This document shows positions 1 to 64,000 of a DNA stretch of 64,000 nucleotides, piece by piece (positions within the stretch are counted from its first letter, which is position 1; each line of letters starts with the position of its first letter). Under the pieces are notes generated by a model. That model was not told where the DNA came from, did not search any database, and saw only the letters and a list, made by a program, of their open reading frames with translations. Where the stretch lies: contig NZ_JARWAC010000016.1 in assembly GCF_029846175.1 (NCBI RefSeq), positions 310,001 through 374,000 on the forward strand, in the 5' to 3' direction. The translations under genes were made by a program, and so were the position numbers. The DNA comes from Sphaerisporangium sp. TRM90804 (lineage in GTDB: Bacteria; Actinomycetota; Actinomycetes; Streptosporangiales; Streptosporangiaceae).

Positions 1-626
1 GGCTTGCCCACGCCCCCGGCCTCGTGGAACTTCTGGACGAACTCGGCCTCGGGGCCGGTGCAGATGTAGCCGTCGGCGATCCGCCCGGCCAGCTCGACCG
101 ACTTGTCGCCGAAGCCGGACATGTACACCGGCGGCGGCTCGTCGGGAAGCGTGTACAGGCGGGCGGTGTCCACGTTGTAGTGGGTGCCCCGGTGGGTGAC
201 CAGCTTGCCCGACCACAGCTCGCGCATCAGCTCGATGGCCTCCTCCAGCATCTCCAGCCGCTCGCTCGCGGGCGGCCAGCGGCTGTTCATGATGTGCTCG
301 TTGAGCGCCTCGCCGGTGCCGACGCCGAGCCGGAACCGGCCGCCGGTGATCGCCGCGCTGGTGGCCGCCGCCTGGGCGACGACCGCCGGGTGGATGCGCA
401 CCAGCGGGCACGTCACCGCCGTCGTGATCGGCAGCGAGGTGGCCTCGGCGATCGCGCCGATCACCGTCCAGACGAACGGGCTCTGACCCTGTTCGTCCAG
501 CCACGGGTGGTAGTGGTCGGAGATCCACAGGCTCTCGAACCCGGCGCGCTCGGCCATCTTGGCCTGCCGCACCAGTTCCTTGGGCCCGTGCTCCTCGGAG
601 GACAGGAAGTATCCGAAGCTTGTCAT
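1..626 (-). CDS. F420-dependent LLM-class oxidoreductase, G6PD-like (C-terminus cut by window edge)
   Basis: The minus-strand frame is open to the window edge, giving about 208 N-terminal residues. It begins MTSFGYFLSSEEHGPKEL and carries ESLWISDHYHPW, GVGTGEALNEHIM and YMSGFGDKSVELAG, the signature of the F420-dependent glucose-6-phosphate dehydrogenase-like subgroup of the luciferase-like (LLM) TIM-barrel family. Such enzymes pass hydride from an alcohol or sugar phosphate to cofactor F420 in the cytoplasm. Two ATGs are adjacent (627-629 and 624-626). The GGGGAGG ribosome site lies 2 nt before the first and 5 nt before the second, so I prefer 626. The family is clear; the substrate cannot be read from sequence. 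It is divergent from the D-amino-acid genes that follow. Confidence 0.82.
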   Translation of the reverse strand, partial: MTSFGYFLSSEEHGPKELVRQAKMAERAGFESLWISDHYHPWLDEQGQSPFVWTVIGAIAEATSLPITTAVTCPLVRIHPAVVAQAAATSAAITGGRFRLGVGTGEALNEHIMNSRWPPASERLEMLEEAIELMRELWSGKLVTHRGTHYNVDTARLYTLPDEPPPVYMSGFGDKSVELAGRIADGYICTGPEAEFVQKFHEAGGVGK

Positions 627-728
627 CATGGCCTCCCCGGGGCCTCGTGTCTCGTCGAGATCCCTTACCCTCCTGACCATGGGCAAACGGCCCCGGTTCG
701 GGGGCCGGCCCGCGCGAGAGGAGGCCGG

Positions 729-2003
729 GTGGGCATCGCCGCCGCCGTCGCCGCTCTGGGCGAGGAGCCGCTCGACTGGCGCTTCAAGGCCGCCCCCGTC
801 CGTGCGCACGGCGCAGCGCCGACCGTGGGGGAGTACCTCGCCACCCGGCCGCGGCTGTCCGGGCTGGGCACCCCGCTGCTGACCCTCGACGGCTCCGCGC
901 TCGACCACAACATCGCCACGATGGCCGCCTGGGTGGAGCGGGCGGGCGCCTCGCTGGCCCCGCACGGCAAGACCACCATGGCGCCGGCCCTGTGGCGGCG
1001 CCAGCTCGCCGCCGGGGCGTGGGGGATCACGCTGGCGAACCTGCCGCAGCTCCGGGTCGCGCGGTCCTTTGGCGTCGGCCGCCTCATGCTCGCCGGGAGC
1101 CTGCTCGACCCTGCCGGGCTGGCGTGGGTGAGCGCCGAGCTGGACGCCGATCCCGGCTTCTCGTTCACCTCCTGGGTCGACTCGGCCCGCTCCGTGCAGA
1201 TCATGGACGCCGCGCTGCGCGAGGCGGGCGCCGGCCGTCCGGTCGACGTGTACGTCGAGCTGGGCGGGCCCGGCGGGCGCACCGGCGTGCGGGAGGACGA
1301 CGAGGCCGTCGCGCTCGCGGAGGCCGTCCGCGCCGCCCCCACCCTGCGGCTCGCCGGCGTGGCCGGGTACGAGGGCGCCCTCGCCCACGACACCTCGCCC
1401 GCCGGCCTCGGCGCGGTCGACGGCTTCCTGCGGCGGCTGGCGGCGCTGCACGAGCGGGTGACCTACGAGGTGGACGAGCCGGTCGTCACGGCCGGCGGCA
1501 GCTCGTACTTCGACCAGGTGGTGGAGGTCCTCGGGCCGCTGGACGCCCGCCTGGTGCTGCGGTCGGGCGCGTACGTCATCCACGACGACGGCTTCTACCG
1601 CGAGTTCTCGCCCTTCTCCCGGGGTGCCGGGCCCGCGCCGCTGCGGTCGGCCATGCACGGGTGGGCCCGGGTGATCTCGCGCCCGGAGCCCGGGCTCGCG
1701 CTGCTCGACGCCGGCAAACGCGACCTGCCCTTCGACGAGGGGCTGCCCGAGCCGCACGCCGTGCGGGGGCGCGGCCGTTCCGGAAGCGAGCCGGCCCTGC
1801 GCGGCGCCCGCGTCACCGCGGTCAAGGACCAGCACACCTTCCTCACCCTCGATCCCGCCTCCGACCTCGCCTGCGGCGACGTGCTCCGGCTCGGCCTGTC
1901 CCACCCCTGCACGGCGCTCGACAAGTGGACGCTGATCCCCGTCGTCGACGACTCCCTCGCCGACGACCCCGAGGTCGTCGACCTCGTCAGGACCTACTTC
2001 TGA
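729..2003 (+). CDS. PLP-dependent D-amino-acid deaminase (D-serine/D-threonine lyase-like, alanine racemase fold)
   Basis: This 424-residue cytoplasmic enzyme belongs to the fold-type III PLP group that includes D-serine dehydratase and D-threonine aldolase. The PLP lysine is visible in LAPHGKTTMAP. Further family motifs are ELGGPGGRTGV, AGVAGYEGALAH, the TAGGSSYFD phosphate-binding region and a C-terminal metal/PLP barrel with SHPCTALDKW. I chose the GTG at 729 because GAGAGGAGG sits a few bases upstream; the frame is open further left but that part reads as low-complexity noise antisense to the LLM gene. The neighbour is an N-acyl-D-amino-acid deacylase, so a role in releasing and then deaminating D-amino acids is likely. 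The exact substrate (D-Ser, D-Thr or other) is not resolved. Confidence 0.85.
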   Translation: MGIAAAVAALGEEPLDWRFKAAPVRAHGAAPTVGEYLATRPRLSGLGTPLLTLDGSALDHNIATMAAWVERAGASLAPHGKTTMAPALWRRQLAAGAWGITLANLPQLRVARSFGVGRLMLAGSLLDPAGLAWVSAELDADPGFSFTSWVDSARSVQIMDAALREAGAGRPVDVYVELGGPGGRTGVREDDEAVALAEAVRAAPTLRLAGVAGYEGALAHDTSPAGLGAVDGFLRRLAALHERVTYEVDEPVVTAGGSSYFDQVVEVLGPLDARLVLRSGAYVIHDDGFYREFSPFSRGAGPAPLRSAMHGWARVISRPEPGLALLDAGKRDLPFDEGLPEPHAVRGRGRSGSEPALRGARVTAVKDQHTFLTLDPASDLACGDVLRLGLSHPCTALDKWTLIPVVDDSLADDPEVVDLVRTYF

Positions 2004-2022
2004 TGCCCCCCGGGCGCCTCTG

Positions 2023-3636
2023 ATGCCCGGCGGGCGCGTCTTCCGCGGGGCCACGGTCGCCGACGGCAGCGGCGCGCCGTCGTACCGGGCGACCGTCACC
2101 GTGGCCGGGGGGCGGATCGCCGAGATCACGCCGGAGCGGCCCGGCGCCGCGCCGGGCGGGCCGGGGGACGTCGACGCCCGCGGGCTCGTGCTCGCGCCCG
2201 GCTTCGTCGACATGCACTCCCACTCCGACCTCGCGCTGCTGTCGGAGCCCGCCCACCTGGCCAAGGTCGCCCAGGGGGTCACCTGCGAGGTGCTCGGGCA
2301 GGACGGCCTGTCGTACGCGCCGGTGGACGACACCACGCTCGCGCAGCTCCGCAGGCAGATCGCCGGCTGGAACGGCGACCCGGAGGGGTTCGACTGGGAC
2401 TGGCGCTCGGTCGCCGGCTACCTCGACCGGCTCGGCCGCGGCATCGCCGTCAACGCCTGTTACCTGGTCCCGCAGGGGACGGTGCGGATGCTGGTGATGG
2501 GCTGGGACGACCGGCCGGCCACCCCGGCCGAGCTGGCGGAGCAGAAGGCGATCGTCGCCCGGGCGATGGCCGAGGGCGCGGTCGGCATGTCCAGCGGCCT
2601 CACCTACACCCCCGGCATGTACGCCGGCACCGCCGAGCTGGTGGAGCTGTGCCGGGTCGTCGGCGAGCTGGGCGGCTACTACTCCCCGCACCACCGCTCG
2701 TACGGCGCGGGCGCGCTGGAGGCGTACGCCGAGATGGTGCGGGTGTCGCGGGAGTCGGGCTGCCCGTTGCACCTGGCCCACGCGACCATGAACTTCCCCG
2801 TCAACCGGGGCAGGGCCGGGGAGCTGCTGAGCCTGATCGACGACGCCGTGGCCGGCGGCTGCGACATCACGCTGGACACCTACCCGTACCTGCCTGGCTC
2901 GACGACGCTCGCCGCGCTGCTGCCGGGCTGGGCGTCCGAGGGCGGCCCCGACCACACCCTCGCGCGGCTGCGCGACCCGGCGACGGCCGAGCGCATCCGG
3001 CACGTGATGGAGCGGGAGGGCTCCGACGGCTGCCACGGTGTGCCGGTCGCGTGGGAGACGATCCAGATCTCCGGCACCCGCTCACCCGCCCTCGGGAGCC
3101 TGGTGGGCGCCACGATCGCCGCGCTGGCCGCCCGTACGGGGCGTCCACCGTTCGAGGTGTTCCGCCGCCAGCTCCTGGACGACGGCCTGGGCACCACGAT
3201 CCTGCAGCACGTCGGGGACGAGGAGAACGTCCGGGCGATCATGCGGCACCCGGCGCACACCGGCGGCAGCGACGGCCTGCTCACCGGCGCCCGGCCGCAC
3301 CCCCGCGCCTGGGGCACCTTTCCGCGTTACCTCGGCCGCTACGTCCGCGACGAAGGCGTCCTGACGCTGGAGGAGTGCGTGGCCCACCTGACCGGCCGCC
3401 CCGCCCGCCGCCTCAAGCTGGCCGGCCGCGGCCTGGTGCGCCCCGGCCACCACGCCGACCTGGTGCTCTTCGACCCCGAGACGATCGGCGACACCGCCAC
3501 CTTCGACGACCCGCGCCGCACCCCCGCGGGCGTCCACCACGTCCTGGTCAACGGCGTCCCCGTGATCGAGTACGCCACCCCCACAGGCGCCCTCCCCGGC
3601 CGCCCGCTACGCCACACCCCCACCGGCACCCGCTGA
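2023..3636 (+). CDS. N-acyl-D-amino-acid deacylase (D-aminoacylase), amidohydrolase superfamily
   Basis: The 537-residue amidohydrolase hydrolyses N-acyl-D-amino acids to free D-amino acids. Metal-binding HSHSD follows VLAPGFVDM near residue 62, the usual place after the N-terminal beta-domain. SSGLTYTPGMYA, HLAHATMNFP, DTYPYLPGSTTL, the GGSDG Asp region and the C-terminal PGHHADLVLFDP motif match D-aminoacylase/DAN family members in order, and length is normal. The start is the second of two near-identical TGATGCCC junctions: the ATG at 2003 overlaps the previous stop but terminates after six codons, whereas 2023 is in frame. It is probably translationally coupled to the deaminase. The last coding bases and stop form the first copy of a downstream tandem repeat. 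Confidence 0.88.
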   Translation: MPGGRVFRGATVADGSGAPSYRATVTVAGGRIAEITPERPGAAPGGPGDVDARGLVLAPGFVDMHSHSDLALLSEPAHLAKVAQGVTCEVLGQDGLSYAPVDDTTLAQLRRQIAGWNGDPEGFDWDWRSVAGYLDRLGRGIAVNACYLVPQGTVRMLVMGWDDRPATPAELAEQKAIVARAMAEGAVGMSSGLTYTPGMYAGTAELVELCRVVGELGGYYSPHHRSYGAGALEAYAEMVRVSRESGCPLHLAHATMNFPVNRGRAGELLSLIDDAVAGGCDITLDTYPYLPGSTTLAALLPGWASEGGPDHTLARLRDPATAERIRHVMEREGSDGCHGVPVAWETIQISGTRSPALGSLVGATIAALAARTGRPPFEVFRRQLLDDGLGTTILQHVGDEENVRAIMRHPAHTGGSDGLLTGARPHPRAWGTFPRYLGRYVRDEGVLTLEECVAHLTGRPARRLKLAGRGLVRPGHHADLVLFDPETIGDTATFDDPRRTPAGVHHVLVNGVPVIEYATPTGALPGRPLRHTPTGTR

Positions 3637-3800
3637 CGCCTGCCGGGCGTCCCTCGAAGGCGAGCCCGGCCGCCCTGCCGCCACATCCCCCATCGCACCC
3701 GCCGCCCCTGCCGGGCGTCCCTCCAAGCGAGCCCGCCGCCCTGCCGCCACATCCCCACCGCACCCGCTGACGCGTGTCGGGCGTTCTCGAAGTACGGCCG
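3612..3800. repeat. Tandem repeat, about 66-69 bp, nearly three copies, over the stop of the deacylase gene
   Basis: Copies begin at 3612, 3681 and 3747, each starting CCACAYCCCC, followed by a GCACCCG block, a CGGGCGTCC block and CGAAG or CCAAG. Copy 1 contains the last codons and TGA of the deacylase. Copy 3 is truncated and more diverged. The repeat fills the gap to the convergent MarR gene. No function is evident. Confidence 0.8.
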
Positions 3801-3872
3801 GCGGGGCTGACGGGCCCCGCTCGCTGTTGGAGCCCGGAGCTCCTTGGCGGGCCTGGGCGAGGGCGCGTGAGC

Positions 3873-4376
3873 TCAGGCGTCCTCGTCCTGCGCCGGGAGG
3901 CGTCCGGCCTGGGGGAGGCCGTCGAAGTCGGGGTTGCCGAGGATGGCGCGGAAGATCTCGCGCACCTGACCGGCCTGCTCCGGGGTGAGCCGGTCGAACA
4001 GCACGCGGCGCACCTGCTCGACGTGGCCGGGGGCCGCGGCGGCCAGGGCGGCGAAGCCCTCGTCGGTCAGGGTGGCGACGGTCGTGCGGGCGTCGCCGGG
4101 CTTCTTGCCCCGGCGCACCCAGCCCTGCCCTTCCAGCCGGGCCGCGGCGTGCGAGAGCTTGCTGGCCGACGATCGCACCAGCCGCGCCAGGTCGGTCATG
4201 GTCATCGACCGGCCGGGCGCCTCGGACAGCATCGCCAGGATCAGGTAGTACGTGTGCGGCATCCCCGAGTCGCGCTGCAACTGCCGGTCGAGCGACTCGT
4301 GCACGAGCTGGGAGCCCCAGATGAAGGCCCGCCACGTCGCCTGCTCGTCGTCGTCCAGCCACCGCGTCTCGCCCAC
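3873..4376 (-). CDS. MarR-family transcriptional regulator
   Basis: This 167-residue winged-helix protein has the MarR layout: N-terminal dimerisation helix, then MTMTDLARLVRSSASKLSHAAARLE (given as its two blocks MTMTDLARLV and SSASKLSHAAARLE) as recognition helices, the wing GWVRRGKKPGDARTT with its conserved Asp-Ala-Arg, and C-terminal dimerisation helices. The start is GTG at 4376. A TAGGAT -10 element lies six bases upstream on the same strand, so the mRNA is probably leaderless. A dyad immediately upstream is a plausible autoregulatory operator. Nothing adjacent identifies its ligand; the neighbours are the D-aminoacylase gene (convergent) and a FUSC-type membrane protein upstream on the same strand. 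Confidence 0.88.
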   Translation of the reverse strand: MGETRWLDDDEQATWRAFIWGSQLVHESLDRQLQRDSGMPHTYYLILAMLSEAPGRSMTMTDLARLVRSSASKLSHAAARLEGQGWVRRGKKPGDARTTVATLTDEGFAALAAAAPGHVEQVRRVLFDRLTPEQAGQVREIFRAILGNPDFDGLPQAGRLPAQDEDA

Positions 4377-4382
4377 GCCCCG

Positions 4383-4411
4383 ATCCTAGCGACTTGATTG
4401 AGCATTCAAGT
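4383..4411 (-). promoter_or_regulatory. MarR-gene promoter with dyad operator
   Basis: A 20-bp imperfect palindrome at 4392-4411 has outer half-sites ACTTGA and TCAAGT, typical in shape for MarR operators. TAGGAT at 4388-4383 reads toward the GTG at 4376 with a 6-nt gap, consistent with leaderless transcription. Binding would cover the -35 region. Confidence 0.6.
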
Positions 4412-4732
4412 GTGGCGGGGGTCCGGACCGTTCCGCCCCTGGAAAGCGCGCCGAAAACATCTTTGCCGAGGACCGCGACCGGTTGGCCTCATGCCGCGAA
4501 CCGCGCCGGCAGAAGGGTGATCCACCGGCCGGACACGGCGAAAGCCCAACGGCGCTTCAACCCGATACCGGGGATGCCGCCGAACGCCGCCCGGCCCGTT
4601 GGACGCACTGCGGTGGCCCCTGCCCCGCCGCCCCGGTGCCTACCCTTCGGCGCCGCGACGGCGAGCGGTGGTGCGGCGAAGGCGGCGCCGTCCTACGCCG
4701 CTCGACCCGGCGGACGTGCGGTGGGCACCGCT
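4412..4732. other. Gene-free interval between FUSC gene and MarR promoter
   Basis: No open frame here has convincing codon use, start site or recognisable protein. I see no strong hairpin or promoter beyond the MarR operator at its left edge. Confidence 0.5.
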
Positions 4733-5875
4733 CTAGTCGGGGTCGGGGACCGGCGAGGGGGTGTGGGACGGGGGGAGGGCGGCGGTGGCGGTCTGGCGGT
4801 CGGTGCCGGTGGCCACGAGGAGGTCGACGGCGATGGAGCGGAGCTGGGCGGTGATCACATGGGTGGAGAAGCCGTCGTCCGGGTCGAGCACGCCGCGGAT
4901 CTCCTCGGCCACGGCGAATGCCGCTTGGCGGGCGCGGACGGGCTCGGCGCCCGCGCCCAGCTCGTCGCGGAGCAGGCGGGCCGTGTCGGCCAGGCCGCGC
5001 AGGCGGGCGGGGAGGTCGTGGCGCATCGGCTCGCGGTCGCGCATCGCCGCCAGCGTGCGCCGCAGCAGCACCCGGGTGTTGCGCAGGGCGTGGTCCACCG
5101 GCGTCGCCGCGGCCTGGTAGCGGCGCAGCCTGGCCCGGGCGTTCCAGCGCAGCGGGCTCAGGACGGCGATCTCGCGTCCCGCGAGCAGGGCGGCCCTGAG
5201 GTCCTCGACCGCCTTCTGCGAGCCGCGCACCTTGTCCAGCGCGTCGGCGGCCAGCGTGATGTCCTGCGCCGCGATGGCCTCCGCCGCCCCCTCCAGCGCG
5301 TCGGCGAGCTCGTCGAGCACCACGCGCGCGTGCCGGTGCGCGAGCGCGATCGGGTTGGCGGGCAGCAGCGCCACGGCCGCGATGCCGATGACGCCGCCGG
5401 TCAGCGCGTCCACCATGCGGTCGAGCCCGCCGCTGCCGGTCGGCGGCAGCAGCGTGGCGACCAGGACCGCCGACGACCCGGCCTGCAGGACGATGACCTG
5501 GCCGCTGTCCAGGAGCACTGCCGCGGCCATCGCCAGCGCCACGACCAGAGCCAGCTGCAACGGCCCCGAGCCGATGCGCAGCACCAGCAGGTCGCCGACG
5601 CCCACGCCGACGCTGACCCCGGCCACCATCTCGGCCATGCGGCGGACCCGCCGGCCGAGGGCGACCCCGATGCAGATCACGACCGCGATGGGCGCGAAGA
5701 ACGGCCGCGGGTGGTGCAGCAGGTCCTTGGCCACGACCCACGCCAGCGCCGCTGCGGCCGCGCACTGGAGGATGGAGGGGGCCATCGTCGCCAGCCTTCT
5801 CAGCCGGCCGCCCATGCTGTCTCTGAAGGTCATCGCCCGTTTCACGCCGAATACGCTCACCGGCATCATAACCAT
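4733..5875 (-). CDS. FUSC-family (aromatic acid exporter-like) integral membrane protein
   Basis: The 380-residue protein begins with a short basic cytoplasmic stretch, then closely packed hydrophobic segments between about residues 35 and 175 (AAAAALAWVVAKDL, FFAPIAVVICIGVALG, LQLALVVALAMAAAVLL, GGVIGIAAVALLP). A long helical cytoplasmic half rich in Arg, Ala and Leu follows. FAPIAVVICIG followed by GRRVRRMAEMVAGVSVG is the FUSC/ArAE signature. These proteins are linked to efflux of aromatic acids or fusaric acid. The ATG at 5875 is preceded by GAAAGG; an internal ATG at 5833 lacks a ribosome site. No partner efflux subunit is nearby, as is usual in Gram-positives. Substrate unknown. Confidence 0.72.
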   Translation of the reverse strand: MVMMPVSVFGVKRAMTFRDSMGGRLRRLATMAPSILQCAAAAALAWVVAKDLLHHPRPFFAPIAVVICIGVALGRRVRRMAEMVAGVSVGVGVGDLLVLRIGSGPLQLALVVALAMAAAVLLDSGQVIVLQAGSSAVLVATLLPPTGSGGLDRMVDALTGGVIGIAAVALLPANPIALAHRHARVVLDELADALEGAAEAIAAQDITLAADALDKVRGSQKAVEDLRAALLAGREIAVLSPLRWNARARLRRYQAAATPVDHALRNTRVLLRRTLAAMRDREPMRHDLPARLRGLADTARLLRDELGAGAEPVRARQAAFAVAEEIRGVLDPDDGFSTHVITAQLRSIAVDLLVATGTDRQTATAALPPSHTPSPVPDPD

Positions 5876-6102
5876 CGCCTTTCACCCAGCCTTCGGCGCG
5901 AAGCACCACGGCACGGTGGCGCACAGCAGCCGTCCACAGCCGCCGAAGGACCGGGTGGAGCGGGGCGGGGTGATCGGTCGGCCTTACACCTCACCGTGTC
6001 CGGCTGGTGTTCGGCGCGGCGATGCCCACCGTCCCTTCGCGAACCGAGGGCGGGTGCCCGGTGGGGGAGGGGCGCCCTTGGGGAAGGTCTGCCGGAGGGC
6101 GG

Positions 6103-6996
6103 TCAGGGCAGGACGCGGCCGATCACTCGGGCGTACATGCGGCCGGGGCTGGGGACGGCTGGCGGGGTGAGGAAGCCGGGGAGCATGGGGAGGTCGACGG
6201 CGAAGGGGAGCAGGCTCTCGTACAGGGCGCTGGCGTCCGGGGGGCGGTTGTCGGGGTCCTTCTCCAGCAGGGCGCCGATGAGGCGGTCGAGGTCGGCGGG
6301 GACGCCGGGGATCCGCGGCGGGCGCTCGTTGACCTGCTTGTCGAAGACGGAGTACTCCGTCGGCCCGGCGAAGAGCTGTCGTCCGGTCAGCATCTCGTGC
6401 AAGACGCAGCCGAGCGCGTAAAGGTCGCTGCGGGGCCCCGCCACGCCGCGCTGGATCTGCTCGGGGGACATGTACGCCGGGGTGCCGAGGATCTGGCCCA
6501 CCCGGGTGAACTGGGCGACGTCCGCCTCCCGCAGCATGGCCAGCCCGAAGTCGAGCACCTTGGCGCCGCCGTCGGGGCACAGCATCAGGTTGGTCGGCTT
6601 GAGGTCGCGGTGACAGATCGAGAGCGCGTGCGCGGCCGACAGCACCGCGCAGGCCTGGGCGCCGATCGCGGCGGCCCAGGGCACCGGAAGCGGGCCGTGC
6701 TCGCTCACCAGGTCGGCCACGGTGACGCCCTCGATGAACTGCATGATCTGGAACAGCCGCTGGTCGTGGGTGCCGAAGTCGTACAGGACCGGCGCGCCGG
6801 CGTGCTCCAGCCGGGCGAGGATGCGGGCCTCGCGGACGAACCGCCGCTCCAGCTCCTGGTCGTGCCCGCCGGGGAAGCGCAGGAACTTGACGGCGACCCT
6901 GCGGTCGAGGTGGGTGTCGTGGCCTCCGTAGACCGCGCTCATGCCGCCTTGGCCAAGCGGCAGTTCGTCAAGCACGTAGCGGTCGCCGATCACCAT
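6103..6996 (-). CDS. Soluble Hanks-type Ser/Thr protein kinase
   Basis: The 297-residue protein is essentially a bare kinase domain. It has the Gly-rich loop GQGGMSAVYGG, VAVKFLR with ATP lysine K37, catalytic HRDLKPTN with D131, metal-binding DFG with D149, and the activation-segment end GTPAYMSPEQ. There is no transmembrane segment or sensor domain, so it acts in the cytoplasm on unknown substrates. The start is ATG 6996, with AGGAGGG just upstream. It lies 76 bp downstream of, and co-directional with, the DNA methylase gene; a PP2C phosphatase is divergent on the far side of the methylase. That arrangement suggests reversible phosphorylation linked to the methylase, which is inference. Confidence 0.88.
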   Translation of the reverse strand: MVIGDRYVLDELPLGQGGMSAVYGGHDTHLDRRVAVKFLRFPGGHDQELERRFVREARILARLEHAGAPVLYDFGTHDQRLFQIMQFIEGVTVADLVSEHGPLPVPWAAAIGAQACAVLSAAHALSICHRDLKPTNLMLCPDGGAKVLDFGLAMLREADVAQFTRVGQILGTPAYMSPEQIQRGVAGPRSDLYALGCVLHEMLTGRQLFAGPTEYSVFDKQVNERPPRIPGVPADLDRLIGALLEKDPDNRPPDASALYESLLPFAVDLPMLPGFLTPPAVPSPGRMYARVIGRVLP

Positions 6997-7072
6997 TCGC
7001 CCTCCTGGAGATCTACCGGAAGATACCCCACCCCTCATGGGCCGAGATCGCCCCCGCCGCCGCGCGCCCGGA

Positions 7073-9028
7073 TCAACGCGGATCGGCCGGTCGTCCGCCG
7101 GGCCCGAGGTGGCCGTCGACCAGGCCGGCCAAGCCCGCCCTGACCAGGCTCTCGCCCAGGGCGGCGGTCTCCCGCAGCGCGTCCTGCAGGGCCTGCAGCT
7201 CGCGGAACGCGGCCCCGTAGGCCCGCTGCTCGTCCAGCGACAGCCTGGGGATCCGCGCGCGGCGCGCGTCGACGCGGCTGCCGCCGCCGGGATGCGACCG
7301 GTTCGCCCCCGAGACGCCGGCGAAGCGCAGGCATCCCGCCAGGAAGTCGGGGTCCAGCCGGTCGGGGTCGACGCGGTAGAGGTGCAGGTGGGGCCCGAGC
7401 ACGGCCCCGCCCTCTGTGACGGCGCGCGCGGCGCCGTCCAGCGCGGTGACCGCGGCCACGACGTCCCCGGGCTCCAGGGTGACCAGCCCCGGGCCGGGTG
7501 ACGTGCGGCCCGTGGGCGGCCCGCCGCGCGTGAGGTCGCCCGAGGTCAGCACCGGCACCTCGCCGGTGTCGACGGCCAGCTTGGGCGGCCCCTGCAGGAC
7601 GGTGACCAGGCCCGCCCTGACCAGCTCGGCGACGCTGGCGCTGGGCAGGTCACGCCCCCGGGGCAGGACGGAGAGGTCGGGTGCCGCGCCGGTGAGCGAG
7701 ACGGTCGAGGCGCGGAACCGGTCGCGCAGCGCGCCGAAGCCCGGCTCGGCGTCCTCGCCGGCCCGGCGCGGGCGGTGCCGGGCCGGGGTGAGGTCGACCT
7801 CGTCGTCGAGCAGGTCGATGATGCGCACCGCGCGACTGGCGCCCGGCAGCGCGGACTCCGGGTCGGCCGAGAAGGCGCGCCAGGCCGGCTCGACGGCCGC
7901 GAGGTCGTCGGCGGCGTCCATCATCAGCACCACCGAGGGCGGGCGCGCGCCCGGCTCCGGGCGGCGCAGCAGCCACAGGTCGGGGCCGCCCGGCGCCAGC
8001 GCCACCACCGCCCGCAGCGCGCCCGCGCGCAGCAGGTTGCCCCGGATGCGCTTCCCCGCGCGCCGGCCGGCCGCGGCGGCCGGCATGAGGACGGCCACCA
8101 GGCCGCCGGGCCGGGCGTGGGCGAGGCAGTGCTGCACCCAGGCCAGCTCCGGCTCGCCGCGCGGCGGCAGGCCGTACTCCCAGCGCGGGTCGCCGGTCAG
8201 CTCCTCGTAGCCCCACGCCCGCTCGTTGAACGGCGGGTCGCACAGCACCACGTCGGCGCGCGCGCCGGCGAAGCCGTCGTGCCGCAGGGAGTCGCCGGCG
8301 ACGACACGCGCGGGGGCGTCGCGCAGCAGCAGCCGCACGGCGGTCAGCACCGCGGCCGTCTCGCCGAGGTCCTGCCCGAGAACGCCGGTGGCCCGGCCGG
8401 CGAAGGGCACCAGCAGGGCGCCGACGCCGCAGGCCGGGTCGAGGACGGTGCCGCGTTCGGGGCCGGCCAGCCGCGCCATGAGGCCGGCCACCTCGGGGCG
8501 GGTGACGGCGAGCTGCCGCGAGTGGGCCTCGGCGTAGCGCTCGCACAGCAGCTCGAAGGCGGCGAGCGGCCCCTGGTCCGCGGCGAGGTCGGCCAGGAGG
8601 CGGAACAGCCGCGCGTCGATCGGCCGCAGGTCGACCGGCCCGGGCAGGTCGCTGGTGGCCGTCGCCGCGGCCTCGCGCAGACGCGCGGCGGGGTCGGGGC
8701 CGCGCGCGATCTTCTGCCAGCCGTCGGGGTCGCGCCGCAGGTACAGCAGGAACGTCCCGGCGCCGGCGACGAGCTCGCCGAGCCGGAGGTCGTCGCCCGC
8801 GGCGCGCAGCCGCTGCCAGACGCGGTCGCCGGGCGACATGGCGTACTGCTTGCCGTTGCGGCGCAGCCAGGCCTCGATCTCGGGAAGGGAGAACAGCGGG
8901 CTGGCCGCCGTACCGCCGACGGGCTGGGGGAAGTCGTCGTGGCGGCGGCGCCAGTTGCTCACGGCCGCGCGGCCGACGTCGGCGAGCCGGGCGATGTCGC
9001 CGGCGTTCAGCGTGGCGTCGTGTCCCAT
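7073..9028 (-). CDS. HTH - N6-adenine DNA methylase - HsdS-like specificity domain fusion
   Basis: The 651-residue protein starts with a helix-turn-helix-like segment (DIARLADVGRAAVSNWRRRH). It continues into an HsdM-type methyltransferase domain with motif I DPACGVGALL at about 197-206 (AdoMet binding) and motif IV DPPF at about 264-267. The DPPF replaces the commoner NPPF/NPPY. The C-terminal third (LPSASVAELV, VPVLTSGDLTRG, LEPGDVVAAV, then a helix ending LVDGHLG) resembles a type I HsdS target-recognition half. It would modify adenines in DNA; no nuclease or HsdR subunit is fused or adjacent. ATG 9028 has only GGGAG 13 nt upstream; a GTG at 9055 is an alternative. It probably shares an mRNA with the downstream kinase. 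Confidence 0.8.
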   Translation of the reverse strand: MGHDATLNAGDIARLADVGRAAVSNWRRRHDDFPQPVGGTAASPLFSLPEIEAWLRRNGKQYAMSPGDRVWQRLRAAGDDLRLGELVAGAGTFLLYLRRDPDGWQKIARGPDPAARLREAAATATSDLPGPVDLRPIDARLFRLLADLAADQGPLAAFELLCERYAEAHSRQLAVTRPEVAGLMARLAGPERGTVLDPACGVGALLVPFAGRATGVLGQDLGETAAVLTAVRLLLRDAPARVVAGDSLRHDGFAGARADVVLCDPPFNERAWGYEELTGDPRWEYGLPPRGEPELAWVQHCLAHARPGGLVAVLMPAAAAGRRAGKRIRGNLLRAGALRAVVALAPGGPDLWLLRRPEPGARPPSVVLMMDAADDLAAVEPAWRAFSADPESALPGASRAVRIIDLLDDEVDLTPARHRPRRAGEDAEPGFGALRDRFRASTVSLTGAAPDLSVLPRGRDLPSASVAELVRAGLVTVLQGPPKLAVDTGEVPVLTSGDLTRGGPPTGRTSPGPGLVTLEPGDVVAAVTALDGAARAVTEGGAVLGPHLHLYRVDPDRLDPDFLAGCLRFAGVSGANRSHPGGGSRVDARRARIPRLSLDEQRAYGAAFRELQALQDALRETAALGESLVRAGLAGLVDGHLGPGGRPADPR

Positions 9029-9103
9029 CGGCGTCGGATCTCCCTGCTGTACCACGGCACCCCCAAAGCTCCCCCGGGGTCAGAGTAGTCCACCATGCGG
9101 CGA

Positions 9104-9157
9104 CGATCCACAAATTCAATGCTTGTGAAGTGTTTCAACCAATGATTTACTGAGGTC
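9104..9157. promoter_or_regulatory. AT-rich divergent promoter between methylase and PP2C genes
   Basis: This short interval is much more AT-rich than its surroundings. Rightward, TTGTGA (9123-9128) and TTTACT (9146-9151) are spaced 17 bp and lie just before the ATG at 9158. Leftward, TTGAAA with a 17-bp spacer and ATTTGT is a weaker pair. Hexamer matches are partial. Confidence 0.4.
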
Positions 9158-9895
9158 ATGTCAAACAACGTGTCGTTCACGCTGCGATACGCGGCTCGCA
9201 CCGACGTAGGCCTGCGCCGCCAGCGGAACGAGGACTCGGTGTACGCCGGCCCTCGCCTGCTCGCCGTGGCGGACGGGATGGGCGGGCACAGTCACGGCGA
9301 GGTGGCCAGCGCCACCGTCATCGCCGCGCTGTCGTCGCTGGACGGCGAACCTCCGGGCGCCGACCCTCTCGGCACGCTGGAGGTGGCGATCACGGAGGCC
9401 GGCCACCGACTGAAGGATATGGCCGGAAGCGATCCCAAGCTGACGGGAATGGGCACAACGCTGACCGCCATGCTGTGGGACGGCATGCGCTTCGCGCTGG
9501 CCCACATCGGCGACTCGCGGGCCTACATGCTGCGCGACGGCAGCCTCTACCAGATCACCCGCGACCACACGCTCGTGCAGTCGCTGGTGGACGACGGCCA
9601 GATGACCGCCGAGCAGGCCGCCGCCCACCCCCGCCGCTCCCTGCTGATGCGGGCGCTCGGCGGGAGCGGGTCGGTCGAGCCCGACCTGTCGATGCGCGAG
9701 GCCAGGGCGGGCGACCGCTACCTCGTGTGCTCCGACGGGCTGAGCGGGGTGGTGGGGCCGCAGGCGCTGCACGAGACGCTCACCGGCTTCGACGATCTCG
9801 GCGCCGCCGCCGACCGCCTCATCCAGCTCGCCCGCGACGGGGGCGGTCCCGACAACATCACCTGCGTCGTCGCCGAGGTCCCGGCGAGCACCTGA
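9158..9895 (+). CDS. PP2C-type Ser/Thr protein phosphatase
   Basis: The 245-residue soluble protein has the complete bacterial PP2C core. RQRNEDSVY supplies the N-terminal metal-binding ED pair, followed by VADGMGGHSHGE, the GMGTTLTAM strand, HIGDSRAYMLRDG, VCSDGLSGVV and the C-terminal GGPDNITCVVAEV with the last metal ligand. It would remove phosphate from Ser/Thr residues using Mn2+ or Mg2+. There is no membrane anchor. It is divergent from the methylase-kinase pair and is the natural antagonist of the kinase encoded at 6103-6996. The start is ATG 9158 with GAGG two bases upstream, so translation may be partly leaderless. Confidence 0.92.
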   Translation: MSNNVSFTLRYAARTDVGLRRQRNEDSVYAGPRLLAVADGMGGHSHGEVASATVIAALSSLDGEPPGADPLGTLEVAITEAGHRLKDMAGSDPKLTGMGTTLTAMLWDGMRFALAHIGDSRAYMLRDGSLYQITRDHTLVQSLVDDGQMTAEQAAAHPRRSLLMRALGGSGSVEPDLSMREARAGDRYLVCSDGLSGVVGPQALHETLTGFDDLGAAADRLIQLARDGGGPDNITCVVAEVPAST

Positions 9896-9986
9896 GCGCC
9901 CGCCGGCGGTCGTCCGGTGGCGTCATGTGGGGTCTACGTGGGGCCGAGTCCGTTCAAAGCCGCACAAAGCGGGTAGCCGCTCTGCC

Positions 9987-10880
9987 GTGCCCAGAGCCGC
10001 AGTGATCGCGAACCCGCTCCGAGTCCCCGACTCGGCCGCCCACCGTGCCGAGGTGGCCGCCGAGCTGGCGCGCCTCGGCTGGGACGAGCCCTTGTGGTTC
10101 GACACCACCGCCGAGGACGCCGGCGTCGGCATGACCAGGAAGGCGCTGGCCGAGGGGGTCGACCTCGTCTTCTCCTCCGGCGGCGACGGCACCGTCCGCG
10201 CCTGCGCCGAGGCGCTCATGGACACCGGGGTGCCGCTGGCCCTGCTGTTCGGCGGCACCGGCAACCTGCTCGCCCGCAACCTCGGCCTGCCCATCGGGAT
10301 CCCCGACGCGATCCGCGTCGGCGTCGAGGGCGAGACCCGGGCCATCGACGTCGGCATGCTGGACGACCTGCCCTTCGTCGTGATGGCTGGGCTCGGGCTG
10401 GACGCCGCCATGGCCGACAGCACCACCACGGAGGCCAAGCGGCGCATCGGCTGGCTCGCCTACGTGGGCGGGGTGCTGCGCCACATCGCCGACCGCCCCT
10501 TCCGCGCGACGATCCGCCTCGACGGGCGCGCGCCGATCCGCAGGCGGGCGCGCATGGTGCTGGTCGGCAACGTCGGGCAGCTCCAGGGCGGCCTTCGCCT
10601 GCTGCCCGAGGCGGCCCCCGACGACGGCCTGCTCGACGTGCTGGTGCTCACCCCGCGCACGCCGATGGACTGGCTGCGCGTGGTCGGCCACGTCGTGACC
10701 CGCTCCAAGGGGCACGAGCCGCGCGCCGAGCGCTACACCGCGTCCCGCGTCTCGATCGCCGTGAGCCCCGCCGTGCTGTCGGAGTGCGACGGCGACCCGG
10801 TCGGGCACCGCGGCGAGGTGACCGTGACGACCAGGCCCAAGGCGCTGCTGCTGCGCACGCCCCGGGAAACGGAGGACTGA
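9987..10880 (+). CDS. Diacylglycerol kinase-family lipid kinase (YegS/DgkB type)
   Basis: The roughly 297-residue protein shows the lipid-kinase ATP site SSGGDGTVRACAEAL followed by LFGGTGNLLARNLGLP, then the FVVMAGLGLDAAM region and the C-terminal beta-sandwich. This family phosphorylates diacylglycerol or related lipids at the inner membrane face, feeding phosphatidic acid. The start is uncertain: GTG 9987 (PRAAVIANPL follows) fits the family N-terminus; a GTG at 9927 would add 20 unsupported residues. It leads a tight cluster with a YihY/BrkB membrane protein and two PAP2 phosphatases, which suggests phospholipid or lipid-linked envelope metabolism. The downstream gene starts 2 bp after its stop. 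Confidence 0.85.
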   Translation: MPRAAVIANPLRVPDSAAHRAEVAAELARLGWDEPLWFDTTAEDAGVGMTRKALAEGVDLVFSSGGDGTVRACAEALMDTGVPLALLFGGTGNLLARNLGLPIGIPDAIRVGVEGETRAIDVGMLDDLPFVVMAGLGLDAAMADSTTTEAKRRIGWLAYVGGVLRHIADRPFRATIRLDGRAPIRRRARMVLVGNVGQLQGGLRLLPEAAPDDGLLDVLVLTPRTPMDWLRVVGHVVTRSKGHEPRAERYTASRVSIAVSPAVLSECDGDPVGHRGEVTVTTRPKALLLRTPRETED

Positions 10881-10882
10881 CC

Positions 10883-11905
10883 TTGAGCAGCGCGTCGAGG
10901 GTCCCCGAGACCAGGACGATGAGCGGCGAGGAGCTGAGCGCCGACGAGGCGTGGGCGACGCTGCGCAACTACGGCGGCTGGCACCTGGTGCGTGACTCCT
11001 TCATCCGCTTCAGGTACGCCGACGGCTTCAGCCACTCGCGCGCCCTGGCGTTCCAGATCTGCCTCGCCCTCATCCCGGGCGTCATCGCCGCCGTCGGGCT
11101 CAGCACCGAGCTGAAGCAACAGCGCCTCGGGGAGGCCGTCCAGCTCGCGATCCGCCACTTCAGCCCCGGCTCCGGGGAGAAGGTGATCAAGGACGCGCTC
11201 GCCGTGAGCGAGCGCCACGCCGGCGACGGCGGCGCCATCGCCCTGTGGGCGGGCCTGATCACCGCCCTGGTCGGCCTCACCACCGCCATGGCCCAGATCG
11301 AGCGCGGGGCCAACCGCATCTACGGCGTCGAGCGGGACAGCCCGGTTCTGCGCAAATACGGCAAAGCCGTGGTCATGGCCGTCACCGCGGGCTCGTTCAT
11401 GACGCTCGGGTTCGCCATCATGGTGGGAGGGAACACCGTCGGCGAGGCGTTCGCCGAGGTCTACGGCTGGGGCACGACGGCCGAGAGGGCGTGGGCCCTG
11501 CTGCGCTGGCCCGCCGGGTTCCTGCTCGCCGTGCTGTCGGCGTCCGTCCTGTTCCGCGCGGCGCCCCGCCGCAAGCAGCCGGGCCACACCTGGCTGGCCG
11601 TCGGGGCCGTGGTGTCGCTGGCGCTGTGGACGACGTTCAGCTGGGGGCTCTCGTTCTACATCGAGAACACCGACTCGTTCGGCGTGACCTACGGGCCGCT
11701 GACCGCCGTGGTCGCCCTGCTTCTGTGGTCGCTGTTCAGCTCGGTGGCGCTGTTCCTGGGGCTGGCCTTCTCGGCGCAGCTCGAAGCCGTCCGCGCCGGC
11801 CACAGCACCCCCAACAAGCCTGACACCGGCGCGCGGGAAGGCTCCGGCGAGGGGTCCGGCGACCACGCCGGGCCCGTGCCAGAGTCGGTACGGAGCGCGC
11901 CATGA
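10883..11905 (+). CDS. YihY/BrkB-family membrane protein
   Basis: The 340-residue protein has the YihY layout: an N-terminal region ending in YADGFSHSRALAFQICLALIP (SRALAFQICLALIPG is the characteristic first segment), then five to six hydrophobic helices, including ALWAGLITALVGLTTAM, AVVMAVTAGSFMTLGFA and YGPLTAVVALLLWSLFSSV. The tail is hydrophilic. The family has often been mis-called RNase BN; its real role is unknown, probably envelope transport. I chose TTG 10883 because GGAGG lies seven bases upstream; ATG 10919 has a weaker site. It sits between a lipid kinase and PAP2 phosphatases and overlaps the next gene by ATGA. Confidence 0.82.
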   Translation: MSSASRVPETRTMSGEELSADEAWATLRNYGGWHLVRDSFIRFRYADGFSHSRALAFQICLALIPGVIAAVGLSTELKQQRLGEAVQLAIRHFSPGSGEKVIKDALAVSERHAGDGGAIALWAGLITALVGLTTAMAQIERGANRIYGVERDSPVLRKYGKAVVMAVTAGSFMTLGFAIMVGGNTVGEAFAEVYGWGTTAERAWALLRWPAGFLLAVLSASVLFRAAPRRKQPGHTWLAVGAVVSLALWTTFSWGLSFYIENTDSFGVTYGPLTAVVALLLWSLFSSVALFLGLAFSAQLEAVRAGHSTPNKPDTGAREGSGEGSGDHAGPVPESVRSAP

Positions 11906-12831
11906 CGAGCACGCTGAGTCGCCGGCACTCGCGGAGTGGCCGGTCGGGGAGGTGGAGCATGTTCCGTACGAGAGGTCTGTCGGGCAGGCGCGGATGGCCG
12001 CGGCTCCTGGGAGGGCGGGGACCGTCGCGGCGGCCGTCCGGTCGCTGGTTCGGCAGGCGTGCCGACCCCGACGCCCGGCTCGGCCTGCGTCTCACGCTCG
12101 CCGCGGGCGCCGCCTTCCTCGTGCTGATCCCGTTCACCCTCCTGCTGGTGCTGGTGGAGACCTCCTTCGAGCCGCTGCACCGGTTCGACAAGGACGTGGC
12201 GGCCTCCCTGCACGCGTACGCGCTGGACAACCCCGGGTGGGTGACGTTCCTGCACCTGTGGACCAACGTGTTCGGCCCCGAGACCTGGCGGGTGCTGGTC
12301 GTGCTCGCGGCGGTCTGGCTGGTCCACCGGCGCGCCCCCCGGCTGGCGGCCTGGGCGGTGACGACCATCGTCGTCGGCGGGCTGCTCGGGCTGCTGCTCA
12401 AGGTCGTCGTGGCCAGGGCCCGGCCGCACCTGCCCGACCCGGTCGCGCTCGCGCCCGGCGCCTCCTTCCCCTCCGGGCACGCGCTCAACGCGACCCTCGG
12501 CGTCGGGGTGCTCATGCTGTTGTTCCTGCCGATCATGAGCCGCCGCGTGCGTGCGATCGCGTGGGCGGCCGGTGTCGTGATCGTGGTGGGCGTGGCCTAC
12601 ACCCGGGTCGCGCTCGGCGTGCACTGGGTCAGCGACGTGACGGCGGGCGTCGTGCTCGGCGTCGCGGTCGTCGCGGCGACCGCGGCCGGCTTCGAGACCT
12701 GGCGACGTGAACTCGGCCGCCTTCCCTCCACGCCGCACCTGGACGGTGTGGAGCCGGAGGCCGACGAAGACATCTCCCCGACCTCCCCCAACCCCCCGAA
12801 GGGAAGCCGATATGGCGGTCACCGACACTAG
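11902..12831 (+). CDS. PAP2-family membrane phosphatase (first copy)
   Basis: This 309-residue protein has a basic N-terminal cytoplasmic stretch of about 60 residues, then six hydrophobic segments. The three PAP2 signature motifs are present: KVVVARARPHLPDP, SFPSGHALN, and RVALGVHWVSDVTAG with its catalytic His and Asp. It would dephosphorylate phosphatidic acid, undecaprenyl pyrophosphate or a related lipid on the outer membrane leaflet. The ATG overlaps the YihY stop as ATGA, so the genes are translationally coupled. Its C-terminus overlaps the start of a second PAP2 gene by 20 bp. Confidence 0.88.
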   Translation: MTSTLSRRHSRSGRSGRWSMFRTRGLSGRRGWPRLLGGRGPSRRPSGRWFGRRADPDARLGLRLTLAAGAAFLVLIPFTLLLVLVETSFEPLHRFDKDVAASLHAYALDNPGWVTFLHLWTNVFGPETWRVLVVLAAVWLVHRRAPRLAAWAVTTIVVGGLLGLLLKVVVARARPHLPDPVALAPGASFPSGHALNATLGVGVLMLLFLPIMSRRVRAIAWAAGVVIVVGVAYTRVALGVHWVSDVTAGVVLGVAVVAATAAGFETWRRELGRLPSTPHLDGVEPEADEDISPTSPNPPKGSRYGGHRH

Positions 12832-13549
12832 AGTGACGGCGCGTGGTACCGACCGGCACGAGCGGCTGGCCGGAGTGCTGCGCCTCATACTGTTGCCCCT
12901 GGTGCTGCTCGCCACGGCGACGCTGAGCGTCGGATGGCTGATCACCAGGCCCCTGCACGGCGCCGTCTCCCAGGAGGCGGAGGTGAGCCGGGAGATCGCC
13001 GCCGACCGCACCCCGCTGCTGAACACGCTCACCGACCTCGGGTCGAGCCTGTCGGACACCCCGGTGATCGTCGTGCTCACGGCCATCGCCGCCATCGTGT
13101 TCCGGCTGGTCTTCAAGCGCTGGCGCGAGTCGGTGTTCATCGTGGTCGCCGTCTGGTCGCAGAGCCTGGTCTTCCTGCTGACCACCGTGTTCATCGAGCG
13201 TCCCCGGCCCGAGGTGCACCGCCTGGACCCCGCGCCGCCCACCTCCAGCTTCCCCTCCGGCCACACCAGCGCCGCGGTCGGCTTCTACGTCGGCATGGCG
13301 CTGGTGCTCACCCTGCACGCGCATCGCCACACCGTGCTCAAGGCGCTGCTGTGGACGGTCGGGCTCGCGGCCCCGCTGATCGTGGCCTCCTCCCGGCTCT
13401 ACCGGGGCATGCACTTCCTCACCGACGTGACCTGGGGGCTGATCCTCGGCGCCGTCTGCGTCGCCGTGGCCGGCCACGCGATCCTCGGCACGCCGCTGTT
13501 TCCCGGAGGCCGCCGAAGGCTCACCGGCGGCGCCAAGGCGCGGGCCTAG
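12812..13549 (+). CDS. PAP2-family membrane phosphatase (second copy)
   Basis: The 245-residue protein carries FIERPRPEVHRLDP, SSFPSGHTSAA and SRLYRGMHFLTDVTWG, the three PAP2 catalytic motifs, among hydrophobic helices. ATG 12812 is preceded by GAAGGGA inside the end of the previous coding region. It differs enough from the adjacent PAP2 protein that the pair is not a recent duplication; each may act on a different lipid phosphate. It ends the lipid operon. Confidence 0.88.
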   Translation: MAVTDTRVTARGTDRHERLAGVLRLILLPLVLLATATLSVGWLITRPLHGAVSQEAEVSREIAADRTPLLNTLTDLGSSLSDTPVIVVLTAIAAIVFRLVFKRWRESVFIVVAVWSQSLVFLLTTVFIERPRPEVHRLDPAPPTSSFPSGHTSAAVGFYVGMALVLTLHAHRHTVLKALLWTVGLAAPLIVASSRLYRGMHFLTDVTWGLILGAVCVAVAGHAILGTPLFPGGRRRLTGGAKARA

Positions 13550-13664
13550 CGGACCGCCCCGCGCCCCTCGCGGGCGAACCGTCGGATCACGGCCGTAGCC
13601 TGGAGTGTGGGGGCCCGGCCGTGATCCGCACTTCGCCCGGTTCTCCCAGATGGGGCGGCGGCGC

Positions 13665-14333
13665 ATGACCAAGATCCTCGTTGTCGACGACGAACCACAG
13701 CTCCTGCGGGCGCTGCGGATCAACCTGGTGGCGCGCCACTACGACGTCGAGGTCGCCCGTGACGGCGGCACGGCCCTGCGCCACGCCGCCGGCTGGCACC
13801 CCGATCTGGTCGTGCTCGACCTCGGCCTTCCCGACATCGACGGCGTGGACGTCATCCACGGCCTGCGCGGCTGGACCAGCGTGCCGATCATCGTGCTGTC
13901 GGGCCGCTCGGGCAGCGACGACAAGGTGGACGCCCTGGACGCCGGGGCCGACGACTACGTCACCAAGCCCTTCGGCATCGACGAGCTGCTCGCCAGGATC
14001 CGCGCCGTGACCCGGCGCTCCACCGGCCACGATGCCGAGCTCGCCGAGATCGAGATCGGCGGGCGCAGCGTCGACCTGGTGAACATGACCGTCTCCGGCG
14101 GGGTGCGGCTCACGCCCACCGAGTGGCGGCTGCTGGCGATCCTGCTGCGCGACCCCGGCAAGCTGATCACCCAGCGCCGCCTGCTGACGGAGGTCTGGGG
14201 CGACGCCTACGTCAAGGAGACCCACTACCTGCGCCAGTACATGGCACAGCTCCGCCGCAAGCTCGAGCCCGACCCCGCGCGCCCCCGCCACCTGCTCACC
14301 GAGCCCGGCATGGGCTACCGCTTCCAGCCGTAG
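13665..14333 (+). CDS. OmpR/PhoB-family response regulator, KdpE-like, without an adjacent sensor kinase
   Basis: The 222-residue protein has a receiver domain starting MTKILVVDDEPQLL, with acidic pocket D8/D9, phospho-acceptor D52 (VVLDLGLPDIDG) and YVTKPFGIDELLARI lysine. A C-terminal winged helix follows (LTPTEWRLLAILLRDPGKL, RLLTEVWGDAYVKETHYLRQ, and the tail PGMGYRFQP). The THYLRQYMAQLRRKLE stretch is typical of KdpE, the regulator of the potassium-uptake operon. No kdpD or kdpFABC is in the window, so the assignment rests on sequence alone. ATG 13665 fits the domain edge; an ATG at 13650 is possible. Confidence 0.82.
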   Translation: MTKILVVDDEPQLLRALRINLVARHYDVEVARDGGTALRHAAGWHPDLVVLDLGLPDIDGVDVIHGLRGWTSVPIIVLSGRSGSDDKVDALDAGADDYVTKPFGIDELLARIRAVTRRSTGHDAELAEIEIGGRSVDLVNMTVSGGVRLTPTEWRLLAILLRDPGKLITQRRLLTEVWGDAYVKETHYLRQYMAQLRRKLEPDPARPRHLLTEPGMGYRFQP

Positions 14334-14356
14334 GCGCGGGGGCCCGCCACGACGGC

Positions 14357-14379
14357 CCGCGCGGGCGGCGCCCGCGCGG
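14357..14379. terminator. Bidirectional hairpin between convergent regulator and recQ genes
   Basis: A perfect 10-bp GC stem (CCGCGCGGGC paired with GCCCGCGCGG) has a 3-nt loop and lies between the two converging stops. There is no U-tract, which is usual for actinomycete terminators. Confidence 0.6.
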
Positions 14380-14412
14380 CGGGCCCGGGGCCGCCGGGCC
14401 CGCCGGGGCCGG

Positions 14413-16080
14413 TCAGCCCACCAGCACCAGCAGGTCGTCGCGTTCGACCGCCTCCAGCGAGAGCGTCTTGTAGCCGACCTCCTCGAACAGGACGGTGACG
14501 CGGTCGGGCTCGCGGCTCATGACCACGCCCTCGCCCCACTCGGTGTGCCGCACCCCGGCGTGCAGCGGGAACGGCCCGTCGCCCGCCTTCTCGTCCGGCA
14601 GCTTCTCCTCGGCCGCGCCCGACCGGCAGGTGTCGCAGTTCCCGCAGGCCCGCTCGTGCGGCTCGCCGAAGTACTCCAGCAGCATCCTGCGCCGGCAGCC
14701 GGTCGTCTCGGCGTAGGCGCGCATCATGTCGATGCGGGACTCGTCGACGCGGCGCCGGGTCTCGTCCAGCCCCACGGCCTCGGCGGACGCCTCCTGCGGC
14801 GAGGGGCCGGCGGTGACGGCGCGCAGGTCGCCGCGGTCGGTCACCGTGACCGCCCCCACCCGCTCCAGCAGGTTCACCACGCCGGTCAGCTTGGAGGACC
14901 CGATGCCGAGCAGATCGCGCAGCTCCCGGGCCGGGACGGTGCCGCCGTGCTCGCCGACCAGCGTCGCCACGCGCAGCAGCAGCTCCTCGTCGGCGCGGCC
15001 GCCGGCGAAGAACCTGCGGATGCCGAGGTCCTCGGGCCGGTAGAACAGGACGGCGGTCGCCGGCTCCTGGTCGCGGCCGGCGCGGCCGATCTCCTGGTAG
15101 TAGGAGTCGAGCGACTCCGGCGGGTCCGAGTGCAGCACGTGACGGACGTCCTGCTTGTCGATGCCCATGCCGAAGGCCGAGGTGGCGACCACCACGTCCA
15201 GCCCGCCCTCGCGGAACAGCTCGTGCACCCGGTGCCGGTCGGCGGCCTTCATTCCGGCGTGGTAGGCCTCGGCCCGCTTCCCGGCGTCCCGCAGGGCGGC
15301 GGCGTACTCCTCGGTGGCGCGCCGCGTGGCGACGTACACCAGGCCGAGGCCTTCGCGGGACGCGGCGTCCGCGATCAGCGCGCGGCGCTTGTCCTCCTTG
15401 TCGACGAACCTGCGCACCTGGAGGTCGATGTTCGGCCGGTCGAAGCCGCGCACGACCACTCCGGCGTCCTGCAGGCCCAGGGAGGACAGGATGTCGTCGC
15501 GCACGAGCGGGGCCGCCGTGGCCGTCAGGGCCACCACCGGAGGGTGCCCGAGCCGTTCGATCGCCTGGCCGAGCCGCAGGTAGTCGGGCCGGAAGTCGTG
15601 GCCCCAGGCCGACACGCAGTGCGCCTCGTCGATGGCGATCAGCGAGGGCCGGGCCGCGCGCAGCCGGTCGATCACCTCGGGCTTGGCGAGCTGCTCGGGG
15701 GACAGGAAGACGAACTCCGCCGTGCCCGCCTTGATCTGCTCGAACGACGCGTCGCTCGTCCCGCTCGACTGGGCCGAGTTCACCGCCACCGCGCCGGCGG
15801 CGCCGGCCTCCGCCAGCCCGGCGACCTGGTCGCGCTGCAGGGCGATCAACGGCGAGACGACGACCGTGGGCCCGTCGAGCAGCAGCGCCGGGATCTGGTA
15901 GACGGCGGACTTCCCGCTCCCGGTGGGCATGACGACGAGCACGTCCCGCCCGGCGAGCAGGTGCTCCATCGCCTCCTGCTGCCCGGGGCGCAGCCGCTCC
16001 CACCCGAAGGCGTCCTTGGCCACCGCGCCCAGGCGGCGCCTGCGGCCCCGCCGCTGGAAACGCTCCCGCACCGAGATCAT
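14413..16080 (-). CDS. recQ: RecQ-family ATP-dependent DNA helicase
   Basis: This 555-residue 3'-5' helicase has the Q-motif region RLRPGQQEAM, Walker A MPTGSGKS, DEAHCVSAWGHDFRPDY (motif II plus the RecQ aromatic-rich loop), TATAA motif III and the GRAGRDQE motif VI. The RQC zinc site is CRRRMLLEYFGE followed by CGNCDTC. There is no HRDC domain; instead the end is a short beta-rich domain (VRHTEWGEGVVMS, VTVLFEEVGYKTLS), common in actinobacterial RecQ. It unwinds recombination and repair intermediates. ATG 16080 is preceded by AAGGAGAA; a GTG at 16113 is in frame but poorly supported. Confidence 0.9.
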   Translation of the reverse strand: MISVRERFQRRGRRRRLGAVAKDAFGWERLRPGQQEAMEHLLAGRDVLVVMPTGSGKSAVYQIPALLLDGPTVVVSPLIALQRDQVAGLAEAGAAGAVAVNSAQSSGTSDASFEQIKAGTAEFVFLSPEQLAKPEVIDRLRAARPSLIAIDEAHCVSAWGHDFRPDYLRLGQAIERLGHPPVVALTATAAPLVRDDILSSLGLQDAGVVVRGFDRPNIDLQVRRFVDKEDKRRALIADAASREGLGLVYVATRRATEEYAAALRDAGKRAEAYHAGMKAADRHRVHELFREGGLDVVVATSAFGMGIDKQDVRHVLHSDPPESLDSYYQEIGRAGRDQEPATAVLFYRPEDLGIRRFFAGGRADEELLLRVATLVGEHGGTVPARELRDLLGIGSSKLTGVVNLLERVGAVTVTDRGDLRAVTAGPSPQEASAEAVGLDETRRRVDESRIDMMRAYAETTGCRRRMLLEYFGEPHERACGNCDTCRSGAAEEKLPDEKAGDGPFPLHAGVRHTEWGEGVVMSREPDRVTVLFEEVGYKTLSLEAVERDDLLVLVG

Positions 16081-16260
16081 GCGCTCGTTCTCCTTCACTC
16101 GTGCCACGCTCACGCGGCCCCCGGGGAGGGGCGCGGTGAGCGGCCGGCGGCCGCGGCCGCCTGCCAGGACGGTCCCGTGCCCTGGATCACGTCGGCTACG
16201 CGCCCGCGTGGACGCCGGAACCTCCGGCGCCCGGCCGGGAATCGCGCGGGGACGTTGTGG

Positions 16261-16830
16261 TCAACCCTGGTAGCGGTAGTAGCCGGCGAGGTCGGGCAAG
16301 GCGGTGACGTGGTCGGTGCGGATGGTCGTCCCGGTGCGCAGAGCGTTGACCATCTTGCCGTCGCCGATGTAGACGCCGACGTGGTGCGTCTTGACGGTCC
16401 GCTTCCTGATCTTCCCGTAGAACACCAGGTCGCCGGGCTTCGCCTTGGCGGCGGGGACCCTGCGCATGCGCCGCACGTGGTCGTTGGTGTTCCCCCTGCC
16501 CAGCACGTCCTTGTTGAAGGCGAGCTGGTACACCCAGCGCGCGAACCCGGAGCAGTCCAGCCCGCGGGTGGTGGCCGCCGGGCACGGGCGGACCGAGCCC
16601 CGGTAGCCGAGGCAGGTGCCGAGCGAGGGGCCGGGCCTCTCGGCGTGGCCGCCGCCCCAGACGTAGGGGATCTCCCCGCCCTTCCACCGCCCGTGCTTCT
16701 GGCCGCTCTCGATGGCCAGGGCGATCGCCACCACCCGGTTCGGCTCGGGGGCCGGGACGAACAGCGGCGCCGACGCCGTCGCGACCGCGAGCACCGCCAT
16801 GAGCACCGCGAGCCTGGCAGCTCGTGCCAC
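16261..16830 (-). CDS. Secreted NlpC/P60-family peptidoglycan hydrolase
   Basis: The 189-residue protein has an N-terminal signal peptide (ARLAVLMAVLAVATASA) and a compact NlpC/P60 domain. The catalytic Cys lies in TRGLDCSGFARWVYQ, the His in THHVGVYIGDGKMV, with KPGDLVFYG between. It would cleave stem-peptide bonds in cell-wall peptidoglycan outside the cell. An unusual internal stretch (GGHAERPGPSLGTCLGYRG) precedes the catalytic Cys. It starts at GTG 16830 with GGGGGAA upstream. It stands alone, divergent from the membrane glycosyltransferase gene. Confidence 0.85.
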   Translation of the reverse strand: MARAARLAVLMAVLAVATASAPLFVPAPEPNRVVAIALAIESGQKHGRWKGGEIPYVWGGGHAERPGPSLGTCLGYRGSVRPCPAATTRGLDCSGFARWVYQLAFNKDVLGRGNTNDHVRRMRRVPAAKAKPGDLVFYGKIRKRTVKTHHVGVYIGDGKMVNALRTGTTIRTDHVTALPDLAGYYRYQG

Positions 16831-17056
16831 CGGGATTCCCCCAGTTCCGTTGCGGACAAGTGCTCACAAGTCTCGCTTTCCATGGGGCAAAGCGCGCGAA
16901 ATCCCTCCGAAGTGACGTTCCGTACTCAGGGCCGGATCGGTGACCTGGCGCCATCACGATCCGTGTCCTCCGCGCCGGGCCACCGGCGAGAAAAGGCGGC
17001 ATTTCCGGCATTTCGCTATTCTCGCCACATAACATCCGTCGAGTGGAGGGGACGCG

Positions 17057-18487
17057 GTGATCAGGTCGGCCGTCCGGGGCAACCTGCTGTTCGGCCTGGC
17101 CCTGCTGGCGGCGGCCCTCGTCCGGCTGTGCGCCTCGCTCGGCTACCAGGGCGCCATCTGGTTCTCCGGCGACTCCTACACCTACGTCTCCGGCGCGCTC
17201 CAGCTCTGGCCGAGCCGGTCGCGCAGCTCGGGGTACTCGGTGTTCCTCTGGCTGCTGCGGCCCTTCCACAGCACGGCGCTGGTCGCGGCGGTCCAGCACC
17301 TGCTCGGACTGCTGTGCGCCGTCCTGGTCTACGCGGTGCTGCGCCGACGCCGCCTGCCGGCCTGGGGCGCCACCCTGCTCGCCGCCCCGCTGCTCTTCGA
17401 CGCCTACCAGATCCAGCTCGAACACATGATCATGGCCGAAGCCCTGTTCACGGCCCTGCTGGTCGCGGCCGTCGCCATCCTGCTGTGGCGGCCGGTGCTG
17501 ACCGCCCCATGGGCGGCCGCCGCCGGGTTGCTGCTCGGCTGCGCCGCGCTGCTGCGCACGGTCGGCCTGCCCCTGCTGGCCGTGGCCGTCGCCTGGCTGC
17601 TGCTGCGCCGCGCCGGATGGCGGCCCCTGGGCGCCGTCGTGCTGGCCATGGTGATCCCGCTCGGCGCCTACGCCACCTGGTACCGCGCCGAGCACGGCGC
17701 CTTCGCGCTGAACGCCGCCGACGGCACCTTCCTGTGGGCGCGGACGACGACCTTCGCCGACTGCTCGCGCGTCAGGCCGCCGGCCGAGGAGGCGTGGCTG
17801 TGCCCGGCCGGACCGGTGGGGAGGCGGATGGCCGCCTCACGCTACGTCTGGTGGCCGGACGCCCCCGTGCGGCGCCTGCCGATGTTCGGCGACGAGGCCA
17901 ACGCCGTCACGCGCCGGTTCGCGCTGCGCGCCATCCGGGCCCAGCCGCTGGACTACGCCGCGACCGTGCTCCGCGACACCGCCAAGGCCTTCGCCCCGTC
18001 ACGCGTCCCCTACCCGTCGCGGCGGCTGGTCGCCGCCTACGAGTTCTCCGCCACGCCGACCAGGTTGGAGACCTTCGAGGTCAAGGAGGGGATGACCGCG
18101 GCCGAGGCGGCGCGGGCGTACGAGGACGGGCCGGCCGCGACCCGGGTGGCGCAGCCGTTCGCGGGCGCGATGGTGGCCTACCAGCGGTGGGTCCACGTGC
18201 CCGGGCCGGTGACCGGGGCCCTGCTCGCCGCCGGGCTCGCGGGCGTGGTGATCCAGGCCCGGCGGCGGCGCGTCCTCGCGCTGCTGCCCTGGGCGGGTGC
18301 CGCCGCGCTGATCGTCGTGCCGCCGATGACCGCCGACTTCGACCACCGTTACGTGCTCGCGGCGCTGCCCTTCGCCGCGCTCGCCGCGGGGCTGGCCTTC
18401 GCCCGCTCCGCGCCGGCTGCCGGCGGCGCGGAGCGGCCCGCCCCGGAGAGCCCCGGGCTCCCCGAGGAGGCGCTCACCCGCCGCTGA
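17057..18487 (+). CDS. GT-C/GT39-like membrane glycosyltransferase or related polytopic enzyme
   Basis: The 476-residue integral membrane protein has about ten hydrophobic segments. An acidic GDSYTYVSGA loop follows the first one, in the place where GT-C enzymes have their catalytic Asp. A large extracytoplasmic loop lies at about residues 225-345, and DFDHRYVLAALPF is near the end, typical of dolichyl-phosphate-mannose-type transferases. It would move sugar from a polyprenyl-phosphate carrier onto an envelope acceptor; donor and acceptor are unknown. GTG 17057 is preceded by GGAGGGG. Two strong hairpins follow the gene. Confidence 0.62.
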   Translation: MIRSAVRGNLLFGLALLAAALVRLCASLGYQGAIWFSGDSYTYVSGALQLWPSRSRSSGYSVFLWLLRPFHSTALVAAVQHLLGLLCAVLVYAVLRRRRLPAWGATLLAAPLLFDAYQIQLEHMIMAEALFTALLVAAVAILLWRPVLTAPWAAAAGLLLGCAALLRTVGLPLLAVAVAWLLLRRAGWRPLGAVVLAMVIPLGAYATWYRAEHGAFALNAADGTFLWARTTTFADCSRVRPPAEEAWLCPAGPVGRRMAASRYVWWPDAPVRRLPMFGDEANAVTRRFALRAIRAQPLDYAATVLRDTAKAFAPSRVPYPSRRLVAAYEFSATPTRLETFEVKEGMTAAEAARAYEDGPAATRVAQPFAGAMVAYQRWVHVPGPVTGALLAAGLAGVVIQARRRRVLALLPWAGAAALIVVPPMTADFDHRYVLAALPFAALAAGLAFARSAPAAGGAERPAPESPGLPEEALTRR

Positions 18488-18557
18488 CGCCGGGCCCCTT
18501 CGGGACCCGGCCGGGCTCGGAAAGGCCCGGTGACGCCGGACGGGACGAATGAGGGAA

Positions 18558-18622
18558 CCCGGCCGGACCCCGTAAGGGGCCCGGCCGGGCTTGTGGTCTC
18601 GCGCTCCCAGGGCAGAGACCAC
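18558..18622. terminator. Two consecutive hairpins between convergent glycosyltransferase and GH9 genes
   Basis: The first hairpin (18558-18589) pairs CCCGGCCGG...CCCC with GGGG...CCGGCCGGG around GTAA and is followed by CTTGT. The second (18593-18622) pairs GTGGTCTC with GAGACCAC around a 14-nt loop. They separate converging genes and should stop transcription both ways. Confidence 0.7.
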
Positions 18623-18633
18623 GTCTTGGGGGG

Positions 18634-21315
<2,682 letters not shown>

Positions 21316-21333
21316 GCTCCCGGGTTCGCGGAA

Positions 21334-24279
21334 TCAGGGGAACAGCCGGCCGTACTCGGCGAGGGCGACGGCGACGTCGACCTGCGCCCAGTACCTGTGG
21401 TAGTTGAACGTCGGGGCCGGGCCCGTGCCGTTCAGGTAGGCCTGGACCTTCGGCCAGTCGGGGTCGTCGCGGAGGAACGACCTGATGGAGATGAAGGTCG
21501 AGTTGGAGTTGATGGCGTCGCCGTTCGGCATCTCGCCGGTCCAGCCCGGCGGGACGTAGACCGGGTCGTCGATCCGGTTGTAGTCGGCCTTGGTCTCCGG
21601 CACCGACACGCCCTTGCTGTCCTGGAACTTCCAGACGCCGTCCAGGATGGCCTTGGCCATGGTCTGCGCCTGGGTGTTCCCGGCCTTGGCGGCGTAGTAC
21701 ATCAGCACCTTGGCGTAGGAGCCCGCGACGCCGACGTCGGTGGTGTGGTCCACGACCGTCACGTGCAGGTTCGTGTTGGCGGCGGGGTTCGACGGGTTCC
21801 AGGTGTTCGGCTGGCCGGTCCACCGGAGCGTCGAGGGGATCTGGTAGGTGCCGTCGGCGTTGATGGTGGTGTTGGCCATCGCCCAGGCGACCCACTTGTC
21901 GAGGACGGCCTTCGCGCTGGCGTTGCCGGTGACGTGGTAGTACTCCGCCACCCGCTCCATCGACCACGCCTGGAAGCCGAACCACTGGTTCGACGGCGGG
22001 TCGTGGTAGACCGGCTGCCAGTCGTACGCCATGCCGTAGAAGGTCGGCGTGCCGGACGGCGGCGCCGCGTAGTGGCCCTGCCAGCTGTTGGTGGCGCCAC
22101 CGGCGATCCCGCCCTCGGCCGACTGCAGCCAGCGGTAGAACTCGATCTGCCGCGTCAGGCTGGTGGACCAGTCGGTGACCGCGGTCGCGCCCTTGGGCTT
22201 GAGCACGTCCACGTTCGACAGGGCCCAGGCCGCCATCGGGTTCTGGTAGCCCTGGTGGTTGTGGCTGGAGCCGATGCGCCAGGCCCAGCCGGCGGAGGTG
22301 TCGAGCGCGCCGCCCCAGGCGTAGTACCAGGACAGCAGGTAGGCCGAGCTGTCCTTGCCGGTGCCGGCCGCGCAGGAGGTGCTGGTGCAGCCCTGCTTCT
22401 TGAAGTACTTGTCGTACATCGCGTAGCGCAGGTAGTCGCCCATCTTCGCGGCCTTGGCGACCGTCGCGGCGACCTGTGACGCCTTGCCCTGCGCCGAGGC
22501 CCAGGTGTGCGCCCAGTAGGCGACCTGGACGGCGCGCGCGTCGGCGTCGGGGGCGTTGGTGTACTTCCACTGCTTGGCGTACGAGGCGTCGCCGGTGAAC
22601 AGGTCCAGGTAGCCGTTGGGGCCGCCGAACGCGAAGTTGTCGCAGGACGGCTGGGGAATGGTCTCGAAGACCGACTCCTCGGGCCCGCGCTGGTAGGTGT
22701 TGATGTAGGCGGGCTTGGTGGTGCCGTCGCCGCAGCGGCCGAAGCCGTAGACGTTGTCGACGTCCAGCAGCCAGTGCATGCCGTAGATGTCACGGGTGCC
22801 GTAGGCGCTCTGCAGCTCGTTGGCGATCGGGTCGACGCCGACGCTGACGTTGCCGTCGAGGTCGGACGGGTACTGGCTGATGTCGTCCCACTCGCCGGCG
22901 TAGGTGGCCGGGCTGCTGGGGCTGTAGTAGGAGTTGGTCGGCTGGTCGGCCGTGGCGGGGATGATGTACCTCTCCATGATGCCCCAGGCGTCGTTGAACC
23001 TGGTCCACGTACCGGTGACCTGGCCGTACACCGCCTCCAGCCACAGCATGTAGCTGAACGCCTCGGACGTCGTCTCGTGGCCGTGGTCGGGGGCCTCCAC
23101 CAAGAAGGTCTCCACCGAGTGGTACGGCACGCCCTGCGGGGAGTAGTAGCCGTTCGCCGGGTCCTTCAGCTTGTTGTACATCGTGGTGAAGCGGGTGATG
23201 TACTCGTTGTCCCCGCCGCTGCCGTCGTTGTCGACCTCGGTCGCGACCAGCGAGCCGGACGTCCAGCCGGAGGCCGCGGAGTTGAACGTCGCGGTGCCGC
23301 CGGTCTCGTCGGTGTCCTCGGCCGCCTGGATGGTGACGGTCTGCGCGGTGTTCCAGTTCGCGGGGGTGAACGTCAGCGAGCCGCCGGTCCTGATGGTGAG
23401 GTCGGCGTCGCCGCCGCTCGCCTTGGTGGTCGCCACCGTCACGTTGGAGGTGGGAGCCCGCGACAGGCGCACCGAGTAGCTCGCGGTGCCGCCCTCGGGT
23501 ACGACCAGCGTGGTCGGGCTGACGACGATGCTGGAGGTCTGGGTGCCGGACACCGTGATGCCCACGGGGCTGGAGGTGGTCACCGCGCCCGCGTTGTCGG
23601 TCGCCCTGGCGGTGAGCGAGTAGCTGCCCGCGGCGACGTTGGTCCAGCTGTAGGTGTAGGGCGAGCTGGTGTCGGAGCCGAGGAGCGTGCTGCCGTTGTA
23701 GAAGTCGACCTTGGCGACGGTGCCGTCGCTGTCGGCGGCGGTGGCGGCCAGGCTGACGGTGGCCGGCGCGGTGAAGGTCTGGCCCGCGGTCGGCGAGGTC
23801 AGGCTGACGGTCGGCGCCTGGTTGACCGGGCCTCCGCCGTTACAGGTGACGCCGTTGATCGTGAAGGAGGTCGGCTTGCCGTTGGTGCCGCTGAAGGAGC
23901 CGTTGAAGCCGATGGAGATCGACTGCCCGGTGCCCACGGAGCCGTTCCACGGCATGTTCCTGGCGGTCACGGCGGCGCCGTTCTGCGACCACTCCGCGCT
24001 CCAGCCCTGGGTGACGCGCTGGTTGCCGGGGAAGGTGAAGCCCAGCGTCCAGTTGGTCCAGGGGTCACCGCTGTTGGTGATCTTGACGTTGCCGGTGAAC
24101 CCGCTGCCGCCCCAGTCGTTGGTGGTGTATTCGACGGCACAGGCGACGGCCGCGGAGGCCGGTACGGACGACAGGACGGTGATCAGACCGGCCGCCAGGC
24201 CGGTGAGCGCCGCCCATACGCCACGCCTTTTCACGCGTCTACGTGGGAGCGCTCCCGCTCCTAACGATTGTGAGGACAT
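21334..24279 (-). CDS. Secreted GH48 cellulase (reducing-end cellobiohydrolase), CBM2-Ig-Calx-beta-like-GH48
   Basis: The 981-residue secreted enzyme has a signal peptide ending at ASA near residue 43 and a CBM2 module at about 47-148 ([28 protein letters not shown]). An Ig-like domain ([14 protein letters not shown]) spans about 156-243 and a Calx-beta-like domain ([18 protein letters not shown]) about 248-350. The GH48 domain runs from about 357 to the end. [20 protein letters not shown] matches GH48 around the proton donor (Glu of TSEAFSY). GH48 enzymes release cellobiose processively and synergise with GH9, encoded next. ATG 24279 has GGAG about 10 bases upstream. A GTG at 24234 would also give a good signal peptide; the difference decides whether the proximal CelR-type box is coding or leader. 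Confidence 0.93.
24244..24257. promoter_or_regulatory. CelR/CebR-type box, proximal to the GH48 gene, one mismatch
   Basis: TGGGAGCGCTCCCG differs from the canonical 14-bp palindrome only in its last base. If translation starts at ATG 24279 the box lies inside codons 8-12; with GTG 24234 it lies in the 5' leader. Confidence 0.75.
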
Positions 24280-24367
24280 ACTTGATGTACTCCAAAGGGG
24301 AAATTGCGATGGATGGGGCAGATGAACGGCGAAGCGACGGTCTCGTACCGGCGAAGAAGATGATGTA

Positions 24368-24419
24368 GATGTGGGAGCGCTCCCACATCGAATTCTGGTG
24401 AGCGTCCGTGGGATGTCAA
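24368..24419 (-). promoter_or_regulatory. GH48 promoter with perfect CelR-type operator
   Basis: Reading leftward, TTGACA (24419-24414), a 16-bp spacer and CAGAAT (24397-24392) form the promoter. Two bases later begins a perfect 22-bp palindrome (24389-24368), two half-sites GATGTGGGAGC head to head, containing TGGGAGCGCTCCCA. That core is the known CelR/CebR operator of actinomycete cellulase genes, released by cellobiose. Repressor here would cover the transcription start. Confidence 0.82.
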
Positions 24420-24836
24420 TGACGTGACAGGCGTATTTCGCGCTCCTGACGTCTCTCCCCGCCCCGGCCTGCCCCTTCTTACGCCCGCCTTATCCGCCGC
24501 GGGTGGCGGTATTTGAAACTTTCAGCACCGGCTCGCCTCCCCCGCCCCGGCCCGAGGTCCGGCCCGGGCCCGGGCGGGCATCCGGGGGCGGTCCGCCAAG
24601 GTCGGCGGCCCCGGCGCGGTCCCGGGCGCGTGTCCCGGAGGACGTCCGCGACCCCTCCGGAGCGAGTGCTCCGCGAGTGTGTAAGCGGGCCGAAACCTCC
24701 GGCAGGGCGGGCGAGCCGACCGTTGATCGCCGGTGTTTTGGGGGCTTGAAGCACTGTTCGTCCGGTTTGGAAGTGTGAGATATGCCGCTGTGTCCGGGGG
24801 GTGACGTGTCCGGGGGGCCGGGTACAGGCTGTTCCC
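24420..24836. other. Gene-free interval upstream of the GH48 promoter, with a TGAAACTTTCA element
   Basis: No convincing gene. TGAAACTTTCA at 24514-24524 is an 11-bp near-palindrome that recurs, inverted, at 27418-27428. Similar GAAA-TTTC pseudo-palindromes are known upstream of xylanase genes in actinomycetes. A GC-rich hairpin-prone tract spans about 24540-24600. Confidence 0.5.
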
Positions 24837-25049
24837 ATGAACAGAGTCGATCCGAGAAACCTGAGCGTGCGAGATCTGCGCGACGAGCTGAGCATGCTCG
24901 AGGAGTCATGGACGGAGACGCTGCTGCGCGGTTCCGAGGACGCCCTGGACGACCACGCGTCTCGCCTGCGTGAGGTCGAAGAGGAGTTCGACCGCCGCCA
25001 GAGGGACGACCGCCCCGCCGCCTCGGGGGACCCCGGCCCCGGGGTGTAG
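24837..25049 (+). CDS. Small acidic helical protein, DUF6158-like
   Basis: The 70-residue protein begins MNRVDPRNLSVRDLRDELS and contains WTETLLRGSEDALDDHASR and EVEEEFDRRQ, with a disordered Pro/Gly tail. The pattern (DP...DLRDEL, then E-E-x-W-T-E-T-L-x-x-G-S-E-D-A-L, then helix) fits small actinobacterial DUF6158-type proteins of unknown function, as I recall them. It is predicted to be two helices, cytoplasmic. ATG 24837 is chosen for similarity; the ribosome site is weak, and a GTG at 24801 is in frame. The stop codon lies in the loop of a terminator hairpin. Confidence 0.62.
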   Translation: MNRVDPRNLSVRDLRDELSMLEESWTETLLRGSEDALDDHASRLREVEEEFDRRQRDDRPAASGDPGPGV

Positions 25050-25061
25050 TCCCGGGGCCGG
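25033..25061. terminator. Hairpin with the DUF6158-like stop codon in its loop
   Basis: A perfect 11-bp stem CCGGCCCCGGG/CCCGGGGCCGG encloses GTGTAGT, which contains the TAG stop at 25047-25049. Confidence 0.7.
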
Positions 25062-25262
25062 CGGTCGTCCTCCCCCCGATGGACGGGGCCCGTCTCGCGG
25101 CCCCGGGACGGCGTCCGCCCCACGAAACACCCCTCACGTCGCCGTGCGGCCGCCGGCCGCGCCACTTCGGCCCGGGCCCGTCCGAGCACATCGGACAGGC
25201 CCGGGCCGTCGCGCCCCTCGGCCGAGGTCTTCGCCGGAGTCACCCGGGACCCGGCGGCGCGA

Positions 25263-25285
25263 GGACACCGCTAGGAACGGTGTCC
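25263..25285. terminator. Hairpin with the DUF3494-gene stop codon in its loop
   Basis: A perfect 8-bp stem GGACACCG/CGGTGTCC has a 7-nt loop holding the stop codon of the leftward gene (25273-25271). Confidence 0.55.
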
Positions 25286-26980
25286 CCGGTGACGGCCGTA
25301 CCCGCCATGGCCGCCGTGCTTCTTGTGCCCCCTGTGGTGGTGAGCCCTGGAGGAGTGGTGGTGGGCCCGGTGCCCGCCCGCCCGGTCCCCGTACACCCCG
25401 TAGATCGTGCGCAGGGTCCTGACGGTCACCAGCCGGCTGTTGTCCTCGTGGTGACGCCGGCTCTCCCTGCGGTGCTTGGCGGCGCGCTCCTTGTCGCGGA
25501 CCTGCGCCTCCTCCGCCCGGTCCTCCTCAGCCCGGTCCTCCTCACACTCCTCGTCCGGGGCGGCCTTGATCTCGGCCGCTCTGATCTTGGCGATCTCGCC
25601 GGGCACGTTGCCGTCGGGCGGCACGGGGACGACGCCTTGCAGGATCACCTGGACCAGCGTCGCGGTGCTCGAGTCGAACTGGGCCGAGCCCAGGTAGGTG
25701 GCGACGATCTGGTGTGTCCCCACCGGCAGGTCGCCGACGGTCAGGACGGCGCGCCCGTTCGCGTCGAGCGGCACCACGCCGATGACGACCCCGTCGCTGG
25801 TGAACTGCACCGAGCCGTTCACCGGGACCCCCGCGACCGACGTCACCACCGCGGTGAAGGTGACCGGGGTCCCCTGCTCCGCCACGGGGCTCGACGAGGT
25901 CACCGTCGTGTTGGTCACCCTGCTTGGCGGGACCAACGGCACGATGACCTGCAGCAACGGCGGCGAGGCGCTCGCGTCGAGCGTGGGCGAGCCCAGATAG
26001 GTGGCGACGATCTGGTGCGGGCCCACCGGCAGGTTGGAGACGGTCAGCTCGGCGGTGCCCGTACCGTCCACCGGCACGACGCCGATGACGACTCCGTCGC
26101 TGGTGAACTGGACCGAGCCCGTCGGGACGGCCCCGCTGGCGGCCGTCACCAGCGCGGTGAACGTGACCGGGGTCCCCTCCAGCGCCACGGGATTCGAGGA
26201 GACGACCGTGGTGCTGGTCACCCTGCTGGGCGGCACGATCTGGCAGTCGGCCCGCGTGACGACGTTCGTGTCGAGGGTGACCGCGCCGTTGCGCGCCAGG
26301 AGGCGGCCGTTCACGGTCGCGCCGGTGGTCACGGTGATCGAGGTCAGCGCGAGGATGTTGCCGACGAACCCGGAGTTCGTCCCGAGCGTGGCGGAGCTGC
26401 CGACCTGCCAGAAGACGTTGCACGCCTGCGCGCCGTTGATGAGCGTCACCGTGCTGCCGGACGCCGTGACCAGCGTGGACGCCGTCTGGAAGATGAAGAC
26501 CGCGTTCGGGTCGCCCTGGGCGTCCAGGGTCAGGTTCCCGGTGAGCTGGAAGGTGCCCGAGACGGAGTTGTAGACCCCGTGGGTCAGCGTCGTCCCGCCG
26601 AGCTCGGTGGGCACCGTGCCGGTCGGCGTCCGGGAGGCCGCGTCGTTGTAGGCGGTGGTCAGGTCGGCCTGCGCCTGGGTGGCGACGGCGTCCGCCGCGT
26701 GGATGGCGCCGATGACGAGGCCCGGCGGGAAGCCGGTCACCGAAGCGCCCGGGCTGACCCCGAGGTCTCCGGTGACGACCGAAGGGCCGGTGTTGGTGAC
26801 CGCGGAACCCGCCAGGACCGCGAAGGTCGTGGCCGTGCCGAGTCCCACCGGTGTCTGCGCGCTGGCCGCGTTCGGCGTCGCCACGACGACCCCGAGCGCG
26901 ATCACCGCCGGCAGCGCCGCCGCCAGCAGGGAGCGGACGAGTCCTCGCGGTCTTACGCGAGGACGAGTGGCATGTTTCAT
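25271..26980 (-). CDS. Secreted DUF3494 (ice-binding-fold) protein with two Ig-like repeats and a His/Arg-rich tail
   Basis: The 569-residue protein has a signal peptide ending near NAASA (about residue 41). A DUF3494 beta-solenoid domain of about 200 residues follows: FAVLAGSAVTNTGPSVVTGDLG, PNAVFIFQTASTL, VFWQVGSSATLG and NGRLLARNGAVTLD are typical motifs. Two Ig-like repeats of about 95 residues share GSVQFTSDGVVIGVVP and HQIVATYLGS. A charged E/R linker leads to a tail with HHHSSRAHHHRGHKKHGG. DUF3494 is known in ice-binding proteins and adhesins; here a surface or substrate adhesin is as likely. No sortase motif or anchor helix is visible. ATG 26980 has AAGGA upstream. The gene follows an unusually long leader that contains a CelR-type box, so cellulose-linked expression is possible. 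Confidence 0.85.
   Translation of the reverse strand: MKHATRPRVRPRGLVRSLLAAALPAVIALGVVVATPNAASAQTPVGLGTATTFAVLAGSAVTNTGPSVVTGDLGVSPGASVTGFPPGLVIGAIHAADAVATQAQADLTTAYNDAASRTPTGTVPTELGGTTLTHGVYNSVSGTFQLTGNLTLDAQGDPNAVFIFQTASTLVTASGSTVTLINGAQACNVFWQVGSSATLGTNSGFVGNILALTSITVTTGATVNGRLLARNGAVTLDTNVVTRADCQIVPPSRVTSTTVVSSNPVALEGTPVTFTALVTAASGAVPTGSVQFTSDGVVIGVVPVDGTGTAELTVSNLPVGPHQIVATYLGSPTLDASASPPLLQVIVPLVPPSRVTNTTVTSSSPVAEQGTPVTFTAVVTSVAGVPVNGSVQFTSDGVVIGVVPLDANGRAVLTVGDLPVGTHQIVATYLGSAQFDSSTATLVQVILQGVVPVPPDGNVPGEIAKIRAAEIKAAPDEECEEDRAEEDRAEEAQVRDKERAAKHRRESRRHHEDNSRLVTVRTLRTIYGVYGDRAGGHRAHHHSSRAHHHRGHKKHGGHGGYGRHRGHRS
25690..26260 (-). repeat. Two direct repeats encoding near-identical Ig-like domains
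   Basis: Two tandem units of about 290 bp inside the DUF3494 gene encode domains sharing long identical blocks such as GSVQFTSDGVVIGVVP. This indicates intragenic duplication. Confidence 0.8.
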
Positions 26981-27839
26981 AAAACGGTCCTTTGCTTCGC
27001 TATTGCTATGCGGTAAGCGCATTTCCGGCCATGCGCGTTGGATTCCACCGTACTGATGATCCGTGCACTTATCGGCAGCGACATGCGGAGCGTTTTAACG
27101 GCGAGTTTCGTCACTTAAATGGAGAAATATCCCCTCTGAGCAGCGAGAACGGCCGGAGGGGTGGCGCGGGGGCGCGCTCCCGACGGTGCGCCATCGGGTG
27201 GTGCGAATAAATGCATCGAGCTATTTGATAACCGGGCAGATACCGATATACGCCGCTGAGGTGGGGGGTGGAGAACCGCCGATGGGAGCGTGCCTCCATC
27301 GGGCCGAATTCGCGGAATGCGGCGCCGGGTGATCCCACGCCCGGCCGTGCGGGGCGCCCCGTCCGGCGGAGAACGGCCTCCGGGTCGTCGCCGGGGATCA
27401 CCGCCGGCGGGCGGCGATGAAAGTTTCATGCCGGGTGGCGCGGCCCGGGGGCGGCGCCCGGGCGATCGGCCGTGGTGAGCGAGCGGCGCCTGGCGCGCCG
27501 GGCGCGACTCGCGGGAGACGGCTTGTGGGCGGCGGGGGACCTCGCCCACCCTGGGAGCGCTCCCATCATCGACCCGGCCCACCCGGTGGTCAGGGTGCCC
27601 GCGGCGGGCGGTCGCGAATGCCGCGGGTTTTCCGGCGTGCTTCCCAACCATGATCATAGTCAGGACCGGGGAGTCAGGACGTCTCTTTCGCGTGCCGAGA
27701 CCTTTCCTGAGAAAAGGTAAAGACACCCCGAAATGGATTATCTGCAGAATATAGAGAAGTAAGGAATTCCTACTAAACAGGTATTAAAAGCGTGAGGCGG
27801 CGTGCCCCCTGGGCGCGCCGCCTCACTTCGTACGCACCG
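26981..27839. other. 859-bp gene-free interval with CelR-type box and TGAAAGTTTCA element
   Basis: No open frame in it has a credible start, codon pattern or family motif. It holds the exact CelR-type box at 27552-27565, the TGAAAGTTTCA element at 27418-27428, and two AT-rich patches (about 27190-27250 and 27700-27790) that stand out from the genome. A nine-codon frame MDYLQNIEK at 27733 is too short to call. The only gene read from it leftward is the DUF3494 gene. Confidence 0.6.
27552..27565. promoter_or_regulatory. Exact CelR/CebR-type box far upstream of the DUF3494 gene
   Basis: This is the full 14-bp palindrome TGGGAGCGCTCCCA. Reading leftward it is directly preceded by a GATGAT hexamer and, 17 bp earlier, CTGACC: a weak version of the operator-behind-minus-10 layout seen at 24368 and 30401. 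Confidence 0.75.
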
Positions 27840-29345
27840 TCAGGTGCCTGCGCGGAGCGCGGCGCCGATCTGGTCGAGGCGTCGCTCCAGCTCACCCTGT
27901 ATCTCGGGGGTGAGGGCGCCCTCGCGGGCCCGGTCGTGGATCTTCCTGCGCACGTTCTCGACCTCTCCGGCGCGGTGCCCCGACCGGATCAGGTTGTGGA
28001 CCACATGCCGCAGGTCCAGTGCGACGTCGTCGCGGATGTGGCCCGTCGCCTCGCCTTCCGCGAGCACGGCGTCGAACCGTCCGACGGCCTGCGTCAGCGT
28101 CAGCGGCCGGCCGCCCGCGGTGACGATCTCGCGGTCGGGTGTCGCGGCGGGCGGGGTGGACGGCGTGCCCGGCCGGTCGGCCTCGGCGACGGACCCGGAG
28201 GAGCGCGAGGGCTTCGGGCCGGCCTCCGGAGCGGTAGTGACCTGCGGTGCCGTCCCGGTGTCCGAGGCGTCGTCCTTCTCGGGTGCCGTGGTGGCCCCAC
28301 CCGTCGGCTTCTCGTCGGCGCCCGAGGACTGCGCGCCCGTTCGCGGCTCGGCGGCGCCCGCCGGCTGGGAGGGCGCGACGGTGACCGCCACCGCCGTCGG
28401 GGGCGGGACCTCCGGCTGGATCCACAGCAGCGCCGCCGTCCACGTGGCCAGCGCGGCGATGCCCACGAACGTGATCCGGGCCCGCCGGATCCACCTGGCC
28501 GTCTCCCTGCCGGCGCGGGCCCGGGCCGCCATCGAGTCGGTGAGCACCTCGGCGACGTGCTGGGCGCTCGGCCGGTCGCCGGGGTCCTGTGCCAGGCACC
28601 GGCCGCACAGCGCGGCCACCTCCTGAGGCAGGCCGGGCACCCCGCTCGGAACCGGCGGCGGGCCGGTGCGCCGGGCCGCCTCGACGTCCTCCCAGGTGAT
28701 CTCGGGGTAGGGGGGAGCGCCGGTGAGCATCTCGAACATCAGCACCCCGAGCGCGTACACGTCGACGGCCGGGTGCACGGTGGCGCCGTGCAGCCGCTCG
28801 GGGGCCAGGTACGGCGGCGTGCCGAAGTCCGCCAGCCACTCCTCCACCCGCTCGCCCACGAACGCAGCGATGCCGAAGTCGAGCAGCTTGGCGCCCTCGG
28901 GGGTGAGCAGGACGTTCTCGGCGGTGACGTCACGGTGCACGATGCCGCGCTGGTGCGCGGCGGCGAGCACCAGCGCCACCCGCGCTCCGATGACCGCGGC
29001 CTCCCGCCACGGCAGGGGGCCGCCCTCGGTGATCCGCTCCGAGAGCGGCCGCCCGTCGAGCAGGCGCATCACGACGTAGGCCGCGAGCCGCCCGCGGGCA
29101 GTGACCGTCTCCCCGTAGTCGTACACCTCGATGGCGTCGGGGTGGATGAGCCGTGCGGTGGCCCGCGCCTCCCTGCGGATGAGGTCGCGGCCGCCGGCGT
29201 CCTCGCCGACGCGGCCGTCCAGCACCTTGATCGCCACGGTGCGGTGCAGCGACTGGTCGAATGCGCGCCAGATCGCGGACATTCCGCCGGAGGCGATCTG
29301 CTCCACGAGCCGGTACCGGCGCGTGAGCACATCGCCTTCCTGCAT
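27840..29345 (-). CDS. Membrane-anchored Ser/Thr protein kinase with extracellular helical domain
   Basis: The 501-residue kinase has a cytoplasmic domain at about 10-270: Gly loop IASGGMSAIWRA, ATP lysine K40, HRDVTAEN with D139, LLDFG with D157 and PPYLAPERL. One transmembrane segment spans about 291-309 (ITFVGIAALATWTAALLW). A disordered Pro/Thr/Ala region follows, then an extracellular C-terminal helical domain (LTLTQAVGRFDAVL to LERRLDQIGAAL). The catalytic loop has Thr where Ser/Thr kinases usually have Lys (HRDxK), which may lower activity or alter phosphate-transfer geometry. ATG 29345 follows GGCGGGGG; an overlapping GTG at 29369 lies inside the LacI gene. It is directly downstream of that gene, so it is probably under the same cellobiose-responsive promoter. 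Confidence 0.88.
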   Translation of the reverse strand: MQEGDVLTRRYRLVEQIASGGMSAIWRAFDQSLHRTVAIKVLDGRVGEDAGGRDLIRREARATARLIHPDAIEVYDYGETVTARGRLAAYVVMRLLDGRPLSERITEGGPLPWREAAVIGARVALVLAAAHQRGIVHRDVTAENVLLTPEGAKLLDFGIAAFVGERVEEWLADFGTPPYLAPERLHGATVHPAVDVYALGVLMFEMLTGAPPYPEITWEDVEAARRTGPPPVPSGVPGLPQEVAALCGRCLAQDPGDRPSAQHVAEVLTDSMAARARAGRETARWIRRARITFVGIAALATWTAALLWIQPEVPPPTAVAVTVAPSQPAGAAEPRTGAQSSGADEKPTGGATTAPEKDDASDTGTAPQVTTAPEAGPKPSRSSGSVAEADRPGTPSTPPAATPDREIVTAGGRPLTLTQAVGRFDAVLAEGEATGHIRDDVALDLRHVVHNLIRSGHRAGEVENVRRKIHDRAREGALTPEIQGELERRLDQIGAALRAGT

Positions 29346-29355
29346 CCCCCCCGCC

Positions 29356-30363
29356 TCAGGCTGAATCACGGACCACCAGCTCCGTGGGCAGGATCGGGTT
29401 GCCGTGCGGGACCTCCTCGTCGGAGGTGATCGCCATGAGCAGCATCCTCGCCGCGAGCACCGCCATCTCCTCCACGGGCTGGCGCACGGTGGTCAGCGCG
29501 GGGGAGGTGTGCCGGGCGAGCGGCGCGTCGTCGAAGCCGATCACGGCCACGTCGTCCGGGACCCTGCGTCCCGCCCGGCGCAGCGCCTGCATCGCTCCGG
29601 CCGCCATCGGGTCGGAGCTGGCGAACACCGCGTCGAGGTGGGGCGACCGTTGCAGCAGCCACTGCATGGCGTGCGCGCCGGAGGCGTGGGTGAAGTCGCC
29701 GTAGGCCACCGGGACGTCGTGCATCCCGGCCGCGTGCAGCGTTCTCAGGAAGCCCTCCAGCCGGTCACGGGCGCCCGGCAGGGTGGGTGGCCCGGCGATC
29801 ACCGTGATGGCGCGCCGGTTGGACAGCAGCAGGTGCTCGGCCGCCTGGCGGGCGCCGTCCCGGTTGTCCATGTCGACGAAGGGCAGGTCGACGCCGTCCG
29901 GCGGCCGACCGGCGCTGCGCACCGCGATCCCCGAGGCGGCCAGCGTGACCGCCAGTGGGTGGCGCTCCCTGGCTCCGGCCAGGAAGATGCCGTCGAACGA
30001 GCCCGCCACCAGCGGTGGCGCGGCGATGGTCGACGTCGCGGGCGTCGCCGTCATCAGGACGAACGGGATCCCGTACCCGGTGAACACCTCGTCGGCCGCC
30101 GACAGCAGTCGTGAGTAGAACGGCTCGGCGAACATGCGCTGGGTGTGCTCGCACACAACCGCCGCCACCATCTGGTCGGACCTCCTGCTGGAGGTCCCCC
30201 GGGGTGCGCGGTGACGCACGTAACCCAGGCGGGACATGGCGTCATGAACCTGGCGACGGGTTGAGGTGCTCACGCGGACGGATCCGGTGAGTACTCGTGA
30301 TGCCGTCGCGGGGGAGACCCCTGCTTCGGCTGCTACCTGGGCAAGCGTGGGCTGGTCAGCCAT
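29356..30363 (-). CDS. LacI-family transcriptional repressor, CelR/CebR-like
   Basis: The 335-residue repressor has an N-terminal LacI helix-turn-helix (TLAQVAAEAGVSPATASRVL) and hinge region, followed by a periplasmic-binding-type effector domain (FDGIFLAGARERHPL, FVDMDNRDGARQAAEHLL, VFASSDPMAAGAMQAL, VIGFDDAPLARHTSPALTT). By analogy with Thermobifida CelR and Streptomyces CebR it should bind TGGGAGCGCTCCCA and be released by cellobiose; that box lies in its own promoter and the GH48 promoter. ATG 30363 is preceded by GGAGGA. The downstream kinase starts 11 bp beyond its stop. No cebEFG cello-oligosaccharide importer is in the window. Confidence 0.88.
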   Translation of the reverse strand: MADQPTLAQVAAEAGVSPATASRVLTGSVRVSTSTRRQVHDAMSRLGYVRHRAPRGTSSRRSDQMVAAVVCEHTQRMFAEPFYSRLLSAADEVFTGYGIPFVLMTATPATSTIAAPPLVAGSFDGIFLAGARERHPLAVTLAASGIAVRSAGRPPDGVDLPFVDMDNRDGARQAAEHLLLSNRRAITVIAGPPTLPGARDRLEGFLRTLHAAGMHDVPVAYGDFTHASGAHAMQWLLQRSPHLDAVFASSDPMAAGAMQALRRAGRRVPDDVAVIGFDDAPLARHTSPALTTVRQPVEEMAVLAARMLLMAITSDEEVPHGNPILPTELVVRDSA

Positions 30364-30400
30364 CCGGCTTCCTCCGCTTTCAAGGCAAATCGCGAAGGCG

Positions 30401-30443
30401 TGGGAGCGCTCCCATTACAATAACAGTGTTTCTTGCGTGTCAA
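30401..30443 (-). promoter_or_regulatory. Autoregulated promoter of the CelR-like gene
   Basis: Leftward TTGACA (30443-30438), an 18-bp spacer and TGTAAT (30419-30414) form a strong promoter. The exact box TGGGAGCGCTCCCA (30401-30414) starts on the last base of the -10, so bound repressor would block initiation. The rest of the gap to 30681 is AT-rich near the promoter and shows no gene. Confidence 0.85.
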
Positions 30444-30681
30444 CAGATGTTTCCGGTAAATGTTCCACGCCGATCTGGAGGCGATGCTACGGACATATTC
30501 CATGCGAAGAAAGGGCTCACTGACAGATTGCTCGTGACGGAGGGGCTCCACGCTGTCAGCGAGGGGTGGCCCGAGTGCCCCGAGCGGGCCGTCGGCCTGC
30601 GGTCGCGTGTGGTAACCGGCCCGGCCGCCCGGGCCCGGCCACGCGCCGCCGTTCCCTATTCGTTACCTGGAGACGTCCCCG

Positions 30682-31767
30682 TCACCGGCCGGGCGAGCCG
30701 TCCGCCGCCGCCGGGACCATGCCGTACGCCTGGGCGATCAGCTCGAACGAGCGCAGCCGGGCCGCGCCCCCGTGCACGCCGGTGGTGATCATGAGCTCGT
30801 CGGCGCCGGTGCGCTCGCGCAGCTCCTCCAGTCCCGAGCGCACCCCGGACGGGTCGCCGTACACGACGTTCGCCAGCCAGTCGCGGACGAACGCCTCCTC
30901 GAACTCGCTGTAGGGATAGCTCTCGGCCTCTTCGGGGGTGGGCAGGGGCGCCGGCTCGCCGCGCCGCAGCCGCAGCATGCCCAGCGCGCTGGTGCGCGCC
31001 CGGCGCAGGGCCTCCTCGCGGGTGTCGGCGGCCACCGCGGAGACGCCGATCATGGCGTAGGGCTTCTCCAGCACGTCCGACGGCTGGAAGGTGGAGCGGT
31101 AGAGGTCGAGGGCGGGCAGCGTGTTCTGCGCGCTGAAGTGGTGGGCGAACGCGAACGGCAGGCCGAGCAGCCCGGCGAGCTGCGCGCTGAAACCGCTCGA
31201 CCCGAGCAGCCAGATCGGCGGGCGCCCCGACCCCGGGGCCGCGGCCTCCCCGGGGATGGCCCGGATGCGCTCGTAGGCGTGGCCGGGCGGGTAGGCGTCG
31301 TCCAGGAAGGCGGTCAGCTCGGCGAGCTGCTGGGGGAAGTCGTCGGCGGCCGGGGTTGCCGAGCGGCGCAGCGCCCTTGCCGTCGCCTGGTCGGTGCCCG
31401 GGGCGCGGCCGAGCCCGAGGTCGATGCGCCCGGGGTGCAGGGCGTGCAGGGTGCCGAACTGCTCGGCGACCACCAGGGGCGGGTGGTTGGGCAGCATCAC
31501 GCCGCCTGACCCGAGGCGGATGCTGCTCGTGCTCGCGCCGAGGTGGGCGAGGATCACGGCCGGGGACGAGCTGGCGACGCTCGGCATCCCGTGATGCTCG
31601 GCCACCCAGAACCGGTGGTACCCCCACCCCTCGGCGCGCCGCGCCAGCTCGGTGGTGGTCCGCAGCGCGTCGGCCGGAGTGTCCCCGGCCCCGACGGTCG
31701 CGAGGTCCAGGATGGACAGGGGTACGGCGGACTCACCACGGGCGACCCCGCGAATCGCATCACTCAC
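30682..31767 (-). CDS. Luciferase-like flavin monooxygenase (LLM class, group 1)
   Basis: The 361-residue TIM-barrel protein carries PLSILDLATVGAG, RFWVAEHHGMPSVASSSP, VMLPNHPPLVVAEQFGTL and DLGLGRAPGTDQATARAL, the signature of the FMN-dependent luciferase-like family with the AEHH motif (YhbW/LimB-like). It would oxidise an organic substrate using reduced flavin and O2; substrate unknown. It starts at GTG 31767 with no strong ribosome site, so it may be leaderless. It is unrelated in subgroup to the F420-type LLM protein at the left edge. Confidence 0.85.
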   Translation of the reverse strand: MSDAIRGVARGESAVPLSILDLATVGAGDTPADALRTTTELARRAEGWGYHRFWVAEHHGMPSVASSSPAVILAHLGASTSSIRLGSGGVMLPNHPPLVVAEQFGTLHALHPGRIDLGLGRAPGTDQATARALRRSATPAADDFPQQLAELTAFLDDAYPPGHAYERIRAIPGEAAAPGSGRPPIWLLGSSGFSAQLAGLLGLPFAFAHHFSAQNTLPALDLYRSTFQPSDVLEKPYAMIGVSAVAADTREEALRRARTSALGMLRLRRGEPAPLPTPEEAESYPYSEFEEAFVRDWLANVVYGDPSGVRSGLEELRERTGADELMITTGVHGGAARLRSFELIAQAYGMVPAAADGSPGR

Positions 31768-31853
31768 AATTCGGACAACCCCGGCTGACCAGCGGCTATT
31801 CCGATCTTCTCGCCGGGAAGCGTGATCCGGGTCTCACCGCAGGGCCGTTCGCC

Positions 31854-32282
31854 TCAGGCGGGTGGGCGCTGGTCGGCCGGGACGACGGTCAGCTCGGCGG
31901 TGCAGAAGGCACAGCGGCGGGCCTCCAGCGGGATGTCGCTGAGGCACTCCGGGCACTGCTTCTCGGTGCTCTTCTGGTTGCGGTCGAAGTAGGAGACCAG
32001 CCGGGTCATCGGCATGACGACCAGCCAGTAGACCACCGCGGCGATGATGAGGAAGGTCAGCAGGTGGTTGACGAAGTCGCCGTACTTGAACACCGAGCCG
32101 TTCACGCTGAAGGTGTACTTGCTGAAGTCGGGCTCCCTGCCGCCGGTGATCGCCCCGATCAACGGCGTGATCAGGTCGGCGACCAGCGCCTGCACGAGCC
32201 CGCTGAACGTGGCTCCGATGACCACGGCGACCGCCAGCTCGACGAGGTTGCCGCGCATGAGGAACTTCTTGAAACCGCCCAT
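31854..32282 (-). CDS. mscL: Large-conductance mechanosensitive channel MscL with C-terminal zinc ribbon
   Basis: The 142-residue protein begins MGGFKKFLMRGNLVELAVAV, the conserved N-terminal amphipathic helix and TM1 of MscL, with VIGATFSGLVQALVADLITP in the pore region. The second helix is LLTFLIIAAVVYWLVVMP. Channels of this family form pentamers that open under osmotic downshock. The C-terminus adds CPEC...CAFC, a zinc-ribbon-like element not found in the E. coli protein but seen in some actinobacterial homologues. ATG 32282 follows CCGGAGG. Confidence 0.93.
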   Translation of the reverse strand: MGGFKKFLMRGNLVELAVAVVIGATFSGLVQALVADLITPLIGAITGGREPDFSKYTFSVNGSVFKYGDFVNHLLTFLIIAAVVYWLVVMPMTRLVSYFDRNQKSTEKQCPECLSDIPLEARRCAFCTAELTVVPADQRPPA

Positions 32283-32402
32283 CGTGAAGCCTCCGGGGGG
32301 ATGTTCGGGCTGAAGGACTGCGGGCTACCCGCAATCTTGGCCGCAAACAACCCCTGGATGGGCCGGATCGGCGTACGGCGCGGTGACGATTGAGGAACGG
32401 TG

Positions 32403-32624
32403 TCAGCGCGCGCCGGGCTCCAGGCGGGCGAGATCGAACCGGCCCTGCTTGGCGGCCTCGATGAAGGAGACCCACTCGGCCTCGGTGTAGGCCAGGATCG
32501 GCCCCCGCTCCTGCTTGCCGTCGCGGACGCCGACCCAGCCGTCCTGGAAGGCCACCTCGACGCAGTTGCCGTTGTTGCACGCCGCGTGCCATGTCACCCC
32601 GTCGAACCCGGGCCCGCCTGCCAT
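32403..32624 (-). CDS. DUF397 domain protein (first)
   Basis: This 73-residue protein contains WHAACNNGNCVEVAFQDG and GVRDGKQERGPILAYTEAEW, the DUF397 pattern of Cys-x-x-x-x-Cys-Val-Glu-Val followed by V-R-D-(S/G)-K. Such small proteins are abundant in morphologically complex actinomycetes, typically paired with WhiJ-type XRE regulators, and are thought to modulate them. ATG 32624 has GGAGGAG upstream. A 9+9 dyad lies 68 bp further upstream. Confidence 0.88.
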   Translation of the reverse strand: MAGGPGFDGVTWHAACNNGNCVEVAFQDGWVGVRDGKQERGPILAYTEAEWVSFIEAAKQGRFDLARLEPGAR

Positions 32625-32981
32625 GCGCTCCTCCGAAAGCTCTCCGCCCAAGCGCGTCGCGCCGAGCCTATCGGGGGATCCGGCCGCGCGACCAGCACAG
32701 ACCTGTGCTGGGATTCCAGAAACGCGGGGCGCGGGGCGGGGCCGCCGGGTGCGGAAGCGGCGCCGGGAGCTCTCCGGCGCCGTTCGCCCGGCTGCGTTTC
32801 ATGTTGTTCCCACTGTCACGCATCTTGGTGGAGCGTCGTTCCCGCGGACCCGCTCGGCGCTCGTAACGCCCGCCAGGTCCGCGACCGTCGGCCTTCAGTG
32901 AAGGCCGCTCCGTCTCGTTCGGGAGCCCGGCACGGCCGGACCCCTGCCGCCGTCACCCGGCCGTGCGGGCCGGGAGCCGGG
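32625..32981. other. Gap between the two DUF397 genes, with a CCAGCACAG dyad
   Basis: No gene is visible in this 357-bp interval. A 9-bp inverted repeat CCAGCACAG/CTGTGCTGG with a 2-bp centre sits at 32692-32711 in the likely promoter of the first DUF397 gene; it is operator-like. Confidence 0.55.
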
Positions 32982-33194
32982 TCAGTAGTCGAACTCGCCC
33001 GACTTCACGCCGAGGACGAAGCTGCGGAACTCCTCCAGGGTGAATTCCAGGACGGGCCCGCCGTCGTGCTTGTTGTCGCGGATCGCGACGCCGCCGCGCG
33101 GAAGCTCGGCCACCTCTACGCACGCTCCGTTGTTGCATGCGCTGGCGGTCTTCCACGGAAGGCCGGAGTACCCGGTAGGGCTATGCGACGTCAT
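32982..33194 (-). CDS. DUF397 domain protein (second)
   Basis: The 70-residue protein has WKTASACNNGACVEVAELP and GVAIRDNKHDGGPVLEFTLEEF, a standard DUF397 domain filling the whole sequence. ATG 33194 is preceded by AGGAGA. A strong promoter followed immediately by a long hairpin lies about 110-200 bp upstream, so its leader is probably structured. It is not recently duplicated from the other DUF397 gene: only the motif positions match. Confidence 0.88.
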   Translation of the reverse strand: MTSHSPTGYSGLPWKTASACNNGACVEVAELPRGGVAIRDNKHDGGPVLEFTLEEFRSFVLGVKSGEFDY

Positions 33195-33301
33195 CGTCTC
33201 TCCTGATGTCACTGAGGACCGACGCCGTGGCTCGCCCCGCTGGTCGGAACGCGTCCTCTGGCGGGGCGCGACCGACGTGATCGGGCCGGATAAATAGGCA
33301 T

Positions 33302-33390
33302 GGAGCCCCCGCTGAGATGGCCGTGGAAGGTCAGAGCTCTGCGCGGGGGCTCCTGGTGATCATTTATCGCAGCTCCTGCTGACATGTCAA
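33302..33390 (-). promoter_or_regulatory. Promoter with 52-nt hairpin at the transcript 5' end, upstream of DUF397
   Basis: Leftward TTGACA (33390-33385), a 16-bp spacer and GATAAA (33368-33363) place the start near 33356. Three bases later an 11-bp perfect stem GGAGCCCCCGC/GCGGGGGCTCC (33353-33302) begins, with a 30-nt loop that holds CAGAGCTCTG. Also possible: a small RNA ending in this hairpin, or the PepSY-gene terminator on the same strand. Confidence 0.6.
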
Positions 33391-33430
33391 CACGGTCACG
33401 GAGAGCGCATGGTCAATTTGCGGACATGGG

Positions 33431-34831
33431 TCAGGAGACCGGGCGCGCCGCCCTCCGGGAGCGCAGGCCGAGCAGGACGTCGAGCAGCAGGAAGGCGGCC
33501 AGGGAGACGCCCAGGACCGGGAGGAAGACGCCCACCCCGGCCGCGACGACGGCCAGGACCGCCACCACGCCCGGGTGCGTCCCGCGCAGGGCGCCGCGCT
33601 CGTACGGCCGGGCGAACCCGCGGGTGGGGCGGCGCTGCCACCACATGCGGTAGCCGTACAGGACGAGCGTGATCAGCGCCAGGGCGACCGCGGCCAGCGC
33701 GATCTGGTTGGCCAGGCCGAACAGCAGTCCCATGTGGGCGTCGATGCCGAAGCGGGTCAGCTTGGCGGCGAACGGGTGGTCGGCGAACCGCAGCTCGTCG
33801 GTGACCCGGCCGTCCGCGCCGACCGCCACCTGGTCGCCCCGGATCGGCCACTGCTTGTCGATCTCCTTGACCACGTACGCGCCCCCGGCCTCGGTCGGCC
33901 AGACCACTTCGAGCGGTCCGGCCAGGCCCTTGGCCGCCGCCGCGCCGGCGACGGCGTCCACGGCGGCGTCGGCGCTCGCGCCGGTGGGAGCGTGAGTCCC
34001 GCCGGAGTGGGCGGCGTGGTCCCCGGCGGCGGACACCGACGGCGTCGACCAGCCCAGCGCGGTGCGCAGGTCGCCCACGTTCTCACCGGCGTACTTCGAC
34101 CAGGTCAGCCCGGTCGCCGACAGGAACAGCAGACCGGCCGCGACCCACAGCCCCAGGGCGCCGTGCCGGGGCAGCGTCCGGCGCAGGCCGCCGCCCGCGG
34201 CGCGGCCGGGCCAGAACAGGCCGCGCAGCCGCCCGCCCGTACGGCGCCGGCGGGTCAGCCACAGCACCAGCCCGCCGAGGGCCACCACCCACAGCCAGCT
34301 CGCCGCCAGCTCGCTGTAGACGCGCCCGGGCTCGCCCAGGTGCAGGGTGCGGTGCAGCTTGGAGATCCAGGCGCGGACGGGCAGGGCACCGGAGCCTCCG
34401 TAGCTCTCCAGCGAGCCGCGCACCTGCGCGGTGGCGGGGTCGACGAAGACCGCGAGCTGGGTGCTCTCGGCCAGGCCGGGCACCGCCAGCAGGACCCGGG
34501 TCGTCTGGCCCGGCTCCTCGGGCGTGCGCACGGCGGTGACGGTGCCCTGGGGGTGGGCCGCACGCGCCGCGGCCACCTGGCGCGCGAGCGGCAGCGCCGT
34601 CCCCCCGGCGGTAGCGGTCAGCTCATGCCGGTAGACGACGTTCTCCACCTGGAAGGACGCCGCGTACAGCAGGCCGGTGAACGCGGCGACGAGCAGGAAC
34701 GGGGCGATGAGGACGCCCGCGTAGAAGTGCAGGCGCAGCACCGCGGGGCGCAGCGCGCCCCAGGTGCCCCGCCGGGCGGGAGGGGGTTCGGGCGCCTGCG
34801 CGGCAGGCTGGACATCGACAGATGAGGTCAT
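33431..34831 (-). CDS. PepSY-associated transmembrane protein (PiuB-like)
   Basis: The 466-residue protein has four main hydrophobic helices: FYAGVLIAPFLLVAAFTGLLYA, SWLWVVALGGLVLWLT, LGLWVAAGLLFLSATGLTWS and ALAAVALALITLVLYGYRMWW. PepSY-like extracytoplasmic domains lie between them (TAVRTPEEPGQTTRVLL, LEVVWPTEAGGAYVVKE). The order HFYAG...KLHRTLHLGEPGR...GIDAHMGLLFG matches the PepSY_TM/PiuB family, often linked to iron or copper handling. The loop at about 295-320 is His-rich (GDHAAHSGGTHAP). ATG 34831 has GGAG upstream. The next gene upstream also encodes a His-containing membrane protein. Confidence 0.85.
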   Translation of the reverse strand: MTSSVDVQPAAQAPEPPPARRGTWGALRPAVLRLHFYAGVLIAPFLLVAAFTGLLYAASFQVENVVYRHELTATAGGTALPLARQVAAARAAHPQGTVTAVRTPEEPGQTTRVLLAVPGLAESTQLAVFVDPATAQVRGSLESYGGSGALPVRAWISKLHRTLHLGEPGRVYSELAASWLWVVALGGLVLWLTRRRRTGGRLRGLFWPGRAAGGGLRRTLPRHGALGLWVAAGLLFLSATGLTWSKYAGENVGDLRTALGWSTPSVSAAGDHAAHSGGTHAPTGASADAAVDAVAGAAAAKGLAGPLEVVWPTEAGGAYVVKEIDKQWPIRGDQVAVGADGRVTDELRFADHPFAAKLTRFGIDAHMGLLFGLANQIALAAVALALITLVLYGYRMWWQRRPTRGFARPYERGALRGTHPGVVAVLAVVAAGVGVFLPVLGVSLAAFLLLDVLLGLRSRRAARPVS

Positions 34832-34999
34832 CGGCGTGCTCCGTTTCACGAGGGGAGCGCGGGGTGCGCGAGGGCACGCGGCGCTCCGCCGGGTGTCGAC
34901 CCGCCGGGCCGGTCGTCTCACGGCCACGGCGGCGAAGGCCGGGGCCGGATCGGCCAGGGCCTCGGGCCGGGCGTGCGCGCCCGGCCGGACGTCGGGCCC

Positions 35000-35596
35000 T
35001 CAGGCCCGACCTGTGAACGGAGACGCCGCGGGCGGCCCGCGCCGCGAGACCACGACCGCGAGCGACGCGTGCGCCAGGCGCACCGCGCCGGCCCACGGGA
35101 CGAGCCGGACGGTGCGCTCGGCCACGAGCGAGGGCGCGAGCAGGCCGGCCACCAGGCGCCAGAGCCCGGTGACCGAGGTGACGGCCAGGTGGAGCAGGGT
35201 CGCCAGCGCCGATTCGCCGCGCTCCAGCCACCAGCTCGACCCGAGCGCGACCACGGTGTGGATCACCAGCATCCCGAGCGCGCTGCCGTGCGTGTGCCCG
35301 GCGGGCAGCGGGAGGGACGGCTCGGTGAGCGAGGGGGCGGGCGCCGCGCCGGCGGTGAACAGGTGGTGCGCGCCGTACTGCGCCGCGAAGCAGGCCGCCA
35401 GCAGCACCGCCCGCCCGCGCCGGCGCCCGCCGAGCGCGTACGCGCCGGCCCAGGCCAGCGCGAGCGCCAGAGCCAGGACGCCGGTGCGCACCTCGGCTCC
35501 GCCCGCGAGCACGTGCAGCGAGGCCGACGTCGGCACGCACGCCGCCGCGAAGACCGCGGCGCGCAGCGCGCGCAGAAGAGGCCGGCCCACATGCAC
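35000..35596 (-). CDS. Hypothetical membrane protein next to the PepSY protein
   Basis: I do not recognise this 198-residue protein. It has about four hydrophobic segments (AVFAAACVPTSASLHVLAGG, VLALALALAWAGAYAL, LLAACFAAQYGAHHLF, LGMLVIHTVVALGSSWW) and histidines at membrane edges (YGAHHLFTAG, GHTHGSALGMLVIH), which could bind metal. It is co-directional with the PepSY gene 168 bp downstream, so a shared role in metal uptake or homeostasis is plausible but unproven. It starts at GTG 35596 without a clear ribosome site. A 10-bp palindrome CAGACGTCTG sits just upstream (around 35607-35616). Confidence 0.6.
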   Translation of the reverse strand: MHVGRPLLRALRAAVFAAACVPTSASLHVLAGGAEVRTGVLALALALAWAGAYALGGRRRGRAVLLAACFAAQYGAHHLFTAGAAPAPSLTEPSLPLPAGHTHGSALGMLVIHTVVALGSSWWLERGESALATLLHLAVTSVTGLWRLVAGLLAPSLVAERTVRLVPWAGAVRLAHASLAVVVSRRGPPAASPFTGRA

Positions 35597-35688
35597 GCCG
35601 TTATCGTGTCAGACGTCTGGATCAATGGACATAGACCATCGGTGTCCTGTTTACGGCCGCCGGTGCGCGGACGGCGCGGGAGCGGGGG

Positions 35689-36537
35689 CTAGACGGCGTA
35701 TGTCCTGCTCATCTCGCCGATGAGCGCGACCGAGCCGGGCTGGTCGAGCGCGACGGCGCGCAGATGCGTGATGACCTCTCTGAAACGTTCCAGTTCACGA
35801 GGCTTCTCGAGGTAGAAGTCGCCCATCAGGGACTCGACGTAGACGGTGTCCGGAACCATGTTGTCGGGGAACTCCAGCATGATGAACATGCTGTCGAAGC
35901 CGATGTGCGCGCCGACGGTGAAGGGGATCACCTGCACGGTCACGTGCGCGAGCGCCGAGAGCTCGACGACGCGTTCGAGCGCGGCGCCCATCACCGCCCG
36001 GCCCCCGACGTGCCGGTGCAGCACCGACTCGTCCAGCAGCACCGCGCACTGCGGCGGCTCGCTCTGCATGAGCAGGCGCTGGCGCTTCAGCCGGGCGTCC
36101 ACGCGTTCCTCCAGCACCTCCTGCTTGATGCGGGGAAGGCAGCCGCGGATGACCTCCCGGGCGTAGTCCTCGGTCTGCAGGAGGCTGGGGATGGTGGTCG
36201 TCTCGTACATCGTGATCGACGACGCCTCGCCCTCCAGGCCGATGTAGGGGTCGAGGTCGAGGTCCTCGTACTGCTGCCACCACCCGGGCCGGCGGGCCTC
36301 CCTCGCCATGGTCATCAGCGCCTCGGCGTCCGCCTGGCCCACCCCGTAGATGTGGCACAGGTCGCGCACGTCACGGGGGATCACGCCGCGGTGGGCGGTC
36401 TCGATGCGGCTGATCTTGGCCGGGGAGCATTCGAGCCGGTTCGCGGCCTCCTCGATGCTCAGCCCCGCGACCTTGCGAAGTTCGCGCAGGCGGGTGGCGA
36501 GCTGGCGGCGCCGCAGGGTCGGATTGGCCCCGGCCAT
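35689..36537 (-). CDS. WhiJ-like XRE-family regulator with DUF5753 domain
   Basis: The 282-residue protein has an N-terminal Cro/XRE helix-turn-helix (RLRELRKVAGLSIEEAAN, SPAKISRIETAHRGV) and a DUF5753 effector domain (YIGLEGEASSITMYETTTIP, SLLQTEDYAREVIRG, RLKRQRLL, LDESVLHRHVGG, VQVIPFTVGAH). This is the architecture of WhiJ and AbaA-cluster regulators of Streptomyces development, which work with DUF397 proteins; two such proteins are encoded 2-4 kb away on the same strand. ATG 36537 has GAGGTGAG upstream. Confidence 0.9.
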   Translation of the reverse strand: MAGANPTLRRRQLATRLRELRKVAGLSIEEAANRLECSPAKISRIETAHRGVIPRDVRDLCHIYGVGQADAEALMTMAREARRPGWWQQYEDLDLDPYIGLEGEASSITMYETTTIPSLLQTEDYAREVIRGCLPRIKQEVLEERVDARLKRQRLLMQSEPPQCAVLLDESVLHRHVGGRAVMGAALERVVELSALAHVTVQVIPFTVGAHIGFDSMFIMLEFPDNMVPDTVYVESLMGDFYLEKPRELERFREVITHLRAVALDQPGSVALIGEMSRTYAV

Positions 36538-36926
36538 CGGCGCTCACCTCTTCCTGACGCGGCGCCGCCACGTGCTTCGGGTCCAGCGTCGGCGCGCTGT
36601 CAACGCAAGAGTATTGCGTCCGCGCGGATCGTCCCAGGTATACCTCGCCGACAGAGTCTTGTGGCAATTGCCATTGGCGGTTGCTCTTGGCACGAACCAG
36701 GGTAAACAGAAGGTTAGCCCCTAACCGAGCAAGGCGTCGGCCCCTAACACCATCGGAGTCCCAAGCGAACGGCGGCCGTGCCGGGGACGGGCAGCCGCGC
36801 GGCGAGCGGCGCGCGGCCGGCGGCACCGCGCGCGGCGCCGTGCCCGGACGGGCCGCGGCGGGGGGCGGCGGGCCGGCCGGGAGGAGATCAGACGGGGGAG
36901 CGAAAGCCGAGAGGAGACGATCCCCG
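36538..36926. other. Divergent gap with GGTTAG dyad and GGCAATTGCC
   Basis: No gene is visible. GGTTAG-CCC-CTAACC (36712-36726) is a perfect dyad, and its right half GCCCCTAAC recurs about 23 bp later (36740-36748), two helical turns away. GGCAATTGCC (36663-36672) is a second palindrome. These could be sites for the WhiJ-like regulator or control the small CxxCxGxG gene. Confidence 0.5.
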
Positions 36927-37232
36927 ATGAACGTACGCCTCGCCGGGGCCGGGATCGGACTGTGGACCCTGATACGCGAGCAGACCGTGACCCGCCCCTG
37001 GCGGCTCAGCGACGCCGCGTTCGCCGAGATCGACGGATTCGCCTGGGTGCAGGGCTGGGTCATCGCCCGGCACCGCACCCGGCACACCTACCGAGACCCC
37101 CGCTTCGACCGGGTGGTCGTCTGCTGCACCTGTGAGGGATACGGCGCGGGCGACGACGGCCAGGCCTGCGCGACGTGCAAGGGCGACGGCCTGCTCAACT
37201 TCTGCGAGCCTCCGGCCGCGGGCGCGGCCTGA
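36927..37232 (+). CDS. Small protein with paired CxxCxGxG-type zinc motifs
   Basis: The 101-residue protein ends with CCTCEGYGAGDDGQACATCKGDG (motifs CTCEGYG and CATCKGDG), two DnaJ-type CxxCxGxG repeats that would bind one zinc. The N-terminal half contains ARHRTRHTYRDPRFDRVVV, basic and possibly nucleic-acid-binding. There is no signal peptide or membrane segment. ATG 36927 is preceded by AGGAG about 10 bases upstream. I do not know a named family; it is divergent from the WhiJ-like gene. Function unknown. Confidence 0.7.
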   Translation: MNVRLAGAGIGLWTLIREQTVTRPWRLSDAAFAEIDGFAWVQGWVIARHRTRHTYRDPRFDRVVVCCTCEGYGAGDDGQACATCKGDGLLNFCEPPAAGAA

Positions 37233-37670
37233 GCCCGACGGGGTGGCGCCGCCCGGTACGGCGGGAGCCGTACCGGGGGCCCGTCGCGCTCCTCCGAACT
37301 GCGCGGACAAGTCTCCTCCGATCGGGGCCGCCAGGCGCCCCGCGGCGCCCAAGCGCGGGTGGCGCGTCGGTCAAGAGCCGGTCAAGGTTCGGTCGCGGCC
37401 GGACGGCCCGCGCCCGCCGGGTCGCCCGCCTCGCCCGCCCGTCCGGCGCGCCCGTGACGGTGGCGCGGGGAGTGTCCGGGGCCGGTGTGGCCGGTGGTGT
37501 CGAGTAGCCTGACACCGGCCGCCGTAGGTGGCGGCCACCCGCGCCCGCGGCGCGAGGCGAGACGCTGGAGAGTTCACACCGTCCGACGCCGGCGAGTGAA
37601 TGACCCCAGTCCGCTGCGCCCGGCCGCATGGTCGCGGGAACATGGGGCAAATCCTTATCCGGGTGGTGAC
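37233..37670. other. Gap upstream of glgX with a 7-bp hairpin
   Basis: No gene is supported in this 438-bp G/C-rich stretch; all open frames in it read as low-complexity. A hairpin GGCCGCC/GGCGGCC (37517-37536) may end the CxxCxGxG transcript. The glgX promoter must lie in the right part but I see no clear hexamers. Confidence 0.45.
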
Positions 37671-39776
37671 ATGATCGAAACTTGGCCCGGCGACCCCTAT
37701 CCGCTCGGGGCTACGTACGACGGCGCGGGCACCAACTTCGCGCTCTACACCGAGGTCGGCGAGCGCGTGGAGCTCTGCCTCTTCGACGACGAGGGCGGGG
37801 AGCAGCGCGTCGCGCTCACCGAGTGCGAGGCGTTCGTCTGGCACGGCTACCTTCCGCGCGTCGGCCCGGGGCAGCGGTACGGCTACCGCGTGCACGGGCC
37901 GTACGACCCCTCACAGGGCCAGCGCTGCAACCCCTCCAAGGTGCTGCTCGATCCCTACGCCAAGGCCATCGAGGGCGGCGTCAAGTGGGACCAGGCCGTG
38001 TACGGCTACAACTTCGGCGAGCCCGACAGCCGTAACGACGAGGACTCCGCCGCCTTCGTGCCGAAGTCGGTCGTCGTCAACCCGTTCTTCGGCTGGGGCC
38101 ACGACCGCCCGCCGGCCACGCCGTACCACAACACGGTGATCTACGAGACGCACGTGCGGGGCCTGACCATCCAGCACCCGCGCATCCCCGAGCGCATCAG
38201 GGGCACCTACGCGGCACTGGGGCACCCCGAGATCATCGACCACCTCACCGGCCTCGGGGTGACGGCCGTCGAATTGATGCCCGTGCACCAGTTCGTGACC
38301 GACGACACCCTGCAGCAGCGCGGCCTGACCAACTACTGGGGCTACAACACCATCGGGTTCTTCGCCCCGCACAACGCCTACTCCAGCTCCGGCGAGCTGG
38401 GCGGCCAGGTGCTGGAGTTCAAGGCGATGGTCAAGGCCCTGCACGAGGCCAACATCGAGGTCATCCTCGACGTCGTCTACAACCACACGGCCGAGGGCAA
38501 CCACCTGGGCCCGACGCTCAGCATGCGCGGCATCGACAACGAGGCCTACTACCGGCTCGTCGACGACGACCAGCGCTACTACATGGACACCACGGGCACC
38601 GGCAACAGCCTGCTCATGCGCTCGCCGCACACGCTGCAGATGATCATGGACTCGCTGCGCTACTGGGTCATCGAGATGCACGTCGACGGCTTCCGCTTCG
38701 ACCTCGCCGCCACCCTGGCCCGCGAGCTGCACGAGGTCGACCGGCTGTCGGCCTTCTTCGACCTCGTCCAGCAGGACCCCGTGCTCAGCCAGGTCAAGCT
38801 GATCGCCGAGCCGTGGGACGTCGGCCCCGGCGGCTACCAGGTGGGCAACTTCCCGCCCCGGTGGACCGAATGGAACGGCCGCTACCGCGACACGATCCGC
38901 GACATGTGGCGCGGCGAGCCGGCCGCGCTGCCGGAGTTCGCCTCCCGGCTCACCGGCTCCAGCGACCTGTACCAGGACGACAGCCGACGCCCGGCCGCCT
39001 CCATCAACTTCGTCACCTGCCACGACGGCTTCACCCTGCGCGACCTGGTCTCCTACAACAACAAGCACAACGAGGCCAACGGCGAGGGCAACCGCGACGG
39101 CACCGACGACAACCGGTCGTGGAACTGCGGCGAGGAGGGGCCCGCGTCCGACGCGGTGGAGACCCTGCGCGAGCGGCAGAAGCGCAACTTCCTGGCCACG
39201 CTGTTCCTGTCCCAGGGCGTGCCCATGCTGTCGCACGGCGACGAGCTGGGCCGCACGCAGCGCGGGAACAACAACGCCTACTGCCAGGACAACGACATCA
39301 GCTGGGTCGACTGGTCCGACGTCCGGGAGAACTGGCTGCTGCTGGAGTTCTCGCAGCGGCTCGCCCGGCTGCGCCGCGACCACCCGGTGTTCCGCCGCAG
39401 GCGGTTCTTCTTCGGGCGCGCGGTGCGCGGGTCCGGCGACGAGCTGTCCGACATCGCCTGGCTCACCCCCTCCGGCGGCGAGATGGAGGACGCCGACTGG
39501 CACAACGGGTACGCCAAGTCGCTGTGCGTCTTCCTGAACGGCGAGGCCATCACCGAGCCCGACCGGCGCGGGCGGCGCATCGTGGACGACTCGTTCCTGC
39601 TGATGTTCAACGCTCACCACGAGACCATCCCCTTCACGATCCCCAAGGGGTACGGCGACGCCTGGCTCCCCGAGATCGACACCGCCGAGCCGATCTTCGT
39701 GGACTCCCAGCTCTACCGCCCGGGCGAGCAGGTGCCGGTGGCGGGCCGTTCGGTGCGCGTGCTGCGGCGCGCCTGA
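37671..39776 (+). CDS. glgX: Glycogen debranching enzyme GlgX (isoamylase type, TreX-like)
   Basis: The 701-residue enzyme removes alpha-1,6 branches from glycogen. An N-terminal CBM48 (PYPLGATYDGAGTNFALYTE) precedes the GH13 barrel: ELMPVHQF, region I DVVYNHTAEG, region II DGFRFDLAATLAR with the nucleophile Asp, IAEPWDVGPGGYQ with the acid Glu, and NFVTCHDGFTLRDLVSYN for the third Asp region. EANGEGNRDG is the GlgX/TreX hallmark. ATG 37671 follows GGTGGTGAC. It is followed by treY and treZ, so the debranched chains probably feed trehalose synthesis. Confidence 0.95.
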   Translation: MIETWPGDPYPLGATYDGAGTNFALYTEVGERVELCLFDDEGGEQRVALTECEAFVWHGYLPRVGPGQRYGYRVHGPYDPSQGQRCNPSKVLLDPYAKAIEGGVKWDQAVYGYNFGEPDSRNDEDSAAFVPKSVVVNPFFGWGHDRPPATPYHNTVIYETHVRGLTIQHPRIPERIRGTYAALGHPEIIDHLTGLGVTAVELMPVHQFVTDDTLQQRGLTNYWGYNTIGFFAPHNAYSSSGELGGQVLEFKAMVKALHEANIEVILDVVYNHTAEGNHLGPTLSMRGIDNEAYYRLVDDDQRYYMDTTGTGNSLLMRSPHTLQMIMDSLRYWVIEMHVDGFRFDLAATLARELHEVDRLSAFFDLVQQDPVLSQVKLIAEPWDVGPGGYQVGNFPPRWTEWNGRYRDTIRDMWRGEPAALPEFASRLTGSSDLYQDDSRRPAASINFVTCHDGFTLRDLVSYNNKHNEANGEGNRDGTDDNRSWNCGEEGPASDAVETLRERQKRNFLATLFLSQGVPMLSHGDELGRTQRGNNNAYCQDNDISWVDWSDVRENWLLLEFSQRLARLRRDHPVFRRRRFFFGRAVRGSGDELSDIAWLTPSGGEMEDADWHNGYAKSLCVFLNGEAITEPDRRGRRIVDDSFLLMFNAHHETIPFTIPKGYGDAWLPEIDTAEPIFVDSQLYRPGEQVPVAGRSVRVLRRA

Positions 39777-39780
39777 TCCT

Positions 39781-39811
39781 GCTCCGGCGGGGCATGTGGC
39801 CCCGCCGGAGC
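39781..39811. terminator. 13-bp perfect hairpin between glgX and treY
   Basis: GCTCCGGCGGGGC pairs fully with GCCCCGCCGGAGC around ATGTG, five bases after the glgX stop. It could attenuate read-through into treY. Confidence 0.65.
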
Positions 39812-39879
39812 GCCCGCTCCGTTCCGGCGGGGAGCCGCGCGCCCCGCCGCCCGGCCGACCTTCGGAAAGGGACCCCTAC

Positions 39880-42141
39880 GTGACCGAACCCGTGAAGCCA
39901 GCGACGTCCGTGGAACCGGCGACGGTCCCCGCGACCCGGCCCACCGCCACCTACCGCCTCCAGCTCACCCCCGAGTTCGGGTTCGCCCAGGCGGCCGGCC
40001 TCGTCGCCTACCTGGCCGAGCTGGGGGTCAGCCACCTGTACCTCTCGCCGATCCTGCAGGCGGCGCCGTCGTCCCAGCACGGGTACGACGTCACCGACCA
40101 CACCCGCGTCCGGGCGGAGTTCGGCGGTATCGAGCGGCTGCGCGAGCTGGCGGCCATGGGGCTTCCCATCGTGGCCGACATCGTGCCCAACCACATGACC
40201 GTTCCGGTGCCGGAGTCCGGCAACCCGCGGCTGTGGGAGGCGCTGAGGGACGGCCCGGGCTCGCCCGCGGCGCGGTACTTCGACATCGACTGGTCCGACG
40301 GCACGGTGGCGATGCCGGTGCTGGGCGACGGCGCCGACGTCGAGTCGGAGGTGGTGGTCGACGGCGACGTCGTGCGCTACTTCGACCACGAGTTCCCGGT
40401 GCGGCCGGGCAGCGGCGGCCGGCTCGGCGAGCAGCACTACCGGCTGGTCCCGTGGCGCAACGGGCCGGGGTACCGGCGGTTCTTCGACGTCTCGTCGCTG
40501 ATCGGGCTCAGGGTCGAGGACCCCGAGATCTTCGACGCCACGCACGAGCTGATCCTCTCCCTGGTCGCCGAGGGCCTGATCACCGGCCTGCGCGTCGACC
40601 ACCCCGACGGGCTGGCCGACCCTCGCGGCTACCTCGCCCGGCTGCGCGAGCGGGCGCCGGTGTGGACGGTGGCCGAGAAGATCCTCGTCGGCGAGGAGCG
40701 GCTGCCCGCCGACTGGCCGGTCGACGGCACGACCGGGTACGAGGTGCTCAACATGGTGACCCGGCTGTTCGTCGACCCCGCGGGGTCCGAGCGGCTGATC
40801 GACACCTTCGTCAAGCACACCGGGGTCACCGGCGACTACGACGTCGTCGTCTACGAGGCCAAGAAGCAGGTGCTCGCGCAGTTCTTCGGCAGCGAGCTCG
40901 ACCGGCTCACCAGGGACGCCCCCGAGCTGCGCGCGGCGATGGCCGAGCTGCTCGCCGCCATGCCGGTCTACCGGGCCTACGTCGTGCCCGGCGAGGAGCC
41001 GCCGGCCGAGAGCGTCCGGCTGATCCGCGAGGCCGCCGAGGTGGCCGCCGGTCGCGCCGACCCCGACGCCGTCCGGCGCGCGGCCGACCTCGTGCTGCAC
41101 GGCCCGGCCGAGACCGTCACCCGCTTCCAGCAGAACTGCGGGCCCGTCATGGCCAAGGGCGTGGAGGACACCGCGCTGTACCGCTGGTACCCGCTGTCGT
41201 GCCTGAACGAGGTCGGCGGCGAGCCCGACCGCTTCGGCGTCTCGCCGGAGGAGTTCCACGCCTTCGTCGCCGAGCTGCCGCCCTCCACGATGACCACGCT
41301 GTCCACCCACGACACCAAGCGCTCGGAGGACGTTCGCGCGCGCCTGGCCGTGCTGTCGGAGCTTCCGGCCGAGTGGGCCGAGGCGGTCGCGGAGTGGTCG
41401 GCGCTGGCGTCCTTCGACCCCCGGCTCGACTACCTCGCGTGGCAGAACCTCATGGCCGCCTGGCCGATCAGCGTGGAGCGCTTCACCGACTACCTGCACA
41501 AGGCGGCCAGGGAGGCCAAGACCTCCATCTCGTGGATCAACCCCGACCCGGCGTACGAGCGGGGGCTGCGCGACTTCGCCGCCGAGGCGATCAACACCTG
41601 CGGCCCGTCCGTCGCCGCGTTCACCGAGCGCGTCGACCGCTACGCCCGGGTGAACTCCCTCGGCCAGAAGCTGGTGCAGATCCTGATGCCGGGCGTCCCC
41701 GACGTCTACCAGGGCAGCGAGACGACCGACTTCTCCCTGGTCGACCCGGACAACCGCCGCCCGGTGGACTTCGCCTACCGCCGCTCGCTGCTCGCCCACC
41801 CGCGCGGCGGGAGCTGGGACGCCGACAAGATGCGGGTCACCACCACGGCGCTGCGGCTGCGCGCCCGGCTCGATCCCGCGCTGCCGTACGTGCCGCTCGA
41901 CACCCGGTCCACCGGCGTGGCCGGCGAGCACGCCGTCGCCTTCGCCCGGGGCGACCGGGCGGTCGCGGTCGCCACGCGGCTGCCGGCAGGCCTCGAACGG
42001 CGCGGCGGCTGGGGCGCCGAGACCCTCACCCTGCCCCACGGCCGGTGGCACGAGCTGCTCACCGAGACGGTGCACACCGGGCGCATCCCGCTCGGGCACC
42101 TGCTCGCGCGTTATCCCGTCGCCATGCTGGAAAGGGGATAG
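39880..42141 (+). CDS. treY: Malto-oligosyltrehalose synthase TreY
   Basis: The 753-residue GH13 enzyme isomerises the reducing-end alpha-1,4 link of maltodextrins to the alpha,alpha-1,1 link of trehalose. Family motifs appear in order: TYRLQLTPEFGFAQAA, SHLYLSPILQA, GSQHGYDVTD-type (SSQHGYDVTD), IVPNHM, YRRFFDV, GLRVDHPDGLADP, EKILVGEERLP, GTTGYE, FQQNCGPVMAKGVEDTA and LSTHDTKRSEDVRAR near the third acidic residue. Length is normal. GTG 39880 follows GGAAAGGGA; an upstream in-frame extension is unsupported. It acts with TreZ encoded next. Confidence 0.95.
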   Translation: MTEPVKPATSVEPATVPATRPTATYRLQLTPEFGFAQAAGLVAYLAELGVSHLYLSPILQAAPSSQHGYDVTDHTRVRAEFGGIERLRELAAMGLPIVADIVPNHMTVPVPESGNPRLWEALRDGPGSPAARYFDIDWSDGTVAMPVLGDGADVESEVVVDGDVVRYFDHEFPVRPGSGGRLGEQHYRLVPWRNGPGYRRFFDVSSLIGLRVEDPEIFDATHELILSLVAEGLITGLRVDHPDGLADPRGYLARLRERAPVWTVAEKILVGEERLPADWPVDGTTGYEVLNMVTRLFVDPAGSERLIDTFVKHTGVTGDYDVVVYEAKKQVLAQFFGSELDRLTRDAPELRAAMAELLAAMPVYRAYVVPGEEPPAESVRLIREAAEVAAGRADPDAVRRAADLVLHGPAETVTRFQQNCGPVMAKGVEDTALYRWYPLSCLNEVGGEPDRFGVSPEEFHAFVAELPPSTMTTLSTHDTKRSEDVRARLAVLSELPAEWAEAVAEWSALASFDPRLDYLAWQNLMAAWPISVERFTDYLHKAAREAKTSISWINPDPAYERGLRDFAAEAINTCGPSVAAFTERVDRYARVNSLGQKLVQILMPGVPDVYQGSETTDFSLVDPDNRRPVDFAYRRSLLAHPRGGSWDADKMRVTTTALRLRARLDPALPYVPLDTRSTGVAGEHAVAFARGDRAVAVATRLPAGLERRGGWGAETLTLPHGRWHELLTETVHTGRIPLGHLLARYPVAMLERG

Positions 42142-42195
42142 CCGGCGCGGTCACTCGTCGCGTTCGTCACGTTCAGGGGTACTTCGGGGAGAGAC

Positions 42196-43920
42196 ATGTT
42201 CGAGGTGTGGGCACCGGCCGCCGGCCGCGTCGACGTCGAGATCGACAGGGCGCGCCGTCATGAGATGACCCCCCGTGGCGACGGGTGGTGGTCGGCGGAG
42301 GTGCCCGGGGCCGGGCACGGCACCGACTACGCCTTCAGCCTCGACGGAGGGGATCCCCTCCCCGACCCCAGGACACGCTGGCAGCCGGAGGGCATCTTCG
42401 GGCCGAGCCGCGTCTACGACCACGACCGCTTCGCCTGGGGCGACCAGGCGTGGCGCGGGCGCGCCCTGCCCGGCTCGGTGATCTACGAGCTGCACGTCGG
42501 CGCCTTCACCAAGGAGGGCACGTTCGACGCCGCCGCGGCCCGGCTCGGGCACCTGGTGGAGCTGGGCGTCGACTTCGTGGAGCTGCTCCCCGTGCCGCCG
42601 GTGCCCGGCCGCCACAACTGGGGCTACGACGGCGTCGACCTGTACGCGGTGCACGAGGAGTACGGCGGCCCCGACGGGCTCAAGCGTTTCGTCGACGCCT
42701 GCCACCGGGCCGGCGTCGGCGTGCTGCTGGACGTCGTCTACAACCACCTGGGGCCGTCGGGCAACTTCCTGGCCCCCTTCGGCCCCTACTTCAACGAGTC
42801 GGCGGCGTCGTTCTGGGGCCAGGCCGTCAACCTCGACGGCCGGGACTCCGACGAGGTGCGCCGGTACTTCGTCGGCAACGCCGTGCAGTGGCTGCGCGAC
42901 TACCACATCGACGGGCTGCGCCTGGACGCCGTGCACGCGCTGGTCGACAGCCGTGCGGTGCACTTCCTGGAGGAACTGGCGGTCGAGGTCGACGCCCTCT
43001 CGGCCGCCGTGGGCCGGCCGCTGACGCTGATCGCCGAGTCCGACCTCAACGACCCGCGCCTGGTCACCCCGCGCGAGGCCGGGGGCTACGGCCTGGCGGC
43101 GGCGTGGAACGACGACGTGCACCACGCCCTGCACTCGGCGGTGACGGGGGAGCGGCACGGCTACTACTGCGACTTCGGGTCGATGGAGGTGCTGGCCAAG
43201 GTGTTCACCTCGGCCTACCTGCACGACGGCACGTACTCCACCTTCCGCGCGCGCACCCACGGCCGCCCGGTCGACCGCCGCACCGTGCCCGGGCACCGCT
43301 TCGTCTGCTGCCTGCAGAACCACGACCAGATCGGCAACCGCGCGGCCGGCGACCGCATCCCGCCCGAGCAGCTCAAGATCGGTGCGGGCCTGCTGCTGAC
43401 CTCGCCGTTCACCCCCATGCTGTTCATGGGCGAGGAGTGGGGGGCCGGCTCGCCCTTCCTGTTCTTCACCGACCACGTCGAGCCGCACCTCAAGCAGGGC
43501 GAGGCCGAGCGGCGGCAGCGGGAGTTCGCCGACTTCGGCTACGACGACTGGAGCGCCATGGCGCCCGACCCCTCCGACGACGCCACCTTCCACCGCTCCA
43601 AGCTCGACTGGGACGAGCCGTCCTCCCCGGGCCACGAGGAGCTCCTGCGCTGGTACCGCGACCTCATCGCCCTGCGCAAGGCCCACCCCGACCTCGCCGA
43701 CCCCCGCCTCGACCGCGTCGCGGCCGACTTCGACGAACGGTCCCGCTGGATCGTCCTGCACCGAGGCGCCCTGAGGGTCGTGGCCAACCTCGGCGACACC
43801 CCCGTCACCATCCCCTTCCCCCCGGCCGACCTCCTCCTGGCCTCCACCCCCGAGATCACCCGAACCCCCGGCCTCACCCTCCCCCCCACCTCCCTGGCGA
43901 TCCTCCGCCCCCACCCCTGA
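42196..43920 (+). CDS. treZ: Malto-oligosyltrehalose trehalohydrolase TreZ
   Basis: The 574-residue enzyme cleaves trehalose from the chain end made by TreY. An N-terminal E-set/CBM48 domain (FEVWAPAAGRVDVEID) precedes the GH13 core: VIYELHVGAFT, ELLPVPPVPGRHNWGYDGV, LDVVYNHLGPSGN, IDGLRLDAVHAL with the nucleophile, LIAESDLNDPR with the acid, and CLQNHDQIGNRAAGDR. These are characteristic TreZ motifs. ATG 42196 has GGGGAGAGAC just upstream. The operon glgX-treY-treZ makes trehalose from glycogen in the cytoplasm without nucleotide sugars. Confidence 0.95.
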   Translation: MFEVWAPAAGRVDVEIDRARRHEMTPRGDGWWSAEVPGAGHGTDYAFSLDGGDPLPDPRTRWQPEGIFGPSRVYDHDRFAWGDQAWRGRALPGSVIYELHVGAFTKEGTFDAAAARLGHLVELGVDFVELLPVPPVPGRHNWGYDGVDLYAVHEEYGGPDGLKRFVDACHRAGVGVLLDVVYNHLGPSGNFLAPFGPYFNESAASFWGQAVNLDGRDSDEVRRYFVGNAVQWLRDYHIDGLRLDAVHALVDSRAVHFLEELAVEVDALSAAVGRPLTLIAESDLNDPRLVTPREAGGYGLAAAWNDDVHHALHSAVTGERHGYYCDFGSMEVLAKVFTSAYLHDGTYSTFRARTHGRPVDRRTVPGHRFVCCLQNHDQIGNRAAGDRIPPEQLKIGAGLLLTSPFTPMLFMGEEWGAGSPFLFFTDHVEPHLKQGEAERRQREFADFGYDDWSAMAPDPSDDATFHRSKLDWDEPSSPGHEELLRWYRDLIALRKAHPDLADPRLDRVAADFDERSRWIVLHRGALRVVANLGDTPVTIPFPPADLLLASTPEITRTPGLTLPPTSLAILRPHP

Positions 43921-44109
43921 CCACGCCCCCGCCTCGAAACCTCAGTGGGTCGTCGGTGGAGGTGGGGTGGCCCTGTGTGGGTGGCTGGGAAGCCTGTGCG
44001 GCGGGTCGTTCCCCCGCCGCTCCGCTGTGGAATCGCTTAGACGGCGCCGGTGCGGCGGGTCGTGGGGGCGGTGAGGGCGGCGCCGGGTGCGGCGGGGAGC
44101 CGGTGCGCG

Positions 44110-44979
44110 TCAGGGAGTGTCGTGGGCGCCGCTGTGCCAGGCGAGGGCTCGGCGTTCGACGTGGAGGAAGGCGGCGTTGAAGAGCAGGCCCAGGAGGCCG
44201 AGGATGACGATGGCGGTCCACATGGAGGGGATGTCGACCTGTCCTTGGGCGACGAGCATGCGGTAGCCGACGCCCTCGGTGCTGCCGATGTACTCGGAGA
44301 TGATCATCATGATCAGGGCCAGGCCGATGCTGAGCCGCAGGCCGGCGAAGATCTTCGGGGCGGCGGCCGGCAGGATGACCCTCGTGAGCCGGATGGTCCT
44401 GGACAGGCCGAACGCCTGGCACGTGTCCAGGTACCGCCGGTCCACGTGGCGGGCCCCGTCCAGGGAGTTGAGCAGGACCGGCCACACCACGCCGAAGACG
44501 ATCGCCGTGATCTGGAGCGGCGTGCCGACGCCGGTCATGGTCATGAAGATCGGGATGAGCAGCGGCGGCGGCACCGAACGGAAGAAGTGGATCAGCGGCT
44601 CGGTGACGTCGCCCAGCAGGCGGGAGCGGCCCAGCAGCACGCCGAGCGCGACGGCGGCGACGCACGCCGCCACCCAGGCCACCACCACGCGGGCCAGGCT
44701 CGGCAGCAGGTGGTCGACGGCGTCCTCGGTGAGGAACGCCCGGCCGGCGGGGCCGGAGAACCACAGCTCGTGCAGGTGTACCACGATCAGCGACGGCGGC
44801 GGGAAGTAGACGGCCGCGGCCACCCGGGTCGCCGCCTCCCACGCCAGCAGCGCCACCGGCACGATCCACAGCCCGGCCGCCCGCGAGGCGACCCGCCGCG
44901 CGGCGCCAGTCCGGTCGGGGCGCACGGGGCGGTTCACCCGAGAGATGGGCCGCCGCGGGCGGCCGGCGGGGCGGGTCAC
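44110..44979 (-). CDS. ABC importer permease, SsuC/TauC type (second permease)
   Basis: The 289-residue integral membrane protein has an Arg/Pro-rich N-terminus, then six hydrophobic helices and the EAA loop (SLDGARHVDRRYLDTCQAFGLS, giving the G-x-x-x-x-x-I/L-x-L-P pattern before RVILPAAAPKIFAGL). FFRSVPPPLLIPIF and MIISEYIGSTEGVGY are typical of the nitrate/sulfonate/taurine permease family. It starts at GTG 44979, overlapping the previous stop as GTGA. With the other permease it would form a heterodimeric pore. Confidence 0.88.
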   Translation of the reverse strand: MTRPAGRPRRPISRVNRPVRPDRTGAARRVASRAAGLWIVPVALLAWEAATRVAAAVYFPPPSLIVVHLHELWFSGPAGRAFLTEDAVDHLLPSLARVVVAWVAACVAAVALGVLLGRSRLLGDVTEPLIHFFRSVPPPLLIPIFMTMTGVGTPLQITAIVFGVVWPVLLNSLDGARHVDRRYLDTCQAFGLSRTIRLTRVILPAAAPKIFAGLRLSIGLALIMMIISEYIGSTEGVGYRMLVAQGQVDIPSMWTAIVILGLLGLLFNAAFLHVERRALAWHSGAHDTP

Positions 44980-45749
44980 GGGGTTTCCTGAGACGAGCGC
45001 GTGTGGTGCCAGCGGAAGGCGCGGCGCTCCGTGGCGGCGAGCAGGGTGTTGACGAGCAGGCCGATCACGCCGGTCCACAGCGTGGCAGCGATCATGAGGT
45101 CGCGTCGGTTGCCCGCGGCGGCGTCGCTCACGAAGGTCCCGATGCCGTCGCCGCCCGCGACCAGTTCCACGCTCACCGCGACGATGAGCGCGACCGACGC
45201 CGCGATGCGCACGCCGGTCGCGATGAACGGCGCCGCGCTCGGCAGCGAGACCCGCCGCACGACGTCGAGGGACCCGAACCCGAAGCTGCGCAGCGTCTCC
45301 TTGGCCAGCGGGTCGACGTCCCGCATGCCGTACATCGTGTTGATCAGCAGCGGCCAGCAGCACGTGTAGACGACCAGCGCGATCTTCCCCTGCTCCCCGC
45401 TGGTGAACAGGAACATCGCCAGCGGCAGCAGCGCCACCGACGGGATCGGCCGCAGGAACTCCACCAGCGGACGTACGGCACGGTCGACCGCGGGCAGGGT
45501 GCCCATCACCAGCCCGGACGGCACCGCCAGCGCGCAGGCGAGCAGCAGCCCGGCCGCGCAGGACGACAGCGTGCCGCCCACCCCGGCCAGGAAGCCGGGG
45601 TCGGCGAGCAGCCCGGCCGCCCCGGCGAGGATGGAGGACACGAGCGGCAGCGTGTAGGTGTCGATCACCCCCGCGCGGCCCAGGGCCTCCATCAGGAGAA
45701 GGAACCCCGCGGCGCCGAGCGCGCCGCGAAGTGCCCTTCGGCCGGTCAC
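44976..45749 (-). CDS. ABC importer permease, SsuC/TauC type (first permease)
   Basis: The 257-residue membrane protein has six hydrophobic helices and RPIPSVALLPLAMFLF, NTMYGMRDVDPLAKETLRSFGFGS and VRRVSLPSAAPFIATGVRIA (EAA loop). VELVAGGDGIGTFVSDAA is another family motif. GTG 45749 overlaps the binding-protein stop as GTGA. It resembles the second permease in family but not closely in sequence. Translational coupling through both overlaps keeps subunit levels equal. Confidence 0.88.
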   Translation of the reverse strand: MTGRRALRGALGAAGFLLLMEALGRAGVIDTYTLPLVSSILAGAAGLLADPGFLAGVGGTLSSCAAGLLLACALAVPSGLVMGTLPAVDRAVRPLVEFLRPIPSVALLPLAMFLFTSGEQGKIALVVYTCCWPLLINTMYGMRDVDPLAKETLRSFGFGSLDVVRRVSLPSAAPFIATGVRIAASVALIVAVSVELVAGGDGIGTFVSDAAAGNRRDLMIAATLWTGVIGLLVNTLLAATERRAFRWHHTRSSQETP

Positions 45750-46729
45750 CGCGGGGAGGTCGCCACGAGGGTGGTGGCGTCGGCCCTGCCCTTGGTGACC
45801 TGGAACTCCTGCAACAGGTCGGCCACGCGCTGGACGCGGGAGGGGTCGAGCGAGGTGGAGAACCGGCCCAGCGCCATGGTGGCGGCCACCTCGGCGGGGA
45901 TCTGGGTGAAGGTGGGGATCACCTTGTCGAGCGCGGCGCGGTCGCTCGCGGCGATGCGCTGCGCCTTGCCGATCGCCCGCTGGAAGGCGGCGGCGGTCTT
46001 GGGATGCTTGGCGACCCAGTCGGCGGTGGCGGCCCAGCCGTCGAGCGGGAGCCCTTCGGTGGGGCCGGTCAGGGTGTCGACGAGCAGGCGCGCGCCGAGC
46101 TCCTTCTTGGCCGCGGAGATGTAGGGCTCGGTGGTCCACGCCGCGTCGACGGTGCCGGCCCGAAGCTGGGTGAGGTGCTCGGCGAACGGCACCGGCACGA
46201 AGCTGACGTCCCCCGGGGTCAGGCCGTTGGCCTTCAGGTGCGCGCTGACGCTGACTTCGCCGAGCGCCTTGACCACGTTCACCGCGATCTTCTTGCCCCG
46301 CAGGTCCTTCACGTCCTTGAGCGGGGAGTCGCCGGCGACGACGACGCCGTTGACGCCGGGCGCGGCCTCCTGCGACTGCGCGAGCATCTTCAGCTTGGCG
46401 GCACCGGACTCGCTGATGGTGATCAGTGAGACGTAGCTGGTCAGGAAGGCGTCCATGCTGCCGTTGAGGATCTTCGGCATGACGGCCTGCGGCGCCTGGA
46501 TGGTCTCGGTCTCGACGGTCAGGCCCTCCTGCCGGAAGAAGCCCTTCTCCTGCGCGATGAACAGCGGCGCGGACGACGGCACCGGCACGATGCCGATCGT
46601 CAGCTCGGCCTTCTCCAGGCCACCCCCGGTGGCGGGCCGGGGCGCTTCGGTGCCCGAGCCGCAGGCGGCGAGGGCGAGCACCGTGGCGAGAGCGGCCAGC
46701 GACGCGCGGACGGAAAGTCCCGTCCTCAT
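45746..46729 (-). CDS. ABC importer substrate-binding lipoprotein, NMT1/SsuA-like
   Basis: The 327-residue lipoprotein has a signal ending in the lipobox LAACGSG. The type II binding fold shows LTIGIVPVPSSAPLFIAQEKGFFRQEGL, MPKILNGSMDAFLTSYVS, DLRGKKIAVNVVKALGEV, LRAGTVDAAWTTEPYISAA and RAIGKAQRIAASDR. These belong to the nitrate/sulfonate/taurine/pyrimidine-precursor group. The ligand is not identifiable. ATG 46729 has AGGAG upstream. The operon has no ATP-binding subunit within the window. Confidence 0.88.
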   Translation of the reverse strand: MRTGLSVRASLAALATVLALAACGSGTEAPRPATGGGLEKAELTIGIVPVPSSAPLFIAQEKGFFRQEGLTVETETIQAPQAVMPKILNGSMDAFLTSYVSLITISESGAAKLKMLAQSQEAAPGVNGVVVAGDSPLKDVKDLRGKKIAVNVVKALGEVSVSAHLKANGLTPGDVSFVPVPFAEHLTQLRAGTVDAAWTTEPYISAAKKELGARLLVDTLTGPTEGLPLDGWAATADWVAKHPKTAAAFQRAIGKAQRIAASDRAALDKVIPTFTQIPAEVAATMALGRFSTSLDPSRVQRVADLLQEFQVTKGRADATTLVATSPR

Positions 46730-46967
46730 CTGTGCTCCTTCGGTCGTGGAAGCCGCGCCCGGCCCGCAGAATTCCCCGGCGAGGAGACACGGCAGGACAG
46801 CGGCGAGCCTAGCGGACCAGGACCGCGAAGACCCGGGATGCGACCGCTATAACCGGGCTACCGGTTGATTTGCATACCTTTCCGGAACCCGTGGCGGAGC
46901 AGGGGGTTACGGGCGCGGGAGCCACGCTCGCGAGCGCCCGGGGGCGGGCCGGGAGCCCGCCGGGAGG

Positions 46968-47492
46968 TCAGGCGGCCGTCCGCGAGAGGACGGCCGACAG
47001 CTTGCGCAGGCCGCGCGCCGTGCGGGCCTTGACGGTGCCGAGCGGCACGTCGAGGCGCTCGGCGATCTCTCGCTGGGTGAGCTCGCCGTAGTAGGCCAAC
47101 TCGATCGCCTCGCGCTGCGGACCGGGCAGGATGGCGAGGGCCCGGCGGAGCTGGTCGCGGCTGCCGAAAGCGTCGGCGGTGTCGCGGCCGTCGCCGTCCC
47201 TGGGCTCGGCCACGCTGTCCAGCGGGACGGTCGTGAGCGTGCGCACCCGCAGGTGGTCGATGGCCCGCTTGCGGGCGATGCCCAGCAGCCACGCCTCCAA
47301 GCTGCGGCCGGGGTCGTAGCGGTGGGCCGAGCGCCACACCTCCGAGAACACGACCTGACGCACGTCGTCGATGTCCTGAGGCGGCACCAGCCTGCGCAGG
47401 TAGCCCGCCACCAGGGCCGCGTACGTCTGGTAGCACTCCGCGAGGGCGTCTTCGTGGCCCTCGGCAAGCCGGGTGCCGAGCGTGCTCTCCAT
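46968..47492 (-). CDS. ECF-type RNA polymerase sigma factor
   Basis: The 174-residue protein has sigma region 2 (ECYQTYAALVAGYLRRLV, QDIDDVRQVVFSEVWRSAHRYD, AWLLGIARKRAIDHLR) and region 4 (AILPGPQREAIELAYYGELTQREIAERL, with PLGTVKARTARGLRKL as recognition helix). ATG 47492 is preceded by GGAGGAGG. No anti-sigma factor gene is adjacent. The upstream neighbour on the same strand encodes a LitR/CarH-like MerR protein, with a photolyase beyond, resembling litR-litS light-response arrangements of Streptomyces. A tandem 11-bp repeat lies in its promoter region. Confidence 0.88.
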   Translation of the reverse strand: MESTLGTRLAEGHEDALAECYQTYAALVAGYLRRLVPPQDIDDVRQVVFSEVWRSAHRYDPGRSLEAWLLGIARKRAIDHLRVRTLTTVPLDSVAEPRDGDGRDTADAFGSRDQLRRALAILPGPQREAIELAYYGELTQREIAERLDVPLGTVKARTARGLRKLSAVLSRTAA

Positions 47493-47512
47493 GGGAGCCT
47501 CCTCCGGCAGAA

Positions 47513-47534
47513 AACTTATTCAAAACCTATTCAT
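47513..47534 (-). promoter_or_regulatory. Tandem 11-bp direct repeat before the ECF sigma gene
   Basis: On the coding strand ATGAATAGGTT is followed directly by TTGAATAAGTT (9 of 11 identical). CarH-type regulators are known to bind 11-bp direct repeats, and a CarH/LitR-like gene is adjacent. The patch is AT-rich against its surroundings, so it may also contain the promoter. Confidence 0.5.
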
Positions 47535-47714
47535 AGCGAAGTCGAACGGCGTGGCGCAACCCGGTCGGCCCAAATCCGGGACAGGCCTTCCCCAAAGAGA
47601 TCGACGTCGCGATGGCATGCGGGCGAGACCGCGAACAGGCCCGGCGGCGCGCTGACGGGCCGCTCGCGCGGCACGGCGGAAACGGTGGCGCGACCGGGTG
47701 GGGACGGGGACGCG

Positions 47715-48647
47715 CTAGCCGAGCGCGGCCAGCACCTGCGTGACGGCGTCGGCCAGCGAGTGCGCGCGCGCGACCCCGGCCGGCGGGCGCCGGTCGCCCC
47801 AGCCGGGGCCGCCGAGGACGATCCGGCTCGCCGGGCGCAGCACCGGCAGCCGCTGGAGCGGCGCAGGGTCGCCGGTCGCCTCCAGTTGCGACCAGACGAA
47901 GACCGCAACCGGGCCGAGGCGCCGCATGGCGTCCCCGAGCGCCGAGTACGGCGTGCGCGGGCCGAGCACCCGCGTCTCCAGGCGGTGCGCGGAGGTGAGC
48001 GTGGCGGCCAGCGCGTACACCGGCAGGCTGTGCTGGTCGTCCTCGGCGCACGCCAGCAGCACCGGGCGCGGGTGGGCGGGGTCGGCGGGGCGGCCGGTGA
48101 GCCGGCTCAGCGCCGAGAGCAGCCGCTCGGAGAACAGGTGCTCGATCTCCACGCCCGCGCCCGTGGTCTCCTGGCGCCGGCAGATCGCGTCGAGCACCGG
48201 CAGGGCCAGCCGCTCCCACGTCCAGGCGACCCCGTGCGCGGCCAGCGCCGCGTCCAGGTGCTCGACCACCGCCACCGCGTCGAGGTTGAGCGCGGCCCTG
48301 GCCAGGACGGCGCTGCTCGCCACGCGCGCGGGGGTGCCGGCGCCCACCTCCGGCAGGGGGGCCGCCGCGCCCCGGGTGTTGAGGGCCGCCTGCGCCGCCT
48401 CGGCGGGCGGCAGACCGGCCTTGATCAGCCGGTTCATCGTCTCAAGGCGCACGAGATCGGCGGCGTCGTAGCGCCGGTGCCCGCCGGGGCTGCGACGGCT
48501 CGGCCCGATGCCGTAGCGCAGGTTCCAGGTTCGCAGGGTGGGCGCGGGGACGCCGAGCCGGCGAGCGACCGCCCCGATGCCGTAGCTCGGACCGTCGTCG
48601 CCCGGGTCGCCGGACTCGCCGGCCGTCACCTCGCTGTGATCATCCAT
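47715..48647 (-). CDS. MerR-family regulator, LitR/CarH-like with altered cobalamin motifs
   Basis: The 310-residue protein has an N-terminal MerR helix-turn-helix (YGIGAVARRLGVPAPTLRTW, GGHRRYDAADLVRLETM), a helical-bundle domain and a B12-binding-like Rossmann domain (LLACAEDDQHSLPVYALAATL, VLGPRTPYSALGDAMRRLG). CarH-type photoreceptors need W-x9-EH in the bundle. Here the spacing is exact (Q159, E169, H170) but Trp is replaced by Gln. The lower-ligand His is present (H206 in DDQHSLP) but the usual following Gly is Pro. So it is a LitR/CarH relative that may bind cobalamin differently or not at all. ATG 48647 follows AGGAA. It is divergent from the photolyase gene. Confidence 0.82.
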   Translation of the reverse strand: MDDHSEVTAGESGDPGDDGPSYGIGAVARRLGVPAPTLRTWNLRYGIGPSRRSPGGHRRYDAADLVRLETMNRLIKAGLPPAEAAQAALNTRGAAAPLPEVGAGTPARVASSAVLARAALNLDAVAVVEHLDAALAAHGVAWTWERLALPVLDAICRRQETTGAGVEIEHLFSERLLSALSRLTGRPADPAHPRPVLLACAEDDQHSLPVYALAATLTSAHRLETRVLGPRTPYSALGDAMRRLGPVAVFVWSQLEATGDPAPLQRLPVLRPASRIVLGGPGWGDRRPPAGVARAHSLADAVTQVLAALG

Positions 48648-48833
48648 CCGATCGTTCCTGGTCCGCGCCCTCCGCACCCCCCGTCGAGGCGACGGGGGAG
48701 GCCGACGTACAGCCTGGCAGGCGCAGGGCGATGGCGGGGGCCGTCCGTACCGGGCGGCATCCCACCCCCTCCTTCGGGCGGCCCCCCACGGCCGGACGCA
48801 ACCGCGCGCCGTGGAGTGCCCGAAGAACTCTAC

Positions 48834-50123
48834 GTGGACACAGTCATCGTGCTGTTCACCCGAGATCTGCGGGTTCACGACCACCCCGCTCTGGCCACGG
48901 CGTGCGCGCGGGCCCGGTCCGTCGTCCCGCTGTTCGTCGTGGACGAGGCCATAGCGCCGCACCACCGCGGCGGGTTCCTCGCCGAGGCCCTGGATGATCT
49001 GCGCTCCACGCTGCGCGACCTCGGCGCGGACCTGGTGGTGCGCCGGGGCGACCCGGTGGCCGAGGCGGTGAAGCTGGCGTGGGAGGTGCGGGCCCAGGCG
49101 ATCTGGGTCTCCGCCGACGTCAGCGCCTACGCCCGGCGGCGCGAGCGGCGCTTCGCCTCCGCGTGCGGCGAGCGGCGCCTGGAGTTCCGCACGTTCCCCG
49201 GGCTCACCGTCGTCCCGGCCGGCGAGCTGACGCCGCTCGGGGGAGACCACTACCGGGTGTTCACGCCCTACTGGCGGGTGTGGTCGGGGGCCGAGCGGCG
49301 GCTGGTGCTCCCCGCGCCTTCCTTCGTCCCCCTGCCCGAGGGCGTCGACCCCGGAGAGCTGCCCGAGGTGCCGCGCAGGCCGCACGGGAACCCGCCCGGC
49401 GGGGAGACGGCCGCGCGGCGGCGGCTGGAGCTGTGGCTCAAGCTGTGCCTGGCCGACTACCCCGACGCCCACGACGATCTGGGTGAGGACGGGACGTCGA
49501 TGCTCAGCCCGTACCTGCGGTTCGGCTGCGTGTCGCCGCTGGAGGTGGTGACGCGGGCCGAGGGGCTCCCGGGCGGGCCGGAGTTCGTCCGTCAGCTCTG
49601 CTGGCGCGACTTCTACTACCAGGTGGCCCTGGCCTTCCCCGACCTGCCGCGGCGCGACTACCGGCCCCGGGACGTCGACTGGCGCGACGACGAGCTCGCC
49701 GCCGACGCGTGGCGCGAGGGCGTGACCGGGATCCCCATCGTCGACGCCGGGATGCGCCAGCTCCGCGCCGAGGGGTGGATGCACAACCGCGCCCGCCTGA
49801 TCGTCGGCTCCTACCTGACCAAGAGGCTGCGCATCCATTGGCGGGTGGGCGGCGACCACTTCGCCGACCTGCTGCTGGACGCCGACATTCCCAACAACTG
49901 GGGCAACTGGCAGTGGGTCGCCGGCACCGGCAACGACACCCGGCCGAACCGGACGCTCAACCCGCTGCGCCAGGCCATGAAGCTGGACCCGGCGGGAGAC
50001 TACGTACGGCGCCACGTCCCCGAGCTGGCCGGCGTGCCCGCGCCGCTGGTGCACGCCCCCTGGAAGGCGCGCACGCCCATCCCCGGTTACCCGGCGCCGA
50101 TCGGCGGCCTGGACAATGAGTGA
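48834..50123 (+). CDS. phr: Deoxyribodipyrimidine photolyase (CPD photolyase, class I-like)
   Basis: The 429-residue flavoprotein repairs UV-induced pyrimidine dimers using light. The N-terminal antenna domain has VIVLFTRDLRVHDHPAL and PLFVVDEAI. The FAD domain has TSMLSPYLRFGCVSPLEV, RQLCWRDFYYQV, IPIVDAGMRQLRAEGWMHNR, the R-x-x-x-x-S motif (RARLIVGSYLTKRL), DADIPNNWGNWQWVAGTGND and RTLNP. The start is uncertain: GTG 48834 or GTG 48816, neither with a strong ribosome site. It is divergent from the LitR/CarH-like gene and followed without gap by a thiamine-binding-type gene. Confidence 0.93.
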   Translation: MDTVIVLFTRDLRVHDHPALATACARARSVVPLFVVDEAIAPHHRGGFLAEALDDLRSTLRDLGADLVVRRGDPVAEAVKLAWEVRAQAIWVSADVSAYARRRERRFASACGERRLEFRTFPGLTVVPAGELTPLGGDHYRVFTPYWRVWSGAERRLVLPAPSFVPLPEGVDPGELPEVPRRPHGNPPGGETAARRRLELWLKLCLADYPDAHDDLGEDGTSMLSPYLRFGCVSPLEVVTRAEGLPGGPEFVRQLCWRDFYYQVALAFPDLPRRDYRPRDVDWRDDELAADAWREGVTGIPIVDAGMRQLRAEGWMHNRARLIVGSYLTKRLRIHWRVGGDHFADLLLDADIPNNWGNWQWVAGTGNDTRPNRTLNPLRQAMKLDPAGDYVRRHVPELAGVPAPLVHAPWKARTPIPGYPAPIGGLDNE

Positions 50124-50423
50124 ATGATCATTGCTTTCTCCGTGACCCCGCTCGGCGTGGGCGAGGGCGTGTCCGAGCCGGTCGCCCGCGCGGTGCGGGT
50201 GGTCCGTGACAGCGGCCTGCCCAACAGCACCGACGCCATGTTCACCACGCTCGAAGGCGAGTGGGACGAGGTGATGGACGTCGTGCGGCGGGCCGTCGAG
50301 GCCGTCGCGGAGGTGGCCCCGCGGGTCAGCCTCGTGCTGAAGGCAGACGTCCGCCGGGACACCCACGACGCCATGACCACCAAGGTCGAGTCCCTGGAAC
50401 GCCACCTGGACGGCACCGGCTGA
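50124..50423 (+). CDS. MTH1187/YqgV-family thiamine-binding-type protein (DUF77)
   Basis: The 99-residue protein starts [20 protein letters not shown] and has [19 protein letters not shown] and [13 protein letters not shown], the DUF77 ferredoxin-like fold. The family binds thiamine or related compounds in structures; its cellular role is unclear. ATG 50124 directly follows the photolyase stop, so the two are co-translated, which is an uncommon pairing. Confidence 0.88.
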
Positions 50424-50520
50424 CCGCGCCCCGCTCCCGGCCCCCGGCCCGCGCCCGCCCGCCGGTCCCCGCCGGTCGCCGGCCCGCGCCGTCCCCGTGC
50501 GGGGGGGTCGCCGGGCCCGG

Positions 50521-51648
50521 CTAGAAGAGCCGGAGCCGCCCGGTGCGCTGCGCCCGGGCCTCGCCGAGCCGTAGCGCCGCGACGGCCCCGAGCAGGCAGG
50601 CCGCCGACAGCGCGGCCACCCACAGCAGGGCGGGCGTGAGCTGCCCGAGCGTCTGCCCGTCCAGCAGCGCCCCCCTGACGACCGCCAGGCTGCCGGTGAG
50701 CGGCAGCAGCGAGCCCGCCGCCCTGATCCACCCGGGCAGCGCGAACAGCGGCAGCCGGACGCCCGCGGCGAACCACATGGGGTCGTCGAGCAGCGTGTAG
50801 AGGAAGGCCGAGTCGCGGGAGAAGATCAACAGGCTGTTGAGCAGCGCGCCCCACGCGACGGCGGGCACCAGCACGGCGAGCAGCACGACGGCGTACATCC
50901 CCGGGTGGGCCACGCGCGCCACGTCGAGCACGGTGAACATGGCCACCGTGAAGCAGGTGAACAGCCACGCGTTCTGCACCAGGGCGCCGAACCCGTTGGC
51001 CACGACGATGGCGAGCCGGTTGGCCGGCGACAGGAACAGCAGCTCCAGCGTGCCGGTGACCCGCTCGAACGAGAAGTGCCAGGCCGACTGCACCAGGGAG
51101 AAGAAGAACGTGAACCCGAGCGCGCCGGTGGCGAGGAACGCCAGCAGCCGCTCCGGGTCGGCCGCCAGCGGCCACCGCCCGGCGATCCCGGGCGTCGCCG
51201 CCAGCGGGCGCACGGTGTAGTACGTCGCCGCGAGCTGCATCAGCGGCCAGATCAGCATCGAGAAGACCACGAGCTTGCCGCCGAAGATCCGCCGGTGCTG
51301 CTTGAGCGCCTCCGCCGCGAAGACCCGCCCCGCGTGCCGCAGCGCCCGGCCCCTCCGGAACGCGCGAGGCCCGGTCCCTTCCCGGCCGCGCCCCGGCTTC
51401 CCGCCCAGGCCGTACAGCAGCGTCTCGTGCGGCCGGGGGGCCATCCGATCATGGGCCCCCGCGCGCCGCGAGAACGCCCCGGCACGGCCGTGCGGCGCGG
51501 ACTCCCGCCGTGGGCCGGCCGCCGCGGCCCGCCAGACGGCCTCGGTCCGGCGGTATGACGGGGGCTCCTCCTGCCGTGGACCGGCCGTCGCGCCCCGCGA
51601 GAGGTCCCCGAGGCGGTACGGCGGGGTCTCGTGGGCCCGTGACGCCAT
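50521..51648 (-). CDS. ABC-2 exporter permease with repeat-bearing N-terminal extension
   Basis: The 375-residue protein has six hydrophobic segments in its last 260 residues (VVFSMLIWPLMQLAATYY, FLATGALGFTFFFSLVQSAWH, GALVQNAWLFTCFTVAMF, AVVLLAVLVPAVAWGALL) and an FERVTGTLELLFLSPANR loop typical of ABC-2 permeases. The first 70 or so residues are unusual: MASRAHETPPYRLGD recurs as MAPRPHETLLYGLGG 68 codons later, each beginning with Met. ATG 51648 overlaps the ATPase stop (TGATG); GTG 51651 and the internal ATG 51444 are alternatives. It is the last gene of an exporter operon. Confidence 0.82.
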   Translation of the reverse strand: MASRAHETPPYRLGDLSRGATAGPRQEEPPSYRRTEAVWRAAAAGPRRESAPHGRAGAFSRRAGAHDRMAPRPHETLLYGLGGKPGRGREGTGPRAFRRGRALRHAGRVFAAEALKQHRRIFGGKLVVFSMLIWPLMQLAATYYTVRPLAATPGIAGRWPLAADPERLLAFLATGALGFTFFFSLVQSAWHFSFERVTGTLELLFLSPANRLAIVVANGFGALVQNAWLFTCFTVAMFTVLDVARVAHPGMYAVVLLAVLVPAVAWGALLNSLLIFSRDSAFLYTLLDDPMWFAAGVRLPLFALPGWIRAAGSLLPLTGSLAVVRGALLDGQTLGQLTPALLWVAALSAACLLGAVAALRLGEARAQRTGRLRLF

Positions 51649-52613
51649 CACGCGGTGACCAGGCGGGGGGCGTCGGCGAGGGCCAGGATGGCGTCCTCCA
51701 GGGACGGCTCGGCCACCTCCAGGCCCGCGAGGGTGCCTCCGGCGGCGACGACGGCCATGGCGAGCGGGCCGGCGACGTCGTCGGGGTGGCTCAGCGAGAC
51801 CACCACGCCTCCGTCGTCGGCCGGCTCCAGCCCGGCGTCCGTGCCGAGCCGGGCGGCGAAGGCGGCCACGGCGGCCTCGACCCCCGGCGACCGCTCGGCC
51901 AGCCGGATGCGGACGGTGCGGTGACAGCCGGCCCGCGCGGTGAGCTCGGCCGGGCTGCCCGCGGTGACGTGCCTGCCCTCGCCGATGACGTACACGTGCC
52001 CGCACAGCTCCTCGACCTCGGTCAGGTAGTGGGAGGTGAGCAGCACTCCGGTGCCCTCGCGGGCCAGCCGGGCCACCAGCCGGCGCAGGTCGCGCGCGAT
52101 CGGCGCGTCCAGTCCGAGGGTGGGCTCGTCGAGCAGCAGGTAGGCCGGGTCGTTGACCAGCCCGCGCGCGATGGACAGCCGCTGGGCCATGCCGCGCGAG
52201 TAGCGCTCCACCGTCGTGTCGGCGGCGGCGGTCAGCCCCACCAGCTCCAGCAGCTCCTCGACGCGGCCGCGCAGGACGGCTCGGGGCACGTCGTAGAGGC
52301 GGCCGAAGTACCAGAGGTTCTCCCGGCCGGTCATGCGGGCGTAGACCATGCGCTCGCCGCCCGCGATGAGGTTGATCCTGCGGCGCACGGCGTCCGGCTG
52401 CCGCAGCGGGTCGAGCTCGTCCACGCGCACGGTGCCGCTGGTCTGGTGGAGCAGCGTGGCCATGATCTTGATGGTCGTGGTCTTGCCGGCGCCGTTCAGC
52501 CCGAGCAGGCCGGTGACGCGCCCTCGCGGGACCTCCAGGGTGAGCCCGTCCACCGCCACCGCCGTGGTGCGGCGGGTGCGGAACTCCTTGCGCAGGTCGT
52601 CCGTCCTGATCAT
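51648..52613 (-). CDS. ABC-2 exporter ATP-binding protein (DrrA/CcmA type)
   Basis: The 321-residue ATPase has Walker A GLNGAGKTTTIKIMATLL, signature YSRGMAQRLSIARGL, Walker B YLLLDEPTLGLD and the switch His in LLTSHYLTEVEEL. A C-terminal extension (VRIRLAERSPGVEAAV, EPSLEDAILALAD) matches drug- or polymer-export ATPases. It would power export by the two flanking permeases. ATG 52613 has GAGGAG nine bases upstream. Cargo unknown. Confidence 0.93.
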   Translation of the reverse strand: MIRTDDLRKEFRTRRTTAVAVDGLTLEVPRGRVTGLLGLNGAGKTTTIKIMATLLHQTSGTVRVDELDPLRQPDAVRRRINLIAGGERMVYARMTGRENLWYFGRLYDVPRAVLRGRVEELLELVGLTAAADTTVERYSRGMAQRLSIARGLVNDPAYLLLDEPTLGLDAPIARDLRRLVARLAREGTGVLLTSHYLTEVEELCGHVYVIGEGRHVTAGSPAELTARAGCHRTVRIRLAERSPGVEAAVAAFAARLGTDAGLEPADDGGVVVSLSHPDDVAGPLAMAVVAAGGTLAGLEVAEPSLEDAILALADAPRLVTA

Positions 52614-52615
52614 GA

Positions 52616-53434
52616 TCAGTAGCTCCTCTGCATGGCGTGCCGTTCGGCGAGGGGAAGCCAGCGCAGCCCGGCGACGGCGTAGGCGAGGCCGAGCCCGAGG
52701 GCCGCGGCCAGGCGGCCGGGCGACACCCCGGCGCCCGTGGTGAAGGCGCCCCTGACCACGTCCATCGCCGCGGTCGTGGGCACCAGCTCGCCGGCCCACC
52801 GAAGGACGGCGGGCAGGTCCTGGCGCGGGAAGGTGAAGCCCGACAGCAGGGCGATGGCGAAGAACAGCGTGTTCTGGGTGATGTGCGCCTCGCCCGCGAT
52901 GATCATCACGGCGCTGAGCACCGCCGACATCCCGAACACCGCGACACCGAGTGCCAGCACGGCCAGCAGCGCGTCCGGCGGGCCGGTCGACTCCAGGCGC
53001 ACCCCCAGGACGCGGGCGCACGCCACCAGGACGGTCACCTCCAGGGCGATCGCGGTGTAGGCGAAGGCGGTGAACCCCGCCAGGTACGGCAGCCGGCCAG
53101 GCGGCGTGACGAGCAGGGCTCCGAGTGTCCCCTCGCGCTGCTCCTGGATCAGCGCCTTGGCGACCCACAGGATGCCGTGGGTGGTGAACATGAAGGCCGC
53201 GGCGCCGACCGTGATGTACCCGAGGTAGTCGGCCGTGCCGGTCGCCGCGGCGAAGCTGGCCGCCACCCGCCCGCCGCCGATCGCCTCCAGCCCGAGGTGG
53301 GCGAGGCCCACGGTGAAGACGCCGAGCATCAGCGTCCCGACGAAGTACGACCAGGGGTACGCGCGCCGGGTGACCGACCAGGTCCTGTGGAAGGTCGCCC
53401 AGGCGACGGTCACCGCGGGCGGGGGCGTGGGCAT
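52616..53434 (-). CDS. ABC-2 exporter permease (first gene of operon)
   Basis: The 272-residue protein has six hydrophobic segments, with IQEQREGTLGALLVTPPGRLP as the cytoplasmic coupling loop and FAIALLSGFTFPRQDLPAVLRW near the end, matching ABC-2 permeases. ATG 53434 is preceded by AAGGAG. Together with the second permease it gives a heterodimeric pore. Its promoter contains a 6+6 bp dyad overlapping the -10, shared with the divergent HxlR-type regulator gene. Confidence 0.88.
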   Translation of the reverse strand: MPTPPPAVTVAWATFHRTWSVTRRAYPWSYFVGTLMLGVFTVGLAHLGLEAIGGGRVAASFAAATGTADYLGYITVGAAAFMFTTHGILWVAKALIQEQREGTLGALLVTPPGRLPYLAGFTAFAYTAIALEVTVLVACARVLGVRLESTGPPDALLAVLALGVAVFGMSAVLSAVMIIAGEAHITQNTLFFAIALLSGFTFPRQDLPAVLRWAGELVPTTAAMDVVRGAFTTGAGVSPGRLAAALGLGLAYAVAGLRWLPLAERHAMQRSY

Positions 53435-53449
53435 AGTCAGTCTCCTTTG

Positions 53450-53490
53450 GGAACTGATGAGTTCCTATCAGAGACCGACGCGGGTGTAAA
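53450..53490 (-). promoter_or_regulatory. Exporter promoter with GGAACT-GATG-AGTTCC operator
   Basis: Leftward TTTACA (53490-53485), a 17-bp spacer and TAGGAA (53467-53462) form the promoter. The perfect dyad GGAACTGATGAGTTCC (53450-53465) overlaps the -10. A second, nested repeat CTGAT/ATCAG spans 53454-53471. It is the obvious binding site for the divergent HxlR protein. Confidence 0.65.
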
Positions 53491-53498
53491 GTTCGCGC

Positions 53499-54515
53499 AT
53501 GGGTCGTGAACTACGTGACCGGGATCTGTGGTGCGCGATCGCGCAGGCCGCCGCGGTCGTCGGCGACTGGTGGAGCCTGCTGATCGTCCGCGAGGTGACC
53601 CGCGGCCACCACCGCTTCGAGGAGCTGCTCGCCGAGCTGGGCGTCTCGCGCAAGGTGCTCAGCGAGCGCCTCAGGCACCTGGTCGACCACGAGGTGCTCG
53701 AACGCCGCCCCTACCAGACCGGCCCCACCCGCCACGAGTACGTGCTGACCCCCACCGGCGCGGCCCTGGCCCCCGTCCTCATCGCCATGCAGGACTGGGG
53801 CGACCGCTGGCTGCTGGCCGACGGCTCCCTCACCGGCAGCGCCGCCCCCGAGAGCGCCGAGTCCGCCCGCGTCCACGCCCTCCTGGGCACGCCCATCCCG
53901 TCCCCCCTCCGCCTCCCCGCCACGACGCCCCCCACCCGAGTCCCCGCCCCCTCCGGCGCACCCACGGGCGACACGGTCCGCTCCGGCGGCCCCGGGCGCG
54001 ACACTGATCGCTCCGGAGCGCCCGGGCGCGAGGACGCGATCTCCGGCGCGGGGCTCGGCGGGACGCCGGCGGAGGTGGACGTCGTCGCGGCGGCGCGGGC
54101 CACGATCCTGTTCGCCTACCCCGCGACCGGCATCCCCGGCCCCCTGCCGCCCGGCTGGGACACGGTCCCCGGCGCGGTCGGCTGCACGCTGGAGAACCGC
54201 CTGTTCCGCCAGGCGGCCCCGGCCCTGGCGGCCGACGGCGTGGCCGTCCGCGGCGTCAGCACCCAGCGCCCCGACGAGCAGGCGGTCTTCGCCCGCGCGG
54301 AGGACATCGCCTTCCCCCTGCTGTCCGACATGGACCTGCGCCTCACCGCCGCCCTGCGCCTGCCCACCTTCAGGATCGGCCAGACCCTCAGGATGAAACG
54401 GCTGATCCTCGTCACCGACGCCTCACGCGTCGTCCGCCACGTCGTCTACCCCGTGCTGGACGTCGCGACGGCGGTCGCCGAGGCGGCCGACGCCGCCCGC
54501 GAGGTCGCGCGCTGA
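53499..54515 (+). CDS. HxlR-family regulator fused to a peroxiredoxin-like domain
   Basis: The 338-residue protein has an HxlR winged helix in the first 110 residues (LWCAIAQAAAVVGDWWSLLIVRE, HHRFEELLAELGVSRKVLSERL, YQTGPTRHEYVLTPTG). C12 occupies the N-terminal Cys position of redox-sensing HxlR members. A low-complexity linker with SG-x-PGRD repeats spans about 115-190. The C-terminal domain (ATILFAYPATG, TVPGAVGCTLENRLF, GVSTQRPDEQAVFA, FPLLSDMDLRL) resembles BCP-type peroxiredoxins, keeping Cys229 in the G-C-T-x-E motif. It probably represses the divergent exporter and responds to peroxide; this is inferred. Confidence 0.82.
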   Translation: MGRELRDRDLWCAIAQAAAVVGDWWSLLIVREVTRGHHRFEELLAELGVSRKVLSERLRHLVDHEVLERRPYQTGPTRHEYVLTPTGAALAPVLIAMQDWGDRWLLADGSLTGSAAPESAESARVHALLGTPIPSPLRLPATTPPTRVPAPSGAPTGDTVRSGGPGRDTDRSGAPGREDAISGAGLGGTPAEVDVVAAARATILFAYPATGIPGPLPPGWDTVPGAVGCTLENRLFRQAAPALAADGVAVRGVSTQRPDEQAVFARAEDIAFPLLSDMDLRLTAALRLPTFRIGQTLRMKRLILVTDASRVVRHVVYPVLDVATAVAEAADAAREVAR

Positions 54516-54538
54516 ACCCGGCCGCGAGCCGGCCGGGT
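54516..54538. terminator. Bidirectional hairpin filling the gap between convergent genes
   Basis: ACCCGGCCG pairs fully with CGGCCGGGT around CGAGC. It starts right after one stop codon and ends on the other gene's stop. Confidence 0.7.
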
Positions 54539-55308
54539 CAGGGCTTGCGGGCGACGGCGCCGAAGCCGAGTCTGCTGTAGGTCGGCAGGACGTCCTCGGT
54601 GGCGTAGCGGTCGGGGTCCACGCGCTCGAAGTCGCCGAAGAACACGTCGACCTCCTCCGGCGTGCGCGGGACGAGGGGCGTGCTGGTCTTGGCGTAGATC
54701 TCCTTCAGCCGGTTCGCGCTGGGGGTCCGTTCCTCGACCGACGACAGGTGGCTGATCGCCAGGTGGCTGCCGGGCGCCATCATGGCGCGCAGGCGGTTCA
54801 GGTGCTCCTCCGGCTCGGCCAGGTAGTGCAGCACCGCGACCATGAGCATGCCCACGGGCTGGTCCCAGTCGATGAGGCCGGTGCGGGAGATCTGGTCGTG
54901 CAGGTCCTCGGGCTTGCGCAGGTCGCCGTGGATCATGGCGACGGTGGCTGTGTTGGCCAGCAGGGCACGCCCGTGCACGCACACCACGGGGTCGTTGTCG
55001 ACGTACACCGTGCGCGCGAGGGGATGGACGGCCCGGGCGACCTCGTGGACGTTGGGCTGCGTCGGCAGCCCGGCGCCGATGTCGACGAACTGCTGGATGC
55101 CCTCCTCGGCGGCCATGTACCGGACGGCGTTGACCAGGAACACGCGGTTGTAGCGGACGGCCTGGCGGGCCTCGGGGAACGCCTTCATGATCTGCTCGGC
55201 CGCGGCACGGTCGGGGGCGAAGTTGTCCTTGCCGCCGAGCATGTAGTCGTAGATCCTCGCCGAGTTCGGCGTGGTGGGGTCGAAGCCGTCCGGAGATTCT
55301 CGGCTCAA
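54538..55308 (-). CDS. SAM-dependent methyltransferase, DUF574 (Methyltransf_19) family
   Basis: The 256-residue protein contains TPNSARIYDYMLGGKDNF (the DUF574 hallmark), NRVFLVNAVRYMAAEEGI, FVDIGAGLPTQPNVHEVA as SAM-binding motif I, VYVDNDPVVCVHGRALL and SHLAISHLS. This family is greatly expanded in actinomycetes; substrates are mostly unknown. I chose TTG 55308 because GAGGAGG lies five bases upstream; the longer in-frame extension is Pro/Arg-rich and unlike the family. Confidence 0.88.
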   Translation of the reverse strand: MSRESPDGFDPTTPNSARIYDYMLGGKDNFAPDRAAAEQIMKAFPEARQAVRYNRVFLVNAVRYMAAEEGIQQFVDIGAGLPTQPNVHEVARAVHPLARTVYVDNDPVVCVHGRALLANTATVAMIHGDLRKPEDLHDQISRTGLIDWDQPVGMLMVAVLHYLAEPEEHLNRLRAMMAPGSHLAISHLSSVEERTPSANRLKEIYAKTSTPLVPRTPEEVDVFFGDFERVDPDRYATEDVLPTYSRLGFGAVARKP

Positions 55309-55626
55309 CGCGTCCTCCTCCGTCCGGCGACCACGGTCGCGATCGGGCCACGGCCCGGACAGGCCGCCGGACCAGGCGTCCGGCGCCGGAATGGGAGCGG
55401 CCGGTCGTCGCGGATCCGGCCGGTCCACCGCCGTCCCGATCCTACTGGAAAGCCCCCTTACAAACTGGGTCAAACCAGCTGTTCAACGCGAATGACGCAC
55501 CTCCCACCGCAATAGCCGAGGTGAGTAGCATCAGCCATGGGTCGCCACATGCCCCGGAAACCGGTGGAATGCGAAAGACCGGGGTAGTCGGCCCCCGACC
55601 GTGACGAGCGTGGACGAGGAGTTCTG
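55309..55626. other. Divergent gap between methyltransferase and pgm genes
   Basis: No gene is visible. A less GC-rich patch at 55440-55520 with CTGG-GTCAAA-CCAG probably holds the two promoters, but I cannot assign hexamers confidently. Confidence 0.4.
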
Positions 55627-57282
<1,656 letters not shown>

Positions 57283-57306
57283 GACGCCTGCCCCCGCGGC
57301 GGGCGG

Positions 57307-57984
57307 TCAGGGCAGTTTCCACTCGATGGGCGAGGCGCCCTGCTGTTCGAGCAGGGCGTTGGCCCGGCTGAAGGGCCGGCTGCCGAAGAAGCCGTTGCGC
57401 GCCGACAACGGGCTCGGGTGCGCAGACTCCACGGACGGCACGTGCTTGAGCATCGGCTTGAGCGAGCGGGCGTCGCGGCCCCACAGGATGGCGACGAGCG
57501 GCTCCCCACGCGCGACCAGCGCGTGGATGGCCTGCTCGGTGACCTCCTCCCACCCCTTGCCGCGGTGGGAGGCGGGCTTGCCGGGCGCGACGGTGAGCAC
57601 CCTGTTGAGCAGCAGCACGCCCTGTTCGGTCCACGGCGTGAGGTCGCCGTTGGACGGCGGCGGCAGGCCGAGGTCGGCGGCGTACTCCTTGTAGATGTTG
57701 ACGAGGCTGCCGGGCAGCGGGCGGACGTCCGGGGCGACCGAGAAGCTGAGGCCGACGGCGTGCCCGGGGGTCGGGTAGGGATCCTGCCCGACGATGAGCA
57801 CCCGCACCTGGTGGAAGGGCTGCTGGAAGGCCCTGAGCACGTTGGGCCCCGCCGGGAGGTACTGCCTGCCTTCGGCGATCTCGCCTCTGAGGAAGTCGCC
57901 CAGGGCGGAGACCCGCGGGCCCACGGGCTCCAGGGCCTGGGCCCACCCGGCTTCGACGACTTCGTGTAATGGACGACCGGTCAT
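57307..57984 (-). CDS. ung: Uracil-DNA glycosylase, family 1
   Basis: The 225-residue enzyme excises uracil from DNA. The water-activating loop [40 protein letters not shown] and the DNA-intercalation loop [20 protein letters not shown] are complete. Length is normal. ATG 57984 lies downstream of the sugar-ABC operon terminator on the same strand. Confidence 0.95.
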
Positions 57985-58055
57985 GCCGGGATCCTAGTCG
58001 CGCGGGCCCGCGGGCGAACCGGAACGGGCCAAGCGCCGGAAGAAGATCGTGAACG

Positions 58056-58106
58056 GATTCGCCGGGGCGCCCGCCTGCCCCCGCGAGACGGGCGCCCCGG
58101 CGAATC
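58056..58106. terminator. Perfect 18-bp hairpin after the sugar ABC operon
   Basis: The 18-bp arms 58056-58073 and 58089-58106 (GATTCGCCGGGGCGCCCG and its complement) are perfectly paired with a 15-nt loop, five bases past the last permease stop. It is the strongest hairpin in the window. Confidence 0.85.
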
Positions 58107-58110
58107 GGGG

Positions 58111-59013
58111 CTACTTCACCGAGCCCGCGAGCAGGCCCTGGACGAAGTAGCGCTGGAAGGAGAAGAAGAGCACCAGGGGGATGATCAGTGACAGGAAGGC
58201 TCCCGGCGCGAGGATGTCCACGTTGGTACCGAACTGGCGCATCTGCGACTGCAGCGCCTTGGTCATCGGCTGGGCCCCGGTGTCGGCGAAGACCAGCGCG
58301 ATGAGCAGGTCGTTCCACACCCACAGGAACTGGAAGATGCCCAGCGAGGCGATCGCAGGCTTGGCCAGTGGGAACACCACGGTCGAGAAGATCTTCCACT
58401 CGCTCGCGCCGTCCATGCGCGCCGCTTCCAGCAGCTCCTTGGGGATGCCGGCGAAGAAGTTGCGCAGCAGGAAGATGGCGAACGGCAGCCCGAAGGCCAC
58501 GTGGAACAGCACCACGCCCGGGATGGACCCGAAGATGCCGAAGAACCCGTAGAGCTTGGCGATCGGGATCAGGGCGATCTGGATGGGCACCACGAGCAGC
58601 CCGACGACCACCAGGAACAGCCCGTCGCGGCCGGGGAACTCGATCCACGCGAAGGCGTAGCCAGCCATGGCCGCGATGCCGATGACCAGGACGGTCGTCG
58701 GCACCGTGATGGCCACGGTGTTCCAGAACGACGACGTGAACCCGCTGGCCAGCAGGTTCGTGTAGTTGTCGAGCGTCAGCTGCGCCGGCTTGGTGAAGAA
58801 CGTCCACCAGCCGCTGGAGTTGTTGTCGGCGTCGCCGCGCAGCGACACCACCAGCAGGCCGAGGGTCGGCAGCAGCCAGAACAGCGCGAGCACGATGAGG
58901 ACGACCTGCACCAGGCCGCCGCCCAGTTTGTCCACCACCCGCCCCAGGGGGCTGCGGCGCACCGCGCCCGCGGCGTCGCCCGTGTCCGGGCGCGCGGCCG
59001 TAAGCGTCGTCAT
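58111..59013 (-). CDS. Sugar ABC importer permease, MalG/UgpE type
   Basis: The 300-residue protein has six hydrophobic helices. The EAA loop ELLEAARMDGASEWKIFSTVVFPLAKPA is intact (core EAARMDGASEWKIF). PIQIALIPIAKLYGF and FQFLWVWNDLLIALVF are typical MalG motifs. ATG 59013 overlaps the upstream permease stop as ATGA and has GGAGGGAG upstream. It pairs with the unusual MalF-type permease encoded before it. Confidence 0.92.
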   Translation of the reverse strand: MTTLTAARPDTGDAAGAVRRSPLGRVVDKLGGGLVQVVLIVLALFWLLPTLGLLVVSLRGDADNNSSGWWTFFTKPAQLTLDNYTNLLASGFTSSFWNTVAITVPTTVLVIGIAAMAGYAFAWIEFPGRDGLFLVVVGLLVVPIQIALIPIAKLYGFFGIFGSIPGVVLFHVAFGLPFAIFLLRNFFAGIPKELLEAARMDGASEWKIFSTVVFPLAKPAIASLGIFQFLWVWNDLLIALVFADTGAQPMTKALQSQMRQFGTNVDILAPGAFLSLIIPLVLFFSFQRYFVQGLLAGSVK

Positions 59014-60521
59014 GACTGCTCCCTCCGGAACCGCCGGATGTTGATCGCCATGAACGGCAGCACCAGCACCAGCAGGAAGATCGCGAGCGCGCTTCCCAGC
59101 CCCTGGTTCCCGCCGCCGCCGAACGACACCCGCCACATCTCCAGCGCGATCACGTTGGCCTCCGGTTGCACCGACCCGGGCGCGATGACGAAGACCAGGT
59201 CGAACACCTTGAGGGTGTTGATGATCATCGTCACCAGGACCACGAGCAGGACGGGGGAGAGCAGGGGGATCGTGATCCGGCGGAACACCTGCCACTCGGT
59301 GGCGCCGTCGATGCGCGCCGCCTCCAGGGCGTCGCGCGGGATGGCCGAGAGCCCCGCCGCGATCAGCACCATGGCGAACCCGGCCCACACCCAGATGAAC
59401 GCCCCGATGATCGCCGGGGTGATCAGCGCCGGGCCGAGCCAGCTCGCCCCGCCGAACTGCGCGGAGAAGTTCGACTGCGGCAGCCGCACCTCGTAGGAGC
59501 CCTCGGGCAGGCCGGCGAACTGGAAGGTGCCGTCGGGGGCGGTCGTGGTGGTGCCCTTGACCGCTCCGCCGGACACCGCTTCCACGGTGATGCCGGGCAT
59601 GCCCCGCTCGTTGCCGTCGATCTGGTTGACCGTGCCGCCGCCGGGGGTGAAGTCGAGCCACACCGTGCCGGCCAGCCCCCCGGGCGTCGCGGACGCCTGC
59701 TTGGCGCCGGCCGCGTCGTCGGGCAGCGCGTCCGGCCGCAGGCCGACCAGCGGGATCATCACCTGCTGGCCCGCCTGCGCGGGCTGCTTGGTGACGACGG
59801 CGCCCTGGTCGGCGGCCACGGGCGCCTGGTCGTTCTCGCGCGGCCGTGCGCCGGGGTAGCCGCTGCTGGACGCGAACACGTCGTGCACCGAGGTGATGAT
59901 CGCGTTGGCGACGCCCTTGTCGGGGTCCTGCTCGTAGACCAGCCGGAAGATGACTCCGGAGGCCAGCAGCGACACCGCCATGGGCATGAACACGATGAGC
60001 TTGAACGCGGTGGCCCAGCGGATCCGCTCGGTCAGCACCGCGAAGATCAGGCCCAGCACGGTCACCAGGCTCGGGGCCACCACGACCCAGATGAGGTTGT
60101 TCCTGATCGTGGTCAGCGTGCTGGGGTCGCTGAAGATCGCCCCGTAGTTCTCCAGCCCGACGAAGCCGCCGCCGCCGGCGTCGTACAGGCTGCGCCAGAT
60201 CGAGTAGACGATCGGGTAGATCACCCAGGCTCCGAGCAGCACGAACGCCGGCAGCAGGAAGAACAGGGCGATCTTGGGGGAGGGGCCGAGCACGCCCGAC
60301 GCGCCGTACGCGACCTTGCCGGCCGCCTGGCCGGTGGCGACCGCGGGGGGAGCGCCGCTGGTGGAGCCGTCCTCGCCGGAGGCGACGTCCGCCAGGGCGG
60401 GGTGGGTGGCGGTGGGCGCCTGGGCGCCCGGGGGGGTCTCGTCAGGTCCGGGGGAGGCCCCGCGGGCGACGGCGTCGCCGTCGCCGCGCGGGGTCTGCGG
60501 GCCGTCCAACCGATCGGTCAC
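59010..60521 (-). CDS. Sugar ABC importer permease, MalF/UgpA type, with inserted extracellular beta-domain
   Basis: The 503-residue protein is about 200 residues longer than usual. An 80-residue Pro/Ala-rich cytoplasmic N-terminus precedes the helices (FFLLPAFVLLGAWVIYPI and onward). Between the third and fourth helices (about 214-357), where the family has a short loop, is a 140-residue insertion. Its second half (AGTVWLDFTPGG, RGMPGITVEAVSGG, TTTAPDGTFQFAGLPEGSYEV) is a SpaA/carboxypeptidase-regulatory-like beta-sandwich. The EAA loop DALEAARIDGATEWQVF is normal. E. coli MalF has an Ig-like P2 domain in the same loop that contacts maltose-binding protein. GTG 60521 follows AGGAG. Confidence 0.9.
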   Translation of the reverse strand: MTDRLDGPQTPRGDGDAVARGASPGPDETPPGAQAPTATHPALADVASGEDGSTSGAPPAVATGQAAGKVAYGASGVLGPSPKIALFFLLPAFVLLGAWVIYPIVYSIWRSLYDAGGGGFVGLENYGAIFSDPSTLTTIRNNLIWVVVAPSLVTVLGLIFAVLTERIRWATAFKLIVFMPMAVSLLASGVIFRLVYEQDPDKGVANAIITSVHDVFASSSGYPGARPRENDQAPVAADQGAVVTKQPAQAGQQVMIPLVGLRPDALPDDAAGAKQASATPGGLAGTVWLDFTPGGGTVNQIDGNERGMPGITVEAVSGGAVKGTTTTAPDGTFQFAGLPEGSYEVRLPQSNFSAQFGGASWLGPALITPAIIGAFIWVWAGFAMVLIAAGLSAIPRDALEAARIDGATEWQVFRRITIPLLSPVLLVVLVTMIINTLKVFDLVFVIAPGSVQPEANVIALEMWRVSFGGGGNQGLGSALAIFLLVLVLPFMAINIRRFRREQS

Positions 60522-60532
60522 GGCCGCCGCTC

Positions 60533-61852
60533 CTACTTCTTCCAGGCCTTGGCGGCGTCCGCCTCGAGCTTCTCCTGCGTGCCCTTGATGTCCGAGGGGT
60601 TGCGCACGAAGTCCTGCAGGTGCTTCCACTCGCCCTTGCCGTCGGTGCCGCCGAAGGCGCTGGGCGCCAGGTCGGACATGTCATACCGGACGTCCTCGCC
60701 CGCCGAGATGATGGTCTGGGCGAGCTGCTTGGTCAGCGCGTCGGGGTAGTTGTCCGGCGAGACGTTGCGGTTGGGGGACAGGTAGCCGGGGAGCTTGGCC
60801 CACACCGCGCCGCCCTCGGCCGAGGCCAGGTACGCCAGCAGCGCCATGGCGCCCTTGGAGTCCTTCAGCGCCACCGCGATGTCGCCGCCGAGCACGACGG
60901 GGGCGGTGTCGCCGGCCTTCGGGAACGGCATGATCTGCGCGTCCTCCCCGATCTTGGCGCCCGACTGGGCGGCCGAGGCGGCCACGAAGTCGGCCTCGAT
61001 GACCATGGCGGCCTTCTTCTGGCCGTAGACCTGGGTGACGCAGGTCGGGAAGTCGGTCTGCAGGGCGCCGGAGGCGCCGCCGAGCAGGAACTCCTTCTTG
61101 CCGACGAGCTGGCCGATCTTCTCCAGCGCGGCCGTCACCGAGGGGTCGGTCCACGGGATCTCGTGCTTGGAGAGCTTGTCGTAGTTCTCCGGGCCCGCGG
61201 TGGACAGGTAGACGTTCTCGAACAGGTCGGTCAGCGTCCAGCCCGACGCGCCGCAGAGCGCGAACGGCGGGGTGCCGGAGTCGGCCAGGGACTGGGCGGT
61301 CGTGCCGACCAGCTCGTCCCAGGTCGTCGCGGGCTGCGCGCCGGCGTCCTCGAAGGCGGGGGTGCGGTACCAGATCAGCGACTTGTGCGCCGCCTTCACC
61401 AGCACGCCGTACACCTGGCCGCCGGCCGAGCCGAGGTCCTTCCAGTACGGGGTGTAGTTCTGGTCGATCTGGGTCTGGACCTCCGGCGTCAGCGGCTTGA
61501 GCGCGTCCTGGTCGGCGTACTGCTGGACCAGGCCGGGCTGCGGCAGGATCGCCACGTCCGGCGGGTTGCCGCCCTGGATGCGCGGCCCGAGATAGGCGCC
61601 GGTGTCCTCGCCGGTGGAGGCGTAGGTGACCGTGGCGCCGGTCTTCTCCTCGAAGGCGGTGAGCACCTTCTCGAAGTTGGCCTGCTCCTCGGCGGTCCAC
61701 TTGGCCGCGACCTCAAGGGTCGTGCCCTGCAACGGCTTGGCGGCCGGCGCGCTGGCGCTGGCCGAGGGCTGGGCCTCGTTCGACTGGCCCCCGCACGCGG
61801 CGAGCGCGAGCATGAGCCCCGCGACCGCCGCCGTCGTCGTTCTGCCACGCAT
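60533..61852 (-). CDS. Sugar ABC importer substrate-binding lipoprotein (first)
   Basis: The 439-residue lipoprotein has lipobox LAACGGQ, a Ser/Ala linker and a type I/II extracellular solute-binding domain (FEKVLTAFEEKTGATVTYAS, GNPPDVAILPQPGLVQQYAD, YGVLVKAAHKSLIWYRTPAF, WDELVGTTAQSL, KKAAMVIEADFVA). It is related to alpha-glucoside or similar sugar binders. ATG 61852 follows AGGAGG. It is directly upstream of the two permeases; the ATPase is missing, as in MsiK-dependent systems. Confidence 0.92.
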   Translation of the reverse strand: MRGRTTTAAVAGLMLALAACGGQSNEAQPSASASAPAAKPLQGTTLEVAAKWTAEEQANFEKVLTAFEEKTGATVTYASTGEDTGAYLGPRIQGGNPPDVAILPQPGLVQQYADQDALKPLTPEVQTQIDQNYTPYWKDLGSAGGQVYGVLVKAAHKSLIWYRTPAFEDAGAQPATTWDELVGTTAQSLADSGTPPFALCGASGWTLTDLFENVYLSTAGPENYDKLSKHEIPWTDPSVTAALEKIGQLVGKKEFLLGGASGALQTDFPTCVTQVYGQKKAAMVIEADFVAASAAQSGAKIGEDAQIMPFPKAGDTAPVVLGGDIAVALKDSKGAMALLAYLASAEGGAVWAKLPGYLSPNRNVSPDNYPDALTKQLAQTIISAGEDVRYDMSDLAPSAFGGTDGKGEWKHLQDFVRNPSDIKGTQEKLEADAAKAWKK

Positions 61853-61963
61853 GGTGCTACCTCCTGGTGAAGGCCCCGAATGTGCGATGAATTGTGATCT
61901 TGATGAGGATGTTGAGGATGAGGGGTGATCGGGCGCTATAGGCGGTGAGGGGGTCGCCCTCGC

Positions 61964-63223
61964 CTAGGGACGGCGAACGATCTCGCCGAGTTCCTGCTTC
62001 AGGGTGGCGACGGTCTCGTCGCTCGGTTTCCTGAGGTTGAGCGCGTCGGAGACGCCGCTCGAAATCACCAGGCTGACCTGGTCGTATTGGGAGCTGACCG
62101 GTCGTTTCCGGGCAGACATGATGCTCTGCTTGAGCACCGGGAGATACGGATGACGCTTGATCATGCCGGGGTCGTCGTACAGCTCCGACCACACCGGCGG
62201 GAAGGAGCCCTCGGACAGCACCCGGCGCTGGTTCTCCAGGCCGGTGAAGTACCGGATGAACTCCAGGGCCGACTTCTGGTGCTTGGAGTAGGCGCTGATG
62301 GCCAGGTTGAGCCCGCCGAGCGTGCTGGACCCCGGCCCGTCGAGCCCGGGCAGCCGCGTCACCGCGAACTTGCCGCCCACGGCCGACCGGGTGGCCGGGC
62401 CGTACGCGTGCGGCCAGTTGCGGGCGAACAGCAGCCGGCCCTCCTGGAACGCCAGCCGCGACTCCTCCTCCTTGTAGGAGAGCGCCTCCTGCGGGATCCA
62501 GCCCTCGCGCAGGCCGCCGACCAGGAAGTCCAGGCCGGTCCGCGCGGTGCCGAGGTCGAGCGCGACCCCGGTGCCGTCGGGGCTGAGGATCTCGCCGCCG
62601 GCTGACTGCACCGCCTCGGCGAAGTTGACCGTCAGGCCCTCGTAGGCCAGGAACTGGCCCGCGTAGCCGTCCAGCTTGTACTTCCTGCCCAGACGCCTGG
62701 CCTGGTCGCGCAGCTCGGCCCAGGTCTTGGGCGGCTGCAGGCGCTCGGCGTCCAGGATGTCCTTGCGGTAGTAGAGCAGCCCCGCGTTGCTGGAGTACGG
62801 CACCGCGTACAGCTTGTCGCGGTAGACCGCGGTGTCCACCACGGGCGCCAGGAACCGGTCGAGCGGGAACATGCTGCGGTCGAGCGGGACGATCCAGCCG
62901 GCGTCCGCGAACTCGGCCGTCCACACCACGTCCAGGCCGAGCACGTCGTAGCGCTCGCTCCTGGCCTGCAGGTTGGCGACCATCTGCGCGCGCTGCTCGT
63001 CGGCGGCCTCCGGCAGCTCCAGCAGCGTCACCTGCTCGCCGGGGTGGGCCCGGTTCCAGGTGTCGATCAGCGGCTGGAGGTAGGCGGTGGTGTCGCGCCC
63101 GGTGGCGAAGGTCATCGGGCCGGTGCCGTCGTTGCCGGGCACGCGCCCGGTGTCGGCCTCGCCCAGGCCCGCGCAGCCGGCGGCCAGCAGGGCCGCGAGC
63201 AGTAGCGGGGCGAGGCGCCGCAC
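61964..63223 (-). CDS. Sugar ABC importer substrate-binding lipoprotein (second), trehalose/maltose type
   Basis: The 419-residue lipoprotein has lipobox LAAGCAG and motifs of the LpqY/ThuE/MalE group: QPLIDTWNRAHPGEQVTLLEL, YDVLGLDVVWTAEFADAGWI, LYAVPYSSNAGLLYYRKDIL, PKTWAELRDQARRL and GFAR-type wall (FARNWPHAYG). It probably binds a di- or oligosaccharide such as trehalose. GTG 63223 has GGAGG upstream. It is 111 bp upstream of the first binding-protein gene, giving two binding proteins for one permease pair; it may instead have its own transcript. Confidence 0.9.
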   Translation of the reverse strand: MRRLAPLLLAALLAAGCAGLGEADTGRVPGNDGTGPMTFATGRDTTAYLQPLIDTWNRAHPGEQVTLLELPEAADEQRAQMVANLQARSERYDVLGLDVVWTAEFADAGWIVPLDRSMFPLDRFLAPVVDTAVYRDKLYAVPYSSNAGLLYYRKDILDAERLQPPKTWAELRDQARRLGRKYKLDGYAGQFLAYEGLTVNFAEAVQSAGGEILSPDGTGVALDLGTARTGLDFLVGGLREGWIPQEALSYKEEESRLAFQEGRLLFARNWPHAYGPATRSAVGGKFAVTRLPGLDGPGSSTLGGLNLAISAYSKHQKSALEFIRYFTGLENQRRVLSEGSFPPVWSELYDDPGMIKRHPYLPVLKQSIMSARKRPVSSQYDQVSLVISSGVSDALNLRKPSDETVATLKQELGEIVRRP

Positions 63224-63250
63224 GTGTCCTCCAGGTATTTCTTGGGTTAC

Positions 63251-63284
63251 ATGCGTGTTATGTAGATGCATTCATGTTATGCAT
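63251..63284. promoter_or_regulatory. ATGCAT dyad in the divergent promoter region
   Basis: ATGCAT-N7-ATGCAT (63266-63284) is preceded by the related ATGCGTGTTATG, and TGTTATG occurs twice (63256 and 63275). It is an AT-richer patch between the binding-protein and PadR genes and a candidate operator for PadR. Confidence 0.45.
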
Positions 63285-63351
63285 GACGGTAATGTGAACG
63301 TCAACGGATGGTCGTGTAACACTCAGGTAACTTGCCCGAGGGAGGTGGAGC

Positions 63352-63858
63352 GTGCGGCTCCAGCTGCTGGCGCTCCTGGCCAAGGAACCTGCCCACGGCT
63401 ACGAGCTGAAACAGGCTCTTGAGCAGATCTTCGGCGACGCCTACCCCTCGCCCAACATCGGGCAGATCTACGTGACGCTCGGCCGCCTCGAGAAGGACGG
63501 CCTGGTGCGCAGCGTCGACGTCGAGCAGTCGAACCGTCCCAACAAGAAGGTCTACTTCTGCACGGCCGAGGGCCGCGAAGCCCTTCTCGAATGGGTGGAC
63601 GAGCCCACAGAGGGGCCGCGGGTGCGCGACGAGTTCTTCATGAAACTGGTGCTCGCCCCCATGACCGGCATCGCCGACCGCATGGCGCTGATCAACCGGC
63701 AGCGCCGACATTACCTCGGCATCATGCGCGATCTGGTAGAACTCGCCCAGCGGACCGACCAGGACAACCGCCCCGCGCAGCTCCTCATCGAAGGCGCCAT
63801 GCTGCACCTTCAGGCCGATCTCGACTGGCTCGAACGCTGCCAGGAGGACCTGGCGTGA
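63352..63858 (+). CDS. PadR-family transcriptional regulator
   Basis: The 168-residue protein has the PadR winged helix (LALLAKEPAHGYELKQAL, PNIGQIYVTLGRLEKDGLV, KKVYFCTAEGREALLEWV) and the C-terminal Vir_act_alpha_C helices (DEFFMKLVLAPMTG, LIEGAMLHLQADLDWLERC). GTG 63352 follows GAGGTGGAG. Such regulators often repress an adjacent ABC exporter, and an ABC ATPase gene begins 52 bp downstream. Confidence 0.9.
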   Translation: MRLQLLALLAKEPAHGYELKQALEQIFGDAYPSPNIGQIYVTLGRLEKDGLVRSVDVEQSNRPNKKVYFCTAEGREALLEWVDEPTEGPRVRDEFFMKLVLAPMTGIADRMALINRQRRHYLGIMRDLVELAQRTDQDNRPAQLLIEGAMLHLQADLDWLERCQEDLA

Positions 63859-63910
63859 CGAGCTGAGCCACCCCGCGACGACGCGGGGCGCATGTACGCA
63901 AGGAGAGCCG

Positions 63911-64000
63911 ATGAGCATGGTGAGCACGCCGCCGGCGCTGCGCACGGTGAACCTGGTGAAGATCTACCAGACCGGCGGCCTTCCCGTGCCGGCGGTGCGC
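63911..64000 (+). CDS. ABC transporter ATP-binding protein, N-terminus only (cut by window edge)
   Basis: Only 30 codons are visible: MSMVSTPPALRTVNLVKIYQ then TGGLPVPAVR. LVKIYQTG-x-x-x-V-x-A-V-R matches the start of LolD/MacB-type ATPases before Walker A. ATG 63911 follows AGGAG. It is in line with the PadR gene and probably controlled by it. Confidence 0.7.
   Translation, partial: MSMVSTPPALRTVNLVKIYQTGGLPVPAVR

Follow-up and report, generated by a model that had tools for sequence, protein, structure and literature searches.

Three neighbouring genes of Sphaerisporangium, a soil actinomycete, encode a soluble kinase, a methylase-like fusion protein and a PP2C phosphatase and form a conserved unit. 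It appears to be a DNA regulator governed by phosphorylation, of a type not described so far, and not a conventional anti-phage system. The reading that we prefer, to which we give about an even chance (probability roughly 0.5), is that the trio acts by itself as a phosphorylation switch, centred on a DNA-binding protein and controlling its own phosphatase. A literature search of openly licensed PMC papers found no description of the trio.

A conserved three-gene unit

The genes lie in a stretch of 64,000 nucleotides (the window). The kinase and methylase-like open reading frames (6103-7038 and 7073-9055) are on the reverse strand, and the PP2C frame (9158-9895, 245 aa) is divergent from both on the forward strand. 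All three have the GC content by codon position of coding sequence and match Pfam families (kinase, Pkinase PF00069, 143.1 bits; methylase-like protein, N6_Mtase, 93.7 bits; PP2C, PP2C_2, 42 bits), in agreement with the earlier note, which had described the same genes from the letters alone. Orthologues were used to correct two starts, to conserved ATG codons at 9028 for the methylase-like gene (651 aa) and at 6996 for the kinase (297 aa); the former leaves a divergent intergenic region of ~129 bp. Positions 9100-9157 are 59% AT, compared with 27% for the window, and only 125 of its 63,941 58-mers are equally AT-rich, which fits the AT-rich promoter proposed to be shared by the divergent genes.

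Within a sample of 120 genomes of the family, the kinase occurs in 43, with one copy in each. A methylase-like gene stands beside it in 42 of these (E<=1e-150) and was recovered by tblastn at the 43rd locus (55.8% identity), while an adjacent and divergent PP2C gene is found at 43/43. The earlier note had proposed the three genes as one functional group and a conserved-neighbourhood analysis as the check; loss of co-conservation was not found, every kinase locus being complete. Named loci and loci of relatives yielded 64 non-redundant PP2C-methylase loci, of which 59 also have the kinase. These figures would be 66 and 61 with L074 and L076, which duplicate the genomes of L038 and L036 and were excluded from the gene-family clustering onward. 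Across genera no fourth gene is common to the trio, with no other family in more than 18 of the 64 loci, and no nuclease or effector is conserved beside it at these loci, as expected from the initial description of a unit lacking a nuclease.

The kinase is missing from five of the 64 loci (L037, L047, L087, L111 and L138), and in the Sphaerisporangium genomes G004 and G022 no close kinase was found anywhere at E<=1e-60; the PP2C-methylase pair can thus persist alone. Sphaerisporangium has the methylase-like and PP2C genes in 11/11 genomes and the kinase in 10/11. More generally, presence is nearly all-or-none per genus, 12 of the 13 positive genera with at least two sampled genomes being uniformly positive. 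The same divergent arrangement recurs in Pseudonocardiales (L109, L113, L125, L130, L133, L142, L146 and L148). The trio kinase was detected in none of 395 other genomes of a phylum-wide sample (E<=1e-110), but the sampling is sparse, as the trios at named loci of Pseudonocardiales show. One locus titled Nocardia aurea (L085) has a methylase that groups inside Nonomuraea, so its organism label may be wrong.

Distance matrices of the three proteins are correlated (n=59; methylase-kinase r 0.83, methylase-PP2C 0.92, kinase-PP2C 0.80), although these mirror-tree values partly reflect shared species history. At loci lacking PP2C the methylase-kinase correlation is 0.91 (n=36).

Could these be three unrelated neighbours within a stable chromosomal region? 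Within Sphaerisporangium the genes flanking the trio are conserved as well, placing it in a conserved chromosomal setting, as this explanation would have it. Outside the genus, however, the trio stays together among unrelated flanking genes, and the arrangement in Pseudonocardiales is identical. With the 43 complete kinase loci, a chance neighbourhood is refuted, and we consider the explanation scarcely credible.

The kinase and the phosphatase

The kinase (6103..6996, reverse strand) is a soluble PknB-like Ser/Thr kinase, and its nearest solved chains are PknB. Residues K51, H143-R144-D145 and D163-F164-G165 are invariant across 13 orthologues, and a regular-expression search recovered every kinase motif in 55 of the 59 kinases from trios, the other four each missing one of three patterns. 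A C-terminal tail, LPxLPGF..RMYARxxGRVL, is also conserved. Peak hydropathy over 19 residues is 1.56 for the kinase and 0.72 for the phosphatase, so neither has an obvious membrane segment, in keeping with the cytoplasmic kinase of the earlier note.

Among 35 other kinase matches in the window's genome, the nearest to the trio kinase (220.5 bits) belongs to a paralogous methylase cluster on contig C14 that has its own kinase. Longer kinases occur elsewhere in genomes G064 and G118 (366 and 361 bits). A fairly close kinase in G002 (C49:40221, 333 bits) lies on a contig for which no family methylase is listed, an observation that we count against our own reading.

The soluble PP2C phosphatase (9158..9895, forward strand) is a close paralogue of the PstP-type phosphatase of the same genome (65% identity) and scores 223 bits on NF033484, just under the cut-off of 230. 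All four catalytic patterns are present in 59 of the 66 PP2C copies at these loci.

A methylase-like protein with an altered catalytic motif

The middle protein (7073..9028, reverse strand; 651 aa from the conserved start), here called the methylase-like regulator, is laid out as an HTH, an HsdM fold and a half-HsdS. The N-terminal HTH_17/excisionase-like DNA-binding domain (8840..9028, residues 10-72 of the long frame) is its most conserved part, with mean identities of 94% within and 76% between genera. HTH_17 was the top match for all five N-termini tested, each below the Pfam cut-off, and the assignment is also supported by the helix pattern in the model and by PADLOC mad1 (E 1.1e-4). There follow an HsdM-like fold with the SAM motif DPACGVG (7763..8842, residues 72-431) and a half-HsdS composed of a single target-recognition domain (TRD) and a coiled coil (7097..7753, residues 434-652), all on the reverse strand. 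The HsdS-like part had no Pfam match; it is supported by its fold and by a weak profile match (E 0.005). Structural matches include CamA and M.BseCI, and because the full-length match to 7eew_A has an rmsd of 27.8, only matches of separate domains were relied on. The TRD is never swapped, the lowest identity over 2016 trio pairs being 0.34.

Motif IV reads DPPF (8228..8239, reverse strand), where gamma-class methylases typically have NPP(F/Y/W), as stated in PMC3874165 and PMC9613975. None of the 64 trio-type sequences has NPP at this place: 56 have DPPF, 59 have DPP, three have HPPF and two have EPPF. Across the family this residue has changed repeatedly, and in the trio proteins the altered motif IV is accompanied by conservation of the rest. 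The make-up given in the earlier note stands for the HTH and the HsdS-like part, whereas the DPPF motif leaves "adenine methylase" a putative label.

An active enzyme would give the trio another meaning, that of an orphan methylase under phospho-control, modifying a fixed motif (adenine or cytosine) to an extent set by the kinase and PP2C; such a regulated epigenetic system would have a logic comparable to that of Dam, CcrM and CamA. Aspartate is catalytic in other methylase classes, and with DPPF kept in 56/64 the fusion protein may well methylate. The SAM motif is DPACG in 62 of the 64 sequences (DPSCG and DPAAG in the other two), and the unswapped TRD is compatible with a fixed motif. However, the corresponding N-to-D mutant of EcoKI (N266D) is reportedly without activity. 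Four of the five HPPF or EPPF loci keep the kinase, and in these lineages methylation is improbable. The distribution speaks for an orphan enzyme: no restriction gene is adjacent and conservation is genus-wide (11/11 Sphaerisporangium), and orphan methylases are conserved in 57%, versus 9% for restriction-linked ones, in figures taken from part of PMC4752239. On balance we hold an active, phospho-controlled methylase to be on the unlikely side, and the active adenine methylase of the earlier note is not supported so far. That DPPF is constant rather than drifting in most trios is an observation that we set against our own reading.

A palindrome in the shared promoter region

The intergenic region contains a candidate palindromic operator, GTGAAgtgttTCAAC (GTKRA-N5-TYMAC; 9125..9139). 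The pattern, which was defined after inspection of the sequences, occurs upstream at 61/64 PP2C-methylase loci and 20/53 other family loci, loci with less than 100 nt upstream being left out of the count, and a perfect palindrome is absent from 33 of the 53 relatives. L123, for which there is no upstream sequence, was counted as "other" though it lies inside the trio clade. As controls, 2/737 unrelated upstream regions and 30/3000 random 250-mers contained the pattern. Even with as many as 3 mismatches allowed, the 8.3-Mb genome contains a single copy of an extended 23-base site.

The palindrome overlaps a putative leaderless PP2C promoter (9123..9151, forward strand), with TTGTGA, a 17-nt spacer, TTTACT and 6 nt to the ATG; these elements, a consensus reading from sequence and not a mapped start, are near-invariant across 64 aligned intergenic regions. 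The palindrome may be an operator, and we infer that the fused HTH is its reader. The copy in the Pseudonocardiales locus L130 resembles the Rex consensus. Rex control of the PP2C promoter was rejected on sequence grounds, since the window's genome has no second copy of the extended site and the pattern tracks the methylase family.

Relatives and the question of phage defence

Relatives paired with longer kinases often adjoin restriction or helicase genes: among 54 non-trio family loci, HsdR is near 9, a UvrD-type helicase near 16 and an MZB helicase pair near 4. A defence ancestry is thus plausible, and the unit probably descends from such methylase-kinase pairs.

These neighbours would also suit a trio that itself serves in phage defence or as a toxin-antitoxin, with a kinase that is toxic when freed, PP2C as antitoxin and the DNA-binding protein sensing foreign DNA; further precedents are the anti-phage activity of KKP and the methylase-kinase coupling of Pgl (passages in PMC11341870 and PMC4365076, respectively). 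Yet no effector is conserved with the trio, beside which no defence genes were found apart from weak or housekeeping-type matches, and the proposed toxin is the gene missing at the five loci that keep PP2C and methylase. The all-or-none presence by genus, the syntenic setting in Sphaerisporangium and the unswapped TRD also argue against it; near all-or-none presence and the lack of TRD swapping suggest an old, mostly vertically inherited cluster. We judge a defence role to be clearly unlikely, and the suggestion of one in the earlier note has so far gained no support.

A proposed phosphorylation switch

In the switch that we prefer, the middle protein, which retains both the HsdM fold and the SAM motif, would bind DNA through its N-terminal HTH, its half-HsdS specificity domain probably also contacting DNA. 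We infer that it is the substrate of both enzymes: the dedicated soluble kinase most likely sets its state and the dedicated soluble PP2C most likely resets it. GTKRA-N5-TYMAC would most likely be the site bound by the HTH, and because this palindrome overlaps the PP2C promoter, the switch would control its own phosphatase. The output would be DNA binding or gene control, not restriction. A more specific proposal, possible but rather doubtful, is that repeated loss of the catalytic Asn has turned members of the HTH-HsdM-half-HsdS family into defence-derived "pseudo-methylases" that bind SAM and DNA sites and read their own palindromic operator. With occupancy written by the kinase and erased by PP2C, they would serve as phosphorylation-switched regulators of transcription or of the chromosome.

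If the switch is real, one methylase-like DNA-binding protein would stand out as the obvious candidate substrate of a Ser/Thr kinase and its phosphatase, a rare situation in bacteria, where the targets of such kinases mostly have to be guessed. Moreover, it would show restriction-system parts turned into host regulators, and would offer a small, concrete test, in actinomycetes that make antibiotics, of whether phosphorylation can control DNA methylation or binding, with a candidate operator at hand.

Comparison with known systems

MADS is a methylation-associated defence system, a multi-gene cluster with further conserved genes. The trio resembles it in PADLOC profiles (HTH mad1, as above; methylase mad2, 2.4e-20; kinase mad6, 1.6e-57), but falls far short of the NCBIfam cut-offs (MAD2 NF047738, 18.5 of 720 bits; MAD6 NF047741, 122.5 of 460), fuses HTH and methylase in one protein, has no further conserved genes and adds PP2C. 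Membership was rejected on these scores and on the lack of a recurrent fourth gene.

BREX type 2, or Pgl, of Streptomyces likewise links a Ser/Thr kinase with a DNA methylase, whose state is proposed to be under the control of phosphorylation (PMC4365076). The trio differs in having three genes only, with PP2C and without PglZ (PF08665), for which a search of the window's genome at E<=0.001 gave nothing although the positive control gave matches in 2 of 14 named genomes; its kinase scores 43.3 bits on the PglW profile NF033442, against a cut-off of 990. It is therefore not a Pgl/BREX system, as the absence of its components had first suggested.

KKP, a kinase-kinase-phosphatase toxin-antitoxin with anti-phage activity, also combines dedicated soluble kinase activity and a phosphatase in one small unit (as described in part of PMC11341870). 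The trio has one kinase instead of two, which excludes membership, plus a methylase-like DNA-binding protein, and is conserved in chromosomes by genus, whereas KKP is found in prophages.

Type I restriction-modification systems share the HsdM fold and the HsdS-type recognition domain, of which the fusion protein has one, not two. In the trio, M, half-S and HTH are in one chain, motif IV is DPPF, HsdR is lacking and the recognition domain is unswapped. CamA, which has a role in sporulation, and similar conserved orphan methylases are like the fusion protein in being single-chain M plus TRD and conserved through a genus; the fusion protein is set apart from CamA by its added HTH, its altered catalytic motif and its obligate kinase and PP2C neighbours.

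Conservation of a three-gene unit

In the 8.3-Mb actinomycete genome that holds the window, ORF calls place a kinase gene at 6103-7038 (minus strand), a methylase-like gene at 7073-9055 (minus strand) and a PP2C phosphatase gene at 9158-9895 (plus strand); counted from the orthologue starts, the two minus-strand products shorten to 297 amino acids (kinase) and 651 amino acids (methylase-like). One 120-genome family sample was searched with three alignments, A2 for the kinase, A1 for the methylase-like protein and A3 for PP2C. The kinase was found as a single copy in 43/120 genomes (E≤1e-130, 572-653 bits) and, from coordinates, was immediately adjoined by the methylase-like gene in 42 of them (E≤1e-150); in the remaining genome, G142, tblastn placed that gene next to the kinase (55.8% identity). 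The PP2C gene lay at the far side on the opposite strand in all 43. Of the 13 positive genera represented by two or more genomes in the sample, 12 were uniformly positive, and the negative genome of the sole mixed genus (g71) is 78% complete and retains PP2C and methylase. Within Sphaerisporangium, PP2C and the methylase-like gene occur in 11/11 genomes and the kinase in 10/11, a close kinase not being found anywhere in genome G004. The earlier note's proposal that the three genes form one group is thus borne out by complete sets in every kinase genome of this sample, and it is extremely improbable that they are chance neighbours.

A scan of named genomes, using the best 80 of >570 loci plus fetched relatives, yielded 64 non-redundant loci with PP2C divergent from the methylase-like gene, 59 of which also carry the kinase. 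They include Streptosporangium, Planobispora, Nonomuraea, Microbispora, Herbidospora and Acrocarpospora, and extend to Pseudonocardiales (e.g. Amycolatopsis, Kutzneria, Solihabitans). When all called genes were clustered, no other family exceeded 18/64 loci among the matches listed, the commonest being mostly from Nonomuraea; the unit therefore comprises three genes without an effector, in agreement with the earlier suggestion that it lacks a nuclease.

Other genes lie nearby. The window encodes a helicase at 14413-16113 (minus strand) with strong PADLOC DpdF matches (633 bits), presumably an ordinary RecQ-type enzyme outside the trio, and at 13605-14333 (plus strand) a protein with a weak SduA (DUF4263) match (PADLOC, E 1.3e-7, residues 1-88). 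Extra PP2C copies occur near the trio in several genomes of the family sample, and at locus L045 a second PP2C (12863-13636), ~62% identical to that of the window, lies 1.3 kb from the trio.

The catalytic motif is altered

NPP(F/Y/W) is described as typical of gamma-class methylases (PMC3874165, PMC9613975). Among the matches listed, NPP was found in none of the 64 trio-type sequences (DPPF 56, HPPF 3, EPPF 2, DPPV 2, DPPL 1), and 54 other family members had NPPF in 30 cases and a different motif in 24, including HPPF 9, GPPF 3 and APPF 2. A quick LG+G4 tree puts D at the root of the trio clade (SH-aLRT 100), within which H is confined to a single subclade of three members and E is found twice, on different branches; outside the clade the first residue can also be H, G, A, V or S. 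The paralogue in the window's genome (L054) has EPPF, and the true HsdM beside it NPPF. Despite these changes the SAM motif, HTH and recognition domain are retained, a combination that makes catalysis doubtful in the family and leaves it unproven in the trio. Other methylase classes can use a catalytic Asp, and an active orphan methylase under phospho-control is a less likely, rival reading of the trio.

A solitary HTH-methylase clade from several Sphaerisporangium genomes and one Planotetraspora (L057-L062, L067 and L112, methylase at 2620) has HPPF in 8/8 members, with no kinase found alongside at these loci; it is probably a DNA-binding protein that has been conserved without catalytic activity.

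A candidate operator and an unswapped recognition domain

All but a few intergenic regions contain a near-invariant block ending 6-8 nt before the PP2C start, with the core GTGAA-N5-TCAAC and variable middle bases; in the window the palindrome is at 9125-9139. Perfect GTKRA-N5-TYMAC matches lay ≤250 nt upstream in 61/64 PP2C-methylase loci and 20/53 other family methylases (among the matches listed), against 2/737 unrelated genes from the same loci and 30/3000 random 250-mers, counts that are only descriptive because the pattern was chosen after viewing the sequences. With ≤3 mismatches allowed, the window's genome has a single copy of the extended 23-base site. The palindrome tracks the methylase family, not PP2C, suggesting that the fused HTH would be its natural reader.

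Recognition-domain identity reached a minimum of 0.34 across 2016 trio pairs, and in no pair did it drop as domain swapping would predict; at core identities of 0.4-0.7, 25-66% of pairs of other family members, by identity band, fell below 0.35. A fixed DNA target is the simplest reading of these alignments.

Origin and comparison with known systems

Elsewhere the methylase family partners longer kinases, some with TPR repeats. Among the matches listed, 33 of 54 non-trio loci have a kinase of this group within 7 kb; UvrD-type helicases (16), HsdR (9) and helicase-MZB pairs (4) also occur, as identified by Pfam on representatives only. The window's genome has 35 other kinase matches, and the one nearest to the trio kinase belongs to the paralogous C14 methylase cluster. 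Together, these kinase relationships indicate that methylase and kinase move as a module, and the trio resembles a form of this module that lacks an effector and includes a PP2C, which shares 65% identity with the PstP-type phosphatase of the genome.

The C14 cluster itself (L054, G000:C14:185000-204500, locus 1238-11064) encodes the EPPF HTH-methylase, the NPPF HsdM, an HsdR-like protein and a TPR kinase, and is a type I-like restriction system to which a methylase-kinase pair is appended. At L105 (443-11265), HsdM, HsdS, HsdR and a YgjP-like peptidase precede an NPPF HTH-methylase and then a kinase; L116, L118, L122 and L129 are similar, with Pfam annotation from L105 only, and this cluster type is possibly a kinase-controlled type I restriction system. 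At L066 (1979-8272) and L071 (2051-8287), the methylase adjoins a very large protein that carries a kinase of this group at its N-terminus; Pfam shows the L066 protein to be a fusion of kinase and DEAD/MZB helicase.

A defence or toxin-antitoxin unit is an unlikely reading of the trio, which has no conserved effector. The best-supported one, to which we give roughly even odds, is a regulator of defence-linked ancestry, in which phosphorylation would switch the state of the methylase-like DNA-binding protein and the switch would govern its own PP2C gene.

No description of the trio was found in openly licensed PMC literature. Its known points of comparison are the KKP (PMC11341870) and Pgl (PMC4365076) systems, a BREX survey (PMC12839542), orphan methylases (PMC4752239) and a kinase-PP2C-vWA linkage in actinobacteria, mentioned in PMC7159879, the main text of which names no methylase.
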